Shown piece by piece: positions 1 through 64,000 of a stretch of 64,000 bases of DNA. Source of the DNA: Bdellovibrio sp. BCCA (GTDB taxonomy: Bacteria; Bdellovibrionota; Bdellovibrionia; Bdellovibrionales; Bdellovibrionaceae); contig NZ_JBBNAC010000001.1 in NCBI RefSeq assembly GCF_037996825.1, positions 930,001 through 994,000 on the forward strand. The letters are read 5' to 3'. The stretch's first letter is position 1. Each line of letters starts with the position of its first letter. The translations under genes were made by a program, and so were the position numbers. Below the pieces are notes generated by a model. The model was not told the origin of the DNA and did no database searches. It saw only the letters and a list, made by a program, of their open reading frames with translations.

Positions 1-376
1 TTTCGCCCGCAGTTCCCACCACGGAGTTTGTGAAGATCAACTGAGAGCTTTGCGGGATGTAACGGATTTTGAAGTTGTAGCCAGGCCCTACGGGGTTGAG
101 TTTTTTGTAGTTTCCGCGCAAAACCAAACGGTAGATGTCTTCGCCGTCAGAGTTTTTGCCGATAGGCTCAGACAATGTAAAAAGACGAAGCTCTACGTCT
201 TGTTGTGAGCTTGGAGTCGTCAATTTTCCGCCGTAAGTTCCAACCACTTTTTCAAAATTGTTGGATTGCTCCTGAAGGTCCGCAGCCTCTTTCGAGTTGT
301 TTTTTGATTTGTCTTTATCAAATGCGCAAGCCGCTAAGCTTAGAATCGCAACTGAAAGGATTAATTTTTTCAACAT
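1..376 (-). CDS. Lipoprotein of unknown function, C-terminus beyond window
   Basis: Read on the minus strand from an ATG at 376, the frame stays open to the window edge. It begins MLKKLILSVAILSLAAC, a short signal peptide with an LAAC lipobox, so the mature protein should be lipidated and held on a membrane facing the periplasm. After the cysteine there is a charged linker (DKDKSKNNSKEA) and then an apparent beta-strand-rich part with no domain I recognise. It starts 11 bases after the TolC-like gene's stop and GAGGGGC lies upstream of the ATG, so it is probably the third gene of the same transcript. The missing end prevents a length comparison. Confidence 0.8.
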   Translation of the reverse strand, partial: MLKKLILSVAILSLAACAFDKDKSKNNSKEAADLQEQSNNFEKVVGTYGGKLTTPSSQQDVELRLFTLSEPIGKNSDGEDIYRLVLRGNYKKLNPVGPGYNFKIRYIPQSSQLIFTNSVVGTAGE

Positions 377-387
377 ACGTGCCCCTC

Positions 388-1869
388 TTATTTATTATAT
401 TCAGAAGACGCAGAGTCATCTGGAATCAATTCGTCTCTGGCTGCAGCCCACTCATTCAATGCGATGGCATAGTTACCCACTGCTTGACTGTACTGAACCT
501 CAGAGTCGAAGAAATTATTCATTGCAGTGATTAACACAGAAATATCCGTACGGCCTTGATTGTAAGAGCGGTTGAGCTCTTGCGAAGCCTTTTCACGGAA
601 GCCTTTCTGTTTCTCAGTGCTCAAAGCAATCGCATAAGCTGCCTGAACCTTGCGCTGTGCTTGGGCTTCTGAGTTTTGTGCTTCAGAAAGTTCACGGGTC
701 AAACGAGTTTGCTCCAGATCTTTCGTAAGCTTTCTATTGATAACAGTTTCATTTTGAATGTCGGAGCCAAAGTTGTAAGCGAACTTAAGACCCGCGTAAT
801 ATTTTGGATGAGTTCCTGAAGCGAGTTCAGAATAGGAATTTTCCGCCGATTCATCCGCGCCTGAAGTATAAACCTTGCCGACGAAATTCAAAGTCGGGTA
901 GCTTAGTGATTGAGCGGCATCCAAAGACTCTTGAGCCGCTTCGACTTTGAGTTTTTGCGAACGGATCGAGCGAAGATCTTCCACTTTCTTTTCAACCAAT
1001 TTTGGAACTGGCGGAATGTCTTTAGGAACTTCGAACTTGATTTCAGTTCCTGGCTCCAATGCCAGAAGTGTCAGAAGATTTTCTAAGTTTGCAAGATAGT
1101 CTGTTGAAGCCGTTTTTACTTTCTGTTCGCGAGTTTCAAACTCTGCTTGAACTTGCGGCAGATCGCCTGGGTTGGAGTAGCCCAAAGACGTTTTTCTTTT
1201 TACTGCATCAACAAGCTTTTTATAACGGTCGCGAGAGTTCACGGCTTCTTTGAAGTTTTCTTGTGAAACATAAGTGTTCCAGAACTGACGGATCGCCTCA
1301 AGCACGACGTCTTCAAGTTCATTCGCACGAGCGATGTTGTTTGCCTGGTATGTCAGCTCCGCTGCGTTCACAACGCCACGGTCAGCAATACCAAAAAAAT
1401 TGCCTAACAAAGACTGCTCTAAAGTTAAACCGGCAAGATCAGCTGTTTGTTCTGGGATCGGAGGGTTTGAAGTAATGCCTTCTGCTTCCGCTTTTTGAGA
1501 AAGACGGCTGAGTTCTAAACCTAAAACCGTTCCAGTTGTGAAAGGCTTTTTCAGACTCGCCGTAGTTTTATAGCGTTCGTACTTTACGTCGGCTGCCTGG
1601 TTTGAGTTGGAAAGAAGACCCACGGTTTTGTCGTATTCGAAACCTGTTTCTACCAAAAGTTGCCAATCATAAGCTGACAACGTTTTCACAGGTTCCAGAC
1701 GGAACTGTTGGTACTTCAAATTCACTTCCATTGTTTTAGGTCCCTGTTTCAAAACAAGTTCCGCAACAGATTTTTGATTCAAAGTAATTTCTTTCGGAGC
1801 GGGAGCTTTTTGGGCCCAAGCTCCTTGCATTGCTGTCGTACTAAGAAGAGCTAGAAATAGTTTTACCAT
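388..1869 (-). CDS. TolC-family outer membrane channel protein
   Basis: 493 residues with a signal peptide (MVKLFLALLSTTAMQGAWA). The body is long alpha-helical segments rich in Ala, Gln, Glu and Lys, with the internally duplicated pattern of the outer membrane efflux protein (OEP/TolC) family; GYSNPGDLPQVQAEFE and the C-terminal QGRTDISVLITAMNNFFD are typical of the helix and strand borders. Such trimeric channels form the exit duct of RND, ABC or MFS pumps and type I secretion. Its start overlaps the preceding barrel gene by 7 bases, and an AcrB-like pump is encoded divergently at 2850, which supports an efflux role. No periplasmic adaptor gene is visible here; it may lie left of the window. 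Family placement is confident, substrate unknown. Confidence 0.85.
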   Translation of the reverse strand: MVKLFLALLSTTAMQGAWAQKAPAPKEITLNQKSVAELVLKQGPKTMEVNLKYQQFRLEPVKTLSAYDWQLLVETGFEYDKTVGLLSNSNQAADVKYERYKTTASLKKPFTTGTVLGLELSRLSQKAEAEGITSNPPIPEQTADLAGLTLEQSLLGNFFGIADRGVVNAAELTYQANNIARANELEDVVLEAIRQFWNTYVSQENFKEAVNSRDRYKKLVDAVKRKTSLGYSNPGDLPQVQAEFETREQKVKTASTDYLANLENLLTLLALEPGTEIKFEVPKDIPPVPKLVEKKVEDLRSIRSQKLKVEAAQESLDAAQSLSYPTLNFVGKVYTSGADESAENSYSELASGTHPKYYAGLKFAYNFGSDIQNETVINRKLTKDLEQTRLTRELSEAQNSEAQAQRKVQAAYAIALSTEKQKGFREKASQELNRSYNQGRTDISVLITAMNNFFDSEVQYSQAVGNYAIALNEWAAARDELIPDDSASSEYNK

Positions 1870-2648
1870 GTTACTTTTGTTCCTAATTCAAAGTTGTCTT
1901 TTTGCAGAGCAATCTCGCTGCTGTCGTTGAGATTTCTTTGAGACCATTCTGTGAAAAGAGACCATTTATTAGAGATCGCAAAATCAAGACCGTATCCCAT
2001 AGCGTGGAAACCCGCCGATTTTGAGAACGCCGCGAAGTCGTCAGAACTTGTTTGTGTGTAACTTAAAGTTCCATACTGGGGAGACAAAGTGAAAGACAAC
2101 CAAGCTAGACGCTCCCAAGAAACGGCTATCATAGGACCTACGCTGAACATTGTTGTGTTCAAACGGGCGTCGTCAATTTTGTAACCTGAAGCCAAAGTAG
2201 CATCCACACTTTGGGAGGCAAATCCGGCCTTACCGCGAACGCCGAATTTCCAAAGAACGGCTTTTGTTTGGAACGGAACGCTCATCACGCCCAACTCAAG
2301 GCTTGGCATGACGGTGCTGTCATTTTTGCTTAAGTCAAAAGTGCCGGAACCTTGTTTTGTCGCTGTTCCCTCAGCTTGAAACATTTGACCGGAGAAAGCG
2401 GCAAAGTATTTCCAAGGACGAGTCACGACTTCAGGGCGAGGATCTTTCAAAGTCAGCATTCCAGAAACTTGGGCGTCTGAAGCGGCGGCTTTTTCTTGGC
2501 GTTCGTCGATTTTAGATTCAGCAAGAGCTTTTTCTTTTAAAGAAAGTTCTGGTGCAGAAGTTGCGGGTGCAGAAGATTTTTTTCCAGCAGGAGCTGCTCC
2601 GCAAACCACGGTGAAAAGAGTAACGACAAGAAGGAGCGACAATTTCAT
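1863..2648 (-). CDS. Putative outer membrane beta-barrel protein
   Basis: 261 residues from the ATG at 2648, chosen over an in-frame GTG at 2657 because GAGGTGG sits 7 bases before it and overlaps that GTG. A signal peptide (MKLSLLLVVTLFTVVCGA) is followed by an Ala/Ser/Lys/Glu-rich linker to about residue 65, then alternating amphipathic strands ending in an aromatic residue (GTKVTW), as in small outer membrane barrels. I recognise no named family. It is first in an apparent operon with the TolC-like channel (7-base overlap), so it may be an envelope accessory of the efflux system; that role is inferred from position only. Confidence 0.7.
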   Translation of the reverse strand: MKLSLLLVVTLFTVVCGAAPAGKKSSAPATSAPELSLKEKALAESKIDERQEKAAASDAQVSGMLTLKDPRPEVVTRPWKYFAAFSGQMFQAEGTATKQGSGTFDLSKNDSTVMPSLELGVMSVPFQTKAVLWKFGVRGKAGFASQSVDATLASGYKIDDARLNTTMFSVGPMIAVSWERLAWLSFTLSPQYGTLSYTQTSSDDFAAFSKSAGFHAMGYGLDFAISNKWSLFTEWSQRNLNDSSEIALQKDNFELGTKVTW

Positions 2649-2849
2649 AATTCCCACCTCGAAGACTGTATTTAAATGCGGCGTCAGGAATAGTCCGATG
2701 AAAGGGGTCTGTCAACCGAAGTTTAGCCTCCTAAGGGGGGCTAACAAACATAAGGATTTCAAGGCTTTGAGAGCGATGTGTTGAAAGAAAATCGTAATGA
2801 CTATTTTACAGGGATTGCCTACAGTGGCGAGTCTTATGAGGAGTGTTAA

Positions 2850-5800
2850 ATGAAGCTCTCGGATATTTCGATTAAGAATCCCGTATTTGCGTGGATGTTG
2901 ATGTTTGGATTGATGATTTTCGGTCTGATCTCATTCTCTCGTATGGGCGTGAGTCAGATGCCAGACGTCGACTTTCCAACGGTGAACGTCAGCGTGACTC
3001 TGCAGGGGGCTGCGCCTGAGGTGATGGAAACGCAGGTTGTCGACCCGATTGAAAGTTCATTGATGTCGGTGGAGGGGATTCAGTCCATCAAGTCGAGCAG
3101 TAAAACGGGCTCTGCAACGATCACCGTGGAGTTCGATCTAGATCGCAATATCGACGTGGCTTTGCAAGACGTGCAAGCCAAGGTAGCAGCGGCTCAGCGC
3201 CTTTTGCCAGATGACGTAGATGCTCCAACACTTTCCAAAACAAATCCGGATGACCAGCCGATCATTTGGTTGGCACTGACTTACGAAAAAGAAGATCCTG
3301 AATTCTTAATGCGTTATGCGCGCGATTATTTGAAGGACCGCTTCACAACTGTTGAAGGTGTCGGTGACATCTTCCTTGGTGGTTACACGGATCCTGTGAT
3401 GCGTGTGCGTGTTCGTCCGAAAGATTTGATTCGTTATAACATCGCGGTGAGCGATGTGATGGATGCAATCTCCAGTGAACACTCCGAGCTTCCTGGTGGT
3501 TACATCGAAACGGATAAAAAAACTTTCAACGTCCGTACGATGGGTGAGGCGAAAACGGAAGAGGAATTCCGCTCTATCGTGATCAGCCGCCGGGCCGGTG
3601 CCACGGTCGCTGATCCAACGAATATGGTGAAGATCTCTCAAGTGGCCGATGCGAGCATGGGGCTGGATAAGATTTCTCGTATGTCGCGCTTTAATGGCAA
3701 GACAGCGTTGGGTTTAGGTATCCGTAAGCAGCGTGGAACCAATGCCGTGGCTGTTGCGAAAGCCGTGAAAGAAAAAATCAACGAGATCCAAACACAGCTT
3801 CCTGAAGGTATGAAAATTCAAGTGAACTTTGACAGTACAAAGTTCATTGAGCAATCCGTGCACGAGTTGAACAAACACTTGATGCTTGCGGTGATCTTGA
3901 CATCTTTGGTGTGTTGGTTGTTTTTGGGAAGCTGGTCAGCGACGTTCAACGTTTTACTGTCGATTCCGACCTCGTTGTTGGGGGCCTTCATCGGTCTTTA
4001 CTTCCTCGGTTATACTCTAAATACATTCACCTTGTTGGGTCTGACGCTGGCGATTGGTATCGTCGTGGATGACGCCATCATGGTTCTAGAAAATATCTTC
4101 CGCTATAACGAAAACGGAAGAGGACGTATTGAGTCTGCGATCTTAGGCGCGCGCGAAATTTCGTTTGCTGCAATGGCCGCGACAGCCGCCGTTATTGCGA
4201 TCTTCTTACCAGTCGCTTTTATGAAGGGGATCATCGGTAAGTTCTTCATGCAATTCGGTGTGACGATCTCCATCGCGGTCTTCTTGTCCTTGGTGGAGTC
4301 TTTAACGATCACGCCAATGCGTTGTGCGGGTTTTGTTCATCACGGTGAAAGAACAACAAAAATTGGTCGTGCGTTTGAAGCGTTCATGGAAAACCTCAAA
4401 GTTTCTTACGACGTGTGGTTGCGTAAATCTTTAGAGCATCGTTGGAAAGTTGTTCTTGGCTCTATCGTCTTCGTGGCGGTGTCTTTTGTTTCTATCAAAT
4501 TCTTGAACAAAGAGATGAGCCCGGCGCAAGACCAAAGTATCTTCATCGCGCGTTTGATGCTTCCGGTGGGAACGTCTTTACCGTACACGGACCAGCAGAC
4601 CAAACAGGCTGAGAAGTGGTTGCTCTCTCGTCCTGAAGTTCAACAAGTGTATGCGGCTATCGGTGGTTTTGGTGGTGGTGCTTCTGATGCCAACACGACG
4701 ATGATGTTTGTGACGTTGAAAGATGTGAAAGATCGTGGCAAGGACCCAGAAAAAGGAAAGCCACTTTCGCAACAAGAGTTCATGCAGATTGCACGTAAAG
4801 AGCTCGCGAAAATTCAAGATGTGCGTCCCGTCTTGATGGACTTGTCACAACAAGGTTTCTCGGGCGGTCGTGGTTATCCGATTGAGTTTACGATCTTGGG
4901 TTCCGACTGGGACAAACTTGCGAAGTACACGCAAGACATGATGAAAGAGATGGAAAAAAGCGGCCTGATGGTCGACGTCGATTCCAACTATCTTTTAGGT
5001 ATGCCTGAAATCCAAGTGAAGCCGGATCGCGTCTCGGCGGCTCAGCATGGTGTAAGTATTAAGTCTATCGGTTCGACCGTGAATGCTCTGATCGGTGGAG
5101 TGAAAGTCGGCGAGTATCCAGAGGGTGGGCACCGTTACGATATCAAAGTGAAGCTTGTCGATCAGGGAAATCCGATGGATGAGATTAAAACTTTGTTCGT
5201 AGGAAACAGTCGTGGGAATTTAATTCCACTTCCTCGCGTGACGAAAGAAGAAATGGGTTCAAGTCTGCAGTCGATCTCTCGTTCCAACCGTCAACGTGCC
5301 ATCACGGTGACTGCGAACTTAAAGCCGGGCGTTTCACAGCAAACGGCGATGAACTATGTGGAAGCAACGGCGAAGAAAATGCTCGGTCCTGGTTACATGA
5401 TCGATCAAGGCGGAAGCTCGAAAACATTTAAAGAGTCTTTCCAAAGTTTGATCTTTGCTTTGGTGTTAGGTCTTGTGATTGCCTACATGGTTTTGGCGAG
5501 TCAGTTCAACTCGTTCATTGATCCTGTGACGATCTTGATGGCCTTGCCGTTTAGTTTCAGTGGTGCATTCTTCGCGTTGCTGATCACGGGTCAATCATTG
5601 AATATGTTCTCAATGATCGGTTTGTTACTTTTAATGGGTATCGTGAAAAAGAACTCCATCCTGTTGATTGAGTTTACGAATACGGTTCGGGATCGCGGAA
5701 CTCGTGATGCGAAAGCCGCGTTGATCGAGGCCTGCCCAATTCGTCTTCGTCCGATCCTAATGACTTCGATTGCAACGATTGCGGCGGCCATTCCTTCGGC

Positions 5801-6002
5801 GACAGCGACAGGAGCAGGTTCCGAAACAATGCGACCGATGGCGATTTGTTTGATCGGTGGTGTGGTTGTCTCCACAGCGTTGACGTTGTTCGTAGTTCCT
5901 TGCGTTTATTCGTTGATGGATAAATTCAAAAAACGCGACGAGGTTCGTGAGAAAACAAAACAAGCCTTTGCGGCTGTGGGCTCAGAAGCTCTTGACGCTT
6001 AA
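2850..6002 (+). CDS. RND efflux pump, AcrB/HAE1 family
   Basis: 1050 residues, the normal length for an inner-membrane hydrophobe/amphiphile RND pump that trades protons for export of drugs or lipophilic compounds. The N-terminus (MKLSDISIKNPVFAWMLM) is the first transmembrane helix. The proton-relay pair in TM4 is present as D407-D408 in GIVVDDAIMVLEN, and the TM10 lysine is in GIVKKNSILLIEF (K934 region). Two large periplasmic loops lie near residues 35-340 and 560-860. GAGGAG stands before the ATG. It is divergent from the TolC-like operon; the usual adaptor protein is not in the window. A strong terminator follows the stop. The family is certain, substrates are not. Confidence 0.95.
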   Translation: MKLSDISIKNPVFAWMLMFGLMIFGLISFSRMGVSQMPDVDFPTVNVSVTLQGAAPEVMETQVVDPIESSLMSVEGIQSIKSSSKTGSATITVEFDLDRNIDVALQDVQAKVAAAQRLLPDDVDAPTLSKTNPDDQPIIWLALTYEKEDPEFLMRYARDYLKDRFTTVEGVGDIFLGGYTDPVMRVRVRPKDLIRYNIAVSDVMDAISSEHSELPGGYIETDKKTFNVRTMGEAKTEEEFRSIVISRRAGATVADPTNMVKISQVADASMGLDKISRMSRFNGKTALGLGIRKQRGTNAVAVAKAVKEKINEIQTQLPEGMKIQVNFDSTKFIEQSVHELNKHLMLAVILTSLVCWLFLGSWSATFNVLLSIPTSLLGAFIGLYFLGYTLNTFTLLGLTLAIGIVVDDAIMVLENIFRYNENGRGRIESAILGAREISFAAMAATAAVIAIFLPVAFMKGIIGKFFMQFGVTISIAVFLSLVESLTITPMRCAGFVHHGERTTKIGRAFEAFMENLKVSYDVWLRKSLEHRWKVVLGSIVFVAVSFVSIKFLNKEMSPAQDQSIFIARLMLPVGTSLPYTDQQTKQAEKWLLSRPEVQQVYAAIGGFGGGASDANTTMMFVTLKDVKDRGKDPEKGKPLSQQEFMQIARKELAKIQDVRPVLMDLSQQGFSGGRGYPIEFTILGSDWDKLAKYTQDMMKEMEKSGLMVDVDSNYLLGMPEIQVKPDRVSAAQHGVSIKSIGSTVNALIGGVKVGEYPEGGHRYDIKVKLVDQGNPMDEIKTLFVGNSRGNLIPLPRVTKEEMGSSLQSISRSNRQRAITVTANLKPGVSQQTAMNYVEATAKKMLGPGYMIDQGGSSKTFKESFQSLIFALVLGLVIAYMVLASQFNSFIDPVTILMALPFSFSGAFFALLITGQSLNMFSMIGLLLLMGIVKKNSILLIEFTNTVRDRGTRDAKAALIEACPIRLRPILMTSIATIAAAIPSATATGAGSETMRPMAICLIGGVVVSTALTLFVVPCVYSLMDKFKKRDEVREKTKQAFAAVGSEALDA

Positions 6003-6005
6003 GAC

Positions 6006-6036
6006 GAAAAAAGCTCCCTTAGGGGAGCTTTTTTAT
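6006..6036. terminator. Bidirectional rho-independent terminator
   Basis: AAGCTCCC pairs with GGGAGCTT around a TTAG loop, with A-runs on the left and T-runs on the right, so it can end both the RND gene (plus) and the PilZ-like gene (minus). Confidence 0.85.
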
Positions 6037-6044
6037 TTCTGACT

Positions 6045-6317
6045 TTAATCTAAAAATTGAATTCCAGCTTTCACCACATTGTCATCGACCGCTTTGACCC
6101 AGATGACTTTGGCGCGCATCGGGGAAAGGCGTCCGACCTTCACTTTGATAACTTGGTCTTTTTCGACGGTTTCCATGGTTTTGATAAGTAGGGCACAGCC
6201 CGTATAAGATTCATTGAGGATCAAAGCAACGGCCGTGGCCGCAAAGCCCGTTTCATCATGAAAATCTATGAGGGCATGATCCAGCGGATCTGGTTGAAAT
6301 CGTATCGATCTCGTCAT
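6045..6317 (-). CDS. Small PilZ-like protein, possible c-di-GMP receptor
   Basis: 90 residues, the size of a lone PilZ domain. An N-terminal RSIRF and a central NESYTGCALLI resemble the two c-di-GMP contacts of PilZ (RxxxR and [D/N]xSxxG), although the arginine motif is degenerate, with two residues rather than three between the arginines. The rest follows a PilZ barrel: VIKVKVG, then MRAKVIWVK and a final VKAGIQFLD. Divergent from rsmG, with a GGAG-like site (TAAGGAGCC) before the ATG. It could instead be a PilZ-fold protein that no longer binds nucleotide. Confidence 0.65.
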   Translation of the reverse strand: MTRSIRFQPDPLDHALIDFHDETGFAATAVALILNESYTGCALLIKTMETVEKDQVIKVKVGRLSPMRAKVIWVKAVDDNVVKAGIQFLD

Positions 6318-6417
6318 AGATGGCTCCTTAGGGTTATTTTACCCCAAAAACCTGAAGTCGGCTTAACTTTTTCATGAATCATTAGCCTGGGCTTAAAATT
6401 TCGATTATCTTCGTTTT

Positions 6418-7029
6418 ATGTATTTTGAACAAAGAACCCCCTTATTTTTGCAATTAGGCTTTCGTGAAGAAGCCTTGCCTCAGCTAAAAGCTTACGTGGA
6501 TCTTTTATGGGCGGCCAATGAGGATCTCAACTTGGTCAGTCGTAAAATGACCTTCGAAGAGCTCATCGACAATCACGTGATTGACTGTCTTTTACCGCTT
6601 AAAAGATTTCCAAAAAACATCAAATCCGCAGCGGATTTCGGTGCGGGCGGGGGGCTTCCGGGAGTGATTTACGCTATCCAATTTCCCGAAGTGAAATACC
6701 ACTTGTACGAAAAGAGTCCAAAGAAGCAGGAATTCTTAACTTGTTGTAAGACCATTGCTCCGAATTTAGAAATCCACGGGGAGATTCCTAAAGAACTTAA
6801 AGGTGTGGAGCTTGTTACAGCTCGTGGATTTAAGCCGATTGATGTGATCCTGGAAGTCAGCCGTGACTATTATAAGAAAAACGGGAAGTACTTTTTGCTT
6901 AAAGCTCGTAAAGAAAAAATCGACGAAGAAATCACATTGGCGCGAAAAAAATTTAAAGATCTTAAAGTTGAGATTGAGCCTTTGGCATCGCCGGTTTTGG
7001 AAGTTGAACGTCATTTGGTGTTGATCTAA
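6418..7029 (+). CDS. rsmG: 16S rRNA (guanine527-N7)-methyltransferase RsmG
   Basis: 203 residues, the family length. The SAM-binding loop AADFGAGGGLPGV (about residues 71-83) corresponds to the RsmG signature usually written DIGSGAGFPG, and LVTARGF (about 137-143) matches the TARA-type active-site segment. The enzyme methylates G527 in the 530 loop of 16S rRNA in the cytoplasm. No Shine-Dalgarno sequence precedes the ATG (ATTATCTTCGTTTT), and a TAAAAT about 20 bases upstream could be a -10 element giving a nearly leaderless mRNA. The gene is not beside gidA/parAB here, unlike many genomes. A small secreted protein follows after 3 bases. Confidence 0.9.
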   Translation: MYFEQRTPLFLQLGFREEALPQLKAYVDLLWAANEDLNLVSRKMTFEELIDNHVIDCLLPLKRFPKNIKSAADFGAGGGLPGVIYAIQFPEVKYHLYEKSPKKQEFLTCCKTIAPNLEIHGEIPKELKGVELVTARGFKPIDVILEVSRDYYKKNGKYFLLKARKEKIDEEITLARKKFKDLKVEIEPLASPVLEVERHLVLI

Positions 7030-7032
7030 TAA

Positions 7033-7521
7033 ATGAAATCACTTTATAGCATACTTACTTTTTTCTTTTTCTTATTGATGTCTTTTACTGCATTCGCCGG
7101 TGAACCTGTTCCAGCAGGTTGTACAGCGTCCAGAAATTTTTCTTCTGATGCTTACAAAGCATGGATCTCAAAGGAAACAAAGCATTCTGCAAGTGAAGAG
7201 GCGAGCCAAAGCAAAGACATTCCTTTGAATAAAAAAGTCGAATTGCAACTGAATGCGAAGCAAGGCGAATTCAAGGGATTCGTGACTTTCGAAATTCCTG
7301 AAGCGGGCATGTATGTCATTGCAACCGATGCTTATCCTCACATGGATATCACGGAGCTCACAACGAGTGAGACCTTAAGCCCTACCGACTTTGGAAAGAT
7401 CCGTGACTGTGGAACCGTCAGCAAAGCCTTGCGTTTTGAGTTCGCAAAACCTGGCAAGTTTCTGCTGGGTTTTACGAGTGGTCAAGGCCCCATCTTAAAT
7501 GTCTTAATTTGGAAACTTTAA
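7033..7521 (+). CDS. Secreted protein of unknown function
   Basis: 162 residues with a clear signal peptide (MKSLYSILTFFFFLLMSFTAFA). The mature part has two cysteines (PAGCTAS and IRDCGTV) that could form a disulfide in the periplasm, and reads as a compact beta-rich domain (FKGFVTFEIPEAGMYVIATD; GKFLLGFTSGQGPILNVLIWK). I do not recognise the family. It follows rsmG by 3 bases without its own ribosome site, so it is probably translated by coupling, although the functions look unrelated. It converges on the ygiD-like gene 4 bases later. Confidence 0.75.
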   Translation: MKSLYSILTFFFFLLMSFTAFAGEPVPAGCTASRNFSSDAYKAWISKETKHSASEEASQSKDIPLNKKVELQLNAKQGEFKGFVTFEIPEAGMYVIATDAYPHMDITELTTSETLSPTDFGKIRDCGTVSKALRFEFAKPGKFLLGFTSGQGPILNVLIWKL

Positions 7522-7525
7522 AGAA

Positions 7526-8299
7526 CTAACTCCACAAAACAGAGCGCATGGAAAGACTTCCCATCTCATATCCTCCCTCGTAAGGGTAGGAGATTTTGTC
7601 TTGCTCTGTGGAAGCTCCATAACAGTAAAGCAGGGGAAGATAGTGTTCCGGTGTCGGGACTGAAAGTGCTGCGGCTTCGCCGAGTTTCTTTTCAAAACCT
7701 GTCAGAGTCGCTGTGTCTCTTTCTTCCAAAGATTTTTTAATCGCAAGATCAAACTCTTGATTCCAAGGATAAACGGCTGTCGGTTCGCGCCAGTTTAGCA
7801 CGCGCAAGTTGTGCACGATATTGCCGCTTCCTAAAATCAAAACACCTTTTTCACGAAGGGGACGCAAAAGTTTTCCCATCTCCAAATGCTGCTCCGGAGT
7901 TTTTGTCACATCAAGGCTCACTTGAAAAACCGGAATATCAGCATGCGGGAACATGTGAACTAAAACAGACCAAGCGCCGTGATCCAATCCCCATTTTTCA
8001 TTCAAGGTTGAATCGGGTAAAAGTTTTTGGGCTTCATGCGCGATACTCAAAGGGCCGCGTGCGGGATACTGCACATCAAAAAGAGCTTTTGGAAAACCGT
8101 AGAAATCATGAATGGTCGCAGGAGCGGCATTGTAAAGAACTTGAGTTCCCTGTGTCTCCCAGTGAGCGGAGACACAGAGAATCGCCTGTGGTTTTGGAAG
8201 CATTTTTCCAAGAGTGTTCAGTCCCACCGTGAAGGGATTCGTGTCGAGAGCATTCATCGGTGAGCCATGACCCACAAAGAGCACAGGCATGAGAGACAT
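7526..8299 (-). CDS. ygiD: Class III extradiol ring-cleavage dioxygenase, YgiD/DODA family
   Basis: 257 residues, family length. The fold's metal ligands are visible: FVGHGSPMNAL near the start (His), CVSAHWETQG (His) and LDHGAWSVLVHMFP (His-rich active-site segment), ending in LPLLYCYGAST. Family members are cytoplasmic non-haem Fe(II)/Zn(II) enzymes that open catechol rings such as 4,5-DOPA; the true substrate of most bacterial members is unknown. It starts 4 bases after the YceI-like gene's stop, so the two form one operon, and both face a LysR regulator, a frequent proteobacterial arrangement. Enzyme class is secure, substrate is not. Confidence 0.88.
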   Translation of the reverse strand: MSLMPVLFVGHGSPMNALDTNPFTVGLNTLGKMLPKPQAILCVSAHWETQGTQVLYNAAPATIHDFYGFPKALFDVQYPARGPLSIAHEAQKLLPDSTLNEKWGLDHGAWSVLVHMFPHADIPVFQVSLDVTKTPEQHLEMGKLLRPLREKGVLILGSGNIVHNLRVLNWREPTAVYPWNQEFDLAIKKSLEERDTATLTGFEKKLGEAAALSVPTPEHYLPLLYCYGASTEQDKISYPYEGGYEMGSLSMRSVLWS

Positions 8300-8303
8300 A
8301 AAA

Positions 8304-8906
8304 TTAACCTTTCTTTTCGATCGGCTTGTTGGCTTCGATCTTGATGATCAAAGTCACTTCGTCGCCGACAACAGGACCCGCTTCAACAGCTTTGCTCCAA
8401 GTCAAACCGAAGTCTTTACGGTTGATTTTTCCCGTCGCAGAGAAAGCCACTTTGTGATTACCAAATGGGTCATTCACATCACCCAAGTATTTCACGTCAA
8501 GAGTCACTTCTTTAGTTTTACCCTTCAAAGTCAAATCGCCAACGAGTTTCAAGTTATCAGCTGTTCCAACGATCTTCTTTGTGACAAAAGTCATTTTTGG
8601 ATTCTTCGCTACGTCAAAGAAATCCGGGCTCTTCAAGTGATCGTCACGGTCTTTATTGTCCGTGTTGATCGTTGCAACATCCACATTCAGGTTCGCTTTC
8701 GATTTTTCCAACTTTGGATCAATCGTGATGCTGCCATCAAATTTATTAAAGCGACCTTCCACAGTAGCGATCACCAAGTGAGGAATCTCGAAACCGATTT
8801 TTGAGTGAGCGGCGTCGATAGCATATGTTCCTGCAGGGATTGTTTTTCCCGCAAAAGCTGTCACACTTGCAAGCGTCACCAGTGTGCTGAGGATTAAATT
8901 TTTCAT
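8304..8906 (-). CDS. YceI-family periplasmic lipid-binding protein
   Basis: 200 residues from the ATG at 8906, chosen because AAAGGAG lies 8 bases upstream and the signal peptide MKNLILSTLVTLASVTAFA starts there; an upstream in-frame start at 8939 would spoil it. The mature part has the YceI lipocalin-like pattern: AGTYAIDAAHSKIGFEIPHL, VDVATINT, DDHLKSPDFFDV, GDLTLKGKTKEVTL and INRKDFGL. Relatives bind isoprenoid or other long lipids in the periplasm. It heads an operon with the ygiD-like dioxygenase and is probably controlled by the divergent LysR gene. Confidence 0.92.
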   Translation of the reverse strand: MKNLILSTLVTLASVTAFAGKTIPAGTYAIDAAHSKIGFEIPHLVIATVEGRFNKFDGSITIDPKLEKSKANLNVDVATINTDNKDRDDHLKSPDFFDVAKNPKMTFVTKKIVGTADNLKLVGDLTLKGKTKEVTLDVKYLGDVNDPFGNHKVAFSATGKINRKDFGLTWSKAVEAGPVVGDEVTLIIKIEANKPIEKKG

Positions 8907-9001
8907 AAGTAGTTCTCCTTTTATTGTTGTTTGACCCACTTAGTATCGCCCTATTTACATTATTGCGAAAGGTGACATAAATGGGATACACTGTTGCACA
9001 T
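8907..9001. promoter_or_regulatory. Divergent yceI / lysR promoter region
   Basis: A 95-base space between the two start codons. On the plus strand TTGCGA at 8963, about 18 bases, then TACACT could be -35/-10 elements for the LysR gene. If so its mRNA leader is nearly absent. LysR operator half-sites are expected here but I could not single one out. Confidence 0.35.
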
Positions 9002-9901
9002 ATGGAACAATTCGATCTCAACCAAATTCGTATCTTCGTGAGACTTGTGCAGGCGGGAAGCTTTACAAAGGCGGCAGAGGTTCTGCGTCAACCCAAGTCC
9101 AGGGTTAGCCGTCGCTTGTCCGCACTGGAAAAAGAGCTGGGCGTGCAGTTGATTTATAGAACGACTCGTCAATTTCAACTGACCGAAATGGGACGCGCTT
9201 ACTATGAACGCGCGCGCGGATTGGTGGAAGGATTAGAAAGTCTATCGACCGAGGTCAGCGATACAACCACAGAAGTGGCGGGCCTTATCAAGATCACGGC
9301 TTCCGACGATATGGGCGTAAATATTCTGCCGGGATTGCTCGATGAGTTTTCAAAGCAGTATCCGCAAGTGCGCTTCGAAATTTTTCTGACTCAAGCCTAT
9401 GTGGATCTTGTGAAAGAATCCATTGATGTCGCCATTCGTATTGGGCACCTGCGCGACAGTTCTTTGCGTGTTCGTCGTGTGGGAACTGTGAAGAACATTC
9501 TTGTGGCGACGCCGGGACTTCTAGAGCGTTATCGCAATTGGGAAGATATCAATCAGCTCAGCAACATTCCTTTTGTTGGTTTTACGTTTTTAACAAAAAT
9601 TGAAATGATTCGCGGAAATGAAGGTAAGAAATTCAATCTGAAACCCACATACACTTACACCTCCAACAATCCCGCAATGCTTGTCGAATTAGCGTTACTT
9701 GGCAAAGGCTTGGCTTTTGTGCCTGAATTTTTATGCGCCGAACACGTGCGCACGGGAAGACTTGTGCACATTCATAAAACGTTGCGCGGTCAAGAAACCC
9801 CGATCAGCATCGTGACTCCAGAGCAAAAAGAAACGCCGCTCAAAGTAAAAAAGTTTTCAGAATTTATGGCAAAGAGAATGAAGGAAATTTTAGGAAGTTA
9901 G
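9002..9901 (+). CDS. LysR-family transcriptional regulator
   Basis: 299 residues from the ATG at 9002 (MEQFDLNQIRIFVRL); an earlier in-frame start at 8981 adds seven residues without a ribosome site. Residues 1-60 are the winged helix-turn-helix (SFTKAAEVLRQPKSRVSRRLSALEKELGVQLIYRTTR), and about 90-295 the periplasmic-binding-like effector domain. The divergent yceI-ygiD operon 95 bases away is the likely target, as this family usually controls its divergent neighbour and itself. The sequence does not show the effector. It converges with the PilZ/TM gene, overlapping by 4 bases. Confidence 0.9.
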   Translation: MEQFDLNQIRIFVRLVQAGSFTKAAEVLRQPKSRVSRRLSALEKELGVQLIYRTTRQFQLTEMGRAYYERARGLVEGLESLSTEVSDTTTEVAGLIKITASDDMGVNILPGLLDEFSKQYPQVRFEIFLTQAYVDLVKESIDVAIRIGHLRDSSLRVRRVGTVKNILVATPGLLERYRNWEDINQLSNIPFVGFTFLTKIEMIRGNEGKKFNLKPTYTYTSNNPAMLVELALLGKGLAFVPEFLCAEHVRTGRLVHIHKTLRGQETPISIVTPEQKETPLKVKKFSEFMAKRMKEILGS

Positions 9902-10437
9902 AATAGTTTTAAAAGGGCTTTGTAAAGTCCCACATATTCAAAACGGAGAAGACTCCAAATAGCTCCACACCAAAGCAGTCCCAGAAGGCCCATCATCACG
10001 AGCTGCGGAAGATTGGCGAGATTGAACTGACTGCGCGGGCGATTGAGCAAATCATCAATCTGACCGCGTTCTTGCGTTTCTTTGAATTTTCTTGCAAGTC
10101 CCTGGGCGAGCACAATTCGTTGTGACATTTCTAGCTTATAAAAATGCACGCCGACCAAAGTGCGCGACTCGGAAATGTTTTCCAGGCGCGTGACGATTCC
10201 GTAGCACGCCATCTGTTTTGAACCGGGAGGAGTGAATTGAATCTTAATAACTTCTCCCAATAATGGACAAAGATCATCGGGAGCTGTGAAGGCCAAACCA
10301 GTTAACGAAACATTTTTGATTTCCGTGCCCTCTTCCCAAGGAACTTGTTTGGGACCCGCGACACGCACCAAGCTATCATCCTCAGTATTGAGAATGTAAC
10401 GTGGAGATCGGCCGTGATAGCGAGCAAGACTGGTCAT
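9898..10437 (-). CDS. PilZ-domain protein with C-terminal membrane segment
   Basis: 179 residues. An N-terminal PilZ domain (about 1-115) carries HGRSPRYIL as the arginine motif and IKNVSLTGLAF as the [D/N]xSxxG motif, so c-di-GMP binding is plausible. A charged stretch (RKFKETQERGQIDDLLNRPRS) follows, then one hydrophobic segment (about 147-165, LVMMGLLGLLWCGAIWSLL) that should anchor it in the inner membrane. No output domain is seen, so it may act by protein contact. It is a second PilZ-like gene within 4 kb. The stop overlaps the LysR gene's end. Confidence 0.78.
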   Translation of the reverse strand: MTSLARYHGRSPRYILNTEDDSLVRVAGPKQVPWEEGTEIKNVSLTGLAFTAPDDLCPLLGEVIKIQFTPPGSKQMACYGIVTRLENISESRTLVGVHFYKLEMSQRIVLAQGLARKFKETQERGQIDDLLNRPRSQFNLANLPQLVMMGLLGLLWCGAIWSLLRFEYVGLYKALLKLF

Positions 10438-10470
10438 GCATTCCTTGTCGGCGAAAACAGGACTCCTCTG

Positions 10471-10483
10471 AAGGTACGCCGTA
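10471..10483. repeat. Partial GGTAC palindrome
   Basis: AAGGTACGCCGTA followed by AAAA: the left arm and centre match the palindrome at 10532-10546, but the right end is eroded. It lies in the space between the PilZ/TM gene and thiL. Confidence 0.5.
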
Positions 10484-10529
10484 AAATTTCATATTGAGAT
10501 TCGAAAAAATATGACAAAAAGCGTTTCAA

Positions 10530-10547
10530 AAAGGTACGGCGTACCTC
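10530..10547 (-). terminator. GGTAC palindrome / likely thiL terminator
   Basis: AGGTACG-G-CGTACCT is a perfect 7-base inverted repeat starting directly after the thiL stop. Read on the minus strand it is followed by TTTTTG, so it can act as a rho-independent terminator. The same palindrome recurs at 37380 and, as a variant, at 48145. Confidence 0.7.
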
Positions 10548-11497
10548 TAGAAGTGATGCCAGCCTTTGAATTCTTTAATTTCTTCTTTTCCGTCAGCGTG
10601 TGTGAGGAAAACTCCGGGCGTTTCTGTGAACTGTCCGACAAGATGCCATCCACTAAACAGGTCATAGTCGTCTGGAGAAATGACCATAAGAAGTTCGTAA
10701 TCTTCGCCGCCCCAAAGTGAAAATTCGTGAGCAGGAATGCCCAACTCCAAAGCCATTTTAGAAGTTTCTTCGTGAAGAGGAAGATTTTCTGCAAAGATGT
10801 GAAGGCCGGCACCTTCGGGACAAAGTTGAAGAGCATCGTTGATCAGTCCATCACTGCAGTCCATCAGCGCGTGCACTTTATCTTTCTTTTTTACGAGAGC
10901 ACCGACCAAATCCAAACGTGGGCGAGGGTGAAGATGTTTTTTCTTCGCTTCTTCGTAATCCGACAATCTTTTTTGCAACGCCATCAGGCCTGTGTGTGAA
11001 AGTCCCAAAGGACCACTGCTTAAAAGCAAGTCGCCTTTCATGGCACCTTTTCGAGTCAAAGGATGTTCGCAAGAGCCATGCACGCTGACATCAATAACAA
11101 GTTTGTCAGGGCTTGCGGAAAGATCTCCGCCGACGATTTCGCAGGAGTATTTATCGGCAAGTTGACTCATGCCCAAATAGAACTCGTCAAGCCAAGATTC
11201 GTTTATTTTTTCAGGGAAGGCGATAGAGACCTGGGCAAAATGTGGGTGGGCTCCCATCGCAGCGATGTCGCTTAAATTCACCGCCAGTGCTTTTGCTCCA
11301 AGATCAAAAGCACTGAAATAGTCCAGCTTGAAGTGCACATCTTCAACCATCATGTCTTGGCAAATGACTGAATATCCAAGGAAGTTTTTAAATACAAACG
11401 CATCGTCCCCCAGCGGTACGATAGTATGATCGTTGTGACGCTGGACCCGGTAACGAATCTTTTGAATAAGAGTCCATTCCTTGGGGGTATTTTGCAT
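10547..11497 (-). CDS. thiL: Thiamine-monophosphate kinase ThiL
   Basis: 316 residues from the ATG at 11497 (MQNTPKEWTLIQKIR), preferred over an upstream in-frame start because AAGGA lies 8 bases before it. It phosphorylates thiamine monophosphate to the active cofactor thiamine diphosphate in the cytoplasm. Family marks of the AIR-synthase-like fold: VPLGDDAFV (metal/ATP aspartates), LAVNLSDIAAMGA, IVGGDLSAS, MDCSDGLINDA and SLWGGEDYELL. It is divergent from ppk1 with 79 bases between starts, and no other thiamine gene is near. A GGTAC palindrome ends it. Confidence 0.93.
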   Translation of the reverse strand: MQNTPKEWTLIQKIRYRVQRHNDHTIVPLGDDAFVFKNFLGYSVICQDMMVEDVHFKLDYFSAFDLGAKALAVNLSDIAAMGAHPHFAQVSIAFPEKINESWLDEFYLGMSQLADKYSCEIVGGDLSASPDKLVIDVSVHGSCEHPLTRKGAMKGDLLLSSGPLGLSHTGLMALQKRLSDYEEAKKKHLHPRPRLDLVGALVKKKDKVHALMDCSDGLINDALQLCPEGAGLHIFAENLPLHEETSKMALELGIPAHEFSLWGGEDYELLMVISPDDYDLFSGWHLVGQFTETPGVFLTHADGKEEIKEFKGWHHF

Positions 11498-11576
11498 GTC
11501 GTTGTTCCTTGAGAAGACGTTGCTAAACAAGTGGCTTTATTGTGAAATATCTGAAGAAAGAGTCAAGGAGGATTCT

Positions 11577-13742
11577 TTGAATACGCCAAAAGTGGCTTCG
11601 CCTAAAAGAACATCAAAAAAGAAATCTACCAGAAAGCCCAAAGTCGTTGAGCATCCTCTGTCATCTGAAAGTCTTTTCAGCAGTCGTGAGATCGGATGGC
11701 TGAATTTTAATCGTCGTGTTTTGACAGAAGCTGAAGACGCCCGCAATCCACTGTTAGAGCGCGTGAAGTTTTTAAGTATTTCCACGTCCAATCTTGATGA
11801 GTTTTTCATGAAGCGTGTGGGTGGTTTGAAACGTCATATGGCTTACGGTATTTCGCCAAAGTCTTCCGACGGGAAAACACCGCTTTTGCAATTGCAAGAG
11901 ATTCGTCAGTTCGTCAATCCAATGCTGCAAGATCAAGCGATCTGTTATGACAAAGTTTTAAAGCCCGCTCTGGAAAAAGAAGGTGTGTATCTTCTATCTT
12001 GGAAAGAATTGACGGATAAAGAAAAAGAACTCGTTAAAAAATACTACAATAAAAATGTGTTTCCTGTTCTAACGCCACTGTCTGTAGATCCGGGGCATCC
12101 ATTTCCGTTCATTTCAAACTTGTCTATCTCACTCGGTGTGACTCTGAAGCATCCCAACAATGACGATAAACTTTTTGCACGTGTGAAAATTCCGAAAGTG
12201 CTTCCTCAATGGATTCGTATTGATCCTGAATCCTCCACGTTGCGTTTTGTAAGTCTTCTGGAAATGATCAAAGAAAATCTCGCAGATTTATTTCCATCAA
12301 TGCAGGTTTTGAATGTAATGCCCTTCAGACTCACAAGAAATGCGGACTCGGATCAAGATCAGGAAGATGCGGAAGATTTGTTAGAGGCGATCGAAGAAGA
12401 ATTGCGCCAACGCCGTTTCGCCGAAGTGGTTCGTTTAGAACATGGACCGAAACCAGATCCTTGGATGCTGAAATTCTTGATGGAAGAGTTAGAAATCACC
12501 GAAGAAGACATTTATGAACTTCCTGCGATGCTAGATTTCACTGATTTGAGCGTGATTTCAGATTTGAATCTTCCAAAATTAAAGTTTGAACCTTACACGC
12601 CAGTTGTGACGCCAGCCTTCGCCGAAGAAGGTGTCGGGATTTTTAATGCCATTAAGATGAGCGATCAGCTTGTGCACAATCCTTACGAAAGTTTTTCGGC
12701 CTCTGTAGAAAAATTCATTCGTGTTGCCTGTGATGATCCAAAAGTTTTAGCAATCAAAATGACTTTGTATCGCACTGGTGACAATAGCCCCTTCATTCGT
12801 TCATTGATTCGTGCCGCTGAACAAGGAAAGCAAGTTGTTTGCTTGGTAGAGCTTAAAGCGCGTTTTGATGAAGAAAGAAATATTTATTGGGCGACCGAAC
12901 TGGAAAATGCCGGCGTGCACGTCGTCTATGGCGTCGTCGGTCTTAAAACTCACGCAAAGACCTCTCTCGTTGTTCGTCAGGAACAAGAGGGTTTGAAATG
13001 TTATTGTCATATCGGAACTGGAAATTATAACGTTGCGACCTCACGCTTTTACACGGACTTGGGTCTTTTGACGGCGAAAGAGGAAATCACCAGTGACGTT
13101 GTTGAGTTCTTTCACTACCTAACGGGTCGTTCTCTGAAAAGCAACTATCAGAATCTTTTAATTGCGCCAGTGAACATGTTTTCTCGTTTTAAATCCATGA
13201 TTGAGCGTGAAGCCGATCATGCAAAAGCCGGAAGACCTGCGCAGATCATTGCAAAGTTTAATAACTTTGAAGAAAACGACATTGCTGTGGCCCTCTATGC
13301 GGCTTCGCAAAAGGGTGTCGATATCGATATGATTGTCAGAGGTTTCTGCTGTCTTCGTCCAGGTGTTCCCGGCATGAGCGATAAGATCCGTGTGATTTCT
13401 ATCATCGGTCGTTTCCTTGAGCACTCCCGTTTATTTTACTTTAGAAATGGCGCGAAAGATCCTGTCGATGGAGAGTTCTACATTGGTTCTGCCGATTGGA
13501 TGTATCGCAATCTGCATGCGCGTGTTGAAGCCATTGTTCCGATCTTAGATCGAGGCTTGAAAGAAAAATGCTGGGAGATTTTGCAGCTCTGTGTGAAGGA
13601 GCAGCGCCAAGCATGGCAAATGAATGGCGATGGCACTTACACGCGCCGCAACTCCACAGATATGGGAATTCATCAAACTTTGATGCAAATTGCGAAAGCT
13701 CGGGTTACATTGGTTGAAGAAAACCATTCCGCAGCAGAGTAA
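11577..13742 (+). CDS. ppk1: Polyphosphate kinase PPK1
   Basis: 721 residues from a TTG at 11577, chosen because a full AAGGAGG stands 5 bases before it; upstream ATGs in frame overlap thiL and add residues unlike PPK. A basic tail (SPKRTSKKKSTRKPK) precedes the first domain (SSREIGWLNFNRRVL). The autophosphorylated histidine is H459 in GLKTHAKTSL and the second essential one H616 in GRFLEHSRLF; their 157-residue spacing equals that of E. coli H435/H592. The enzyme makes polyphosphate from ATP at the membrane. It is followed by a SixA-like phosphatase, then lies near ppx and phoU/B/R. Confidence 0.96.
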   Translation: MNTPKVASPKRTSKKKSTRKPKVVEHPLSSESLFSSREIGWLNFNRRVLTEAEDARNPLLERVKFLSISTSNLDEFFMKRVGGLKRHMAYGISPKSSDGKTPLLQLQEIRQFVNPMLQDQAICYDKVLKPALEKEGVYLLSWKELTDKEKELVKKYYNKNVFPVLTPLSVDPGHPFPFISNLSISLGVTLKHPNNDDKLFARVKIPKVLPQWIRIDPESSTLRFVSLLEMIKENLADLFPSMQVLNVMPFRLTRNADSDQDQEDAEDLLEAIEEELRQRRFAEVVRLEHGPKPDPWMLKFLMEELEITEEDIYELPAMLDFTDLSVISDLNLPKLKFEPYTPVVTPAFAEEGVGIFNAIKMSDQLVHNPYESFSASVEKFIRVACDDPKVLAIKMTLYRTGDNSPFIRSLIRAAEQGKQVVCLVELKARFDEERNIYWATELENAGVHVVYGVVGLKTHAKTSLVVRQEQEGLKCYCHIGTGNYNVATSRFYTDLGLLTAKEEITSDVVEFFHYLTGRSLKSNYQNLLIAPVNMFSRFKSMIEREADHAKAGRPAQIIAKFNNFEENDIAVALYAASQKGVDIDMIVRGFCCLRPGVPGMSDKIRVISIIGRFLEHSRLFYFRNGAKDPVDGEFYIGSADWMYRNLHARVEAIVPILDRGLKEKCWEILQLCVKEQRQAWQMNGDGTYTRRNSTDMGIHQTLMQIAKARVTLVEENHSAAE

Positions 13743-13754
13743 AGGGCAACAAAA

Positions 13755-14261
13755 GTGGAACTGATCATCATTCGTCACGCCGTCGCTGAAGAGCGCGAGG
13801 ATTTTAAAAAGAAAGGCCTCGAGGATCATTTACGTCCATTGACTTTAAAAGGACGTAAAAAGATGCAAAAGGTCTGCGTGAAGCTGCGTGATTACGTGAA
13901 AGAAATTGATTTGATCGTTTCAAGTCCTCTGACTCGCGCCCGTCAAACAGCTGAGATCGTGTCGCAAATTTATTTTGAAACAAAAGTAGTGGAAGCCCCT
14001 GAGTTGGTGCCGCATAGTCCTCCGCAAGCCTTTGTGAAATGGTTGCGCACGCAAGCGAAAACCTATCGTCGTATTGCGATCATTGGTCATGAACCGCATT
14101 TAAGTTCTTTTGCGAGTTATATGCTTTCAGGAAAAACAGAAAGTTTTATTGATCTTAAAAAGAGCGGCGTGATTGGCCTGGAGATGGAGTCCTTTACGTA
14201 CGCAGAAGCTGGGGGAGCCCAGCTTCTGTATTACATTCCTCCGAAATTCCTCGTCGATTAG
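13755..14261 (+). CDS. SixA-like phosphohistidine phosphatase
   Basis: 168 residues starting at GTG 13755, with AAGGG about 9 bases upstream. Histidine-phosphatase (RHG) marks: LIIIRHAVAE at the start (catalytic His8), VSSPLTRARQTAEIV and IIGHEPHLSSF (second His). Length and motifs match SixA, which removes phosphate from histidine in phosphotransfer proteins; similar short proteins often sit beside ppk1. It begins 12 bases after ppk1 and is probably co-transcribed. Its stop overlaps that of the convergent large hydrolase gene. Phosphatase activity is likely, the target unknown. Confidence 0.85.
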   Translation: MELIIIRHAVAEEREDFKKKGLEDHLRPLTLKGRKKMQKVCVKLRDYVKEIDLIVSSPLTRARQTAEIVSQIYFETKVVEAPELVPHSPPQAFVKWLRTQAKTYRRIAIIGHEPHLSSFASYMLSGKTESFIDLKKSGVIGLEMESFTYAEAGGAQLLYYIPPKFLVD

Positions 14262-17200
14262 TTTGGCAAGAAATCCAAAGCTTTGAAGTAAGCTTCTGAA
14301 GCGTCACCGACATCGTTGGAATCGTGTTGAATTGTGATCGCTACGATATCCATGTCTTCCACATTTTTATCTGGGAAGGCGCGCTTCAAATCTTCCGCCA
14401 AATTTCTTTGGTACATTTGTGGTTTGCCCAACATGTCTTGATTGTTCAAGAGCAATTGTTTTGCTTCAGGCAAAGTCGCAACCACGATGTTCTTGTTCGA
14501 GTACCAGTTTTCAAAGATCTGACCGGCTTGACGAGTTTCGCCGCTCACAGCATCACCCCAGTAGTAACCAAACAAGAAAACTTTGTCGTTCTTAGGATCT
14601 ACTGTTGCTCTGTCGCCATTTGCTTTACCGTCACGGATCGTGAACCAAACTTGGAAAGCAGAGTCGTCTTTACCCGTTTTACCTTTCACTGGATCGGCAC
14701 CTGGAACACCTTTAGTCACATCCAATTTCAACATCATCTTAGAGAATTCTACAGGAGAGAATCTGTAAGCCAATGTCGTCATACGGATGGAGTTGTTTTT
14801 ACTTTTCATCAAGGCCCATTTTTCGCCTTCATGATCTGCTGTCACGTAACCGAAGTCTTTGTTGTCATCCAAACCACCTGGGGAACGCGATTCATAGTTG
14901 AACTGGTGATCCATGCGGAAGTGAACCATGTTCGTGTGGTTGTAATCAATGCGGATACCTTCTGGCATATTTGCTTTTGTCGCTGGCGCTACTTTTACGC
15001 CGGCCATAATATCTGGAAGTTTTTGGACATCAAGGCTTGCATACGGCTCATAGCGAAGTTGCGATTGTGGCAATTTCACTTTCGGTTCATAGCTGTCAGC
15101 AGGGTCATTAATCTTTGGAAGCAAGTTCATGTTCAATTCCCAAGTGTTGCCGTAAGGAAGGAACTCAACAAAGTGCTCGCCTTTTAAAGAGTACTGTTTC
15201 GCAAGACCGTCTTGGCTTAAGCGGTAGTAAGTTTGTGATTTGATCGGAGAAGCATTCGCCGCTGCCAAAATCACTTTTGAGTTCCAAGCCAAGTTTTTCT
15301 TATTGTTGTTGATATCAAGTTCAGCCAAAGAGTTTACAAGACCTTTCATGAACGCTTTTTGGTTAAAGCGTGAGGACAAGATACCTGCCAAGTGATCGGC
15401 TTTGATTGTTCCCATATCAACAGCTGCTAATTTCGCCGGGAATTTAGAAGAAGACACAGTCACAACACCATCATTGTCTTCATCGAATTGACCGATGATT
15501 TTTGTCGCCTTCATGAAGATATGAGAATCTTCAGGGTCACTTGCGAATGTCACAGAGAAATAACGAGTCAGACCGATCAAACCGCGCTCATTTCTTCTCC
15601 AGAAAGCATCCATCGCTGTTGGTGTGATGGATTTAGAAGCTGTTTTTTCTTCTTTGCAGATTGCCGGGCCTTGATGTTCAGAAAGAGCTGAAACCAGAGC
15701 AAATGGAACGTCTGTCGTATTCAAGATGCTTGAACCGTGTAAAGGAGCCGCGATCGCGACAAAACCTTTAACATAGTTCGAGATCAAGCTTGGATTTTTC
15801 GTGAAGGCCGTCAATGTATCCACGGCACCTTTAGAGTAACCCAAGATCAAGTAACGAGGAGAAGCATGACCGCGTTGTTGGCGTGTTTTAATATCTTCAC
15901 GCAAGTAGTTCAAGATGATGTCAGCATTCACTTCGCTTCCGCATGTGCTTTCTACTGGAGGCTGGATCACACGAAGACCCATTTCATCCATCAAAGAGTT
16001 CAAGCCAAGGCTGAAGATCTCTTTGTCAAAGATGCTGTTGTAGATACCTGGGACGTAGACGATTGTAAGATCATCCAAAGACTTGTTATAAAGTTTCGTC
16101 ATTGGTGTTGGGTAAATACGGTCTTCAAGGTCTGCTTCTTTAATCGCTTCCTGAAGAAGAGTTTTCGCAATTGTTGAATCCGCGTATTTCGCACCACTGT
16201 TTGGATTCGTGTATTTTTCGTTCAAACCTTTGAAGCTATCAACATACTTGTCTTTGCCGCCGAGCCATTGTCTTGCGAAAAGCATGTCGCGAGTTTCTGG
16301 AAGGTAAGGCTTTTCTTGAACCACGATAGATTTTTCAAGAAGAGCAGGCATTTGGTACATCTTCATAACAGCGCGTTTTGCAGGAAGAACATACTGAGCA
16401 ATGCTGCCGATGATTCCATCTTTGTTTGCGATGTCTTCTTTAAGATCTACTGATGCTGTTTTTGTATCTTTCAAAAGACCCATTTTATCTTTTACTTTCG
16501 CGATACGTGGGTCGTTCATCAATTTTTCAACGTCACCGGAATTTTGAAGTACGGCGTCGGTTACGGCACCGATATCTTCAGGGCTGATCATGGAGTTGAT
16601 ATCAAACTTCGCCATATCGAAATTCATCGGAGACAAAGTCTGAGAACCAGGTTGTTTGAATGGATCAAACTTGAAGGCCTCCATAAAGCTCTTCATTTCT
16701 GTAACTAAGAAATAAGGACGTGTATCAGACACAAAGCGTGTGATGTGTTGGAAGATGCGCTTTTGGGAAAGATCTTTCGCTTGAGTTTCGATACCTTGGC
16801 GTGATTTCAGAACTTCAGCCAATGATTCTTGACCAGAAAGACCGGCTCTTTTTGCTGTGTTACCGAAAAGGTCTTTAGGGTTGATACCAAGGAATGGAAG
16901 AATGTCTTTAGAACGAATTTGTCCCGGTACTTTTCTTTTTGTTGAAGCAAAAAGTCCGTAAGATGAGGCCGCTGTTAACGAACCGTGTGTACGGTACATT
17001 TTTGTGAAAGCACCCAGTGAAGACGTGATGTTATATCCATCTTTCAAAGTAAGGATAAAATCTGGGAAGTCGAAGTTTCTTTCAGAAGCAGATTCAATCA
17101 AACGATAAACTGAATCTGGATATTTTGAATTTTGGGCTGCTTCAAAAGCTTGTGTCGCTGTCATAGCTTTTGGAGCGGCTTTTGTTGATTGATAAACAGT

Positions 17201-18271
17201 ACCTAACTGCAATACGTTCGCAGTTTCTGGATAATAGTAGTAAAGATTGTTCTTTTTATCGAATTGAACTTTCGCTTCACCCGCAGAAGAAACAACAGTC
17301 ATTAGTGTTTCTTGAGCATTGTTGCGGTTCACGTAAACCGCAAGATCAAACCAAGCTTCTTTTTTGAATTCGTTGATCAACGTGCCCATAAGTTTGCGGT
17401 CTTTAAGATAAACCGGACCCCAAGTGCCCAAAGCCATCAAAGGAACTGCCACGTCCTTTTGATTTTTAAGCTGTTGTACGTTGTTGAAGCCGGCGCGCTC
17501 AATCACTTTGCCGATATCAACACCTGTTAATTCATTTTCAGGTTGGCCTTCTTGGAAGCGACCGATGTTACCGTGGTCGGACATCAAAACAACTTCAACG
17601 TCTTGGCCCTTATCTTTATAAGATTTAATAAGACGCTTGATCTCTGCATCTAAAACTTTCATCACAGGGAAAAGACGGTTTAATTGCGTATGCGCTGTGG
17701 AATCCACCGCACCAACATAACCTGTAAGGAATTGTTTTGGTTTTGCCGCAATCAAATCATCAACAACGGATTTTACTTCCAATTTAGGAACTTCTTCTGT
17801 TGGGAAGTACATCAAAGCTTCAACGTAAGGGTTGAAGAAAGAGTCAAAGGCTCCCATGTAGTATTTAGGGAAAGCCAAGCGACGGTAATAATCGCGGGGA
17901 TCACCTTGAATTGATTGAGTGGATTCGTCAAAGTATGTTGCTTCAACGGATTTAATGCGACCAGCAGCTCCGAAAAGATCTGCAGTGTGAGTCACTGTTG
18001 ACCAAGAAAGATCCGTCATTGAAGGAAAAGGAGCGACGTGAGCGCCGACTTGCGAGAACTCTTTAAAGAGGCCTTGTCTTTGTGCGGCTTGGAAGGCGAA
18101 GTAACTAAGACCGTCAGCACCAATCACAATGGTTTGAACCTTTTGGGCTGGAGCGGCCGCTTGAGCCTTTTTCCAAGGAAGCTCAAATGCTTTTGCGGGC
18201 ATTCCAACGGTTAAAGAACCGGCGATCAAACCTGCAGTGAGAACATTTTTATAAGCGTTCAGGCGTTTCAT
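14258..18271 (-). CDS. Large secreted AlkP-like / alpha-beta hydrolase / DUF3047-like fusion
   Basis: 1337 residues with a signal peptide (cleavage near AKA-FELPW). About 45-460 looks like the alkaline phosphatase/phosphodiesterase superfamily: IVIGADGLSYFAF, GYVGAVDSTAHT and VVLMSDHGNIG supply the metal-binding Asp/His positions. About 730-1000 is an alpha/beta hydrolase: VYVPGIYNS, LILGYSKGAVD (nucleophile serine near 810), NDGVVTVSSS (Asp) and KADHLAGIL (His), as in lipases. About 1100-1337 resembles DUF3047: LFGYYWGDAV, DLKRAFP and ITIQHDSNDVGD. No family I know combines the three. It probably acts in the periplasm or outside on phosphoesters or lipids, perhaps phospholipids. It stands between the ppk1 and ppx genes, and its start region holds palindromes. 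Confidence 0.8.
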   Translation of the reverse strand: MKRLNAYKNVLTAGLIAGSLTVGMPAKAFELPWKKAQAAAPAQKVQTIVIGADGLSYFAFQAAQRQGLFKEFSQVGAHVAPFPSMTDLSWSTVTHTADLFGAAGRIKSVEATYFDESTQSIQGDPRDYYRRLAFPKYYMGAFDSFFNPYVEALMYFPTEEVPKLEVKSVVDDLIAAKPKQFLTGYVGAVDSTAHTQLNRLFPVMKVLDAEIKRLIKSYKDKGQDVEVVLMSDHGNIGRFQEGQPENELTGVDIGKVIERAGFNNVQQLKNQKDVAVPLMALGTWGPVYLKDRKLMGTLINEFKKEAWFDLAVYVNRNNAQETLMTVVSSAGEAKVQFDKKNNLYYYYPETANVLQLGTVYQSTKAAPKAMTATQAFEAAQNSKYPDSVYRLIESASERNFDFPDFILTLKDGYNITSSLGAFTKMYRTHGSLTAASSYGLFASTKRKVPGQIRSKDILPFLGINPKDLFGNTAKRAGLSGQESLAEVLKSRQGIETQAKDLSQKRIFQHITRFVSDTRPYFLVTEMKSFMEAFKFDPFKQPGSQTLSPMNFDMAKFDINSMISPEDIGAVTDAVLQNSGDVEKLMNDPRIAKVKDKMGLLKDTKTASVDLKEDIANKDGIIGSIAQYVLPAKRAVMKMYQMPALLEKSIVVQEKPYLPETRDMLFARQWLGGKDKYVDSFKGLNEKYTNPNSGAKYADSTIAKTLLQEAIKEADLEDRIYPTPMTKLYNKSLDDLTIVYVPGIYNSIFDKEIFSLGLNSLMDEMGLRVIQPPVESTCGSEVNADIILNYLREDIKTRQQRGHASPRYLILGYSKGAVDTLTAFTKNPSLISNYVKGFVAIAAPLHGSSILNTTDVPFALVSALSEHQGPAICKEEKTASKSITPTAMDAFWRRNERGLIGLTRYFSVTFASDPEDSHIFMKATKIIGQFDEDNDGVVTVSSSKFPAKLAAVDMGTIKADHLAGILSSRFNQKAFMKGLVNSLAELDINNNKKNLAWNSKVILAAANASPIKSQTYYRLSQDGLAKQYSLKGEHFVEFLPYGNTWELNMNLLPKINDPADSYEPKVKLPQSQLRYEPYASLDVQKLPDIMAGVKVAPATKANMPEGIRIDYNHTNMVHFRMDHQFNYESRSPGGLDDNKDFGYVTADHEGEKWALMKSKNNSIRMTTLAYRFSPVEFSKMMLKLDVTKGVPGADPVKGKTGKDDSAFQVWFTIRDGKANGDRATVDPKNDKVFLFGYYWGDAVSGETRQAGQIFENWYSNKNIVVATLPEAKQLLLNNQDMLGKPQMYQRNLAEDLKRAFPDKNVEDMDIVAITIQHDSNDVGDASEAYFKALDFLPN

Positions 18272-18384
18272 AAGTTACCCCTTAAAAATTGTGTATCAAC
18301 TTGAATAGAGGCAAGAGCGATGCCAAGGTTCGCAGGGCGAAACGAATCTTATTCGAGATAATAAGGGGACTTGAGAGAAAACTG

Positions 18385-18397
18385 TCTCACGGTGAGA
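18385..18397. promoter_or_regulatory. Palindrome upstream of the large hydrolase gene
   Basis: TCTCAC-G-GTGAGA is a perfect 13-base palindrome, about 115 bases before the hydrolase start and just past the ppx stop. On the minus strand TCACCGT is also directly repeated with a 9-base period. A second inverted repeat, CTTATT/AATAAG, lies at about 18345-18363. It may be a regulator site; no matching box is known to me. Confidence 0.35.
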
Positions 18398-18423
18398 ACG
18401 GTGACGTTTTAGTTCAATCTATG

Positions 18424-19341
18424 TCAAGAAGATGTCATGGACCAAACGAGTCCATCGCGAAGACCGACACTGGGGATAAGAATCTTATGAGTTTCAGCTT
18501 GTCTCATAATAGTCTGCACTAGCATCGCCGCGGGCACGATCACGTCGGCGCGATCGGGGCGCAGAGCGAGTTTTTCAATGCGTTCTTTCACTTTTAAAGA
18601 GCGTAGTTTTTCAATAATGGTATCAAGCTCTGCCAAAGTTAAAAATGTGTGGGGAGTTTTATTTAGTAACTGCACTTTAAGTTTTCCGAGGCACTCTAGA
18701 TTTCCACCGGTGCCGATCGCAAAGTCGACTTGCTCATGTTCGCAGTTTTTATAAAGATGCTCACCGAGATCGCCTAAGAATTCACCCATGATGATATTGA
18801 GATGGCTTTCATTGAGATGACGTTTGCTTAAGTTTTCAAGCACGCGCACGGTGCCCATCGGAAAAGACTTGGTCGCGATCATCTTATCGCCTTTAGAGAA
18901 GGTCACCTCGACACTGCCTCCGCCGATATCGATCAGCATGGTCTTTTTATTATCGAGGTCCAGTTCCTTACGGACAGCCAAGTGGATCAGTCGGCCCTCT
19001 TCGGTGCCATCAATGACTTCGATTTTGATTCCGGAGCTTTTATAAATTTCATCCACGAATTGCTGACGGTTCTTCGCCTCTCGACAAGCACTGGTTGCGA
19101 CGGCTCGGCAGCTGACCACTTGCAGTTCCCGGTTGGTTTGCGAGTAATGATGAAACGTAGCCTTGGCGATTTCCATAGATGCCGGAGTGATAATGCCTTC
19201 GGTAAAAACATCGTGACCTAAACGAACGGCGGCGCGGAAGCGTTTGATAAGCTGTATCGTCGGGGATTGATCGGAAACGTCGGCGATCATCATGCGGATG
19301 GCGTTGGACCCGATATCAATAGCTGAAACACGACGTGACAC
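18424..19341 (-). CDS. ppx: Ppx/GppA-family exopolyphosphatase
   Basis: 305 residues, the short two-domain form of the ASKHA-fold family. Nucleotide/phosphate loops: SAIDIGSNAIRMMIADV at the start, AVATSACREAKN, DGTEEGRLIHLAV, and MLIDIGGGSVEVTF (about 138-151), then FAIGTGGNLECLG and RPDRADVIVPAAM. It releases phosphate from polyphosphate, or hydrolyses pppGpp; the family cannot be split on sequence alone. It follows the large hydrolase with 152 bases between and faces the porin-like gene. The position near ppk1 supports polyphosphate turnover. Confidence 0.9.
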   Translation of the reverse strand: MSRRVSAIDIGSNAIRMMIADVSDQSPTIQLIKRFRAAVRLGHDVFTEGIITPASMEIAKATFHHYSQTNRELQVVSCRAVATSACREAKNRQQFVDEIYKSSGIKIEVIDGTEEGRLIHLAVRKELDLDNKKTMLIDIGGGSVEVTFSKGDKMIATKSFPMGTVRVLENLSKRHLNESHLNIIMGEFLGDLGEHLYKNCEHEQVDFAIGTGGNLECLGKLKVQLLNKTPHTFLTLAELDTIIEKLRSLKVKERIEKLALRPDRADVIVPAAMLVQTIMRQAETHKILIPSVGLRDGLVWSMTSS

Positions 19342-19394
19342 AGTAAACTTCCTTTTCTTTGGCTTTAGTATATAAAAATGAGAGCATCAGAGAC

Positions 19395-20450
19395 ATGAAA
19401 AAAAACATTCTGTGCTCTTTATTTTTGCTTTTTGCCTCTTCGCATTCATGGGCCTTGTCTGAAATTGAATTGACGGGAGAGTTGGATGCTACTGCCTCGG
19501 TTTGGAACCTTCCAACAGGGCAAAGAGGCAACTCCGCTTTTGCTGTTCCTTCTTTGTTTTTAGATTTGAATGCTCCTCTAAAAGACGACAACTTGATGGT
19601 GCTTTCTTTTGAAGGCTCTGAAGAAAAGACCTCTTCAGCAGAACGTTTCGATGTGAAAGTTCGTGAAGCCTATTTGGATGTCGTGAGTATTTTTCAAGGG
19701 ATGTATGCTTTGCGCTTTGGATTGATTCCGCAAACTTGGCAAGAGGCTCAGTATGAAACATGGACTTACCGTTTCTTGGGGCAAGATGCTTGGGCGATGA
19801 CGGAAAAGTGGAAGTATCAAAGTTATTCCGATTTAGGGATGTCATTCATGTCGGAACTTCCGCAGGACATGGGCGAATGGGCTTTCACGTTTTCAAACGG
19901 GGAAGGGGCCGAAGAAAAAGAGGGCGGGCCTCATAAAGAAGCCGCTCTTTTTGCGCGTTTGACGATGTGGTCGCCGTGGACAGTGTCTTTGAATTACGTG
20001 CGTGGCAATTATGATAAGTACGGCGAAGACGTAGGACTCAAAGAACGCATTCAGGCCATGGTGACTTATGAAAAAGCGGATGAGTGGCTGGCAGGTTTGG
20101 AATACCTGGCGGCGAAAGATCCGGCAGATGCTTTGCGCGATCTTAAGATGGCGGAAGGTGTGGATGTTACGGCTTTGTCCGGTGAAGCCGTCAGTGGCCA
20201 AGCTGCGAGTTTCTTCACAATCATTCGCACGGGACCCAAGGCGGAGGTCATGCTCCGTTATGATTATTTAAATGCGGTGACAGGTGAAGACGGCAAAGAC
20301 TTGCAAACGGTGATAGCTTCACTAGGATATCAAGTGACGGAAGATATCAAGGCGGCTTTGGCAGTCGATCACACCCGTTACGGGAGTGATTTTGCTCCGG
20401 GAGCGAGAGATCGCTCAAAAGTAGAGCTTGCGGCCCAAGTTCTCTTTTAA
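19395..20450 (+). CDS. Porin-like outer membrane beta-barrel
   Basis: 351 residues from the ATG at 19395 (MKKNILCSLFLLFASSHSWA is a signal peptide; the 12 residues upstream of it in frame are not). The mature part alternates polar and hydrophobic residues in strands with Tyr/Trp girdles (WTYRFLGQDAWAMTEKW, WTVSLNYVRGNYDKYG) and ends in VELAAQVLF, the terminal-Phe signal for barrel assembly. It resembles phosphate-selective OprP/O-type porins in style. Its place between ppx and phoU fits phosphate uptake, but pore specificity cannot be read. Confidence 0.75.
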   Translation: MKKNILCSLFLLFASSHSWALSEIELTGELDATASVWNLPTGQRGNSAFAVPSLFLDLNAPLKDDNLMVLSFEGSEEKTSSAERFDVKVREAYLDVVSIFQGMYALRFGLIPQTWQEAQYETWTYRFLGQDAWAMTEKWKYQSYSDLGMSFMSELPQDMGEWAFTFSNGEGAEEKEGGPHKEAALFARLTMWSPWTVSLNYVRGNYDKYGEDVGLKERIQAMVTYEKADEWLAGLEYLAAKDPADALRDLKMAEGVDVTALSGEAVSGQAASFFTIIRTGPKAEVMLRYDYLNAVTGEDGKDLQTVIASLGYQVTEDIKAALAVDHTRYGSDFAPGARDRSKVELAAQVLF

Positions 20451-20451
20451 A

Positions 20452-20480
20452 CTGTGTTAAGATTCTGTTAGAATCCTTAT
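20452..20480 (+). promoter_or_regulatory. Hairpin and weak Pho-box-like repeat before phoU
   Basis: GATTCT-GTT-AGAATC forms a hairpin just after the porin stop. The same bases contain CTGTGTT and CTGTTAG, reminiscent of PhoB half-sites, but their start-to-start distance is 13 rather than the usual 11. It is either a terminator-like stem or a regulator site. Confidence 0.3.
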
Positions 20481-20551
20481 GGATGCCGTGTTAAGCGGTG
20501 TCTTTATTTCGTAAATAATATTAAACAAGGCCTAAGCGCTGGGGACAAACC

Positions 20552-21217
20552 ATGGAAAGAGCGATTGATACTCAAATTGAAGACCTAAAGAAAATGATTC
20601 TTCTTATGGGTGGTCACGTTGAGAAATCTTTAGCGCAAGCAACGGCGGCATTGTTGTCCCGTGATCTAGGCATGTTCGAACAAGTGCATGCAACTGAAAA
20701 ACTGGTGAATGAAGATCACATCAAAGTAGACAACGCTTGTATGAATATTCTTGCAAAGCAAGGACCGGTTGCCAAAGACCTTCGCTTGGTTCTTTCAATT
20801 GTGAAGATCAATAACGATCTTGAGAGAATGGGCGATCAGGCCGTGAATATTTCTCACACTGGAAAAGACTATTTGGGACGTAAACCCATGCAAGCGCAAC
20901 TCAGCGACATTCAAAAAATGTCCGAGATCGCAGGCCGTATGGTGAAAGGGTCCTTGGATTGTTTTGTTCGTGGCGACGTGGAGCAGGCAAAGAAGATCCT
21001 TTTGATGGATGACGAGATGGATGCTTTGAAAAACAAAGTTTTCAAAGATTCAACGGCGCATATGAAATCCCACTCTGAAGATGTTGAGGCGGGACTGGAT
21101 TTGATTTTGATTGCAAGAAATCTGGAGCGTATGGGCGATCATGCGACCAATATCGCTGAAGATGTGATTTTTGCATTTACTGGAAAAGATGTCCGACATG
21201 GGGGCAAGTTTGGCTGA
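20552..21217 (+). CDS. phoU: Phosphate signalling protein PhoU
   Basis: 221 residues, the family length. Two copies of the three-helix PhoU repeat are plain: one around NNDLERMGDQAVNISH (about 90-105), the other ARNLERMGDHATNIAED (about 190-206); the E/DxxxD metal sites lie in these. PhoU is a cytoplasmic helical protein that links the Pst transporter to PhoR and represses the Pho regulon in high phosphate. The phoB gene overlaps its end by about 29 bases. No pst genes are in the window. The start ATG lacks a strong Shine-Dalgarno (CTGGGGACAAACC). Confidence 0.95.
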   Translation: MERAIDTQIEDLKKMILLMGGHVEKSLAQATAALLSRDLGMFEQVHATEKLVNEDHIKVDNACMNILAKQGPVAKDLRLVLSIVKINNDLERMGDQAVNISHTGKDYLGRKPMQAQLSDIQKMSEIAGRMVKGSLDCFVRGDVEQAKKILLMDDEMDALKNKVFKDSTAHMKSHSEDVEAGLDLILIARNLERMGDHATNIAEDVIFAFTGKDVRHGGKFG

Positions 21218-21914
21218 CAATTCGATTCATGTGCTAGTGGTGGAAGATGAACAAGAAATTCGTGAACTCATGGCCCTGCATCTTTTGCGACAGGGCTACA
21301 AAGTCATCGAGTGTTCTTCCGCCGAAGAAGCCGTGAATGAATTGAACCGCAACAACTACCAAGTTTTTGTTTTGGATTGGATGCTGCCGGGAATGAGTGG
21401 CGTCGATATCGTTGAAAAAATCAAAGCTAAAAATCCTCAAGCATCGGTTTTGATGGTGACAGCGAAAGCGGAACCTCAAGACATCGTTCAAGGTCTTGAA
21501 AAAGGTGCCGATGACTATGTGACAAAGCCATTTAATCCCACCGTTTTTATTGCCCGCGTGAAAGCACTTTTGCGTCGTCACCAGGTCGTGACTCAGGCAG
21601 CTCCCGTTGATGACGGCGAGGTCCAGGTGGCGGGTCTTCGTATTAATTTTAAATCTTATGAGATTTCTTATCAGGGAGAACCTCTTCACCTGACTCCTTC
21701 CGAGTTTAAGCTCTTAGGGGCTTTGGTTCAGAATCAGGGCTGTGTCCTGACTCGCGAGCAATTGATCGAAAACATCCAAGGTGAAGGGATCAACGTCGTT
21801 GGACGCACCATCGACACCCACGTTTTCGGATTACGCAAGAAGTTAGGAGAGTGGGGAGATCGCATTGAGACTATCCGTGGAGTGGGATATCGGGTTAAAG
21901 TAGATATCGCATGA
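21189..21914 (+). CDS. phoB: PhoB-type response regulator
   Basis: About 241 residues; the start is either ATG 21189 or ATG 21198, both inside the end of phoU and neither with a strong ribosome site. The receiver domain (about 10-125) has acidic VVEDEQE, phosphoacceptor D63 in VLDWMLPGMSG and K in YVTKPFNP. The C-terminal OmpR/PhoB winged helix (about 145-240) includes LTPSEFKLLGALV, GRTIDTHVFGLRKKL and ETIRGVGYRV. Between phoU and phoR, it should activate phosphate-starvation genes. Its stop overlaps phoR in ATGA. Confidence 0.93.
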   Translation: MSDMGASLADNSIHVLVVEDEQEIRELMALHLLRQGYKVIECSSAEEAVNELNRNNYQVFVLDWMLPGMSGVDIVEKIKAKNPQASVLMVTAKAEPQDIVQGLEKGADDYVTKPFNPTVFIARVKALLRRHQVVTQAAPVDDGEVQVAGLRINFKSYEISYQGEPLHLTPSEFKLLGALVQNQGCVLTREQLIENIQGEGINVVGRTIDTHVFGLRKKLGEWGDRIETIRGVGYRVKVDIA

Positions 21915-23341
21915 AGCGATTTGTACGATTCCCCTGGCGAGTATATTGGAGATTCTTTTTCTATCAATTGATAGCGTTCAACGTTTTGTTTGTCGCTATC
22001 ATCTCTGTTTTAGATGTGCGCTATCGAATGGCGCCATTTGTTTATAACGAAGCCCTTTTAAATTTTTTCCTGTTCAGTGTGATTGTTGTCGCAGTGACTT
22101 CGTATCGTTTTGCGCGCCCGATTCACCGTGTGATCTTAAAAGCTTTGCGTATTTCTAGCAAACGCACTTACGGAAACCTTATTGATCCAAACCAGGAAGA
22201 AGACCTTTTGGATGACGAGCTCGATGATATTTCTGAATTGGACGTGGCTTTAAATCACATTCACAGAAAAATGAAAAAACGCAAGGCTCAGTACCTGCAA
22301 GCGGTTGAAGAATCGCAAGCGTTTATGAGTGCGGTGGCTGAAGGCCTTGTGAGTGTGAGCCTTGATGAGAAGATTCTTTATTTCAACTCTCAGTTTGCGG
22401 CCCAATTTTTGTCTCCGGATCAAATGAATACTCCGGTTTTGCGTTTGAAAGATGCGATTCGTACACCCGACGTTCTTGAAGGATTTACGAATTCAATCAA
22501 GGCCGGAAAAGTTCAGCGCTTCACTGTGAAGCTAAACACCTTGGTCGACAATACGCCAAGATATTTTGCGGTTTCTGTGAATCCGATTCGCAATGCCAAG
22601 ACGAAAGAGATTTATGGTGTTGTAGGAATTTTCCATGACATCACGGAACTTAAAAAGGTTGAGCAAATCCGTATTGATTTCGTTGGAAATGCATCACACG
22701 AATTGCGCACACCACTGACTTCGATCAAGGGTTATATTGATACTTTGAAAGAAGATGTGAAGACGGGACAAATCCAACAGGCTGGAAAGTTTTTGGATAT
22801 TGTCTCTCGCAATATCGATCGTTTGATGGATCTAGTGAATGATTTGTTAAGTCTTAGCACTTTGGAATCGCACGCGGAGTTAAAATTAGAATTGATTCAT
22901 CCTTTGCAGATTTCTGAACATATCGTTGCGGAACTGGCTGTTCTTGCGGCTGAAAAAAACATTTCAATCCGCGTGATCGGGGAAGTTCCTCCGTTTATGG
23001 CGGATGCTCACAAGGTCGAGCAAGTTTTAAGAAATCTTGTCTCTAATGCGATCAAATTTATTCCGAACGGAAAGTCTGTTCAGATTCGTTGGGAAGGCGA
23101 CAACAAGGACGCCGTGATTTTGCGTGTGATCGACGACGGTCCGGGAATTCCTGAAGAACACTTGGATCGTCTGTTTGAGCGTTTCTATCGGATCGACAAA
23201 GGCCGTACCCGCGATGCGGGCGGCACAGGCTTGGGACTAGCGATTGTGAAGCACATCATGCAAAGCCACGGTGGCACTGTGGCGGTAAAGAGTGCGCCAG
23301 GCCAAGGCTGCGAGTTTATTTGTACCTTTCCGATAAAATAG
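21911..23341 (+). CDS. phoR: PhoR-type sensor histidine kinase
   Basis: 476 residues. Two membrane helices near the N-terminus (about 13-38 and 48-68) bracket a very short periplasmic loop, so it does not sense through a periplasmic domain, as is typical for PhoR. A HAMP-like/acidic linker, a PAS domain (about 135-250: SVSLDEKILYFNSQFA; IYGVVGIFHDIT), then HisKA with H263 in NASHELRTPLTSIKG and HATPase with NLVSNAIKFIP, DDGPGIP and GGTGLGLAIVKHIM. It starts by 4-base overlap with phoB. It should phosphorylate PhoB when PhoU/Pst signal low phosphate. Confidence 0.94.
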   Translation: MKRFVRFPWRVYWRFFFYQLIAFNVLFVAIISVLDVRYRMAPFVYNEALLNFFLFSVIVVAVTSYRFARPIHRVILKALRISSKRTYGNLIDPNQEEDLLDDELDDISELDVALNHIHRKMKKRKAQYLQAVEESQAFMSAVAEGLVSVSLDEKILYFNSQFAAQFLSPDQMNTPVLRLKDAIRTPDVLEGFTNSIKAGKVQRFTVKLNTLVDNTPRYFAVSVNPIRNAKTKEIYGVVGIFHDITELKKVEQIRIDFVGNASHELRTPLTSIKGYIDTLKEDVKTGQIQQAGKFLDIVSRNIDRLMDLVNDLLSLSTLESHAELKLELIHPLQISEHIVAELAVLAAEKNISIRVIGEVPPFMADAHKVEQVLRNLVSNAIKFIPNGKSVQIRWEGDNKDAVILRVIDDGPGIPEEHLDRLFERFYRIDKGRTRDAGGTGLGLAIVKHIMQSHGGTVAVKSAPGQGCEFICTFPIK

Positions 23342-23342
23342 C

Positions 23343-23381
23343 GCGGCTTGAGCCGCAGGATGTGGAGCGAGCTCGGCTCGC
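23343..23381. repeat. Two adjacent GC-rich hairpins after phoR
   Basis: GCGGC-TTGA-GCCGC at 23343-23356 and GCGAGC-TCG-GCTCGC at 23367-23381 follow the phoR stop within 40 bases. No T-run follows, so they are not standard terminators; they may stabilise the 3' end or attenuate read-through into the methyltransferase gene. Confidence 0.55.
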
Positions 23382-23396
23382 GGAACTGGACTTAGT

Positions 23397-24287
23397 ATGA
23401 TTTCTGAATCTCATCCATTTTATAAGCATTTTGAAAAAGTTTATGGGGCTCGTTGGCCGGGCCTTTATGCGGCGTTGGTGCAATCCGAGCAGCAAGTGGC
23501 TCGCCAAAATAAATTGAGTCCTGTCGAAAATCTCTCTGCAAAAAAATGGAGTTCATTTCCACAAAAACCCGAGCTGCCAGGATGTTTTTGGATTCCTTCA
23601 GGCGAACACAGTCAACCGGAGCGCAATGCCGATGAACTTTTAGATATTTACATCATGGACCCAGCAAGCGTGATGGTCGCGCGCGCTCTTGATGTTCAAT
23701 CCGGAGATCGTGTTTTAGATATGTGCGCAGCTCCCGGTGGGAAAAGTCTTGTTATGATTGAATCTTTAGCTGAAGACGGCGAGATTTTTTGCAATGACCT
23801 TTCGCCAGAGCGCCGCGAACGCCTTAAAAAAGTGATTCAACAGTACGTTCCTCGTTCAGTGCGTGATCGCGTGTGGGTGACAGGTAAAGACGGCGTGCAA
23901 TTTGGTTTGAAAGAGCCCGACAGTTTTGATCGTATTTTATTGGATGCTCCTTGTTCAGGGGAAAGACATATCCTTGAAAACAAAGCCGCTCAAGACGAGT
24001 GGAGCCCGCGTCGAACGGAGCACTTGGCCTCTCGTCAGTATTCGTTGTTGGCAGCAGCATTTTTAGCTGTGAAATCCGGTGGAAGGATTGTTTATTCGAC
24101 GTGCTCGATCAGTCCTGCTGAAAACGATGAAGTCGTTCGTAAATTATTGAAAAAGAAAAAGGACGCCGTTCGTTTGGTTGAAGCTCCGTTGGGTGTCGGC
24201 GGGGAGCGCACGGAATGTGGCGTGATCTATCTGCCTGACCACGCCGGATTTGGGCCGTTGTATTTTTCTATCATCGAAAAGACCTAA
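23397..24287 (+). CDS. RsmB/NSUN-family RNA (cytosine-C5)-methyltransferase
   Basis: 296 residues. SAM motif I is DMCAAPGGKSLVMIE; motif IV is LDAPCSGERHIL with C186, and motif VI VYSTCSISPAEND with C236, the cysteine pair that releases and attacks the cytosine in this family. GERHIL following PCS resembles NSUN3/4 and YebU-like members more than RsmB. There is no N-terminal NusB-like domain, and residues 1-80 are a short family-specific cap. It methylates rRNA or tRNA; the target is not clear. Translation start has only a weak GGAC site upstream. Confidence 0.88.
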   Translation: MISESHPFYKHFEKVYGARWPGLYAALVQSEQQVARQNKLSPVENLSAKKWSSFPQKPELPGCFWIPSGEHSQPERNADELLDIYIMDPASVMVARALDVQSGDRVLDMCAAPGGKSLVMIESLAEDGEIFCNDLSPERRERLKKVIQQYVPRSVRDRVWVTGKDGVQFGLKEPDSFDRILLDAPCSGERHILENKAAQDEWSPRRTEHLASRQYSLLAAAFLAVKSGGRIVYSTCSISPAENDEVVRKLLKKKKDAVRLVEAPLGVGGERTECGVIYLPDHAGFGPLYFSIIEKT

Positions 24288-24415
24288 TTACTGAACAATG
24301 ACTTTCTTGTGGAAGCTCATGGAGCGCGCGTGCGACTTTGCAAATATCAAAGATGCAATTAACTTTGCGAGAGAAAAATTCCTTAGAATAAGAATCAGCT
24401 TACAAGGAGTGCAAG

Positions 24416-24532
24416 ATGAGATCAGTCATGGCTATTCTTGTTTTTTTGGCGGCGACGGCATTGGTGGTCTTCTCTCAAGCGCAGGATGGTCCTGCGGATG
24501 AGCAGACGGTTCTTGAAACGATTCAGAATTAG
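24416..24532 (+). CDS. Small secreted peptide, 38 residues
   Basis: A short reading frame with AAGGAG placed 6 bases before its ATG. It encodes MRSVMAILVFLAATALVV followed by FSQAQ-DGPADEQTVLETIQN: a signal-peptide-like hydrophobic start with possible cleavage after SQA, leaving a peptide of about 16-17 acidic residues, or an intact one-helix membrane peptide. No family is recognised. The ribosome site, hydrophobic N-terminus and compact frame argue that it is real. Its stop overlaps the end of the convergent 90-residue gene by 4 bases. Confidence 0.6.
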   Translation: MRSVMAILVFLAATALVVFSQAQDGPADEQTVLETIQN

Positions 24533-24804
24533 TTGTCGTCTTTTTGACGGAACTTATGGCGACGGTATTCTTCCAAAGTCAGGAAGCCGTAAGTTTTTTT
24601 GCGATAGATTTCTACGGCTTCTGTTTCAATATCAGTTAAAACATCATCCATAAACTCTAAGGGAATGCTTCCGGTTCTCATCAACTGAAGAGTGTAAAGG
24701 TGAACAACCTTGCGGATGAAATCCGGGGTCTTTTCCTTCATATTGGAAGTTTCTTTTAGCTGGGTTTCTACAATCGTAATTAAAGTATCTGTATTCATCT
24801 GCAT
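24529..24804 (-). CDS. Small hypothetical cytoplasmic protein
   Basis: 90 residues (alternative start two codons later). Helical and charged: MNTDTLITIVETQLKET, then HLYTLQLMRTGSIPLEF, MDDVLTDIETEAVEIYRK and a final basic EEYRRHKFRQKDDN. No signal peptide or membrane segment and no recognised domain. There is no strong ribosome site. It is convergent with the small secreted peptide and divergent from the RqcH-like gene, so it stands alone. Confidence 0.6.
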   Translation of the reverse strand: MQMNTDTLITIVETQLKETSNMKEKTPDFIRKVVHLYTLQLMRTGSIPLEFMDDVLTDIETEAVEIYRKKTYGFLTLEEYRRHKFRQKDDN

Positions 24805-24880
24805 GACTTGTCGGATTTCTTTTTTCGAACCTGAGCATCACCCATAGAAATTTGGCCTAAGGGATGTCATACTGGGCGCT

Positions 24881-26143
24881 ATGAAAGCCCTGACTCAGCA
24901 AGAACTTCAGCAATTTGTGTCTTATTTCGCACCAATCCTTGATGGAGCACAGTTGCAAGACGTCTTGGTTAATGACCGAGGTCTGGCCTTGGGATTTCGC
25001 AAAGACATTCACTATTGGATGATCCTGGACCTTGTGCCGAACAATCCGTTGATGCTGATTTTTGAAGAAGAATGTCCTTTTAAAAAAGGCCCGAAGACAA
25101 AACCCGTGAGCCTCTTTATGAACTCTCACGCAAGAAACCTTTATTTGACGTCAATGACGGTTGTGGAAGAGTTCGGTCGGGTTGTTCGTTTGATTTTAAA
25201 GAACTCGCAGATGGAGTGTGAAATCGAAATCCGTCTGATTCCCAAGCAATGCAATGTCATTGTTAAAGCTCACGGAAAACAAGTGGCTTGGGATCGTCCG
25301 TTGGAGTTAACGGCGGCACCCGTTGTGGAAAATCCTCCAGCTCCGAGAACTTTAGAAGAGATTCATGAGGAGTGGTTAGCTGAGCAGTCTTCGGCAAAAA
25401 AGCCATCGTTAGATCCGGTCGCGCAATGGGAAAAGCAGAAGAAAAAAGATCTCGAAAAAAAGAATAAAGCCCTTTCGGAAATTCAGAAACAGATCGAAAG
25501 TGATAAGCACGATTTGTGGTATGAGGCGGGGCAGTTTTTAAAGACGCATGGAACACTGGAAGTGCCCGAGCATTTGCGCCCTTGTATCAACTTTCAAGAA
25601 TCTTTGAGTTGGAATATTGAAAACAGCTTTAGCAAAGCCAAGCAGCTTGTTGGAAAAAAAGAGGGTGCCAGAGAGCGTTTGATCGAATTGCAGGAAGAAA
25701 TCGCTCGCCTTGAAAAATCCCGATATCAGGAAAAACCCAAAAAAACAGCTCTTGTTGATCTGATGCAAAAAGCGGAAGCGCGGGGCAGGAAACTGCACTT
25801 GGAATCCGGAGCATTGGCTTATTGTGGGAAGTCGGCTGCGGACAATCTCGCTCTTCTTCGTCAAGCGAAAGCTTGGGATTATTGGCTGCATTTACGGGAC
25901 TATCCTGGGGCTCATGCGATCATTCATCGTCAAAGGGATCAGCTCATTTCCCCAACGGAAATTCAGGAAGTCGCCGAGTGGGTGGCTAAAGAGTCTTTGT
26001 CTTCAAAATCATTGATGGTCGGGCAGAAAGTCGCGGTTGTTATCGTCGAGTGTCGATTCGTTCGGCCCATCAAAGGTGATAAGCTGGGCCGTGTAACCTA
26101 TCATTCAGAAAAGACTTTGAGTTTTACCTTGCGTCATTCTTAA
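24881..26143 (+). CDS. NFACT-family protein, RqcH-like ribosome quality control factor
   Basis: 420 residues. The C-terminal NFACT-R region is distinct: GRKLHLESGALAYCGKSAADN then WLHLRDYPGAHAII and the end (GDKLGRVTYHSEKTLSFTL), matching the YVGR..N..L and WLHARDIPGSHVII marks of RqcH/FbpA proteins. The middle (about 165-270) is charged and coiled-coil-like (EKQKKKDLEKKNKALSEIQK). The N-terminal NFACT-N part is shorter than the usual 200-plus residues and divergent. RqcH binds stalled 50S subunits and adds alanine tails. With a shortened N-terminal half, activity is uncertain. Monocistronic, with a GGGATG-type leader. Confidence 0.82.
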   Translation: MKALTQQELQQFVSYFAPILDGAQLQDVLVNDRGLALGFRKDIHYWMILDLVPNNPLMLIFEEECPFKKGPKTKPVSLFMNSHARNLYLTSMTVVEEFGRVVRLILKNSQMECEIEIRLIPKQCNVIVKAHGKQVAWDRPLELTAAPVVENPPAPRTLEEIHEEWLAEQSSAKKPSLDPVAQWEKQKKKDLEKKNKALSEIQKQIESDKHDLWYEAGQFLKTHGTLEVPEHLRPCINFQESLSWNIENSFSKAKQLVGKKEGARERLIELQEEIARLEKSRYQEKPKKTALVDLMQKAEARGRKLHLESGALAYCGKSAADNLALLRQAKAWDYWLHLRDYPGAHAIIHRQRDQLISPTEIQEVAEWVAKESLSSKSLMVGQKVAVVIVECRFVRPIKGDKLGRVTYHSEKTLSFTLRHS

Positions 26144-26149
26144 GCCCTC

Positions 26150-26177
26150 TTGACTGACAACATCAGCGGTCTAAAAT
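26150..26177 (+). promoter_or_regulatory. Sigma-70-type promoter for the ABC operon
   Basis: TTGACT, 16 bases, TAAAAT: close to the consensus TTGACA-N17-TATAAT. It lies 29 bases before the ATP-binding subunit's ATG, so the leader would be about 20 bases, with TGGAGA as the ribosome site. Confidence 0.6.
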
Positions 26178-26205
26178 TTCTTCATCAACCAGATGGAGAT
26201 TCACC

Positions 26206-27150
26206 ATGATTGAAGTCAGAGATCTCACCAAAGATTATGGACAAAGACGTGCCATTGATAAACTCAATTTCTCAATTTCTAAAGGCGATGTTGTCGGTTT
26301 TCTTGGTCCCAACGGAGCGGGAAAATCAACGACGATGAAAATCATCACAGGCTTCATGGCGCCAAGCCACGGTTCGGCGTCGGTTGCAGGCTTTGATGTT
26401 TTTGAAAATCCTTTGGAAGTAAAAAAGCGCATTGGTTATTTGCCAGAAACACCTCCGGTTTATGGCGATATGTATGTGCGCGATTATCTGCGCTATGTGG
26501 CGGCCTTAAAACAAGTCCCTCAAGACAAGATTGAAAAATCTGTCGATATGGCGATTGAAAAAACAAACTTAGGTGAAGTGCAAAAGCGTTTGATCCAACA
26601 TCTCTCAAAAGGATTCAAACAGCGCGTGGGAATCGCGCAAGCGATCGTCTCAGATCCTGAAGTTTTGATTTTGGACGAGCCCACCGTGGGTCTTGACCCA
26701 AAACAAGTGGCAGAGATCCGTGATCTTATTAAAACTTTGAAAGGCCAACATACGATCATCCTTTCCACGCACATCTTGCCTGAGGTGGAAGCGACTTGTG
26801 AAAAAGTCATTATCATCAACAAGGGCCAAATCGTGGCGGAAGACAGCATCAGCAATCTTTCGACAATGGAAAAAGGCCAGCGTCGCTTGCACGTTCGTTT
26901 GCGTAAGGATGTGCAGGATATGAAAACTGTTTTAAGTCCTATCCAAGAAGTCACAGCGGTGAGCTTCGGTGCCTCTCACAAAGAGTGGAGCATTGACCTT
27001 TCCGGCGGGGAAGAGGTGGTTGAAAATATCTCTTCATTGCTAGTGAACAAAGGCTTGGGCTTGGTGGAACTGACGCCAGCTAAACGCGATCTTGAAGATG
27101 TCTTCTTAAAACTCACATATGGACAAGCACAAAAAGGAGGTGAAGCATGA
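26206..27150 (+). CDS. ABC transporter ATP-binding protein, Gld/Nos-like
   Basis: 314 residues. Walker A GPNGAGKSTTMK (about 36-47), Q-loop near YLPETPPVYGDM, signature HLSKGFKQRVGIAQAI in place of LSGGQ, Walker B VLILDEPTVGLDP and switch STHILPE. The GFKQRVGIAQA and LSKG forms are those of ABC-2 exporters such as GldA, NosF and CcmA. A C-terminal extension (about 230-314) ends by overlapping the permease gene (ATGA). With the permease and the GldG-like protein it forms a membrane complex. Confidence 0.92.
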   Translation: MIEVRDLTKDYGQRRAIDKLNFSISKGDVVGFLGPNGAGKSTTMKIITGFMAPSHGSASVAGFDVFENPLEVKKRIGYLPETPPVYGDMYVRDYLRYVAALKQVPQDKIEKSVDMAIEKTNLGEVQKRLIQHLSKGFKQRVGIAQAIVSDPEVLILDEPTVGLDPKQVAEIRDLIKTLKGQHTIILSTHILPEVEATCEKVIIINKGQIVAEDSISNLSTMEKGQRRLHVRLRKDVQDMKTVLSPIQEVTAVSFGASHKEWSIDLSGGEEVVENISSLLVNKGLGLVELTPAKRDLEDVFLKLTYGQAQKGGEA

Positions 27151-27920
27151 GCGGCACTCTCGTCATCTTTAAAAAAGAACTGAAAGGTTTTTATTTAAAC
27201 CCGACTTTCTGGGTGATCTGTTTTTTAGTGAGCGTGATCTTTAGCTGGGTGTATCCGATTCAGTTAAACCTGTTCTCGCAGCTTTTAATGAACTACGTCA
27301 TGCAACAAGGCGTTCCTTCAAATCAATTGAATATCCACTATGGGGTTTTCTTAAGACAGCTTTCGTATTTGAATCTTCTTTTGATCTTCGTGGTTCCCGC
27401 TTTGACGATGAAACTTTTTGCGGAAGAAAAGAAACTGCGCACGTTTGATCTTCTTTTGACGTCGCCGGTGACTTCTTTGCAAATCGTTCTAGGAAAATAC
27501 TTTGCAGCTTTAGGCGCTGTTCTGGGCATTGTAGTGTTGGCACTTCTTTATCCGCTAGCGACTTCAACAATTGCCACAGTCAATTGGGCTCCGCTCTTTA
27601 TCGCCTTCTTTGGAATCTTTTTGGTGGGCGGTGTTTACACAGCGATGAATCTTTTTGCCTCATCGCTCACAGAAAACAGCATCGCCGCTTATATTATTTC
27701 TGTGATGTTCAATCTTTCGATCTGGTTTATCGGCATTGGCGCTGAAGTCGTCGATGGTGAAAAAGCCCGTAAGATTTTTGAGCACGTGTCTTTAAGCTCG
27801 CATCTTTCAACATTGGTGGAAGGAACTTTACGCACGAATGGATTGATTTTCTTTTTCAGTGTGATTGTTTTGTTCTGCTTCCTTTGTGAACGTGTTGTTG
27901 AATCATCCCGTTGGAGATAA
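27147..27920 (+). CDS. ABC-2 type permease, GldF-like
   Basis: 257 residues with six predicted membrane helices, starting MSGTLVIFKKELKGFYLNPTFWV, the ABC-2 opening in which a short amphipathic helix is followed by the first membrane span. The middle EEKKLRTFDLLLTSPVTSLQIVLGKYFAAL is the coupling segment of the GldF/NosY type. It overlaps the ATPase gene by 4 bases and ends 2 bases before the next start. In gliding bacteria GldA-GldF-GldG is a three-part ABC; in non-gliders the same set is of unknown role. Confidence 0.9.
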   Translation: MSGTLVIFKKELKGFYLNPTFWVICFLVSVIFSWVYPIQLNLFSQLLMNYVMQQGVPSNQLNIHYGVFLRQLSYLNLLLIFVVPALTMKLFAEEKKLRTFDLLLTSPVTSLQIVLGKYFAALGAVLGIVVLALLYPLATSTIATVNWAPLFIAFFGIFLVGGVYTAMNLFASSLTENSIAAYIISVMFNLSIWFIGIGAEVVDGEKARKIFEHVSLSSHLSTLVEGTLRTNGLIFFFSVIVLFCFLCERVVESSRWR

Positions 27921-27922
27921 GT

Positions 27923-29461
27923 ATGAGTAAGTTAGGTAAAATTTCATTTCTCTTTGCCGGTATTTCACTTGTGTCTATGTCCATCACCCGCTACCTCTTA
28001 GGTGAGTGGGTGCCTTTTTGTTGGGTGGCTTTGGCACTGGCGGTGTTTTTCTTAGGACTAGGTCTTGCAAAAGACCGCGCTTTCTTTAAAGAATTCTTCA
28101 CGATGAAGACAACCAAAGAAGGCATGAGCATGGGCGTTTTAATTCTGCTGATGCTCGCGGTTTTAATCATCGTGAATTATTTGGGAGTGAAGCACTATAA
28201 AACGTGGGACTTCTCGACAGCTCAGTCAAACACCTTGTCGGATCAATCCGTGAAGCTTGTAAAAGGTTTGGATTCGGATCTCAAAGTTCTTTTCTTCTAT
28301 AAAAAAGGTGTGGAAGGAAATGAAGAGAATCGTCGCCTTTTCCGAGAGCTGATTAAAAAATACCAAGATCAAAGCCCGAAAGTGCAATTGGACTTTGTTG
28401 AAGTCAACGAACGTCCGGATCTAGCCAAAGAATATGGTGTGGATAAAGGCAGCGGTGTCGTGTTCTTGGATTACAAAGGCCGTCGCAACCGCATTGAAAG
28501 AATTGATGAGCAGGAGTTCACAAGCGCTCTGGTTAAAGTCACTCGTGAACAAACGAAAACGATTTATTTCACAGTCGGTCATGGCGAAAAAGATCTTAAG
28601 GACAACCGTGAAGGTTTGGGACTGGGTTCTTTAAAGCTGATGCTAGAGAACAACCGTTATACGGTGAAGGAACTGCCCCTTATTCAAAACGCGAAGATTC
28701 CTGAAGACGCCGATGTCATTATCGTGGCGGGTCCGGTTCAAGGATTCCAAGATTTTGAAATCGCAGCTTTAGAAAATTATTTGAAAAATGGCGGAAGTCT
28801 TTTCTTGGCGGTGGAATCGCAAAACACGGCGGGCCTTGAAAAGTTGGTTAGTAAGCTTGGTGTTCAGTTTGAAAACAATTACGTTTTGAATGTCGTCGAT
28901 ACTGTGATGGGCCGTGGCATCAACCAAGGTCCGACAATGGGTGCAGTGTTCTCGGAATCTAACAAGATCACAAAAGCTTTTGGTCGCAGCGAGGTAACGT
29001 TGTTCCGCTTCCCGCAAGGACTTAAAAAAGCCAATGTGCCTCAAGGGATCGTAGTGGATGAGATCGTTAAAACAACACCAAATGCGGTTGCCAGCAACAG
29101 CTTGCAAATCCGCGGTGAAGGCGTTGAAGCGACTTACACTTTGGTGGATGAAGTGACGGGACGCTGGCCGGGCAGTGATGAAAAAGCCAAACCTTTTTCT
29201 GTAATCATTGCCGGTGACGTTGATTTTATGACAAATCAAATGCTTTACCAAAATCTCAACAGGGATTTGGTTCTCAACTCTGTGGCGGCACTGGCAAAAG
29301 AGGAAAGCTTGATCAGCATTACTCCGAAAGAGCCCCAAGCGACGAAAATGCTTATGACGGAAACCAAGTTTGCGGTTTTCTTGTTTGCTTTCATCATTCC
29401 TCTTCCTATTCTGCTTTTAGGAACTAGCATTGGTCTTTGGTTAAGAAGGAGAAATGCCTAA
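27923..29461 (+). CDS. GldG-like ABC transporter auxiliary protein
   Basis: 512 residues from the ATG at 27923, with GGAGATAA directly before it. Membrane helices at about 10-50 and 70-95, a large soluble region (about 105-470) and a last helix near 485-507 (FAVFLFAFIIPLPILLLG) followed by WLRRRNA. The soluble part is the ABC_transp_aux/DUF7088 fold: YKTWDFSTAQSNTLSDQSV, LKVLFFYKKG, GVVFLDYKG, TVGHGEKDL and DVIIVAGPVQGF. It sits in the periplasm-facing complex with the ATPase and permease. The stop overlaps the next start by one base (TAATG). Confidence 0.9.
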   Translation: MSKLGKISFLFAGISLVSMSITRYLLGEWVPFCWVALALAVFFLGLGLAKDRAFFKEFFTMKTTKEGMSMGVLILLMLAVLIIVNYLGVKHYKTWDFSTAQSNTLSDQSVKLVKGLDSDLKVLFFYKKGVEGNEENRRLFRELIKKYQDQSPKVQLDFVEVNERPDLAKEYGVDKGSGVVFLDYKGRRNRIERIDEQEFTSALVKVTREQTKTIYFTVGHGEKDLKDNREGLGLGSLKLMLENNRYTVKELPLIQNAKIPEDADVIIVAGPVQGFQDFEIAALENYLKNGGSLFLAVESQNTAGLEKLVSKLGVQFENNYVLNVVDTVMGRGINQGPTMGAVFSESNKITKAFGRSEVTLFRFPQGLKKANVPQGIVVDEIVKTTPNAVASNSLQIRGEGVEATYTLVDEVTGRWPGSDEKAKPFSVIIAGDVDFMTNQMLYQNLNRDLVLNSVAALAKEESLISITPKEPQATKMLMTETKFAVFLFAFIIPLPILLLGTSIGLWLRRRNA

Positions 29462-30462
29462 TGAAACTCAAAGGACGGACGATTCTTGTCTTGTGCTTGC
29501 TTCTTTTTGGCGGTTACGCCCTTTATGACTTTCAACAGGATAAGAAAAAAGAAGAAATCAACATGGAAGAAGTTCGTCTTTTGACGGTGAACTTTGAACA
29601 GATCAATTTCGTGGAAGTGCAAAAGGACGACAGCAAAATTATCCTTGAGCGCTCCGTGGATGGTTGGAATTTGACGTCACCGATCAAAGATTTGGCGGAC
29701 AATTCAGCGGTGGATGATTTTATCAAAAACACCGTTCCTGAAAGAGTGATCGAAGTCGCGAAAGAAGGGGAAGGCATTGATTGGGCTCTGTATGGTCTTG
29801 ATAAACCTCTTGGCACCATCACTTTCAAAACAACGGCAGGCACTCAAAATGTTTTTGAGATATCTACAAAACGCAACTTCGAAGAAAACGTTTTTGCCAG
29901 AAGAGATAAAGAAAACAAAGTTCTTGTGATCAACTCCGTATGGCAGACACGAGCGAATAAAACGGTTTTGGATTTTAGAGACCGCCGTTTCTTGCGCAAT
30001 AAAATTGCAAGTGTCGATGAAATCAAACTAAAAAACGAAAAAGGTTTATTAGAACTTAAGCGTGTTGATGGTCAGTGGATCGTTCCTGCAAAGAAAGATT
30101 TAAAATTAGACCAAAACAAAGTGCGCGAGCTTTTAACGACTATCGCCGATGCAAGGGCTTCTGAAATTCGTGAGGGCAACACCAAGGCGACAGGGCTTAA
30201 AAATCTTTTCACTTTAGACTTAGTTTTGGCCGACAAAAAGTGGACGGCCGAAGTGGGGCAAGCAAAAGATTTGATGATCTTCGCCAATGTCTCTGAACCT
30301 AATTTCCAACTGAGAATGGAAGCGGGTGCTTTAGATAAATTGATCAAAATGACGGTGGAAGATTTAAAAGAACAGCCACCGAAAAAAGAAGAAGATAAAA
30401 GTAAATCCGAAGACAAGCAGGCTTTGATGGCCAGCCCGATAAATCAGAAAGATAAAAAATAA
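29461..30462 (+). CDS. DUF4340 membrane-anchored protein
   Basis: 333 residues from ATG 29461, with AAGGAG 8 bases upstream. One N-terminal anchor (ILVLCLLLFGGYALYDF), then beta-rich DUF4340 repeats: INFVEVQKDDSKIILERS, DWALYGLDKPLGTITFKT and KTVLDFRDRRFLRNKIASVDEIKLKN. It ends in a Lys/Glu/Ser tail. DUF4340 proteins routinely follow GldG-like genes, so it is a probable partner of this ABC complex on the periplasmic side. The TAATG junctions on both sides imply coupled translation. Confidence 0.9.
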   Translation: MKLKGRTILVLCLLLFGGYALYDFQQDKKKEEINMEEVRLLTVNFEQINFVEVQKDDSKIILERSVDGWNLTSPIKDLADNSAVDDFIKNTVPERVIEVAKEGEGIDWALYGLDKPLGTITFKTTAGTQNVFEISTKRNFEENVFARRDKENKVLVINSVWQTRANKTVLDFRDRRFLRNKIASVDEIKLKNEKGLLELKRVDGQWIVPAKKDLKLDQNKVRELLTTIADARASEIREGNTKATGLKNLFTLDLVLADKKWTAEVGQAKDLMIFANVSEPNFQLRMEAGALDKLIKMTVEDLKEQPPKKEEDKSKSEDKQALMASPINQKDKK

Positions 30463-31454
30463 TGCAAAAGATTGTAGTCAAATCACCGACACGCGTGGAT
30501 CTTGCTGGAGGCACATTGGATTTGTGGCCTCTTTATTTGTTCATCAATGGGGCTTCCACGGTGAATGTGGCGATTGATATTTATACGACGGCGGAAATCA
30601 CGCCTCACGATGATTCCACGATTGTTTTAGAGTCAGCGGATTTGAAACTTAAAAAAGCCTATACGAATTTGGTCGACGCTTTGTCTGACACAGATCCAAA
30701 AATGATTTTATTGCAGACGCAGCTTCGCTATTGGATGCCGCAAAAAGGATTCACTTTGAAAACATCTTCCGACAGTCCTGTCGGTGGCGGTCTTGGGGGC
30801 AGCTCCAGTCTCACAATCAGTTTGATGAAAGCCTTCTCGCAGTTCTGTGGGCGTCCGTTTAAAGACGTTCATCACATGGTGCAGGTCGCTCACAATATTG
30901 AAGCCGAGATTTTAAATACTCCAACGGGAACCCAAGATTATTACCCGGCTGCTTCGGGTGGTTTGAACGTCCTTCGTTACGGTTATGACGGTATTCAACA
31001 AGACGTTCTGAAAGTGTCTGGCACTCCGATCGCTGAAAAATTCATGTTGGTCTATACTGGCAAGGCTCATCACTCGGGGCTTAACAACTTTGAAGTGATG
31101 AAAGACTCTGTGATCAAGGACGCGACCACTTTGAAAGCTCTTCGTGACCTCAAGGTGATTGCCATTGAAACAGAGCACGCCGTGCGATCAGGCAACTGGA
31201 AAGAACTTGGCACACTTTTTAAACGTGAATTTGAAGCCCGTGTTCGTCTAGCTCCCGAGTTTTCGAGTCCTGAGATTTACAGGCTTGCGGAAGTCTCTTT
31301 GCAGAATGGGGCCGAGGCTGTTAAAATTTGTGGAGCTGGAGGCGGTGGGTGTGTTTTGGTCTGGTGTCCTCCTGATAAACGTGAGGGAGTGGCAAGCGCA
31401 TGCCAAAAAGCCGGCTTTCAGGTGATGGACGCAAAACCCGTCGATCCGCTGTAA
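30462..31454 (+). CDS. GHMP-family sugar kinase
   Basis: 330 residues. Motif 1 SPTRVDLAGGTLDLWPLY, the ATP loop PVGGGLGGSSSLTISLMKA (about 106-124) and motif 3 KICGAGGGGCVLVW identify the GHMP fold. The start resembles D-glycero-D-manno-heptose-7-phosphate kinase and related sugar kinases, but NTPTGTQDYYPAASGGLNVL is shared by several members, so the substrate is open. It is joined to the DUF4340 gene by TAATG, an unexpected partner for an ABC system; LPS or sugar activation is only a guess. Confidence 0.85.
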   Translation: MQKIVVKSPTRVDLAGGTLDLWPLYLFINGASTVNVAIDIYTTAEITPHDDSTIVLESADLKLKKAYTNLVDALSDTDPKMILLQTQLRYWMPQKGFTLKTSSDSPVGGGLGGSSSLTISLMKAFSQFCGRPFKDVHHMVQVAHNIEAEILNTPTGTQDYYPAASGGLNVLRYGYDGIQQDVLKVSGTPIAEKFMLVYTGKAHHSGLNNFEVMKDSVIKDATTLKALRDLKVIAIETEHAVRSGNWKELGTLFKREFEARVRLAPEFSSPEIYRLAEVSLQNGAEAVKICGAGGGGCVLVWCPPDKREGVASACQKAGFQVMDAKPVDPL

Positions 31455-32335
31455 AGAAAACGACGAAGAAGTCGACTGTTTCAAAAAAAACAGTCGAAGA
31501 GTCATCGCATGCCGGAGCTGTTCATAGATTCATTGGAATTTCTTTAGGCGGAGGAAAAACAGATAAAGCCTGTGTCGCCGTTCTTGAATACTATCCCAAA
31601 CATAAAAAAGTCTTCTTGTCGCGCTTGGTGGAAAAAATCAAGAGCGACGAGGTTCATTCGGCCGACTTTAAAATTCACGAAGTCATTGATCAGTATGAAG
31701 GCATTGATACCATCGCGTTTGATGTGCCTTTCCGTTTGCCATATTGCTTAGAGTGCACGCGCACGTGTCCCGGCATCGAAGGATGTCCTGAGCCTCATGT
31801 GCGTTGGATGTGGGAGTATACGCGCAAGCTTCATAAAAAGAAAAAGCCCCGCAAACTTTTTACGCCTTACACACAACGCTGTGTAGAGATGTATTTATCG
31901 ACGGAGCTGGAAGAGCCTTTTATCTTACAGCACGCCATGGGTGCCAACACAGCTCCGCTTTTAGCCCGAGCCATGTTTATCAAGCGCCGTCTCAACACAC
32001 CTTGTATTGAAGTGTTTCCAAAATTATCAGTGTGGCGTGTCGGTCGATCTTTGAATGTGATGAAAAGCCATTTGCGTTTTCATAAACACTCCATCGGAGG
32101 CGATGAAAGCCGTCGCGAAATTTTGCAAGCCTTAAGCACGCACAATGTGGCTTTCGTTTACGATCAAGACGTGAAACTCATGATTGAAAACAGCCACGCT
32201 TTTGAAGCATTCATCTGCGCACTCACAGCGTTCTTGCAATTCAAAGGTCAGACGGAACCTCGCCCCGAAGGCTTTCCCAAGATGGAAGATTGGGTGGAAT
32301 TCCCCAAAACTTCCATCAAGTGGGAAAGCATCTAA
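31400..32335 (+). CDS. DUF429 family protein
   Basis: 311 residues; the start lies 55 bases inside the kinase gene with GAGGGAG about 11 bases before it. A basic Ser/Thr/Lys-rich lead of about 40 residues precedes the domain: FIGISLGGGKTDKACVAVLE, IDTIAFDVPFRLP and CIEVFPKLSVWRVG, the pattern of DUF429, a predicted RNase-H-like nuclease fold. A cysteine cluster, CLECTRTCPGIEGC (about 116-129), could bind zinc. Function unknown in all relatives. It ends 3 bases into the next, convergent gene. Confidence 0.82.
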   Translation: MPKSRLSGDGRKTRRSAVKKTTKKSTVSKKTVEESSHAGAVHRFIGISLGGGKTDKACVAVLEYYPKHKKVFLSRLVEKIKSDEVHSADFKIHEVIDQYEGIDTIAFDVPFRLPYCLECTRTCPGIEGCPEPHVRWMWEYTRKLHKKKKPRKLFTPYTQRCVEMYLSTELEEPFILQHAMGANTAPLLARAMFIKRRLNTPCIEVFPKLSVWRVGRSLNVMKSHLRFHKHSIGGDESRREILQALSTHNVAFVYDQDVKLMIENSHAFEAFICALTAFLQFKGQTEPRPEGFPKMEDWVEFPKTSIKWESI

Positions 32336-32757
32336 GCTTTCATACGATTGAGAAGTCGCCCCCAAGCCTCAGGGTCTTTTGGCTCCGCCCAATTTCTTCC
32401 TACTTTTAAAAAGTCAGGATCTTGCTCGCTAAAGCCCAAAGATTTTAAATAGTCTTCATCAGCCACAAAGAAATCTTTTTGGTAGGGAACAAGGATTCCA
32501 TTGGTTTGATCGCGAAAAGCACAGGCCTCTTCATAGGATTTAAACCAAGGCAACGTCTGCGGTCCCGTTCCTCCGTGATTCAAGAGGACGTCGTTCACTT
32601 CCAATGTGTGTTTGAGGTCGCGCCAGTTTTCAAAGCCGCTGAGTTGGGCAATTTTATTTAGCGCTTCTTTGAGTTGGATTTCTTCGCCATTTTTTGCTTT
32701 GGATTTCTGAAGCAGTTTGGCGCGAGTCTTTAAAGACTCGATTCTTGATTTGGTCAT
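32332..32757 (-). CDS. Hypothetical cytoplasmic protein, FENWRDLK-type
   Basis: 141 residues with AAGGGTG placed before the ATG. The N-terminal half (SRIESLKTRAKLLQKSKA, LNKIAQLSGFENWRDLKHTL) resembles a short helical module seen at the start of several unknown and glyoxalase-superfamily proteins; the C-terminal half (YLKSLGFSEQDPDFLKVGRNWAEP) is unassigned. No signal peptide. Its end overlaps the DUF429 gene by 4 bases, convergently. Confidence 0.65.
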   Translation of the reverse strand: MTKSRIESLKTRAKLLQKSKAKNGEEIQLKEALNKIAQLSGFENWRDLKHTLEVNDVLLNHGGTGPQTLPWFKSYEEACAFRDQTNGILVPYQKDFFVADEDYLKSLGFSEQDPDFLKVGRNWAEPKDPEAWGRLLNRMKA

Positions 32758-32961
32758 AGAACACCCTTATTTTTCGACCATCTACCGCAGGAAAGTCTAA
32801 GAGTATTATTTTGTATGTCTTGAAGTTCGAAGTGAGATTCTCTTTGGCGGTCAAGGCGGCTTCGAGCAACCTTGAAACATAAGATGTCATGGTTGTTGCA
32901 TTTTGTCAACAGGTCTAGTTTGTACGCGAGGAGGGCCTGACCATTTGCTGCACAATATATT

Positions 32962-33033
32962 TTTGTTTGCCTCCTGTGAGGAGACACTCCACAATTTTTT
33001 ACATAACAAACCAAATCACACACGGAGGTTTTT
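32962..33033 (+). promoter_or_regulatory. Leader of the DUF3015 gene
   Basis: GGAGG lies just before the GTG start. Upstream, CCTCCTGTGAGGAG forms a small hairpin. The 32758-33033 space has AT-rich patches (AATATATTTTTG) suitable for a promoter but no clean -35/-10 pair. Confidence 0.35.
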
Positions 33034-33522
33034 GTGAAATTGGCTAAATTGGTAGTAGTAGCATTGTTGGTAACTGGTGTAGCTCACGCTCAAAAGAAAG
33101 GTCTTTTGGCACAAGCTTCTGGACAAGGTTATGCATCTGCAGGTTGCGGATTGGGTTCTATCGTTATGGGTGCTGACGGCAACCAAGTTCTTGCAGCGAC
33201 TACAAACGGTACTTCTGGTAACCAAACTTTCGGTATCTCTACTGGTACTTTGAACTGCCAACAAGATGGCATCTTCAAATCTGGTAAAGAAGTTCCAGCA
33301 TTCATCGAAGTGAACAAAGTGGCTTTGGCTAACGACGCTGCTCGTGGACAAGGTGAGACTTTGGCTGGTCTTGCTAACTTGATGGGTTGTGACTCTAAAG
33401 TTATGGGTGCAACTTTGAAAAAGAACTACAACAAAATCTTTGTTGAAACAAACATGCAACCAGCAGCTATCGAAGCTAACATCAACCAAGTTGTTGCTGT
33501 TAACAACGTTTGCGGAGCTTAG
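33034..33522 (+). CDS. DUF3015-family secreted protein
   Basis: 162 residues from a GTG with GGAGG 5 bases before it. Signal peptide MKLAKLVVVALLVTGVAHA, then the DUF3015 pattern: AGCGLGSIVMG, NQVLAATTNGTSGNQTFGISTGTLNC and CDSKVMGATLKKNYNKIF, with four cysteines able to form disulfides. Codon choice (GTT, CGT, AAC, GGT) is more biased than in neighbours, as in abundant proteins. A strong terminator follows and a 276-base leader region precedes, so it is a single transcript. Role unknown; the family is found in the envelope of many proteobacteria. Confidence 0.9.
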   Translation: MKLAKLVVVALLVTGVAHAQKKGLLAQASGQGYASAGCGLGSIVMGADGNQVLAATTNGTSGNQTFGISTGTLNCQQDGIFKSGKEVPAFIEVNKVALANDAARGQGETLAGLANLMGCDSKVMGATLKKNYNKIFVETNMQPAAIEANINQVVAVNNVCGA

Positions 33523-33550
33523 TATTTAGTTCTCTTTTGTGAGGAACTTC

Positions 33551-33584
33551 AAAAACGCAGTGGGAGACCACTGCGTTTTTTTTA
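33551..33584 (+). terminator. Rho-independent terminator of the DUF3015 gene
   Basis: ACGCAGTGG-GAGA-CCACTGCGT, nine perfect pairs, followed by eight T residues: a textbook strong terminator. Confidence 0.92.
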
Positions 33585-33654
33585 TTGAGACCATCAAAGC
33601 GCGTTGAGGCCGTTTTGTATTGATTGTTCCGTCAAGAAACTCAAAGATAGTTCT

Positions 33655-35586
33655 ATGCGTGGTCTATTGTTGAGTTTTCTAGCGTTCAGTTCAATTTCTT
33701 CCTTTGCAGCCGTGGGCCTTGATGGTGGTGCAGCCCAAGCGATAATGCAGGCAGAGTCCCAGCATCTTTCACAAGATCGTCAGTGGTTGAAGCTTCTGCA
33801 TTTTGAAAAAGATTTTTTTCAAGTTCGTGAAAGTCAGATCGATAGCCCTTCGTTCTTTTTTTCACCGAAAGGAAAAAAAGATCCTCACGCGGAGTTGATT
33901 GCAACAATCGCTGCGTTTTTCGCTGAAAAAGGGGACGATCCTAATACTCATGCTCAATGTCGTTTTCCAGCTCGATACAAGTGGCTCAAGGGCAAGCTCA
34001 ATGACAGTAAAATTCATTGGCTGGATGTTGCGTGTGATCGCTTCGATACCTTCTTTAAAGGTCTGCAGGGCGAATCCATCTCTTTGGTCTTTTCAAGTTA
34101 TTACTTAAACAATCCTTCGTCAGCATTTGGCCATACGTTTTTAAGAATCAACAAAGCGCCTTCAGCAAAAGATGGACAACGCTATGAGCTTTTAGATTAC
34201 GGTCTGAACTATGCCGCTGAAGCCAATACGAACAATGCTTTCTTGTACGGCTTTAAAGGGCTGTTCGGCATGTTCCCGGGCCAATTCCGCTCCATTCCCT
34301 ATTACTATAAAGTGCGCGAATACAATAACGCCGAGTCGCGCGACCTGTGGGAATACGAACTGAAACTTCCCGCATCTTCTGTAGACATGGTGATTGCGCA
34401 CGTATGGGAATTAGGCCCTTCGCAAATTGACTATTGGTATCTGACGGAAAACTGTTCTTATCACATGCTTTCTATTTTAGAAGCAGCAGACCCTTCAGTC
34501 GATATTTTATCAAAGCTCGATCAGTATGTGATTCCGGCTGACACCGTTCGTGTTCTTTGGAATAAAACGGATTTAATCAAGAGCTACAAATATCGTCCGA
34601 GTGTTCGTCAGGTTTTCTTTGAACGACAAAAACATTTAAACCACGATGAAAAAAAAGAACTTACTCGGCTGATCGAACAAATCAAAAAACAAGATGAGAT
34701 TATTTATTCAGAATCTTTTTTAAAAAGAACTCCCGAGTCCCAAGCAAAAATTTTAGATGCGTATATCGACTACATCGATTTCCGCTACTCTAAAGAAGTG
34801 CAAGAAGCGGGGAGAGAGTTTCAATTAAAAATGCGCGTTCTTACCAAGCGCAGTGAAATTCCTGTCGATGCTGAAGTGATTGTGATGGATCCTCCACCGG
34901 AAGAGCGCCCGCACTTAGCCCATCCTTCGGGACGTTGGGGAATAGGTTACTTGCGCGACACGGTGGGGGGAGACTACGCAACGCTCACTCATCGTTTTGC
35001 TTTGCATGACCGTCTTGATCCAGCGTGGGGTTATCCAAGTTATTCGCAAATCACTTTTTTCGATTTAGGATTTTCCTACGGTCCTTCCTATTTGGATAAA
35101 GACGAGAAAAAATTTGAACTGGAAAACTTTGCCGCTTTTGAATTGATCTCAGCAAGTCCGTGGAGTTCTTTGATCCCCGAAAAATCGTGGAGATTTAAGT
35201 TGGGGATCGAACGCACTCGCAATGAAAACTTTTTGCCAACCCATGAAGGTATTGTGCGCTTGGGATACGGTTGGACCTTCGAGCATGGACCTTGGGACTT
35301 AAGTGCGCAACTGCAAGGCGAGGTTCACTATGGTCCCACACTGTATGACAACAAAGTATGGGCGGGCGCCGGGCCTCTTTTAGAGTTGCACTATCGCGTT
35401 AACTCCTGGTGGCTATGGCAGGGCAGTGTCTTTTATCGTCGCGACTCAGCATGGGATCAGAAAGACTATTTCCGCAGTCAAATTGAGACTCAGTACAGTT
35501 TCTCGAAGACCTGGGGAGTAAGAGCATCGTATCGCAACGAGAGATTCCTTGAGGAAACGAGCATTCAGTTATTTAATTACTACTAG
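33655..35586 (+). CDS. DUF4105-family envelope protein
   Basis: 643 residues from the ATG at 33655, where a signal peptide begins (MRGLLLSFLAFSSISSFA); the 17 codons upstream are not signal-like. The DUF4105 region (about 130-330) shows SLVFSSYYLNNPSSAFGHTFLRI, LLDYGLNYAA and FPGQFRSIPYYYKVREYNNAESRDLWEY, with WYLTENCSYHML. The region contains a conserved His and Cys (FGHT and ENCSY) suggestive of a cysteine hydrolase fold. The C-terminal 200 residues read as an outer membrane beta-barrel ending in TSIQLFNYY. A candidate outer-surface enzyme or porin-like protein; function unknown. Confidence 0.82.
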   Translation: MRGLLLSFLAFSSISSFAAVGLDGGAAQAIMQAESQHLSQDRQWLKLLHFEKDFFQVRESQIDSPSFFFSPKGKKDPHAELIATIAAFFAEKGDDPNTHAQCRFPARYKWLKGKLNDSKIHWLDVACDRFDTFFKGLQGESISLVFSSYYLNNPSSAFGHTFLRINKAPSAKDGQRYELLDYGLNYAAEANTNNAFLYGFKGLFGMFPGQFRSIPYYYKVREYNNAESRDLWEYELKLPASSVDMVIAHVWELGPSQIDYWYLTENCSYHMLSILEAADPSVDILSKLDQYVIPADTVRVLWNKTDLIKSYKYRPSVRQVFFERQKHLNHDEKKELTRLIEQIKKQDEIIYSESFLKRTPESQAKILDAYIDYIDFRYSKEVQEAGREFQLKMRVLTKRSEIPVDAEVIVMDPPPEERPHLAHPSGRWGIGYLRDTVGGDYATLTHRFALHDRLDPAWGYPSYSQITFFDLGFSYGPSYLDKDEKKFELENFAAFELISASPWSSLIPEKSWRFKLGIERTRNENFLPTHEGIVRLGYGWTFEHGPWDLSAQLQGEVHYGPTLYDNKVWAGAGPLLELHYRVNSWWLWQGSVFYRRDSAWDQKDYFRSQIETQYSFSKTWGVRASYRNERFLEETSIQLFNYY

Positions 35587-35610
35587 ATCCTCTCTGTAAG
35601 GAGCCTAGTG

Positions 35611-36432
35611 ATGTCTGAGACGGCAAGCTTTCCGTATCTTCATGGTTTTACACAAGATGAACAAGAGCGTCTTCGCAAGCAGGCGCGTTTTGGTGAATTC
35701 ACAGTTTATCAAAATATCAATTTATCTTCCGTTCAACATTTGTTGGAAGTGGGTTGCGGTGTTGGTGCACAAAGTGAAATTCTTTTGCGTCGTTTTCCTG
35801 ATTTAAAAATTACTGGCATTGATCGCAGTCCCAAACAATTGCAAGCCGCGAAAACTCGTTTGTCGAATCTTCCTGGAGCCGCAGGTCGCTTTGATCTCAA
35901 AGAGATGGACGCCACAGCAATGAAGTTTTCTTCAAACTCTTTTGATGGAGCCTTCTTGTGTTGGATTTTAGAACACGTTCCTGATCCGATTCGAGTTCTT
36001 TCGGAAGTCCGTCGGGTGTTGCGTCCTGGTTCCGTCATTTACATCACTGAAGTGATGAACGCATCTTTTTTCTTAGATCCTTATTCCCCGAATGTTTGGA
36101 AGTATTGGATGGCGTTTAACGAATATCAGCTTGAACAACAAGGTGATCCGTTTGTCGGAGCTAAGCTTGGAAATTTTCTTTTGCAATTAGGATATCGCGA
36201 TATTCAAACAGAAGTGAAAACATGGTTCTTGGACAATCGCTCTCCGCAAGCTCGTAAGGATTGCATCGAGTATTGGACAGAATTGCTTTTAAGTGCAAGC
36301 GATCAATTGCTTGCAGCGAAATGCGTTTCTGAAGAAGTCGTGCAAGGTATGAAAGACGAAATGGCGAAAGTGGCCAGCGATCCAAATGCGGTCTTTTACT
36401 ATTCGTTTGTGCAAGCCCGCGCTCACACTTAA
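35611..36432 (+). CDS. Class I SAM-dependent methyltransferase
   Basis: 273 residues from ATG 35611, with TAAGGAG 7 bases before; a GTG one codon earlier is possible. Motif I LLEVGCGVGAQSEIL (about 45-59), acidic GIDRSPKQL, motif post-I MDATAMKF and motif IV DGAFLCWILEHVPDP with VLRPG give a UbiE/Methyltransf_11 fold. The C-terminal 120 residues are a substrate cap without clear identity. It follows the DUF4105 gene by 24 bases and may be co-transcribed. Substrate unknown. It overlaps corA's end by 4 bases. Confidence 0.85.
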   Translation: MSETASFPYLHGFTQDEQERLRKQARFGEFTVYQNINLSSVQHLLEVGCGVGAQSEILLRRFPDLKITGIDRSPKQLQAAKTRLSNLPGAAGRFDLKEMDATAMKFSSNSFDGAFLCWILEHVPDPIRVLSEVRRVLRPGSVIYITEVMNASFFLDPYSPNVWKYWMAFNEYQLEQQGDPFVGAKLGNFLLQLGYRDIQTEVKTWFLDNRSPQARKDCIEYWTELLLSASDQLLAAKCVSEEVVQGMKDEMAKVASDPNAVFYYSFVQARAHT

Positions 36433-37355
36433 AGTTCGTCTTTTTTAAGCCAGCCTTTTTTATAAATCCAAATCGTGATGGCAAAAACCACAAGGGCCAT
36501 CACGGCCAAAGTGACAAAGTATCCGTTGTGAGTGCGCAACTCCGGCATATTCTCAAAATTCATTCCGTAAACGCCGGCAATAAAATTGAGCGGCAAAAAG
36601 AAGATCGAGAACACTGTCAATACGCGCATCACTTCGTTGGTGCGATAAGACGCTTCGTTGGTTTTTTGTGACATTAAAGACAGATGCAAATTCAAAAGTC
36701 CCGTGATCTCTTCTTGGATGTCATCGGCATAGAAAATGTGTTTATCCAAAGGCTCTTTCACTTGAGCTAAATCGCGCAAAGAAATTGCAACTTCCGTCGG
36801 GATTTTATTGAGAATGTCGGCAGTAAATTTAAAGACTTTGCGATAAGAAGAAATTTTCCTTTTTATCATATAGCCTTCACGTAAAATGCTTTTACGTTTA
36901 AGAGTAAACACGCGCTGCTCAATCACGTCCGTTTTAGAATCAAGCTCATCCAAAGGAACATCGAAGCTTTTTAGAGTTTGTAAGAAAAGACTTTTCACCA
37001 AACTGATCTGAGTCATGTTCTCGAAAGCTGCTTTGTCTTTTCTATTAGAAATGCAAGGAAGCGGCATGCGGTGAATGGTGAGAATGAAATTTTCTCCCAT
37101 AAAAAACACAAGCTTCGTCGTCAGTTCTTGCATGGTGCCAGCTTTGGGTTTGGCTTCAGGGTCTTGATGGCGCAAAATTACAAACAGAGATTTTTCAAAG
37201 AACTCTGCTCTCGGCAAATGCTCTGGATCGAGACACGTTGTGACGGTCTGTAAAGGAAGAGAAAACTCTTCAGCAAGCTTAACCAAATCCTCTTGCCCAG
37301 GAGCTTCGCAGTCGACCCACTTAAAATCTTGCCATTGATGCTCAAACCGTTTCAT
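36429..37355 (-). CDS. corA: CorA-family metal ion transporter
   Basis: 308 residues, the family size. The cytoplasmic funnel domain (about 1-245) ends in a long helix, then two membrane segments: FSIFFLPLNFIAGVYGMNFEN with the selectivity motif GMN, and FVTLAVMALVVFAITIWIY. The basic tail KKGWLKKDEL is typical. It forms pentamers that carry Mg2+ (or Co2+/Ni2+) into the cytoplasm. The start ATG is only 9 bases from the divergent hydrolase start, so the two leaders must overlap or be very short. Confidence 0.93.
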   Translation of the reverse strand: MKRFEHQWQDFKWVDCEAPGQEDLVKLAEEFSLPLQTVTTCLDPEHLPRAEFFEKSLFVILRHQDPEAKPKAGTMQELTTKLVFFMGENFILTIHRMPLPCISNRKDKAAFENMTQISLVKSLFLQTLKSFDVPLDELDSKTDVIEQRVFTLKRKSILREGYMIKRKISSYRKVFKFTADILNKIPTEVAISLRDLAQVKEPLDKHIFYADDIQEEITGLLNLHLSLMSQKTNEASYRTNEVMRVLTVFSIFFLPLNFIAGVYGMNFENMPELRTHNGYFVTLAVMALVVFAITIWIYKKGWLKKDEL

Positions 37356-37364
37356 GATTCCAGT

Positions 37365-38222
37365 ATGACAAAGTTTTTGAAGGTACGCCGTACCTTTTTG
37401 AAATGCATTGCGTTGCTATTTCTGACAGGCTGCCAGTCTTTTTTTTATTTTCCGTTGAAAGACAAACTCTTTGATCCGGCGAAAATTAAAATGCATCCCG
37501 AAGACGTTTTTTTGGAAACGCAAAAAGGAAATAAAATCCACGGTTGGTATTTCGAGTCGACGGTTTCCACACCCAGCAAAGGCACTCTGCTGTTTTTTCA
37601 TGGCAATGCTGAAAACCTCACGTCGCACTTTTTGATGTTTCATTGGTTGCCAGCGCAAGGTTACAACTATTTTATTTTTGATTATCCTGGTTACGGTCTT
37701 TCAACAGGAAAGCCAACTCCTGAAAGCACCGTGGAAGCGGGAATTGCTGCAGCGGAATGGTTGCACTTAAAAAAAGACTCTCGCCCTTTGATTATTTATG
37801 GTCACAGCCTGGGTGGGGCGGTGGCTTTGCGAACCGTTGAAGAAATCAAAGACACGGTTCCGATTCGCAATGTGATTATCGAAGCAAGTTTTGCATCCTA
37901 CCGAGGCATGGCTCGAAACGTTTTGAGCCGTCGTTGGTGGACATGGGCTTTTCAACCGATCACTTATCTTGTGATCAGTGATGATTATGCTCCTAAATCT
38001 GTAGCGGATATTTCTCCAATTCCGTTGTTGTTCATTCATGGAAATGAAGACGTCGCGGTTGAACTCAAAAATACAGAACGGATGTTTAAAGAGGCGAAAG
38101 AACCCAAAGAGATGTGGGTCATCCCCGGCGGCCATCACGGAGACCTCTACGAGATTCGTAATGGGGAGTTGCGGGAACAATTCCTGTCATACCTAGCTAA
38201 AACTTCGACAGCGTCGCACTAG
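37365..38222 (+). CDS. Lipoprotein alpha/beta hydrolase
   Basis: 285 residues from ATG 37365, giving MTKFLKVRRTFLKCIALLFLTGC, a signal peptide with an LTGC lipobox; earlier in-frame starts would bury it. The KVRRTF in the positive region is encoded by a GGTAC palindrome. The mature domain is a serine hydrolase: LLFFHGNAENLTSH (oxyanion HGN), FDYPGYGLSTG, IIYGHSLGGAVALR (nucleophile GHSLG), PLLFIHGNEDVAVEL (Asp) and PGGHHGDL (His). It resembles BAAT/YqiA/BEM46-type hydrolases of unknown substrate, here anchored to a membrane. No Shine-Dalgarno is visible, so translation may be weak or start variably. Confidence 0.88.
   Translation: MTKFLKVRRTFLKCIALLFLTGCQSFFYFPLKDKLFDPAKIKMHPEDVFLETQKGNKIHGWYFESTVSTPSKGTLLFFHGNAENLTSHFLMFHWLPAQGYNYFIFDYPGYGLSTGKPTPESTVEAGIAAAEWLHLKKDSRPLIIYGHSLGGAVALRTVEEIKDTVPIRNVIIEASFASYRGMARNVLSRRWWTWAFQPITYLVISDDYAPKSVADISPIPLLFIHGNEDVAVELKNTERMFKEAKEPKEMWVIPGGHHGDLYEIRNGELREQFLSYLAKTSTASH
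37380..37398. repeat. GGTAC palindrome inside the signal peptide
   Basis: AAGGTACG-C-CGTACCTTTTT, a perfect palindrome in its core, here read in frame as KVRRTF of the hydrolase lipoprotein. Same sequence as the thiL terminator (10532) and the partial copy at 10471. Confidence 0.75.
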
Positions 38223-38278
38223 CGAACGCCCATTTATTGCATTTCAGAAAGCACGGAATCTGCATAAGGAAGCTTAGG

Positions 38279-39817
38279 ATGAAACGCTTCCTTTTTACTC
38301 TTAGTATTATAATTTCTTTCACAATCCTCGGGGCTTGTTCTCCGGACTCTCGTGATGAGGGTTCCAAAGTCAAAACGACTTATGAACCTCAGAAACCTGT
38401 GATCGTCAACGAAGACGGCTATCGCATCGCTCGCGGAGCCACTCGTGTTCAAGATATGTCTGTGAATTTTGATCCGCAAACCAAGTCCATGAGTTTGCGC
38501 GGAAAGATCGAATTTCTTTCTACAAAAGGCGGCGTTGTTGAAAGCCGCAATCTGGATCTCTCTGGTATTTTAAGTGCTGACGGATTTATCAATTTACAAA
38601 ACCACCGCAGAGATCACCCAACAAACGACACCGTCCGTATTGCTGCAAAAGCGACGTGCTTGAGTGAAGAAGGAACATGTCATTCTTCTTTCATCGACAT
38701 TTATATTTATGCGGAAGGGATCGTTTACCATCATCAGATCGAATCTCATCAGGAAGTGAAAGAAGACGAAAAGTCTTCCGACGCTGGCAAAGACAAAGAA
38801 GAGAAAAAAGACCAAAAAGAAGAAACTCAAGGCGATGACGAAGACGGCTTGGAATCAGAAGGCGGGGCTGACGAAGTGGAAGGCGAGCCAGGTCAATATA
38901 TCGGAAGCGTTAAAGAAGATATTGAATCTCTTTTGAATGTCATTCCAGAAGCTCCCAAAAAAGAAGAGCCAAAGAAGGAAGAACCTAAGAAAGAAGAACC
39001 CAAAAAAGGTGAGCCTAAAAAAGAGGAACCAAAAACAGGAACTCCTCCTAAAAAGGACGAACCCAAACGCGAAGAACCTAAAAAAGAAGAACCTAAGCGT
39101 GAAGAGCCGAAGAAAGACGAACCAAAAAAAGAAGAGCCAAAGGCGGAAACTCCTGCAAAATCTGAAATAAAAAAGGTGAGTCAGGCAATTGGTCCGGTCA
39201 ACAATGGTCGCCTTGAAAATGCCGCGAATATGTTGAGCTATGAACAAAATCATCAGCCAACGGGCTTTCATATCATTCGTCCGCAACGTTTAACTCACTT
39301 TGCGACCAATGAAATGGCTTATATCATTTCGCAAATGGGAAAGCTCACGCAGCAACAAATTCCAGGATATCAATTGTCCGTGGGTGATATTTCTCGCGAA
39401 GCTGGTGGAAAATTAGGTTCGCACAAGTCTCACCAAAATGGCTTGGATGCGGACGTGGCGTTTTACTTCAATAACAAATCATTCCAAGGCTACTTTGCTT
39501 CGGCCGTGGCTGTGGATAAACCACATGCTAACTGGATGCTAGAACAGCAATGGAAGCTCTTTAAAAGTGTGGTTGATACACAACTGGTCGACCGTATTTT
39601 CATTCACAAAGTTTTGAAAAAGGCTTTGTGTGACCTTGCCATTAAAAATGATGAGCTGCATAGGGACAGAAATGATGGTCTAGCGCAGGAAACACTCCGT
39701 CGCTTGATCCCCGATGCGGACCACCACAATCATTTTCACATCCGTGTGAAATGTTCTAGCGCGCAAGTTCGTTGCCGCCAAATGGCAGAGCCAGCTCAGG
39801 GTTCGGGTTGTTTTTGA
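38279..39817 (+). CDS. MepA-like murein endopeptidase lipoprotein
   Basis: 512 residues from ATG 38279, with AAGGAAG before. Signal peptide and lipobox at MKRFLFTLSIIISFTILGAC. About 20-225 is an uncharacterised region with an acidic Glu/Asp stretch (about 160-220). About 226-294 is a proline/lysine/glutamate linker of PKKEE repeats. About 301-512 is a peptidase M74 (MepA) domain: LGSHKSHQNGLDADVAFYF gives the zinc His and Asp in HxxGxDxD, and DHHNHFHIRVKC the third His. MepA cuts D-Ala-mDAP cross-links in peptidoglycan; with a rigid linker and lipid anchor it could reach the wall, own or prey. The C-terminus is Cys-rich. Confidence 0.9.
   Translation: MKRFLFTLSIIISFTILGACSPDSRDEGSKVKTTYEPQKPVIVNEDGYRIARGATRVQDMSVNFDPQTKSMSLRGKIEFLSTKGGVVESRNLDLSGILSADGFINLQNHRRDHPTNDTVRIAAKATCLSEEGTCHSSFIDIYIYAEGIVYHHQIESHQEVKEDEKSSDAGKDKEEKKDQKEETQGDDEDGLESEGGADEVEGEPGQYIGSVKEDIESLLNVIPEAPKKEEPKKEEPKKEEPKKGEPKKEEPKTGTPPKKDEPKREEPKKEEPKREEPKKDEPKKEEPKAETPAKSEIKKVSQAIGPVNNGRLENAANMLSYEQNHQPTGFHIIRPQRLTHFATNEMAYIISQMGKLTQQQIPGYQLSVGDISREAGGKLGSHKSHQNGLDADVAFYFNNKSFQGYFASAVAVDKPHANWMLEQQWKLFKSVVDTQLVDRIFIHKVLKKALCDLAIKNDELHRDRNDGLAQETLRRLIPDADHHNHFHIRVKCSSAQVRCRQMAEPAQGSGCF
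38954..39160 (+). repeat. PKKEE-coding tandem repeat
   Basis: About 15 imperfect repeats coding PKKEE, PKREE, PKKDE and PKTGT within the MepA lipoprotein. Reading frame is kept throughout; the repeat number may vary between strains by slippage. Confidence 0.85.
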
Positions 39818-39848
39818 CCTCGAGGCTGAAGGCTGACAGAATCAATTC

Positions 39849-40925
39849 ATGGCTGATTGGCGCGATCGCAGTGAAATGAATGGTGATGTGGTTTTTTTCC
39901 GTTACGTTTCTGAGGGAATGGAAAAAAGTCATGACGAGGTCTTTATATGGGACATCGATAAGACTTATTTGGACACCACCATCGATTCACTCTCGGGCTT
40001 GATGACCACGGTTCTTGAGCGCGCGCTTAATAAGAAAAACATTCCAGGCACGAACACCTTGATGCAGTCTTTGTCGGAGTACCGCAAGCAGCAAAAAGGT
40101 TACATGTATTTTCCGATTTATTTTATTTCGGCGTCTCCTCCACAAATGGAGGAAAGAATTTCTGAAAAATTCGCGCTGGATAACATCCGTCCTTTCGGTT
40201 GTTTTTATAAGGACAATCTGGCGAATCTTCGTCCCGGCCGCTTTTGGCGTTTGACGAAACAGGTGGGCTACAAGCTGCAGGCACTTTTGCAACTGCGCAC
40301 GCGCTTGGCCGATAACGTTCGTCAAATCTGTTGGGGAGATGACAGCGAAACAGACGCGATCATTTATAATCTCTACTCAGACATTTGTTCACGTCGTTTG
40401 GGCGCGAATGACATTCGCACGACTCTTGAAAAATTAAACGTCACCGGCGAGCAGGTGAATACCATTCTGGAACTTCAGGCCAACATTCCTGAAAATGATC
40501 CGGTGGAAAAAATCTATATCAACCTCGCCACAGACACAGATCCTGATTACTATTTGAAATTTGGTCGCAGAACACTCGCAACGTACAACACATTTCAAGT
40601 GGCTTTGGATTTATACCAAGATCATCGCTTAGGCCTTGAGGGAATTTATTCCGTCATCCAAGACATGATTTACAACTACGGCTACACACCTGAAGAACTG
40701 ATGAAAAGCTTCGACGAATTCATCCGTCGCGGCGTTTTAGGCGAAAGAGCTTTCTTAGAAGTAAAAGCCTTCTTCATTGAAAAAGGACTTCTGCATTCTT
40801 CTTTTGAGCCTTCAGTGCAACCACTCAAAGAAAAGAAGGTCGAAGACGGCCGTGTCTTCGAAATGGAAGGCGTCCACGAACCTTGGATTCCCGATCGCAT
40901 CGACTACCTCCACGATTATCGCTAA
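39849..40925 (+). CDS. App1/lipin-like HAD phosphatase, putative phosphatidate phosphatase
   Basis: 358 residues. HAD/DUF2183 marks: VFIWDIDKTYLDTT (about 31-44, DxDxT), IYFISASPPQMEERI (motif II S) and QICWGDDSETDAIIYN (motif IV). These are the catalytic motifs of the APP1/LNS2 class that dephosphorylates phosphatidate to diacylglycerol. No signal peptide, so it should be cytoplasmic. The C-terminal half (about 160-358) is helical and unassigned. It starts 31 bases after the MepA lipoprotein without a strong ribosome site (CAGAATCAATTC). Not known which lipid it uses. Confidence 0.82.
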   Translation: MADWRDRSEMNGDVVFFRYVSEGMEKSHDEVFIWDIDKTYLDTTIDSLSGLMTTVLERALNKKNIPGTNTLMQSLSEYRKQQKGYMYFPIYFISASPPQMEERISEKFALDNIRPFGCFYKDNLANLRPGRFWRLTKQVGYKLQALLQLRTRLADNVRQICWGDDSETDAIIYNLYSDICSRRLGANDIRTTLEKLNVTGEQVNTILELQANIPENDPVEKIYINLATDTDPDYYLKFGRRTLATYNTFQVALDLYQDHRLGLEGIYSVIQDMIYNYGYTPEELMKSFDEFIRRGVLGERAFLEVKAFFIEKGLLHSSFEPSVQPLKEKKVEDGRVFEMEGVHEPWIPDRIDYLHDYR

Positions 40926-41221
40926 GCCGCTTTGATCGTAATTCTTTTCCCGCATCCCATAATGACTTTTAAGAAAAGTTCCAAGGAGATGCCAGCGATA
41001 GCTCCATTTTTAATGGCGGAAACTTTTGAGCGAGCGACGCCTGAGCGCTCGACAATTTCATTCACAGTAAGCCCTGAATTTTCGATGGCTTTAACCGCTA
41101 AAGAAGAGAGTTCTGCTTTGTATGTCATCATGGCTTGGTCGACCGGAGAGCTGATGCCTAAAGCATTTGCCAATTCGTGAGAAGTCCTGATGGCTTTTAC
41201 CTTTTTAGTCGTTTTCTTCAT
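40922..41221 (-). CDS. higA: HigA-like antitoxin, XRE family
   Basis: 99 residues. A helix-turn-helix of the Cro/XRE type is near LAVKAIENSGLTVNEIVERSGVARSKVSAIKNGAIAG (about 42-78); the N-terminus (KKTTKKVKAIRTSHELA) is basic. Together with the preceding RelE/HigB-like gene it forms a toxin-antitoxin pair in toxin-first order, with 17-base overlap of the reading frames. It should neutralise the toxin and repress its own promoter, where a 20-base palindrome lies. Its end overlaps the App1-like gene convergently by 4 bases. Confidence 0.78.
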   Translation of the reverse strand: MKKTTKKVKAIRTSHELANALGISSPVDQAMMTYKAELSSLAVKAIENSGLTVNEIVERSGVARSKVSAIKNGAIAGISLELFLKVIMGCGKRITIKAA

Positions 41222-41558
41222 TTTGCAACTCCCTTAAAAAATCCGCGAGTCTTATTCTGCCAGTTTCAATTTCTTGCCTTGGTGTCTTTTGGCTTTTCTT
41301 TTGAAATGCATGAAAGACAATAATTCCCGTGTGACTTTTTAGAATATAAAAAGCTCGAAAAATTCCGTCAGTGCCCTTCAAGCGTATTTCGATCACTCCT
41401 GGAGCTACAGCACTCATAGCTCGTGTATCTGGAAATCCGACCTTTTCACCTTTCTGAAGCTGCGTGAGTATACCGCCTAAATCTTTTTTTACCGAAAGCG
41501 GCCAGGACTGGATTTCCTTTTGTGCTGGCGGATGCAGAAAAACAGGGTGAACAAACAT
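41205..41558 (-). CDS. higB: HigB/RelE-like toxin
   Basis: 117 residues from the ATG at 41558 (MFVHPVFLHPPAQKE), chosen because GAAGGA lies 4 bases upstream; longer starts to 41624 would cross the operator. The family fold is visible in IQSWPLSVKKDLGGILTQLQKGEKV, MSAVAPGVIEIRLKGTDGIFRAFYILK and IIVFHAFQKKSQKTPRQEIE, the RelE/Gp49 pattern with FHAFQKKSQKTP carrying the C-terminal catalytic-type residues. Such proteins cleave mRNA in the ribosome. It is followed, overlapping, by its antitoxin. Confidence 0.85.
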   Translation of the reverse strand: MFVHPVFLHPPAQKEIQSWPLSVKKDLGGILTQLQKGEKVGFPDTRAMSAVAPGVIEIRLKGTDGIFRAFYILKSHTGIIVFHAFQKKSQKTPRQEIETGRIRLADFLRELQNEEND

Positions 41559-41571
41559 CACATCCTTCTTT

Positions 41572-41600
41572 CTTATGTCCCAAATAGGGGACATTGTCAA
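41572..41600 (-). promoter_or_regulatory. Toxin-antitoxin promoter with palindromic operator
   Basis: On the minus strand TTGACA, 17 bases, CATAAG gives a sigma-70-like promoter. Between them lies ATGTCCC-N6-GGGACAT, a perfect 7-base inverted repeat at 41575-41594, well placed for the antitoxin to block RNA polymerase. Confidence 0.75.
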
Positions 41601-41693
41601 GTTAATAAGGATGTAGCTATGCAAAGCTCGGGAAGGTTCAGCTTAAGACTGAATAGAATTCAAGTCCGGAGCGCCAGGCCTGCCGGATAAAAA

Positions 41694-42500
41694 TTACTCA
41701 AAACGCAGAGGGAAAACCGTTGAGATTGGATCTCCGCTGAAGGCTTTGAATTCGACGCGTTTGATGGCGTCGAGCAGGCATTTTTTGAAGCCGGCATCGT
41801 TGATACTTGAGGAAGCGATCTCCGCTTGAGTGACTTTGCCTGTGCGCTCAATGGTGAAGCTGATGGACGCTTGTCCAACCACGCCGGGAGTTTTTTGTAA
41901 CAACTGCGTGTAGCATTTAAAGAAAGAACCGCGCTGAGTTTTCAAAGTGTCTTGAATAAATTCGGAAGTCAGTCCCTCTGACATCGTTGTTGCTGGTGGC
42001 GGAGTTACACCTTCTGAAGGAGCCAGGTCTGGCAAAGTTTCAGCAGGGGCTTGTTTTTTGTAATTCATTTCATAATCCGTCGCACTCCAGCGAATGCCGT
42101 CTTTAGAAATATAAACCGTGCCTTCGCGACCGAAGTTTTCTACTTGCAGATCACCGCGCTTAATAATCAAAACGATGCGATCATTTTCTTCATCCAAAGT
42201 GATTAAAGAATTTTCTTGAACACGAATGCGATAGGCGGAGTCGAACTCCATTGTGGCGTCACCATCAACACTGGTTTCAACAGAATCCAAAGCAAACAAA
42301 GTCGCTCGTTTCGTCAGAGTTTCTTTCTGTGTGAGGTTGTTACGAAGAATGAAGACCTTGCCTAAGTTCAATTCAATACGGGCCAGAGGTCTTGCACCTG
42401 GTTTTTGTTTTTCAGTTTGTGTTGCGATAAAGAGAGAAAGGGCGACGCTAAAAATGCCCAGGACTATCAATGTAGAGATCAACCAGTTGTTCTTCGCCAT
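41694..42500 (-). CDS. FecR-like / AgmX-PglI C-terminal domain protein
   Basis: 268 residues. An N-terminal membrane anchor (WLISTLIVLGIFSVALSLFIA) is followed by a FecR-like beta region (about 45-140: ATMEFDSAYRIRVQENSLITL) and a proline-rich stretch (about 155-175). About 190-268 resembles the AgmX/PglI C-terminal or TonB-like domain: GSFFKCYTQLLQKTPGVVGQASISFTIERTGKV and FKKCLLDAIKRVEF. Such proteins in Myxococcota and Bdellovibrionota sit in the periplasm and are linked to gliding and secretion; function here unknown. secG begins 37 bases upstream on the other side of the stop-start junction, in the opposite order. Confidence 0.8.
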   Translation of the reverse strand: MAKNNWLISTLIVLGIFSVALSLFIATQTEKQKPGARPLARIELNLGKVFILRNNLTQKETLTKRATLFALDSVETSVDGDATMEFDSAYRIRVQENSLITLDEENDRIVLIIKRGDLQVENFGREGTVYISKDGIRWSATDYEMNYKKQAPAETLPDLAPSEGVTPPPATTMSEGLTSEFIQDTLKTQRGSFFKCYTQLLQKTPGVVGQASISFTIERTGKVTQAEIASSSINDAGFKKCLLDAIKRVEFKAFSGDPISTVFPLRFE

Positions 42501-42538
42501 AGAGAAACTATAGCGAAGAACGAAGCGAATATCACTAA

Positions 42539-42937
42539 TTACTTAGTAGCAGGAGTCGCAGTGGCTGCAGGAGAAGTCGCTGGAGTTGCAGTCGCAGCCG
42601 GAGCCGCAGTTGCCGCCGCTGCATTTGCGTCAGCAGTCGGAGTCGTTGTTGCAGGTGCTGTCGCCGGAGCTGTTGGCAAAGGCAAAGTATCAACAACAGA
42701 TTTTGTTTTTGAAGAAGTCAAAACTGACAAAGTTAAGCAAGTCACAGCAAAAACGATCGCCGCCCATACTGTCATTTTACCAGCCAAAGTTTGCGCGCCT
42801 GTTGCACCCAACAAAGAGTTGGAACCGCTAGATCCGCCCATACCCAATGCGCCGTCGCTTTTTGAGTCTTGAATCAACACAAGAACGATCAAAACAAGAG
42901 CAACAACGATATGCAGAATTCCGATGAAAGTAGCCAT
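42539..42937 (-). CDS. secG: SecG, protein-export subunit with low-complexity tail
   Basis: 132 residues. The SecG core of two membrane helices is clear: MATFIGILHIVVALVLIVLVLIQDSKS and a second span AGKMTVWAAIVFAVTCLTLSVLT with GALGMGGSSGSNSLLGATGAQTL between them. It assists SecYEG preprotein export in the inner membrane. Residues about 85-132 are an Ala/Thr/Pro repeat tail (TAPATAPATTT, PAATATPAT) beyond the usual core. It stands away from tpiA, its usual partner, which is at 58072. It precedes the FecR-like gene and may share its transcript. Confidence 0.9.
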   Translation of the reverse strand: MATFIGILHIVVALVLIVLVLIQDSKSDGALGMGGSSGSNSLLGATGAQTLAGKMTVWAAIVFAVTCLTLSVLTSSKTKSVVDTLPLPTAPATAPATTTPTADANAAAATAAPAATATPATSPAATATPATK

Positions 42938-43080
42938 TTTCTAATATCTCCCAAAGATCCCTGAATATAGGGATAAACGGGGGGCTTCGTCCACCCCAAA
43001 GTGCCTGAAATCCCAACGAATGACGCGCAATGCTAAATACTGGTCTTTTCAAATGGCGCCGCCTCTATAAACTAATCCTT

Positions 43081-43551
43081 ATGAAAAAACTCCTACTCGC
43101 ATTGATCGGCACCATGATTCTAACTCTTTCGGCCTGCACCTCCAAAGAGGGGAAGCTTAAAAAACAGGCAGAGGAAATTGGCAAAGCTAAATTTATGGAA
43201 GTGCTTAAGAAAGAGGCCGACGACGGTTTGGGACAATCCGATTGGCTTCGTCAGGCGTATGTGGAGTATGTCGGCAATCGTTCCGAGGTTGAGGCCGAGA
43301 ACGTGAACTTTATCGGCGAGACCGCGGCGACAGCCACCTTGGTTGTAAAAACTTATTCACCGAAGATGCGCCAGACCCTGATCTCGATTGCGGCGAAAGT
43401 GGATCCCGACAAAGCCCGCCGTTTTAATTTCGGAGAGGCTTTGGTTTTGATTCGCAGGCAGACAGGTCAAAATACAGAGACCGATTATCAGCCTTTGACG
43501 GTTTTAAAATTCACGAAATCGGGAGAGAAATGGGTTGCTGACAACCCTTAA
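43081..43551 (+). CDS. Lipoprotein of unknown function
   Basis: 156 residues from the ATG at 43081. MKKLLLALIGTMILTLSAC is a signal peptide with an LSAC lipobox; the 17 codons upstream in frame are not part of it. The mature domain is small and mixed alpha/beta (KQAEEIGKAKFMEVLKKEA, AATATLVVKTYSPKMRQTL, QPLTVLKFTKSGEKWV). It resembles a cystatin/NTF2-like shape but no family is secure. The stop overlaps the convergent barrel gene. A weak ribosome site precedes the ATG. Confidence 0.75.
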   Translation: MKKLLLALIGTMILTLSACTSKEGKLKKQAEEIGKAKFMEVLKKEADDGLGQSDWLRQAYVEYVGNRSEVEAENVNFIGETAATATLVVKTYSPKMRQTLISIAAKVDPDKARRFNFGEALVLIRRQTGQNTETDYQPLTVLKFTKSGEKWVADNP

Positions 43552-44279
43552 AACATAATTCCCAACTGCAGTTTTAAAAGTGAAATGCGCGGAAGATAAG
43601 CAGCGATATTCAAAGCTGTGTCCACGTCATCTTTGTAATCATCATTGGTCGCGTATTTCACATAGTCATCGTCTTTCTTCGACAAAATCACAGGCTGCGC
43701 CCATGAAAACCAATCCACTCCAAAGGTGATGTTCTTTTTAATCGTCCAACGATTTCCCAAAGCGAAATGCACGCCCCATGATTCCAAGCCCACAACTTCA
43801 GCAGAAGGGTAGTGACTGCTCATGTTGTTAACGAATTTATCTCCCAGGTGAACGTCCAAAGAAAAGTAACTAATGCCGTAACTGATATTGAAAGTTTCAT
43901 TGCCGAAAAAAGATCTTTTCGTCAGAGTGATTCTTTGCTCGGTGATACTGCCAAGGTCTGCAATAAAAATAGGAACACCAAAACTGCCGCGCAGATATTC
44001 CAGTTCCCAGGATTTTTCAGCGCCGTCATTCAAGCCCGCCGTCACACCTATCTTGCTGGGAAGAATTAAATCCAAAGGCGCGTAATTGCCAAGCACGTAA
44101 TACTTATTCTCAGAACGACGCTGGCGGGACTCTTTAAGAGCTTCAAGAGAGAATCCCGAAGGTTTAGTAGCATTCTCTTCAGTGACAGTCGGGGCAGTCG
44201 AAGTCTCGTTCTGCTGAGCGAACAAAGAAGAGTGAAAACCAAGAGCGCAAACAACAACAAAAACAATTCGAGTTAATTT
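43548..44279 (-). CDS. Putative outer membrane beta-barrel protein
   Basis: 243 residues from ATG 44279, where the signal peptide MKLTRIVFVVVCALGFHSSLFA begins. The rest consists of amphipathic strands: SKIGVTAGLNDGAEKSWEL, GVPIFIADLGSITEQ, YGISYFSLDVHLGD, VHFALGNRWTIKKN and TFGVDWFSW, ending in LLKLQLGIMF, a terminal Phe as in BAM substrates. It has 10-12 likely strands and no named match. It begins 18 bases after the PTP-like lipoprotein, so it is in the same operon. Role unknown. Confidence 0.72.
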   Translation of the reverse strand, partial: KLTRIVFVVVCALGFHSSLFAQQNETSTAPTVTEENATKPSGFSLEALKESRQRRSENKYYVLGNYAPLDLILPSKIGVTAGLNDGAEKSWELEYLRGSFGVPIFIADLGSITEQRITLTKRSFFGNETFNISYGISYFSLDVHLGDKFVNNMSSHYPSAEVVGLESWGVHFALGNRWTIKKNITFGVDWFSWAQPVILSKKDDDYVKYATNDDYKDDVDTALNIAAYLPRISLLKLQLGIMF

Positions 44280-44297
44280 CATTCCAGAAACATACAA

Positions 44298-45152
44298 TCA
44301 GTTCTGAGGACAGATCAAGGCCTTCTCTTCATCAGTGATGCGGAACTCAGGATATGGTTTAAAGTGGCGCAGTTTTTGGCGCAGGCGTGAATAACCGTGA
44401 GAGTTTCCGTCCGTGTTCAAGCGCCAATAAGCTTCCGCGCGTGAACTGCTCCAGCCACAGAATTGTTTGAGCGCCATGGCAGAAATCAATCCTGACGAGT
44501 GCCACCCATTCCAGCAGTGCGTGTAGACCGGACCATTGAGTCGTCCTTTGATGCGTTCGTAAACCAAGCGCAGAATTTTTTTATTTTCTCCGGCCGCTGC
44601 GTATTGTTTGTAGCGAAGTGTGTTGTCCGTGGACTTCACGGTGTCCTGGCAGCTCACGATCTTCGGCGCTTTCCAATAGTTTTCTGAATACAAATAAACC
44701 GCCGTTGAAAAATCATTCTTGCATAGATTTCTTAAGCCTGTCGTGGGCAGAGGATTGATGTTCGCGCGACGTTTGTAAAAATATTTATTGTTGGCGCCAC
44801 CGCGGTACATGACCCCATGAAGAACAACGCGGAAGTTCCGAGTGCCATAAAGCTCCTGCATTCCGTGTCCTCGATTGTCGACCAACTTGGTGTGAGTGTC
44901 GGTCACTTTAAAGCGCTCTTTATATTTTTTAACTTCATCAGCAAGACTGAATTCCGGTGGTGTTTCGCCGACGTCTTTGGAGTCGTCTTCCGGAGAACTC
45001 ATGGCAGAAAGAGAAGAGTCGTCTAACTCGTGCTCTTGCAGATCCGGCTCTTCAGGAGGCGTTGTCTCCGCAGAATCTTCCGGCGCACATCCGAGGATTT
45101 GTGTTGCTACAAAAAGGGCAAAAATTTTGGTGATAAATTTATGTGTTTCCAT
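44298..45152 (-). CDS. PTP-like lipoprotein with altered active site
   Basis: 284 residues from the ATG at 45152, giving METHKFITKIFALFVATQILGC, a signal peptide with an ILGC lipobox. An acidic Pro/Glu/Asp/Ser linker runs to about 80. The domain (about 95-275) looks like a dual-specificity phosphatase: LVDNRGHGMQELYGTRNFRVVLHGVMYRG early, then GPVYTHCWNGWHSSGLISAM. Here HC is followed by WNGWHSS, so C213 is kept but the invariant arginine (HCx5R) is serine. It may be inactive, bind phosphate or use another residue. Co-transcribed with the following barrel gene. Confidence 0.75.
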   Translation of the reverse strand: METHKFITKIFALFVATQILGCAPEDSAETTPPEEPDLQEHELDDSSLSAMSSPEDDSKDVGETPPEFSLADEVKKYKERFKVTDTHTKLVDNRGHGMQELYGTRNFRVVLHGVMYRGGANNKYFYKRRANINPLPTTGLRNLCKNDFSTAVYLYSENYWKAPKIVSCQDTVKSTDNTLRYKQYAAAGENKKILRLVYERIKGRLNGPVYTHCWNGWHSSGLISAMALKQFCGWSSSRAEAYWRLNTDGNSHGYSRLRQKLRHFKPYPEFRITDEEKALICPQN

Positions 45153-45364
45153 GGCCCTGATAGTGAGCGCCTGAAAATATTTTTCCAACTCGGTTCCAGC
45201 CCAACATTTTGAAGACTACGCGAATATAATCTTTTTCATGGCGAAACTCAGAGCCCGGACTGGATCTCGTCTTAGTGTCAAATGCTTATACAGATTTTAG
45301 TCGTGATATCAGGTGGTTATGCGTATATAAGAGCGGCCCTCCACTTGCACTTTGCAGTCCTTAT

Positions 45365-46522
45365 ATGAAAAATGCGTGGTCTTTTTTAGTGCTCACTGTG
45401 GTGTTGTTAAGCCCCCTGACCTGGTCATGGGCGGAAGAATCTCCTATTGAGACGGAGGTTCTTGAAAGCGTTTTAGATAAAGCGCAAATCGCAGAAAAAG
45501 AACACACGCAGATCCGTCTTTCTGATGGACGCGTTTTCGACTTTGACAAAATTCCCGATCGTGAAGCGATGAAGGCCGCGTTAGGTTTAAAACTTCCGGA
45601 AAAAGTAAAAGAACAAATTCTTGCGCGCGGTGGTTCGATTGAAGAAGCCGATCCTCTGGCACCTTATGAAAGTTTGCCAGAAGACCGCAAACAAAAATTC
45701 CAAGAAATGCGCTTGTTATTTCTTTCCAGCGCTGCCCGTATTTTGAATACAACGAAGTTCGCTTTCGGAGCAGGAAGCCTTGTCGGTGATGGTCTCAGTT
45801 TCGTGAAAATCAAAGTGAAAAAAGCTTTTGGCAAAGAAACGGAAGCGACGCCTTCTGTGCAAAGAACTTTCAACGAGCGCAGTCACCAAGCCGTACAAGC
45901 GGTGCTGAAAGGTATCGACTATAAACTGTGGTCCCAAGCGCCTCTTGTGATTGACTCCAACGAGTTTGGCGTCAGTGTTTCGGCGGGCCTCTTGGCAGAG
46001 ACAGGAATTTTACGCAAAGGCGGCGGTGGTGCTGAAGAAGTGGGACTGAGTTTTGCTTTTAATAAACAATCTCGTGCTTTTGTTTTTGAAATTTTCCACA
46101 ACTCCGAAAATTTCGATAACACCAAAGCCGCTGTCACGGTTTTAGGTGTGGTCGGTAAAGCGGGCATTACGCTGGGCCGTCGCAATGGCGCTGAGACTTT
46201 AAAAGGAAGTTCGTTTTATCCTCCGGCAGTTCCTGGATTTAGCACGGCTTCACCGGATTATTTTTCTGCAGGTTTAAGCTCCAGTTTAGGTCTTCCTCCG
46301 CCTCCCTTGGCGGATCTATTGACGTTCACGAATCGTTTTGAGCGCAATGCTCTGATCCGAATCACCGTTTCCCCGGTGGTCAAGGGTTTTGTGAGGGTGC
46401 AAATCGGCGACGTTAGGGGCTCAATGCGCCTTGTTGCGATGCGATTTGTTGACGTCTACCGCGCAATATCTGACAAAGTTCTTAAAACGGGAAGACGCTC
46501 TTGCGGTCCCGTCTTTAATTAG
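45365..46522 (+). CDS. Secreted protein of unknown function
   Basis: 385 residues from the ATG at 45365, where MKNAWSFLVLTVVLLSPLTWSWA is a signal peptide; an upstream in-frame start at 45275 adds 30 unrelated residues. The mature part has a charged helical region (about 25-150) and a glycine/serine-rich beta portion (about 165-370: FGVSVSAGLLAETGILRKGGGGAEEVGLSFAFN). I recognise no domain. It is 27 bases before tmk and probably co-transcribed. It resembles outer membrane or lipid-associated proteins only in style. Confidence 0.65.
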   Translation: MKNAWSFLVLTVVLLSPLTWSWAEESPIETEVLESVLDKAQIAEKEHTQIRLSDGRVFDFDKIPDREAMKAALGLKLPEKVKEQILARGGSIEEADPLAPYESLPEDRKQKFQEMRLLFLSSAARILNTTKFAFGAGSLVGDGLSFVKIKVKKAFGKETEATPSVQRTFNERSHQAVQAVLKGIDYKLWSQAPLVIDSNEFGVSVSAGLLAETGILRKGGGGAEEVGLSFAFNKQSRAFVFEIFHNSENFDNTKAAVTVLGVVGKAGITLGRRNGAETLKGSSFYPPAVPGFSTASPDYFSAGLSSSLGLPPPPLADLLTFTNRFERNALIRITVSPVVKGFVRVQIGDVRGSMRLVAMRFVDVYRAISDKVLKTGRRSCGPVFN

Positions 46523-46549
46523 CACTTTGCATTCAATAAAGCGGGAATA

Positions 46550-47185
46550 ATGAAATTTTTGGTTTTTGAGGGTCTGGATGGCTCTGGAAAAAGTTCTTTG
46601 ATGATGGCTTTGGAGCGTGAGCTGCAAAAACGTCAGATTTCTTTTCATCGCACCCGTGAGCCTGGCGGAACTCCTTTGGGAGATGAAATCCGCAACATGA
46701 TTCTTCGCACAGAAGGACCTTCTCCTTTGGCTCGTGCAGAACTTCTTTTGTATGAAGCAAGCCGTGCACAACATGTGGAGCAAGTGATTCGCCCTAAGCT
46801 GAACCAAGGCGTTTGGGTTTTGTGTGATCGTTTCGCCGCAAGCTCTGTCGCGTTCCAAGGCGGGGGCCGGGATATTTCTGAAAAAGACGTTGTGATGTTG
46901 AATGACTTTGCGACCGGCGGATTGAAAGCGGATTTGACGATCCTGCTGGATCTTTCGGTGGAAGAGTCCCGTCGTCGTCGTCAGGGACGTGGTGCTCAAA
47001 ATGGCGAAAGCGAAGATCGCATTGAATCAGAAGCGGATTCGTTTCACGAAAAAGTTCGTCAATCTTTCTTAAAGCAAGCGCGTGAAGAGGCAGGCTCATG
47101 GCTTGTGCTCAATGCGCAGGAAACTCCGGAAGTTTTATTTCAGCAGCTTCTTAAAGCCTTGGCTGAAAAAAATATTTTAAAATAG
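46550..47185 (+). CDS. tmk: Thymidylate kinase
   Basis: 211 residues, family size. P-loop FEGLDGSGKSSLM (about 5-17), the DRX-like TREPGGTPLGDEIR, LCDRFAASSVAFQG and the LID segment ESRRRRQGRG. The enzyme phosphorylates dTMP to dTDP in the cytoplasm for DNA synthesis. It is followed 10 bases later by holB, the common tmk-holB pair, and ends in KNILK. No ribosome site of strong consensus precedes it (GCGGGAATA). Confidence 0.95.
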   Translation: MKFLVFEGLDGSGKSSLMMALERELQKRQISFHRTREPGGTPLGDEIRNMILRTEGPSPLARAELLLYEASRAQHVEQVIRPKLNQGVWVLCDRFAASSVAFQGGGRDISEKDVVMLNDFATGGLKADLTILLDLSVEESRRRRQGRGAQNGESEDRIESEADSFHEKVRQSFLKQAREEAGSWLVLNAQETPEVLFQQLLKALAEKNILK

Positions 47186-47195
47186 GTTTTAACTC

Positions 47196-48140
47196 ATGGC
47201 TCGCATGCTGGATTTTGTATTAGGACACCAAGACATCATCAAAAAGATGGTGGAGTCCTTTGAACAAGGAAAACCCGGACAGACTTATTTGTTTGTCGGC
47301 CCAGCAGGTATTGGTAAGAAACTGACAGCCATGGGACTTGCGCAAGCGTTGCTCTGCCCACAAAGTTCCCGTGGTTGCGGCAAGTGTCCTTCTTGTTTTC
47401 GTATTTCTCAAGGCTCGCATGAAGGTCTGAAAGTGATTGAGCCTTCGGGCGCGCAAATTAAAATGGAACAAGCGCGCGAGGTGATTGAGTTCTTAAGTCT
47501 TAAGAGTCTCTCAGGCAATCGCGTTGTCATCATTGATCAAGCGCAAAGCCTCAATCCTCAAGCGGCCAATTCACTTCTTAAAACTTTAGAAGAGCCACCT
47601 CCAGGAACGTTCTTCTTTTTGATTGCTCCCAGTGTGGCGGGCATCATGGCGACGATTCGTTCACGTTCTCGCATTGTGCAGTTTAAGCCTTTGTCTGCGG
47701 AAGATCTGGCACGCAAAACGAAAGCGCCTACGTGGGCGGTTCGTGCGGCAGGTGGAAGTTTTGAAAAGCTCGCACAACTGCAAGAAGGTCCTGAACAAGA
47801 GTTGCGTGAGAAATCAATTGAGATCCTCAATCTCTTTTTGCAAGACCGTGACTTTCTTTTAAATGAACTTTGGAGATCTGAATTCAAAGACCGCGCTCAA
47901 GGTCAACGCATGCTCTCTTATTGGGTTGGATTTATAAAAGACGCAATCTATCTGCAAGAAGGCGTAAAAAATCAAATCGCCAACGTCGACCAAGCGCCGT
48001 TAATAAAGGCCTTGGCAGAATACAGTCGTGAGTTTCTTTTGGATTTAATTCAGAAGGCTTTGCGCGCAGAACAAGCCCTGGGTGCCAACAGAGACCCTCA
48101 GCTTGTTGTTGAAGAACTCTATATCACGTCTCGTCCCTAA
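47196..48140 (+). CDS. holB: DNA polymerase III delta-prime subunit
   Basis: 314 residues. Walker A is GPAGIGKKLTAMGLAQAL, close to GxxGxGK[ST]; a zinc module CPQSSRGCGKCPSC follows, then RVVIIDQAQSLNPQAANSLLKTLEEPP (Walker B like and SRC-like) and the sensor IMATIRSRSRIVQFKP. The zinc and sensor elements are those of delta-prime, part of the clamp loader. The gene follows tmk by 10 bases and is ended by a GGTAC palindrome that also separates it from tatD. Confidence 0.92.
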   Translation: MARMLDFVLGHQDIIKKMVESFEQGKPGQTYLFVGPAGIGKKLTAMGLAQALLCPQSSRGCGKCPSCFRISQGSHEGLKVIEPSGAQIKMEQAREVIEFLSLKSLSGNRVVIIDQAQSLNPQAANSLLKTLEEPPPGTFFFLIAPSVAGIMATIRSRSRIVQFKPLSAEDLARKTKAPTWAVRAAGGSFEKLAQLQEGPEQELREKSIEILNLFLQDRDFLLNELWRSEFKDRAQGQRMLSYWVGFIKDAIYLQEGVKNQIANVDQAPLIKALAEYSREFLLDLIQKALRAEQALGANRDPQLVVEELYITSRP

Positions 48141-48163
48141 AAAAGGTACCAGGTACCTTTTTC
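48139..48163 (+). terminator. GGTACC palindrome after holB
   Basis: AAAAAGGTACC-A-GGTACCTTTTT, perfect arms of 11 bases ending in a T-run and starting at the holB stop codon. It acts as a likely terminator in both directions, and is a variant of the GGTACG palindromes at 10532 and 37380. Confidence 0.78.
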
Positions 48164-48173
48164 CTGAGGTAAA

Positions 48174-48953
48174 ATGGTTTCTATGGAATGGATAGATATT
48201 CACGCACATTTAAATATGCTCGAAGAGGGTGTAGAAGCCTCTATCGCAAACGCTAAAGCCGCGGGCGTAAAGAAAATCATCACGATTGGCACAGAGCCTG
48301 GCGATCATCCGATTGTTTTAGAAATTGCGCGCAAATATTATCCCGATGTGTATTGCACGTTGGGTGTCCATCCTCACGACGGCAAAGTCTATACGGAAGC
48401 CGCTGGAAAATTTATTGAAGAGCACGTCAGTGAACCTTGTGTTGTCGCGATTGGTGAAATCGGTCTTGATTATTATTACGATCAGTCACCGCGCCAAGAA
48501 CAGCAAGACGCTTTCCGCGCACAGCTTGAAATCGCCAAACGCACGAAGATGCCGATTGAGATTCACACGCGAGATGCCGAAGAAGACACGATTGAAATTC
48601 TTAAAGAGTTTAAAGGCGATGTGACCGGCGTCATTCACTGTTTCACCGGAACAGAGTGGCTCGCTCGTCAATCGTTGGATCTGGGTTACAATATTTCTAT
48701 CAGCGGTGTTGTGACATTTAAAAATGCCGACAGTCTTCGCAGCACAGTTAAAATGCTGCCACTGGATCGCATTCACGTAGAAACGGATTCTCCGTTTTTA
48801 GCACCCATCCCCATGCGTGGAAAAAAGAATACGCCGGCCTATGTGGTGCATACGGCGAAGTTCGTTGCAGAGCTCAAAGGAATTACTGAAGAAGAACTCT
48901 GCGAACAAACTCGTAAAAACGCTCTTAAAATGTTTCCTAAAATTCAGTGGTAA
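48174..48953 (+). CDS. tatD: TatD-family metal-dependent hydrolase
   Basis: 259 residues (or 256 if ATG 48183 is used); GAGGT lies only 4 bases before the first ATG, so the start is uncertain. TIM-barrel metal sites: WIDIHAHLNML, GEIGLDYYYDQSP, MPIEIHTRDAEED, GVIHCFTGT and HVETDSPFLAP. TatD proteins are cytoplasmic 3'-5' exonucleases or DNases. It is the fourth gene after tmk-holB, separated by the palindrome, so it may have its own promoter or rely on read-through. Confidence 0.92.
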   Translation: MVSMEWIDIHAHLNMLEEGVEASIANAKAAGVKKIITIGTEPGDHPIVLEIARKYYPDVYCTLGVHPHDGKVYTEAAGKFIEEHVSEPCVVAIGEIGLDYYYDQSPRQEQQDAFRAQLEIAKRTKMPIEIHTRDAEEDTIEILKEFKGDVTGVIHCFTGTEWLARQSLDLGYNISISGVVTFKNADSLRSTVKMLPLDRIHVETDSPFLAPIPMRGKKNTPAYVVHTAKFVAELKGITEEELCEQTRKNALKMFPKIQW

Positions 48954-48965
48954 ATCTTCATCGCG

Positions 48966-49823
48966 CTATTGATTGAAAAATCCAGCGCGAGTTTTCTTAA
49001 TCCAATCCGCAAACGGGGCGACCTTCGTTGCTTGGGCAATTCCTTTGCAACTTGTTGTGCCGTTAGGAAGTCGTGGGCCATACACAGCCGAGTTCACGCC
49101 TAAAACTTTTAACTCGCCATTTTCATGATAGAACTGCGGACCGCCGGAATCCCCTTGGCAAATGAAAACCGGCACGGTTCTGTCTGTCCAATAGCGGTCA
49201 GGCATACGATCATAGTGAGCGTCCGTTTTCATAATGCCGCGATGAAGCTGACCGACATAGTCCATCGGGCTTTGACCTCGGCCTCCTGTATAGTCTTGTG
49301 ATCTTCCGTAACCATAAACGTAGACGGTGGCATTGGAGTGGTCGGTGCGATCATCCGTATCGTAAGCAACGGGTTGATAGTTCTGTGGGAGAGAACCCGA
49401 AAAAAACGCCACGGCAATATCGTGATCGTATTCTTTTTTAGTGCTGTTGTAAGAATCCGGCACGAACCACTTGAGTCCCTTGCGCTCTGTTTTATTCCAC
49501 CAGAAAGAATATTTATCGGTGAAGACCACATTGAAACCCGCAAGCTGAGGAATGTGTGCTTTATCAAAGCAATGGCCTGCGGTGAGCACCGAGTTTGTAC
49601 CAATCAAAGTTCCTGTGCAAAACGAAACAGCCTGGCCATGACTGTTGACGATCTCTACGACAACAACACTCTTGGCGGCTTCGGTGTAGCGCTCGTGAAT
49701 TTCTTCTCCGCCAATCACGGATTCCGAATGGGATGTGTCGGGAAGGTGATGTGTGTGCACATCGGGCGAGCATGCAGAGAGTGCAAGCAGCAAACTTGGA
49801 AGTAAAACACCGTAAGATCTCAT
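48966..49823 (-). CDS. Trypsin-like serine protease lipoprotein (S1 family)
   Basis: 285 residues with AAAGGAGAA before the ATG. MRSYGVLLPSLLLALSAC is a signal peptide with an LSAC lipobox. After a short His/Ser-rich segment comes VIGGE, the zymogen-type start, then the triad H84 in VLTAGHCFDKA, D135 in YDHDIAVAFF and S226 in CQGDSGGPQF. Cysteines pair as in chymotrypsin (TGT-C near HC, and CKG/CQG). The S1 pocket residue before GDSGG cannot be told. Such secreted, lipid-anchored proteases are numerous in predatory bacteria; a prey-degrading role is inference. Confidence 0.93.
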   Translation of the reverse strand: MRSYGVLLPSLLLALSACSPDVHTHHLPDTSHSESVIGGEEIHERYTEAAKSVVVVEIVNSHGQAVSFCTGTLIGTNSVLTAGHCFDKAHIPQLAGFNVVFTDKYSFWWNKTERKGLKWFVPDSYNSTKKEYDHDIAVAFFSGSLPQNYQPVAYDTDDRTDHSNATVYVYGYGRSQDYTGGRGQSPMDYVGQLHRGIMKTDAHYDRMPDRYWTDRTVPVFICQGDSGGPQFYHENGELKVLGVNSAVYGPRLPNGTTSCKGIAQATKVAPFADWIKKTRAGFFNQ

Positions 49824-49963
49824 AGAACTTCTCCTTTAAATGACAAAAGAAATACCGCAGGGAAAGTTCGCGAAGCAGGTGACGAATTTGAAAGCTGCGA
49901 GATAACAAAAGGGACCACATAGGTCTATGTTTTTCCTCAAGAAAAAGCCCCCGAAAAAGGGCC

Positions 49964-49984
49964 CCTGTCTAAACTTGAGACAGG
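49964..49984. repeat. Hairpin between protease and repeat-protein genes
   Basis: CCTGTCT-N7-AGACAGG is a perfect 7-base inverted repeat in the 260-base space between the divergent protease and the 518-residue protein. No T-run follows it. Confidence 0.55.
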
Positions 49985-50030
49985 TGAATACTTCTTATAG
50001 TGTTTTAATTTGCTTTAGGAACATCACGGA

Positions 50031-50049
50031 ACAGGCACGAAGTTTGGAA
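50031..50049 (+). promoter_or_regulatory. Sigma-54-like promoter of the 50084 gene
   Basis: CAGGCACGAAGTTTGGAA has GG, 10 bases, GG in the place of the -24 GG and -12 GC of the consensus TGGCACG-N4-TTGCA. It is 36 bases before the ATG. Only the last C to G change departs strongly. A very similar site lies before 54635. Confidence 0.55.
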
Positions 50050-50083
50050 TAAGGCTCACGGAATCAAAATTTAAGGAGCCTTT

Positions 50084-51640
50084 ATGAAACGTCGTTTGAT
50101 TGCGAGTGTGCTCGCGGCTTTGAGTTTTGCGCAGAACTCTGCGTATGCGGATCTTACGGATCTCCCCAGTTTCGATGGGGTTACGGAGCAATTGCCTCCG
50201 ATCCCATCACAACCTACAGCGACCTCTCAAAATACAGGAACTGTGCAAACACAGTTCGCCGGCTCCGTCGCTCTTAGTGGCATGTCGAGAAAATCAGGCG
50301 GCACTTTATATAAAGTTGAACTTAAACAGGCTCTTTCTTTAATCCGTTTAGATGTTCGTGTTACCGTCAATCAGCTTAAAATTTTGCAAACGACATTGGT
50401 GACAGATGCAGGTCAAAGAATTGACGTGCGCCAACTGAAAAACACCAGTGTTCTTGCGACGGACTCTCTTACTTCTTTTGAAAATTTAAATCAAAGTGAT
50501 CGCATTGCTTCTATCGAACTTCTTGCAGAATCTTTCGGCGGTGAAGCCGACATTATGTTGACGGCTGTCGGTGATCGCGAAGTTCCTAAAATGACGGTGA
50601 CTGTGGATCGTCCTGCAACAACGATTCCGTCAGCAAACTCAGACGGCGATAACCAAAGTGTATCTGTAAGACCAACACCTCCTCCACCGCCAGTTCCTGC
50701 GAGACCTCGAGATACGGTGATCCGCACAGGCGATCGAGTTTATTATTCAAATTCTGTCGGCGAGGTTCGCAGTATTTTTTCAAATGGAAAGGCCGTTGTC
50801 GCGCGTGATGGATATTATGACGTAACTGTGGATCTTCGCGATTTGGCGAAATCTATTTCTTGCGTCGGTAAAATCTGTGTAAAAGATGACGTTCTTTTTG
50901 AAAATACCATGGGCTATGCGAAAGAAGTTTTCTCAAATGGAAAAGTCCGTCTGATTCGCAATGGCTACTATGATACCTTTGTTGAAGCGTCGTCTTTAGC
51001 GAAATATGTGAAATGCCTGGGATCACTCTGTGAGGGAGATGCTGTTATCTTCTCGGGAACATCAGGAAAAGTGACGGCTTTATATGATAATGGCAAGGTG
51101 CTTTTAGAGCGTATTGGTTACTATGACACGTTTGTGGATTATCGCTCTGTTGCTAAAGCCACGAGTTGTTCGTCAACAGGAACTGTTTGTGTCGGCGACA
51201 CCGTTTATTATCAAGGATCTGTAGGAAAAATCAGAACAATTTATGCGAATAATCAAGCTTTATTAGACCGTAATGGATACTATCCGACTTATGTTGATAC
51301 AAGCGCCTTGGCGAAATCAGTTCGTTGTCTTGGAGCCCTTTGTCTCGGAGCCCGTGTGTACTTCTCATCGTCGGTGGGCACTGTGGCTGCCATTTTTGCT
51401 AACGGTAAAGTCTTGCTCCAACGTGCTGGTTATTACGACACGTTTGCTGACTCAGTTTCGTTATCAAGATCCGTGCAGTGTGAACGTGTAACAGGGATTT
51501 GCGCCGGAGATACGGTAATTTTCTCTAATACGATGGGCCTTGTTGCGGAAATTTTTGAAAATGGCCAAGCGTTGTTCGTTAGAAGCGGTTATTACGACAC
51601 GTTTGTTGACGCTAAACTACTTGCAAAAAAGATTCGCTAG
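50084..51640 (+). CDS. Secreted shared-domain protein with six 50-residue repeats
   Basis: 518 residues with AAGGAG before the ATG; signal peptide MKRRLIASVLAALSFAQNSAYA. About 58-170 is a beta-sandwich-like domain (AGSVALSGMSRKSGGTLYK, GQRIDVRQLKNTSVL, ENLNQSDRIASIELLAES) shared with the next three genes. A polyproline linker (PTPPPPPVPARP) follows near 198-208. From about 215 to the end are six repeats of about 50 residues, each GDxVxxSNxxGxVxxIFxNGKxxxxRxGYYDTFVD, with cysteine pairs at the joints, probably SH3-like barrels. Starts the four-gene set; next gene begins 10 bases on. Confidence 0.75.
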   Translation: MKRRLIASVLAALSFAQNSAYADLTDLPSFDGVTEQLPPIPSQPTATSQNTGTVQTQFAGSVALSGMSRKSGGTLYKVELKQALSLIRLDVRVTVNQLKILQTTLVTDAGQRIDVRQLKNTSVLATDSLTSFENLNQSDRIASIELLAESFGGEADIMLTAVGDREVPKMTVTVDRPATTIPSANSDGDNQSVSVRPTPPPPPVPARPRDTVIRTGDRVYYSNSVGEVRSIFSNGKAVVARDGYYDVTVDLRDLAKSISCVGKICVKDDVLFENTMGYAKEVFSNGKVRLIRNGYYDTFVEASSLAKYVKCLGSLCEGDAVIFSGTSGKVTALYDNGKVLLERIGYYDTFVDYRSVAKATSCSSTGTVCVGDTVYYQGSVGKIRTIYANNQALLDRNGYYPTYVDTSALAKSVRCLGALCLGARVYFSSSVGTVAAIFANGKVLLQRAGYYDTFADSVSLSRSVQCERVTGICAGDTVIFSNTMGLVAEIFENGQALFVRSGYYDTFVDAKLLAKKIR

Positions 51641-51650
51641 GAGATACCAG

Positions 51651-52946
51651 ATGAAACGCTCAGCTATTTCAACATTCTTAGCGGCTTTAACTTTGATGCA
51701 AACAGCGCACGCGCAAGTTCTTTCGGACCTTCCGGATTTTGACGGTGCCAATCAAGAACTTCCGGCGATTCCCGCAACACCTGTGGTGACAGAGCCGGTT
51801 CAGTCTCAGTATGCAGGTTCCGTGGCGATCTCTGAGATCTCTCGCAAATCCGGTGGCACGCTTTACAAAATCGATTTGCAACAGCCTCTTTCGTTGTTGC
51901 GTTTGGATCTGCGTGTGACAAACAGTCAGCTTAAGATTCATCAAGCCACTTTAGTGACAGAGAATGGTCAAAGAATTGACGTGCGTGAGTACCGCAATAC
52001 AGCGGTATTACCAACAGGCTCCGTCACGGCGTCAGAAAATTTGAACTTAAGTGATCGCGTAATTTCTATCGAAATTTTGGCAGAGTCTTATTCCGCAGAA
52101 GCTGATGTGATGTTAACGGCGATTGCTGACCGTGGTGTTCCTAAGCTCGCTTTAAGAATTGAAAGATCTCCGGTTGTTCCTCAGCGTCCTGATGTTCCGA
52201 ACAGACCTCAAACTCCAGACAGACCACCGGTTTATGTGGATACAAGAATCTCTGCGGGTGATGTGGTTCTTTCTGGCCCACTGAGAGAAAACAAATACTA
52301 CACGGGCAGAGTGGTGGAAGTGTACCGCAACAACCAAGCTCTGGTGCGCGATGACGACGACGGGAAAACATATGTTCGCGATTTAACTCTTTTGGGAAAA
52401 CGCATCACCTGTGAGTCTTCAAAAAATATTTGTGAAAGAGCGAGCGTTCTTTCAGGACCTTTCACGGACAATAAATACTACTATGGTTCCGTGGTTGACG
52501 TTTATTCAAATGGAAAAATCCGTGTTCGCGATAACGATGACGGCAAAGTTTATGTTCGCATTGCGAAAGACATTCATGTGTCTGTGCGCTGCGATTCTTC
52601 TGGAAACTGTGTGGGCGACAAAGTTTTGTCGGGTCCATTTACAAATAATAAATACTATTCAGGAAGAATTGAAGGCGTTTACTCTAACGGACTTTTGAAC
52701 GTTCGTGATGATGATGATGGAAAATCTTATCTTCGTCTTGCCAATGTTGTGATGAAATCTGTTCGTTGCGAAGGCAACAAAGGAATCTGCGTCGGTGACC
52801 GTGTTGTATCGGGTCCTTACCGAAACGGCGCTTACTACGCGGGTCGCGTGTTGGGAGTGTACTCTTCCGGAATCATTCTTGTTCAAGATGATGACGACGG
52901 AAAAGTATATCCTCGCAAAGCTCAGGAAATATCTAAAACTAGATAA
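51651..52946 (+). CDS. Secreted shared-domain protein with four DDDDGK repeats
   Basis: 431 residues from ATG 51651, with TAGGAG 8 bases upstream; the reading frame extends earlier but only through the previous gene's end. Signal peptide MKRSAISTFLAALTLMQTAHA; the shared domain (about 47-160) is the nearest relative of the preceding one (AGSVAISEISRKSGGTLYKI). From about 200 come four repeats of about 55 residues, SGPxxxNKYYxGRVxxVYSNGxxxVRDDDDGKxYxR, each with a CxGD/ICxGD joint. DDDDGK looks like a cation-binding turn, but this is not shown. Tandem gene, likely same transcript. Confidence 0.75.
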   Translation: MKRSAISTFLAALTLMQTAHAQVLSDLPDFDGANQELPAIPATPVVTEPVQSQYAGSVAISEISRKSGGTLYKIDLQQPLSLLRLDLRVTNSQLKIHQATLVTENGQRIDVREYRNTAVLPTGSVTASENLNLSDRVISIEILAESYSAEADVMLTAIADRGVPKLALRIERSPVVPQRPDVPNRPQTPDRPPVYVDTRISAGDVVLSGPLRENKYYTGRVVEVYRNNQALVRDDDDGKTYVRDLTLLGKRITCESSKNICERASVLSGPFTDNKYYYGSVVDVYSNGKIRVRDNDDGKVYVRIAKDIHVSVRCDSSGNCVGDKVLSGPFTNNKYYSGRIEGVYSNGLLNVRDDDDGKSYLRLANVVMKSVRCEGNKGICVGDRVVSGPYRNGAYYAGRVLGVYSSGIILVQDDDDGKVYPRKAQEISKTR

Positions 52947-52976
52947 AATTTTTTAATAAAACACTCGGAGATGAAT

Positions 52977-54527
52977 ATGAAAAAACAATTGGTCTTGGGA
53001 GCTCTTGTCGCAACGACAATTTTGCAAGCGTCCATTCCCGCGCATGCAGACAAAGAAACGATCGGCAATGTTATCGGTGGTGTGATCGGTGGAGTCATCG
53101 GTTCACAAATCGGTAAAGGTAATGGAAACACGGCTGCGATCATCATCGGTACGATCGCAGGAACAATGATCGGCGGCCAAGTGGGCCGTGATATGGACGA
53201 GGCAGATCGTCGTGCATTGGCAGAAGCGCAACAAAGAGCTTTGCGTGATCAATTAGGACGTCGTAATGATTGGGATGGCCGTTCTTACGGTTCAAGAACA
53301 GGTGCGCGCGGAAGTTTTACATCCGTGCGTGAGGGTTATAATTACCGCACCAATGAATACTGCCGTGAGTACACAAGCGTGATTTACGTGAACAACCGCA
53401 CAGAGGAAACTCGCGGTGTGGCGTGCTCTCGTGCTGATGGTTCTTGGTATGAAGTGCAAACGACAGAAGTTCGTTTTAACAATGGCAACGCGGGTAACGG
53501 TGGTGGTTACGTGACTCCAGCACCTCGTCCTCAACAACCTAATCTTCCTCCTCCGCCAGCTCCTGTGCAGTCTTTGCGTGAAGGATCTGTGGCGATCAAC
53601 ACGGTCACTCGTCAATCAGGCGGGCAGTGGTATCGCGTTCTTGTGACAGAGCCGTTGACTTTGGATCGCGTGGAAGTAGCGGCGACGGCGGTACGCGTGA
53701 AAATTCACGAAGGCAGTGTTGTCACTCAACGTGGTCAACGTATTGCGATTCGTGAATTTCAAAACACTCCTGTTTTTGATGCAGGTTCAAGAGCCGTTTC
53801 TGAAAACTTGAATGTGCGTGAAAGAATTGTGGCGATTGATCTTCGCATGGAATCTTACGGTGGTTATGCCGCTGTTGAAGTGAAAGCTTTGTCGAACGAA
53901 GGTCGTCCTCGTTTGGCTCTTGAAAACAACGAGCCGGTAAGACCGCAACCTCCTGTTTATGACAACAGAAGTTTGAAAGGTTACTGCTCTGACGACGATC
54001 ATCAGCAGTTCTATGCGGCGAAAAATTTCGCCTATGCAAGTGATGGTTTGAATTTGACGGATTCAGGTGCGACTCAATGGGCGCTTCAATACAACCAATC
54101 TCATCGTTGCAATACAGTTGGAGAATATAAAGCCCGTTACCAAGCTATTTACAATGTGGCTTACGCAAGCGACGGTTTGAATCTGACTTCCGCGGGTGCC
54201 AGAGATTACGCGCTTCAATACGTTGAAAACATGACGGCAAATGAAGCTCGTGAAATGGCTTCTGTGTTGAGAGCCGCTCAACGTTTTGCTTATGCCAGCG
54301 ATGGTTTGAACATGACTTCTGCGGGAGCAACTAGCTTTGCGCGTAGCTGGGTTGAAAGCCGTTGCGAAGGTGTTGATCACATCAACATGCTCGCGAACCG
54401 TTTTAGAAGCGAATACAACTTCGCGTATTCTTCAAACGGACTGAACATGACTTCGGCAGGGGCTGTAAATTATGCAGCTAACAAGATTGCTCCACTGACA
54501 CGTTGTGGTCACTTGTTGCGTAGATAA
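52977..54527 (+). CDS. Secreted glycine-zipper protein with YASDGLN repeats
   Basis: 516 residues from ATG 52977, where CGGAG gives proper spacing (ATG 52971 touches it). Signal peptide MKKQLVLGALVATTILQASIPAHA. About 28-65 is a glycine zipper (IGGVIGGVIGSQIGKGNG, GTIAGTMIGGQVG), then REGYNYRTNEYCREY and ETRGVACSRADGSWYEV as in 17-kDa surface antigens. About 205-320 is the shared domain (REGSVAINTVTRQSGGQWYRV). About 340-510 holds four repeats around FAYASDGLNLTSAGA, with about 44 residues period. The zipper should insert in the outer membrane. A terminator follows. Confidence 0.78.
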   Translation: MKKQLVLGALVATTILQASIPAHADKETIGNVIGGVIGGVIGSQIGKGNGNTAAIIIGTIAGTMIGGQVGRDMDEADRRALAEAQQRALRDQLGRRNDWDGRSYGSRTGARGSFTSVREGYNYRTNEYCREYTSVIYVNNRTEETRGVACSRADGSWYEVQTTEVRFNNGNAGNGGGYVTPAPRPQQPNLPPPPAPVQSLREGSVAINTVTRQSGGQWYRVLVTEPLTLDRVEVAATAVRVKIHEGSVVTQRGQRIAIREFQNTPVFDAGSRAVSENLNVRERIVAIDLRMESYGGYAAVEVKALSNEGRPRLALENNEPVRPQPPVYDNRSLKGYCSDDDHQQFYAAKNFAYASDGLNLTDSGATQWALQYNQSHRCNTVGEYKARYQAIYNVAYASDGLNLTSAGARDYALQYVENMTANEAREMASVLRAAQRFAYASDGLNMTSAGATSFARSWVESRCEGVDHINMLANRFRSEYNFAYSSNGLNMTSAGAVNYAANKIAPLTRCGHLLRR

Positions 54528-54535
54528 GTAGCTCT

Positions 54536-54560
54536 AGAAGGGGATTTCGGTCCCCTTTTG
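54536..54560 (+). terminator. Rho-independent terminator
   Basis: AAGGGGA-TTTCGG-TCCCCTT followed by TTTTG: seven-base stem after the YASDGLN gene. Confidence 0.75.
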
Positions 54561-54571
54561 ACACTAAAAAG

Positions 54572-54591
54572 CCTGGCACAGAACTTGGATT
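54572..54591 (+). promoter_or_regulatory. Sigma-54-like promoter of the 54635 gene
   Basis: TGGCACAGAACTTGGA: -24 motif TGGCAC is perfect, and TTGG stands where TTGC is expected, with 10 bases between the GG pairs. Compared with 50034-50048 the two sites agree at GGCAC, GAA/AC-TTGGA and the same TAAGG/C TCA(T/C)CGGA follows. Confidence 0.6.
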
Positions 54592-54634
54592 AAGGGTCAT
54601 CGGATTTACAAAGACTTTAGATTAAGGAGTCTCC

Positions 54635-55603
54635 ATGAAAAAGAACCTCGTTTTAGGATCAGTAATTGTCGCTTCACTTGTACAATATACAAGCCCTGCA
54701 TTTGCGAACAAAGAAACAATCGGCAACATCATTGGTGGTGTTATCGGCGGTGTGATCGGATCAAACATCGGTAAAGGAAATGGAAACACAGCTGCGATCA
54801 TCATCGGTACAATCGCAGGAACTATGATCGGCGGTAAAGTCGGAGCCGACATGGACGAAGCAGACCGTCGCGCTTTCCAGGAAGCGCAAGACCGCGCTCT
54901 TCGCAATCGTTTGGGAGACCGTTGTGACTGGGATGGCCGTAACTACGGTTCTCGCACAGGTTCTCGCGGAAGCTTCACAACAACTCGTGAAGGTTACAAC
55001 AACCGCACAGGTGAATACTGCCGTGAATACTCCAGCGTGATTTACACTCGCAGAAGCACAGAAGAGACTCGCGGTATCGCGTGCTCTCGTCGTGATGGCT
55101 CTTGGTATGAAGTTCGTGAAACGGAAGTTCGTTTCAATGGCGGTGGCTACGGTGGCGGTCGTCAAGAACCTTCAAGACCTCCTCGTTACCCAGATGTTCC
55201 ACAACGTCCAAATCTTCCACCTCCTCCTCCAGCTCAATCTCGTTATGAAGGAACTGCGAATATCAGCCAAATCACTCGTCGTACGGGTGGTGAGTGGATC
55301 CGTGTTAACGTGAACAACGCGGTGTCTTTGGAGCGTATCGAACTTCGCGCCTTGTCTGCCGGTGTTCGCGTTCATGAGGCGATCGTGCACACAGAGTCGG
55401 GCAGCCAGATCCGCGTTCGTGAGTTGAGCCCAACTCCAACGTTCTATGCAGGTGACACAGCGGTTTCTGAAAACCTCAACTTGGGTCGTGATCGTGTTGT
55501 GGCGATTGATATCCGCGCTGAGTCTATGGGTGGATACGCTGACGTGCTTGTGAAAGCGGTTTCTAATAGCGGTTACCCTTCTTTGGGTGTTTCTCGCTAC
55601 TAA
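54635..55603 (+). CDS. Secreted glycine-zipper shared-domain protein
   Basis: 322 residues with AAGGAG 6 bases before the ATG. It is a shorter twin of the preceding protein: signal peptide MKKNLVLGSVIVASLVQYTSPAFA, glycine zipper (IGGVIGGVIGSNIGKGNG), REGYNNRTGEYCREYSSVIY surface-antigen segment, a proline linker (RPNLPPPPPAQS) and the shared domain (about 208-318: YEGTANISQITRRTGGEWIRV). It ends there, without the YASDGLN repeats. The nucleotide and residue match to the preceding gene over the first 180 residues is high, which points to a duplication. Own promoter and terminator. Confidence 0.8.
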   Translation: MKKNLVLGSVIVASLVQYTSPAFANKETIGNIIGGVIGGVIGSNIGKGNGNTAAIIIGTIAGTMIGGKVGADMDEADRRAFQEAQDRALRNRLGDRCDWDGRNYGSRTGSRGSFTTTREGYNNRTGEYCREYSSVIYTRRSTEETRGIACSRRDGSWYEVRETEVRFNGGGYGGGRQEPSRPPRYPDVPQRPNLPPPPPAQSRYEGTANISQITRRTGGEWIRVNVNNAVSLERIELRALSAGVRVHEAIVHTESGSQIRVRELSPTPTFYAGDTAVSENLNLGRDRVVAIDIRAESMGGYADVLVKAVSNSGYPSLGVSRY

Positions 55604-55642
55604 GAGCGCCGTTCTCTCTGAAATTTTAAGATAATTTCATAT

Positions 55643-55684
55643 AAAGCCAGTCTAATGACTTATAGTGTCTAGACTGGCTTTTTC
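55643..55684 (+). terminator. Strong rho-independent terminator
   Basis: AAAGCCAGTCTA-N15-TAGACTGGCTTT, a perfect 12-base stem, then TTTCG. It separates the repeat-protein set from gap. Confidence 0.85.
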
Positions 55685-55729
55685 GTCTGCAAAAGTCGAT
55701 ATTGAGGGGGTTTAAAAAGGAGCTCTCTC

Positions 55730-56737
55730 ATGTCTAAATTGCGCGTTGGTATCAACGGTTTTGGTCGTATTGGTCGTGTTCTTTTCCGTGCGGGTTTTGA
55801 AAAACTCGATATCGTCGGAATCAATTCTTTGGATAGCATCGAAGGTGATGCACACTTGCTCAAGTACGACTCGGCTCACGGCGTGTTCAACGCTGATGTT
55901 TCTACTGAAGGTCACAATCTGATTGTTAACGGCAAAAAAATTGCGGTTTCTAAAACTCGCAATCCTGCTGAAGTTCCTTGGAAGGACTTGGGCGTGGATC
56001 TTGTTCTTGAGTGCACAGGCGCATTCAAAGACAAAGCGGAGTTCATGCAACACATCAACGCTGGCGCAAAACGTGTTTTGGTTTCTGGCCCTGCTGAAAA
56101 AGGTGCTGACATCACAATGGTGTACGGTATCAACCACGAATCATACGATCCAGCAAAGCACCAAGTTGTTTCCAATGCGTCTTGCACAACGAACTGCTTG
56201 GCTCCTCTAGCAAAAGTATTGAACGAGACATTCGGTGTTGAGAGCGGAACAATGATGACTGTTCACTCTTACACGAACGATCAAAAAATCTTGGATGCTC
56301 CTCACAAAGATTTGCGCCGCGCACGTGCAGCGGCTGTGAGCATGATCCCAACAACAACAGGTGCCGCGAAAAACGTGGGTTTGGTGTTGCCTGAGTTGAA
56401 AGGCAAGATCGACGGTATCTCGGTTCGCGTTCCAACTCCAAACGTGTCTTTGGTGGATTTCACTTTCCAAGCAAAAAAAGACGTGACGAAGGAAGCTGTG
56501 AACGAAGCTTTGATCGCGGCTTCTCAAGGCGCTTTGAAAGGTATTTTGGCTGTAGAGAAAAATGAACTAGTGAGTGTGGACTTCAACGGCAGCCCTTACT
56601 CTTCAATCGTGGATTTGGCTTCAACAATGGTTGTGGGTCCTCGCATGGTGAAAGTTCTTTCTTGGTACGACAATGAGACTGGTTTCTCTAACCGCATGGT
56701 TGACGTCGCACTTCACATGGCGAAGAAGGGTCTTTAA
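55730..56737 (+). CDS. gap: Glyceraldehyde-3-phosphate dehydrogenase
   Basis: 335 residues, family size. NAD-binding VGINGFGRIGRVLFRA at the start, catalytic C152 in NASCTTNCLAPLAK and the S-loop-to-C-terminus DLASTMVVGPRMVKVLSWYDNE. Glycolytic oxidation of glyceraldehyde-3-phosphate in the cytoplasm. AAGGAG is 10 bases before the ATG. gap, pgk and tpiA follow in one line, with pgk 3 bases later. Confidence 0.97.
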   Translation: MSKLRVGINGFGRIGRVLFRAGFEKLDIVGINSLDSIEGDAHLLKYDSAHGVFNADVSTEGHNLIVNGKKIAVSKTRNPAEVPWKDLGVDLVLECTGAFKDKAEFMQHINAGAKRVLVSGPAEKGADITMVYGINHESYDPAKHQVVSNASCTTNCLAPLAKVLNETFGVESGTMMTVHSYTNDQKILDAPHKDLRRARAAAVSMIPTTTGAAKNVGLVLPELKGKIDGISVRVPTPNVSLVDFTFQAKKDVTKEAVNEALIAASQGALKGILAVEKNELVSVDFNGSPYSSIVDLASTMVVGPRMVKVLSWYDNETGFSNRMVDVALHMAKKGL

Positions 56738-56740
56738 TCC

Positions 56741-57943
56741 ATGGCTAACGGTCTAAAGGGCATTAAGACAGTTCGTGATTTTGAACTTGAAGGCAAAGTG
56801 GTTTTCTTGCGTCTTGATTTGAACGTTCCGATGGAGAACGGAAAGATCACAGATGAAAACCGCATCACGGCATCTTTGCCAACGATCCAGTACTGCATCG
56901 AAAAAGGTGCGAAGATTGTAATGGCGTCTCACTTGGGGCGTCCTAAATCGAAAGACGACAAAGAATTTTCTTTGGAGCCTGTGGCAAAACGTCTGCAAGA
57001 ACTTTTGAACGCCGAAGTGATCTTAGTCGAAGACCCGGATTCAGATGCGCCAAAACACTTGCTTCAGTCTTTGAAAAAGAATCAGTTGATCCTTCTTGAG
57101 AACGTGCGTTTTGAAGAAGGGGAAACGAAAGACTCCGTCGAGTTCGCGCAAAAAATCGCAAACTACTGCGATATCTACATCAACGATGCCTTCGGTGCTT
57201 CTCACCGTGCGCACGCGACAATCCACGCTTTGCCTTCTGTGATGAAAGACAAAGGCATTGGTTTCTTGATCGAAAAAGAAATCACGATGTTAGATTCTCT
57301 TTTGCAAAATCCCAAACGTCCTTACTTGGCGGTGATGGGTGGAGCAAAAGTTTCTGACAAGATCGCCGTCATCGAAAGATTGATGGACGTTGTTGACGGA
57401 TTTATCGTGGGTGGCGCAATGGCTTACACTTTCCAAAAAGCTCAAGGTCTTCCAGTTGGAAAATCTTTGGTGGAAAATGATAAGTTGAAATACGCGAAAG
57501 AAATGATCGAGCGTATCGAAGCCCGCAATAAAACAATTCTTCTTCCTGTGGATCACGTGGCGACTAAAGGCATCACGGACACAGCAAATGCTCACGTCAC
57601 AAAAGACGTGGTGATTGCTGAAGACGAATTGGGCGTGGATATCGGTCCTAAATCCATTCAAAATTTCTCTACAGCACTTCGTGAAGCAGGAACCATTTTC
57701 TGGAATGGCCCGATGGGTATTTTTGAAAATCCGGCTTTCGCAAAAGGAACTTTCGGTGTGGCGCAAGCGATTGCTGAAAGCAACGCTGTGAAGATCGTCG
57801 GTGGTGGTGACTCAGCTGCGGCAGCAGAAGCCTCAGGCTTTGCTTCAAAGATGACCCACATCTCGACAGGTGGCGGAGCATCCCTAGAATACCTCCAAGG
57901 CGACAAACTCCCAGGCCTAGAAATCCTACGTTCAAAGCGATAA
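56741..57943 (+). CDS. pgk: Phosphoglycerate kinase
   Basis: 400 residues. The N-terminal 3PG site (LRLDLNVPMENGKITDENR), SHLGRPK and VMGGAKVSDKI are family marks; the nucleotide-binding GGGDSAAAAEASG lies near the C-terminus. It makes ATP from 1,3-bisphosphoglycerate. It begins 3 bases after gap with only AAGGG some 12 bases upstream, so coupling is probable. A hairpin of 11 base pairs lies downstream before tpiA. Confidence 0.97.
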   Translation: MANGLKGIKTVRDFELEGKVVFLRLDLNVPMENGKITDENRITASLPTIQYCIEKGAKIVMASHLGRPKSKDDKEFSLEPVAKRLQELLNAEVILVEDPDSDAPKHLLQSLKKNQLILLENVRFEEGETKDSVEFAQKIANYCDIYINDAFGASHRAHATIHALPSVMKDKGIGFLIEKEITMLDSLLQNPKRPYLAVMGGAKVSDKIAVIERLMDVVDGFIVGGAMAYTFQKAQGLPVGKSLVENDKLKYAKEMIERIEARNKTILLPVDHVATKGITDTANAHVTKDVVIAEDELGVDIGPKSIQNFSTALREAGTIFWNGPMGIFENPAFAKGTFGVAQAIAESNAVKIVGGGDSAAAAEASGFASKMTHISTGGGASLEYLQGDKLPGLEILRSKR

Positions 57944-57958
57944 ACCAAAACTTCATCC

Positions 57959-57983
57959 CCTGACGAGCACGATGCTCGTCAGG
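57959..57983. repeat. 11-base-pair hairpin between pgk and tpiA
   Basis: CCTGACGAGCA-CGA-TGCTCGTCAGG, perfect, stable and without a T-run. It may be an mRNA processing or 3'-stabilising stem in a gap-pgk-tpiA transcript. 88 further bases precede tpiA. Confidence 0.75.
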
Positions 57984-58071
57984 AAGGCCTCTTAGGACGG
58001 ACAGATTTTCAATCTACCGAGAACAGCTGAACAAGAGACGTTCCCCAAATCAAACTCAAGGAAACGAACAA

Positions 58072-58797
58072 ATGAAAAAGATCTTCGCTGCCAACTGGAA
58101 ACTCTTCAAAACTCCAAAAGAAACCCGCGAGTTTTTTGCGCAATTCAAGGAAGTCGCAAACAAAGCTACAGGCGAATTGGTCTTTTTTCCTTCGGCAATC
58201 TCTTTAGAAGCAGCAAGCACATCTCTCACGGGGACCACAATCAAATGGGGCGCACAGAATTGTTACTTCCAAGCTTCTGGTGCTTTCACGGGCGAAAACT
58301 CAGCTCAAGTCGTAAAAGAACTTGGTGGTAGCTATATTCTTATCGGCCACAGTGAACGCCGTAAAATCTTTGGTGAGACAGACGCGTTGATCGCTGAAAA
58401 AGTAGCCTTCACGCAAGGTTTGGGATTAACACCTATGCTTTGTATTGGGGAAACTTTGGAAGAGCGTGAAGCCTCTCACACTTTCCGTGTTCTTGAAACT
58501 CAACTTCATTTGGGATTAGCGAAAGCCGATAAAACAAAACCTGTGGTGATCGCCTATGAACCTGTTTGGGCGATTGGAACGGGAAAAGTGGCGACTCCAG
58601 AGCAAGTGGCTGAAACACACACAGATGTTTTCAATATCCTATCTAAATTGGGTTTTGCACAAAGTCCGATTTTATACGGAGGCAGTGTGAAGCCAGACAA
58701 TGCTGCCGGCCTTATCAAACAACCTCACGTAAATGGATTCTTAGTTGGCGGAGCTTCACTGGAAGTGAAGTCCTTTAGCGAAATCGCAGCGGTTTAA
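58072..58797 (+). CDS. tpiA: Triosephosphate isomerase
   Basis: 241 residues, slightly short but with all sites: FAANWKL (Lys), YILIGHSERRKIFGE (His), catalytic E163 in AYEPVWAIGTGKVAT (loop 6) and ILYGGSVKPDNA. It interconverts the triose phosphates. AAGGAA is 8 bases before the ATG. Separate from secG, with which it is paired in many genomes. Its stop touches that of the convergent secreted protein. Confidence 0.96.
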   Translation: MKKIFAANWKLFKTPKETREFFAQFKEVANKATGELVFFPSAISLEAASTSLTGTTIKWGAQNCYFQASGAFTGENSAQVVKELGGSYILIGHSERRKIFGETDALIAEKVAFTQGLGLTPMLCIGETLEEREASHTFRVLETQLHLGLAKADKTKPVVIAYEPVWAIGTGKVATPEQVAETHTDVFNILSKLGFAQSPILYGGSVKPDNAAGLIKQPHVNGFLVGGASLEVKSFSEIAAV

Positions 58798-59235
58798 TTA
58801 ACCGTTGCCTTCAGTTTCTTCGCGAGCGGTATTTTTAAGCGACTCGCGAAGTTCCTTAGCATCTTTCTTTGGTAAAGATTTAATCGCCTCATCGACAGCC
58901 TTTTTCTCTTTTTTATAAAGAGGTAAAAGCATTTCAGAAGCAGACTCTGAAGGATCATTTTCAAAAGTTAAAACAGCGACACGAACAAGTTCTTTTAATA
59001 ACTTTGGATTTGATTTTTCTTTGCCAGAAACAATCAAGTCCACAGTATCTTCAATCGTTTTAATCATCTCTTGGTTCTTCGCGCTCACAGCGTCTTCTGT
59101 TTTTGTCGCTGAAACTTCAACGTCTTTAGCAGAATAGGCTTGCAGTTTTTCCAGAGACTGCTGAGCTGTCGTTGCATGCGCAGAAAAAGCTAAAAACACG
59201 GTGAGGGCTAAGGCGGAGAAAAAAAGTTTTCTCAT
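58798..59235 (-). CDS. Secreted helical protein of unknown function
   Basis: 145 residues. Signal peptide MRKLFFSALALTVFLAFSAHA, then a helical, Lys/Glu/Ser-rich domain (AQQSLEKLQAYSAKDVEV, EMIKTIEDTVDLIVSG, EKKAVDEAIKSLPKKDAKEL). No known family; no cysteine. It begins 4 bases within the preceding (upstream) peptidase-like gene's end, so the two are translationally coupled; a helper role is plausible but unproved. Confidence 0.75.
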   Translation of the reverse strand: MRKLFFSALALTVFLAFSAHATTAQQSLEKLQAYSAKDVEVSATKTEDAVSAKNQEMIKTIEDTVDLIVSGKEKSNPKLLKELVRVAVLTFENDPSESASEMLLPLYKKEKKAVDEAIKSLPKKDAKELRESLKNTAREETEGNG

Positions 59236-60344
59236 GGTCTCTCCTTAATCATCACGCCGATCAACTCGCGATTTGGAATCGGTTGTTTGTCCGTACGGAA
59301 GAAGTCACTGACGTAGCCGCCTTTTGTACCCCAATCCGTTTTAATCTCTGCATGGCCCGCGTGATTTCTGTCACGCGTGTTGCGATAGATAAGAACGGCA
59401 CCTTTCGGAGCATCCTTTGGACTTTTGATCAAACCTTTGTAGCGTGGATCTTCAAGCATGTTGATGAAACCGCGACGTTTTAGATCACCGACGCCATAAC
59501 GCGCTTTTGATCCTGGAAGATAATCATCCACCAAGTCACCACCCAGAAGGGCGCGCTTCACGTAACGATAACAAAGTTTTTTTGAACGACGCTCTTTATT
59601 GCGCATTCCGTATTTGATAGATGCCTCGGCCTCTTCACTTAAAGAGTAACGAGCAACACCTGGGAATTTCGCCCATTTTGGATCTGGAATTTTAGGATTG
59701 GCCGCTTTTTCAACTTCGGTTTTAACATCGCGAATATCGGAACGATTTTTATCGGCGACACCAGGTTGAGATGTGGAGCACGTCGCACAGAAATCGCCTT
59801 CTGTCTTTTTAGGATCGTCGACTTTTGCGAGATTCGGGTCCGTAGATTTGACGGGTTTTTGTTCACGAAGAACTTCTTCTTTTGTAGGAAGGTGAGCGTC
59901 CTCGGTGCCTTCAGATGGAATACCCCCACCTTCGCGCTTTGCACGAGAGGTGAGAGCGATTTCGGGATCTTGAACTTCGGATCCCTCTTTATCCTTAAAT
60001 GTCAGCCATGGGTCTTTTTGAGAAAAGTAAACCCAGGTTTCGTCGCCCACTTTAGGAAGAGTTCCTTTGTTATTGTGACCTTCAGCCACTTTCGTGATGC
60101 GAACTTTGATTCCATAAGAACCTGTGCGGCTAAGTTTGCGCGTCTCAAGCACCGTCCCTTCGGAACCTTCAGGAATCAGATACTTGATGTTGCGGGCGTT
60201 TTTACGGAAATCAAGTGAAGAGCGACCGTTGAGATCTCCCGTCAAAATGAGTTCTTGCAAATCATCGGGACCTTGGGCAACAGCCGAAGTCGCGGTGATC
60301 AGAAGAGCAACTAGTATGCGAGAAAAACGATTCAACAAATTCAA
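59232..60344 (-). CDS. Secreted CHAP/NlpC-like protein
   Basis: 370 residues from a TTG at 60344, chosen because CAGGAG lies 6 bases before it; the signal peptide is then LNLLNRFSRILVALLITATSAVAQ. Residues about 40-130 are a small beta domain (SYGIKVRITKVAEGHNNKG, DETWVYFSQKDPWLTF), about 130-235 a disordered charged stretch, and about 250-370 resembles a cysteine amidase: KKLCYRYVKRAL then GAVLIYRNTRDRNHAGHAEIKT. The Cys and His pair fits CHAP or NlpC/P60 enzymes, so murein hydrolysis is possible. Coupled with the following helical protein. Confidence 0.7.
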   Translation of the reverse strand: MNLLNRFSRILVALLITATSAVAQGPDDLQELILTGDLNGRSSLDFRKNARNIKYLIPEGSEGTVLETRKLSRTGSYGIKVRITKVAEGHNNKGTLPKVGDETWVYFSQKDPWLTFKDKEGSEVQDPEIALTSRAKREGGGIPSEGTEDAHLPTKEEVLREQKPVKSTDPNLAKVDDPKKTEGDFCATCSTSQPGVADKNRSDIRDVKTEVEKAANPKIPDPKWAKFPGVARYSLSEEAEASIKYGMRNKERRSKKLCYRYVKRALLGGDLVDDYLPGSKARYGVGDLKRRGFINMLEDPRYKGLIKSPKDAPKGAVLIYRNTRDRNHAGHAEIKTDWGTKGGYVSDFFRTDKQPIPNRELIGVMIKERP

Positions 60345-60418
60345 ATTGATACTCCTGAGCCTCTCTTCGGAGTTCTCATCCAAAGTAAGAGGCTAGGAGG
60401 GAATATTTGGACAAAGGT

Positions 60419-61810
60419 CTAGAACAAAGCGTTCTTAGGCGTTCTTGGGAACGGGATCACATCTCGAATATTTGTCATTCCGGTGATGTACATCATCATG
60501 CGCTCAAAGCCCAAACCGAAACCGGAGTGAGGGAAGCTGCCGTAACGACGCAAATCCATATAGAACGAATAATCCGCTGGATGAAGACCGACTTCACTCA
60601 TGCGTTTTTCAAGAAGCTCGAGGTTGTCTTCACGTTGAGAACCACCGATGATTTCGCCAATTCCAGGAGCCAGCAAATCCATCGCACGCACAGTTTTTTG
60701 GTCTTCGTTCAACTTCATATAGAAAGCTTTGATCTCTTTCGGATAGTCCGTCACGTACACCGGGCGTTTGAAATGTTCTTCGGCTAAGAAGCGTTCGTGT
60801 TCCGATTGCATGTCGATGCCCCACTTCACTGGGTACTCGAATTTTTTACCGGATTTTTCTAGGATCTCAATTGCCTCTGTGTAAGTGACACGACCGAATT
60901 CGCTGTTAAGGACGTTGTTCAATTTATCAAACAAGCCTTTTTCAACGAATTGGTTGAAGAATTCCATTTCCTCTGGGCATTGTTCCATCACGTAGCGGAT
61001 GATGTACTTGATCATCGCTTCGCCCAATTCCATATTCGCAGACAAGTCGGCGAAAGCGATCTCAGGCTCAATCATCCAGAACTCAGCCGCGTGGCGAGAG
61101 GTGTTTGAATTTTCCGCACGGAATGTAGGACCAAACGTGTAGATGTTACGGAAAGCCGCACAGAAAGTTTCACCGTTCAACTGACCACTCACTGTCAAAT
61201 TTGTCTCTTTGCCGAAGAAGTCTTGAGAGTTGTCGATCGTGCCGTCTTCTTTGCGTGGCGGTTTATCCAGTTTCAAAGTCGTTACACGGAACATTTCTCC
61301 AGCACCTTCCGCATCCGAGCCCGTGATGATCGGAGTTTGCACGTATACAAAACCTTGATCTTGGAAGAACTTGTGAATCGCGTAAGCCAAAACGGAACGC
61401 ACGCGGAAAACTGCAGAGAACGTATTTGTGCGCGGACGAAGATGCGCGATCTCACGCAAAAACTCAAAGCTGTGTCTTTTGTTTTGCAGAGGATACTCCG
61501 CATCCGCTTTTTGATAGATTTCAATTTTTGAAGCCATCACTTCAAAGTTTTGTCCAGCCCCTTGCGACTTGATCACTTTACCTGTGACATAGATTGAGCT
61601 TGTGATGGAAAGTTTTGCCACGTCTTCGAAGTTCGGCAAATTTGTATCAAAAACGACCTGCACACCTTTAAAGAAAGTTCCGTCATTAAGTTCAATGAAA
61701 CCGAAATTTTTTTGATCGCGGATCTTACGAACCCAACCCGAGAGTTTCACTTCTTTATCCAGATATTTTTCAGTATCTCTAAACAGAGATTTAACCAATG
61801 TCGTTTCCAT
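60419..61810 (-). CDS. asnS: Asparaginyl-tRNA synthetase
   Basis: 463 residues from the ATG at 61810 ([21 protein letters not shown]); the 44 codons upstream are not part of the family. AAAGGG is 10 bases before. An OB-fold anticodon domain (about 15-110: [18 protein letters not shown]) is followed by the class II core, with motif 2 near [21 protein letters not shown] and motif 3 [31 protein letters not shown] and the lack of the AspS insertions point to AsnS. It charges tRNA-Asn directly. Divergent from the zinc-ribbon gene. Confidence 0.95.
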
Positions 61811-61954
61811 GAATTGAATGCCCTTTCGCTGGCAAATAAAATAGCGTTCTTTCGCGCACTTGTCTAATCTGCTTCGAAAATAGACTCTCACAATTTGCGG
61901 ATAACGCGAAAAGTCATTAGTCAGATTTTTACGTAAAATCAACAGGTTAAATTG

Positions 61955-61982
61955 AGACGGCGTCTTGCTGTGAAGACTTCAC
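61955..61982 (+). promoter_or_regulatory. Two palindromes upstream of the zinc-ribbon/ilvA pair
   Basis: AGACG-G-CGTCT at 61955-61965 and GTGAAG-A-CTTCAC at 61970-61982 are both perfect, 37 to 64 bases before the ATG at 62019. They could be operators. No certain promoter is seen beside them. Confidence 0.4.
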
Positions 61983-62018
61983 GAGCCTAAAATTGAGGAA
62001 TCTCGTAAAGGAGTACGT

Positions 62019-62267
62019 ATGTCGTCCAAAACCCATTTTCGCCTCTGCCATCGCTGCGGAAGTGTCAATTCAGCTGAGGATGAGCTGGTGACGACTTGTG
62101 AATGTTGTGGAAAGCATCTTGCGCCGTTTTATTTTTTCGACGAGAGTAGGGCCATGGGTATAAACCACTCGAATCTTTACTCCAGTGTGAAGGAGGCAAC
62201 CGAAACGCTGCTTCCGCACAAGGAGTATCCCCCTGTTTGGGGGTTAACGGCGTATTGGGAGTCGTAG
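62019..62267 (+). CDS. Small zinc-ribbon protein
   Basis: 82 residues with AAAGGAG before the ATG. Two cysteine knuckles, LCHRCGS and CECCGKH (about 9-32), give a CxxC...CxxC ribbon; the rest (FYFFDESRAMGINHSNLY, PPVWGLTAYWES) is conserved-looking but unassigned. It is 6 bases before the threonine deaminase start and shares a transcript. A nucleic-acid or protein partner role is likely; no specific function can be named. Confidence 0.75.
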   Translation: MSSKTHFRLCHRCGSVNSAEDELVTTCECCGKHLAPFYFFDESRAMGINHSNLYSSVKEATETLLPHKEYPPVWGLTAYWES

Positions 62268-62273
62268 TTCACC

Positions 62274-63485
62274 ATGAAAGTTACTTTCGCAGATATTCAA
62301 AAGGCTCGGGAGCTTATTAAAGATGTTATTTGTCCTACGGAGATGAGCCACTCGCTCAGCGCAAGTAAACTGGTTAACAGTGAAATCTATTTCAAATTTG
62401 AAAATACACAGCGCACGGGAAGTTTTAAATTCCGTGGCGCTTACAATAAGATTTCCAATCTGACTCCGGAAGAAAAAGCTCGCGGTGTGGTGGCAAGCTC
62501 TGCCGGAAATCACGCCCAGGGCGTGGCCCTCTCTGCGAGTCTGGCAGGCGTTAAAGCCACGATCGTGATGCCAGAGAACGCTTCAATCAGCAAAGCTTCA
62601 GCCACTCGCGCTTACGGTGCGAATGTGGTGTTAAAAGGCGAGATCTACGATGAAGCTTACGAATACGCACAAAAATTAGAAAAAGAAAATGGCTACACTT
62701 TCGTGCATCCTTACCAAGATCCTTACGTGATCGCAGGACAAGGAACCATCGGTATTGAAATTCTGGAGAAAGTTCCGGATCTTGATACCGTGATCGTACC
62801 AATTGGTGGCGGAGGTTTGATCAGCGGAATCGCTCTGGCTGTGAAATCCATCAATCCGAAAGTGCGCGTGATCGGAGTGCAAAGCGATCGTTCTCCGGGA
62901 ATGGCGCATCTCTTTAAAAAAGAACCACTAAGTCATATCAAAAGAGCCGCGACGATTGCGGATGGTATTGCGATCAAAAATCCTTCGCAAGTGATGTACG
63001 ATAATTTCATTTCCAAATACGTCGACGAAGTCGTGACGGTGAGTGATGACGAAATCGCAGAAGCGATTGTGTTCTTGATGGAAAGAGCGAAAGCGGTTGT
63101 CGAAGGTTCGGGAGCTGCGGCAATGGCCGCGGCGATGTCAGGTTCGCTCAGTCTGGGCAATAAATGCTGCGTGATTATCAGCGGCGGCAATATCGATTTA
63201 AATATCGTTTCTAAAATCATCGACCGTGGTCAGATCTTGCGCGGACGTCTTTGTGAACTTTCCGTGATCGTGGACGACTTGCCAGGAAACCTAAGCAAGC
63301 TCACGCAGGCAATCGCGGGTCAGAAGGCCAATATTTTAGAAGTTCATCACGACCGTGTTTCTAAAGGATTGTCGTTGCGTGAAACGCGTATCGATTTTGT
63401 TTTAGAGACTTCCAGCATTGAACATGTTGAAAAGATCAAACGTGCCCTTGAAGAAACTGGGGCGAAAATCATTCAAAGCACTTAA
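62274..63485 (+). CDS. ilvA: Threonine ammonia-lyase with ACT domain
   Basis: 403 residues, as in the short biosynthetic or TdcB-plus-ACT form. PLP lysine K52 in RTGSFKFRGAYNK, the serine loop SSAGNHAQGVA and VIVPIGGGGLISGIA bind the cofactor phosphate. About 325-403 is one ACT domain (LCELSVIVDDLPGNLSKLTQ), normally the site of isoleucine feedback. It turns threonine into 2-oxobutanoate and ammonia. No other ilv genes are here. Its last 84 bases are overlapped by the reading frame of the minus-strand solute-binding protein. Confidence 0.93.
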   Translation: MKVTFADIQKARELIKDVICPTEMSHSLSASKLVNSEIYFKFENTQRTGSFKFRGAYNKISNLTPEEKARGVVASSAGNHAQGVALSASLAGVKATIVMPENASISKASATRAYGANVVLKGEIYDEAYEYAQKLEKENGYTFVHPYQDPYVIAGQGTIGIEILEKVPDLDTVIVPIGGGGLISGIALAVKSINPKVRVIGVQSDRSPGMAHLFKKEPLSHIKRAATIADGIAIKNPSQVMYDNFISKYVDEVVTVSDDEIAEAIVFLMERAKAVVEGSGAAAMAAAMSGSLSLGNKCCVIISGGNIDLNIVSKIIDRGQILRGRLCELSVIVDDLPGNLSKLTQAIAGQKANILEVHHDRVSKGLSLRETRIDFVLETSSIEHVEKIKRALEETGAKIIQST

Positions 63486-63995
63486 AGAGATCGAAGACGG
63501 TTTTTCCCAGTCTTCCAGATTGTATTTTTCTAAAATCCGTCGCAGCTCTCCGCTGCGGCGAAGATCGTCAATGCCCTGATTTAAAATTTTCGCGTAGATC
63601 TTGGATTTCGGATTGTTCGGTGAAAATCCCACATATAAAAACGGTTCTGAGTCTTTCAGATTTGGACGGGCATTTTTCAAGAGGCCCAATGACTTGTTCG
63701 AGAAAATAAAGTCGGGGGCATCATTCTGGTTACTACCCAACAGTGCTTGGGCTTTATTGTTGCGAGTGTCTTTAAGAGCACGAACCCAAGTGCTGATTTT
63801 TACCTCTACTTTGTAACCTTGTTTTTCAAAAACCTGGCGAACGATTTCGACCATATAGCCGGGACGGGCAGAGTCTGGATTGCAGACGTAAGGACATGAA
63901 TAATCCGAGCGAAAAGAAATCGTGTTAGCCCATGTTTGAGTTGAAAATCCCAGAACTGTGGACGTCAAAATCCATGCGAACAAGATGCGTTTCAT
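63402..63995 (-). CDS. Shortened family-3 solute-binding protein
   Basis: 197 residues; signal peptide MKRILFAWILTSTVLGFSTQTWA. About 24-100 matches the first lobe of periplasmic amino-acid-type binding proteins (SARPGYMVEIVRQVFEKQGYKVEVK, RALKDTRNNKAQALLGSNQND). It then runs straight from APDFIFSNKSLGLLKNA to EPFLYVGFSPNNPKSKIYAKILNQG, the last helices, so the second lobe of about 90-100 residues is missing in frame. The last 30 residues, after LEDWEK, are antisense to ilvA. It may be a remnant or a degenerate binding protein. The ATG lies 5 bases from the window end, so its ribosome site is not visible. Confidence 0.6.
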   Translation of the reverse strand: MKRILFAWILTSTVLGFSTQTWANTISFRSDYSCPYVCNPDSARPGYMVEIVRQVFEKQGYKVEVKISTWVRALKDTRNNKAQALLGSNQNDAPDFIFSNKSLGLLKNARPNLKDSEPFLYVGFSPNNPKSKIYAKILNQGIDDLRRSGELRRILEKYNLEDWEKPSSISLSALNDFRPSFFKGTFDLFNMFNAGSL

Positions 63996-64000
63996 AAGGG

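Follow-up and report, generated by a model that had tools for sequence, protein, structure and literature searches.

A gene cluster upstream of gap in Bdellovibrio encodes predicted exported proteins that join a PF18820 core to exchangeable modules

The window that we analysed, a 64,000-nucleotide stretch of the genome of Bdellovibrio sp. BCCA, contains four tandem open reading frames at 50084–55603, all on the + strand, which confirms the original prediction of four tandem exported proteins with a common domain. Gene 1 (P0001, 518 aa, 50084..51640) encodes a signal peptide, a PF18820 core and six SH3/KOW-like units with a GYYDTF hairpin, and gene 2 (P0002, 431 aa, 51651..52946) a signal peptide, the same core and four SH3-like units with a DDDDGK hairpin. 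The product of gene 3 (P0003, 518 aa, 52971..54527) combines a signal peptide, a glycine zipper, a 17-kDa-like region, the core and four YASDGLN helical repeats, while gene 4 (P0004, 322 aa, 54635..55603) encodes a signal peptide, a glycine zipper and a 17-kDa-like region followed by a C-terminal core. The upstream landmark is tatD (48174..48953, +), recognised via relatives, next to which lies a divergent gene for a trypsin-like exported protease (48966..49823, −) that is mostly found beside the cluster; the downstream landmark is gap, encoding GAPDH (55730..56737, +), followed by pgk and tpi. A promoter-like element, GGCACGAAGTTTGGA (50034..50048, +), ends 35 bp before the ATG of gene 1, and a second one, GGCACAGAACTTGGA (54575..54589, +), ends 45 bp before that of gene 4. 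A stem-loop with a T-run between genes 3 and 4 (54535..54560, +; −14.7 kcal/mol) is likely an intrinsic terminator; it was not among the terminators returned by a simple scan, and similar stem-loops were seen by eye before the last gene in several relatives. An Rfam scan of the window gave no match, no NCBIfam family scored above its cut-off, and a search of viral contigs found no relative.

The common domain, whose function had been described as not yet known, already stands in Pfam as PF18820 (BD_b_sandwich, "Bdellovibrio Beta-sandwich"), a family for which we found a name and no known ligand. In a Pfam profile search, all four cluster proteins scored 65–124 bits over the curated cut-off of 26.1 bits: residues 50–174 of gene 1 (50231..50605, +; E 5.9e-40, 136.7 bits), 49–173 of gene 2 (51795..52169, +; E 3.6e-44, 150.4 bits), 200–321 of gene 3 (53568..53933, +; E 8.1e-32, 110.4 bits) and 200–318 of gene 4 (55232..55588, +; E 5.1e-26, 91.7 bits). 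The four copies align almost gap-free, as had been noticed, over about 120–125 residues by PF18820 rather than roughly 110, and the D/E-rich ending listed for the domain is not distinctive. Three further exported proteins of the same genome carry the core (60–146 bits).

AlphaFold2 models of genes 1 and 3 predict an all-beta core folded as a beta-sandwich, with pLDDT mostly >90. In fold searches with the predicted model, the top-ranking structures for the core included a putative fucosidase (Z 9.1), a chitosan-binding module (Z 8.6, 102 residues, 2.7 Å), AlgX (Z 8.4–8.5) and the CBM32 of GH89 (Z 8.1), and subtilisin P-domains, viral coats, C2 and GOLD domains reached similar Z of 7–9. With moderate confidence, we place carbohydrate-binding jelly rolls among the nearest folds of the modelled core, tied with other jelly rolls. 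A match of the core to Ena-type spore fibres, considered as a hint of polymerisation, was dropped at an rmsd of about 7 Å or more, and matches to tail proteins in a viral structure library were weak, superposed poorly and were not used.

The repeat counts of six units in gene 1 (residues 213–518; 50720..51637, +) and four in gene 2 (52248..52943, +) proved correct; their description as separate SH3-like and DDDDGK modules did not. The two sets are homologous by profile-profile comparison (hhalign probability 96%, E 3.8e-9), and in the repeat comparison the real sequence reached 19.7 bits over 4 domains, against 10.8 for the best of 2000 shuffles. They represent one disulfide-framed SH3/KOW-like module in which the hairpin loop differs, so that the four partner types reduce to three. 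In the gene 1 model the units are predicted as SH3-like barrels at pLDDT >90, with fold matches to the KOW domains of NusG and Spt5 (Z 8.3 over 47 residues at 1.4 Å for NusG). At the sequence level, no Pfam family passed its cut-off for the units (SH3_15 19 bits against 24, DUF4537 25.6 against 27), and gene 1 had no convincing match in the PDB. The cysteine pairs lie at the unit borders, and this frame is conserved across arrays; such pairs would be expected in an oxidising compartment. As an idea only, we considered that the DDDDGK units might bind calcium.

Export is predicted for all four proteins, in agreement with the original prediction: a hydropathy check, used here in place of SignalP, shows in each an n-region and a hydrophobic segment, together with a site of the AxA type, with predicted cleavage at AYA|D, AHA|Q, AHA|D and AFA|N for genes 1 to 4. 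The lipobox [LVI][ASTVI][GAS]C is absent from the first 35 residues of all seven core proteins of the genome. The glycine zippers reported for genes 3 (residues 32–72; 53064..53186, +) and 4 (residues 30–70; 54722..54844, +) hold up, scoring 29.7 and 28.6 bits against the Rick_17kDa_Anti (PF05433) cut-off of 24.2 bits, and the family profile matches SlyB (7ojf, E 0.0011); a second PDB match, at E 0.66, was disregarded. Gene 4 had been described as carrying a zipper alone. It also has a 17-kDa-antigen-like region (PF16998), which in genes 3 and 4 scores 25.3 and 26.1 bits, just below the cut-off of 26.6, and the pre-core parts of the two proteins are 75% identical. The zipper region itself is modelled at low confidence (pLDDT <50). 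At the C-terminus of gene 3 (53964..54524, +) we counted four YASDGLN-type helical repeats, the number originally given. Homology between these and the SYGSxxYN helical repeats was undetectable, and a comparison of the helical domain of P0005/P0006 with the SYGSxxYN repeats was weak only (24%) and was set aside.

A core gene lies directly upstream of gap in 23 of the 24 genomes of the genus, and of the five outgroup genomes that were checked, four have tatD and gap side by side. The four genes are no fixed set: the genome count gives one to four genes at this place, variable in content and order, with four in just 5 of the 24 genomes and one only in many. The most constant member is the zipper protein of the gene 4 type, present here in almost every genome of the genus. 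PF18820 is missing altogether from one of these genomes (G201); together with the single-gene genomes, this indicates that a large set is not required for the predatory lifestyle. In the samples searched, PF18820 is limited to Bdellovibrio and its relatives, occurring in 25 of 66 genomes (3 of 20 genera) of the family sample, in 19 of 192 (4 of 119 genera) of the phylum sample and in none of 14 control genomes, which were the only representatives of other phyla.

The proposed module shuffling around one core is borne out by the relatives, which show the same core with other modules, modules without the core, and the core with further modules. The core-domain tree leaves most deep forks unresolved, so we judged exchange by pairwise identities and architectures. 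The first genes of genomes G061 and G195 have cores that are 80% identical and carry different arrays, DDDDGK in the former and GYYD in the latter; the G061 array is nearer to that of window gene 2 (57%) and the G195 array to that of window gene 1 (48%). The sister genomes G199 and G200 encode a leader and six GYYD units with no core, and in another genus (g4) the zipper and YASDGLN repeats likewise occur coreless. Between neighbouring genes the cores are alike (70% identity within genome G092, 66% within the window), and the frames at the cluster place in relatives are open.

Both cluster ends carry GGCACR-N3-YTTGGA, an element with sigma-54 spacing and GG at −12; throughout the genus it is conserved ahead of transcription units that contain core-domain genes. 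Among 23 compiled sites the −24 GG is invariant and the 10-bp spacing to the −12 element constant, and in all 23 the GC of sigma-54 sites at −12 is replaced by GG. The simpler pattern GGCAC-N5-TTGGA has 12 matches genome-wide, of which three immediately precede core-domain genes; the element also precedes other exported proteins. Canonical sigma-54 sites number two in this genome and three in genome G073, and a scan for sigma-70 promoters returned fewer sites than in shuffles.

Published data on B. bacteriovorus bear on the timing of expression. The PF18820 proteins Bd1044 and Bd1045 are named from a proteomic list of early-induced proteins in emptied prey (PMC12546842, PMC11003981), and Bd2715 is given as a protein whose level rises while the predator grows inside prey and not at entry (PMC12546842). 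Since the timing of Bd2715 differs from that of its prey-entry relatives, the PF18820 family is not one expression class.

We consider it moderately probable that the cluster proteins are exported envelope adaptors forming a mosaic set, specific to Bdellovibrio-type predators, in which the core binds an envelope glycan and the arrays confer multivalent, changeable specificity at the predator-prey interface. The original prediction is supported in so far as it saw one core joined to shuffled partner modules in envelope proteins that are exported; the core itself is already a named family. The most likely ligand of the PF18820 core would be some component of the envelope, probably one of its glycans (peptidoglycan or lipopolysaccharide, for example). 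The SH3/KOW-like arrays, presenting largely the same hairpin loop in every unit, may bind a repetitive ligand multivalently, the glycine-zipper segment may insert into the outer membrane and anchor or cluster the protein, and the helical repeats may be another exchangeable part joined to the core. Recombination would move whole arrays between cores, so that a protein could acquire a new ligand and still retain the core that anchors or targets it. The proteins would probably be produced early in predation and act where predator and prey envelopes meet, either at the surface of the predator or within the bdelloplast.

A possible, though somewhat unlikely, alternative is that these are house-keeping outer-membrane proteins resembling SlyB, of which the zipper members would keep the outer membrane stable or cluster outer-membrane proteins; cores and repeats would work inside the periplasm of the predator itself, for instance on its peptidoglycan, and contact with prey would not involve them directly. 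The constancy of the zipper member, the profile matches to SlyB and PF05433, the predicted signal peptides without lipobox and the presence of the promoter-like element before other exported proteins are all consistent with such a role. However, SlyB is a lipoprotein whereas the cluster proteins have no lipobox cysteine, array exchange is much more rapid than house-keeping parts would lead one to expect, and relatives appear on a prey-entry protein list (PMC12546842). Release of the array proteins into the prey periplasm, where they would cover or reseal the wall of the prey and stabilise the bdelloplast, the zipper members alone remaining with the predator, appears improbable: the naming of Bd1044 and Bd1045 from emptied-prey proteins and the lack of a membrane anchor in the array proteins would fit, but the core is common to anchored and unanchored members, suggesting one site of action. 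That tandem duplication and gene conversion of little functional meaning, with drift in set size and repeat instability in the arrays, explain the variable copy number and the likeness of neighbouring cores is very improbable, given the open frames, the cysteine frame kept in the arrays and the conservation of both place and promoter-like element.

The molecules by which a predatory bacterium handles many different prey envelopes are largely an open question, which a genus-wide, single-locus set with exchangeable binding arrays, as proposed for the adaptor reading, makes testable. PF18820, a Pfam family without a function, now has defined parts and a candidate regulon.

Several known systems share parts with the cluster. 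Bd1044, Bd1045 and Bd2715 of B. bacteriovorus HD100 belong to the same family as the four cluster cores; the family name and the accessible part of PMC12546842 describe no partner modules, module exchange, place upstream of gap or promoter-like element. CBM32/F5-8 type C modules align with the predicted core over ~100 residues at Z 7–9, but sequence identity is just 5–18% and other jelly rolls score alike. The tandem SH3-like units of NusG/Spt5 KOW and Tudor repeats recur in the predicted arrays, which unlike them are predicted to be exported and have cysteine pairs between units. SlyB and the 17-kDa antigens, both outer-membrane proteins, share the glycine zipper with genes 3 and 4, which differ in lacking a lipobox and in adding the PF18820 core. 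The mosaic adhesive trimer (MAT) fibre proteins of B. bacteriovorus, from the same genus, likewise combine a constant part with C-terminal parts that vary by exchange; one member binds glycans on the surface of prey, and some are located to a vesicle or to the bdelloplast at invasion (PMC10769870). It is an unlikely extension of the adaptor reading that the cluster forms a second mosaic recognition system beside the MAT fibres, in which a small glycan-binding core would acquire and swap entire disulfide-framed SH3-like arrays, with a single hairpin motif repeated in almost all units of an array, and so track changing prey envelopes, expressed from a variant sigma-54-type promoter (GG at −12) in common with exported proteases and lipoproteins. 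The two sets differ in build: MAT proteins are ~1000-residue trimeric fibres with beta-helix regions (PMC10769870), whereas the cluster proteins have 322–518 residues, a different core and models made up of beta-sandwich, SH3-like units and helices only, with no beta-helix.

The original prediction of four tandem paralogues built on one shared domain was borne out by a profile search, in which the family PF18820 ("Bdellovibrio Beta-sandwich") matched 4/4 cluster proteins at 91.7–150.4 bits against a cut-off of 26.1. Genes 1 to 4 (50084–51640, 51651–52946, 52971–54527 and 54635–55603, all on the + strand) are flanked by a divergent trypsin-like gene, with tatD beyond it, on one side and by gap-pgk-tpi on the other. 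For gene 2 we preferred the ATG at 51651 to the TTG that a mechanical call places at 51540, since the leader then agrees with those of the paralogues. Signal peptides, also foreseen for all four, were called from hydropathy and an AxA site alone. The cluster is real and more ordered than first described, and it is built on a family that was already named. Across the genome (4,013,063 bases in two contigs) there are seven PF18820 genes: the cluster of four, P0005 and P0006, in which the core is joined to a helical C-terminal domain, and P0007, in which it accompanies a Pro/Arg/Asp-rich N-terminal part. The P0006 gene (genome C1:600000–601200; L011:3–1289) is preceded by an ORF that by eye resembles an L,D-transpeptidase-type wall enzyme.

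The partner modules, said to differ in all four proteins, are distinct as regards the zipper and YASDGLN parts, but the SH3-like and DDDDGK repeats fall together. Gene 1 carries six units, each ~51 residues long and bordered by Cys pairs, and gene 2 four of ~60 residues; a profile of the former matches the latter in profile-profile comparison (probability 96%, E 3.8e-9), and gene 2 outscores the best of 2000 shuffles in the gene 1 profile search. By this match and control the two repeats are one module, a predicted SH3/KOW-like barrel with a differing hairpin: GYYDTF in gene 1, DDDDGK in gene 2 and, in relatives, GYSEPSF, GYSGTH or DNGGIGGNW at an apparently equivalent position placed by eye. 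Gene 3 runs from a glycine zipper through a 17-kDa-like region and the core to four helical YASDGLN repeats. Gene 4, thought to add a zipper alone, has the zipper together with the 17-kDa-like region ahead of its core; the two proteins are 75% identical ahead of the core and 50% within it.

Module shuffling on one core, as proposed, is seen among relatives both as the same core with other arrays and as arrays without a core. Gene 1 of G061 and that of G195 are 80% identical in the core and just 36% in the array, because one has DDDDGK units (57% identical to the window gene 2 array) and the other GYYD units (48% identical to that of gene 1); genes 1 and 2 of G092 are 70% identical in the core and 32% in the arrays. 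Gene 3 and its G200 counterpart are 84% identical N-terminally and 60% in the core, with repeats unrelated by sequence. G199 and G200 encode a leader followed by six GYYD units without the core (in G199, leader 51% and array 48% identical to gene 1), and such coreless genes (L095:1614–2780, L096:6279–7511; sister genomes) adjoin the core gene upstream of gap. In g4, a different genus within this family, YASDGLN-type repeats follow on from the zipper and the 17-kDa-like region without a core (L115, L117, L119), which suggests that the core was inserted into gene 3. In two genomes from a different family of this phylum, the core is joined to other Cys-rich repeats (L062:3580–4836, with six near-identical copies after the core; L063:3602–4723). 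A G194 core gene (L087:2221–3252) carries a further C-terminal repeat type with WNGTGY-type motifs. Deep forks of the core-domain tree were unresolved.

Of 24 genomes of the genus in the family sample, BCCA included, 23 have the core, always with a core gene directly upstream of gap. The four genes do not stay together as a fixed set: 5 genomes have four at this place, 5 have three, 4 have two and 9 have a single one, although draft contigs may conceal some copies. Most genomes of this genus have the divergent exported trypsin-like protease gene (48966–49823) next to the cluster. In 4/5 outgroups examined (G209, G130, G094 and G005, presumably the epibiotic P. exovorus) tatD adjoins gap, and in outgroup G171 the two lie ~470 bases apart; G148, of another genus, has core genes elsewhere and no tatD next to gap. 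This pattern is most simply read as an insertion event at the base of the genus. To our knowledge, the mosaic exchange and the conserved place go undescribed in the literature consulted.

In G073, which we take to be B. bacteriovorus HD100, adjacent core genes occur solely within the gap cluster, so the HD100 family members Bd1044 and Bd1045 would be two of the four cluster genes if that identity holds and the tags are consecutive. In PMC12546842 these two are named as beta-sandwich proteins belonging to the prey-entry list that PMC11003981 gives; Bd2715, another core protein, is reported there as raised during growth. Fold neighbours of the core include carbohydrate-binding jelly rolls at Z 7–9, a range in which unrelated jelly rolls also score. 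We favour, at about even odds, the reading that genes 1–4 encode a mosaic set of exported adaptors acting where the predator and prey envelopes meet; a house-keeping role in the outer membrane, the main rival, seems rather unlikely.

Genes 1 and 4 are headed by a conserved promoter-like element, GGCAC[AG]N3[CT]TTGGA, at 50034–50048 (35 bp before gene 1) and 54575–54589 (45 bp before gene 4), and a further copy (GGCACR-N3-YTTGGA, genome C1:2577724–2577738) heads a core gene; P0005 and P0006 are without this element upstream. GGCAC-N5-TTGGA has 12 matches in the BCCA genome, 3 of which head core genes (60 bp windows; binomial 3e-11), as do 4/9 matches to a narrower pattern in G073 (2e-15), figures that are descriptive because the pattern was derived from these same core genes. 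In seven relatives, other matches lie upstream of genes for a subtilase-like lipoprotein and for small lipoproteins rich in Cys, and several stand ahead of unrelated frames. The BCCA genome has one RpoN gene. The element has the same layout and spacing as a sigma-54 promoter, but with GG in place of the -12 GC.
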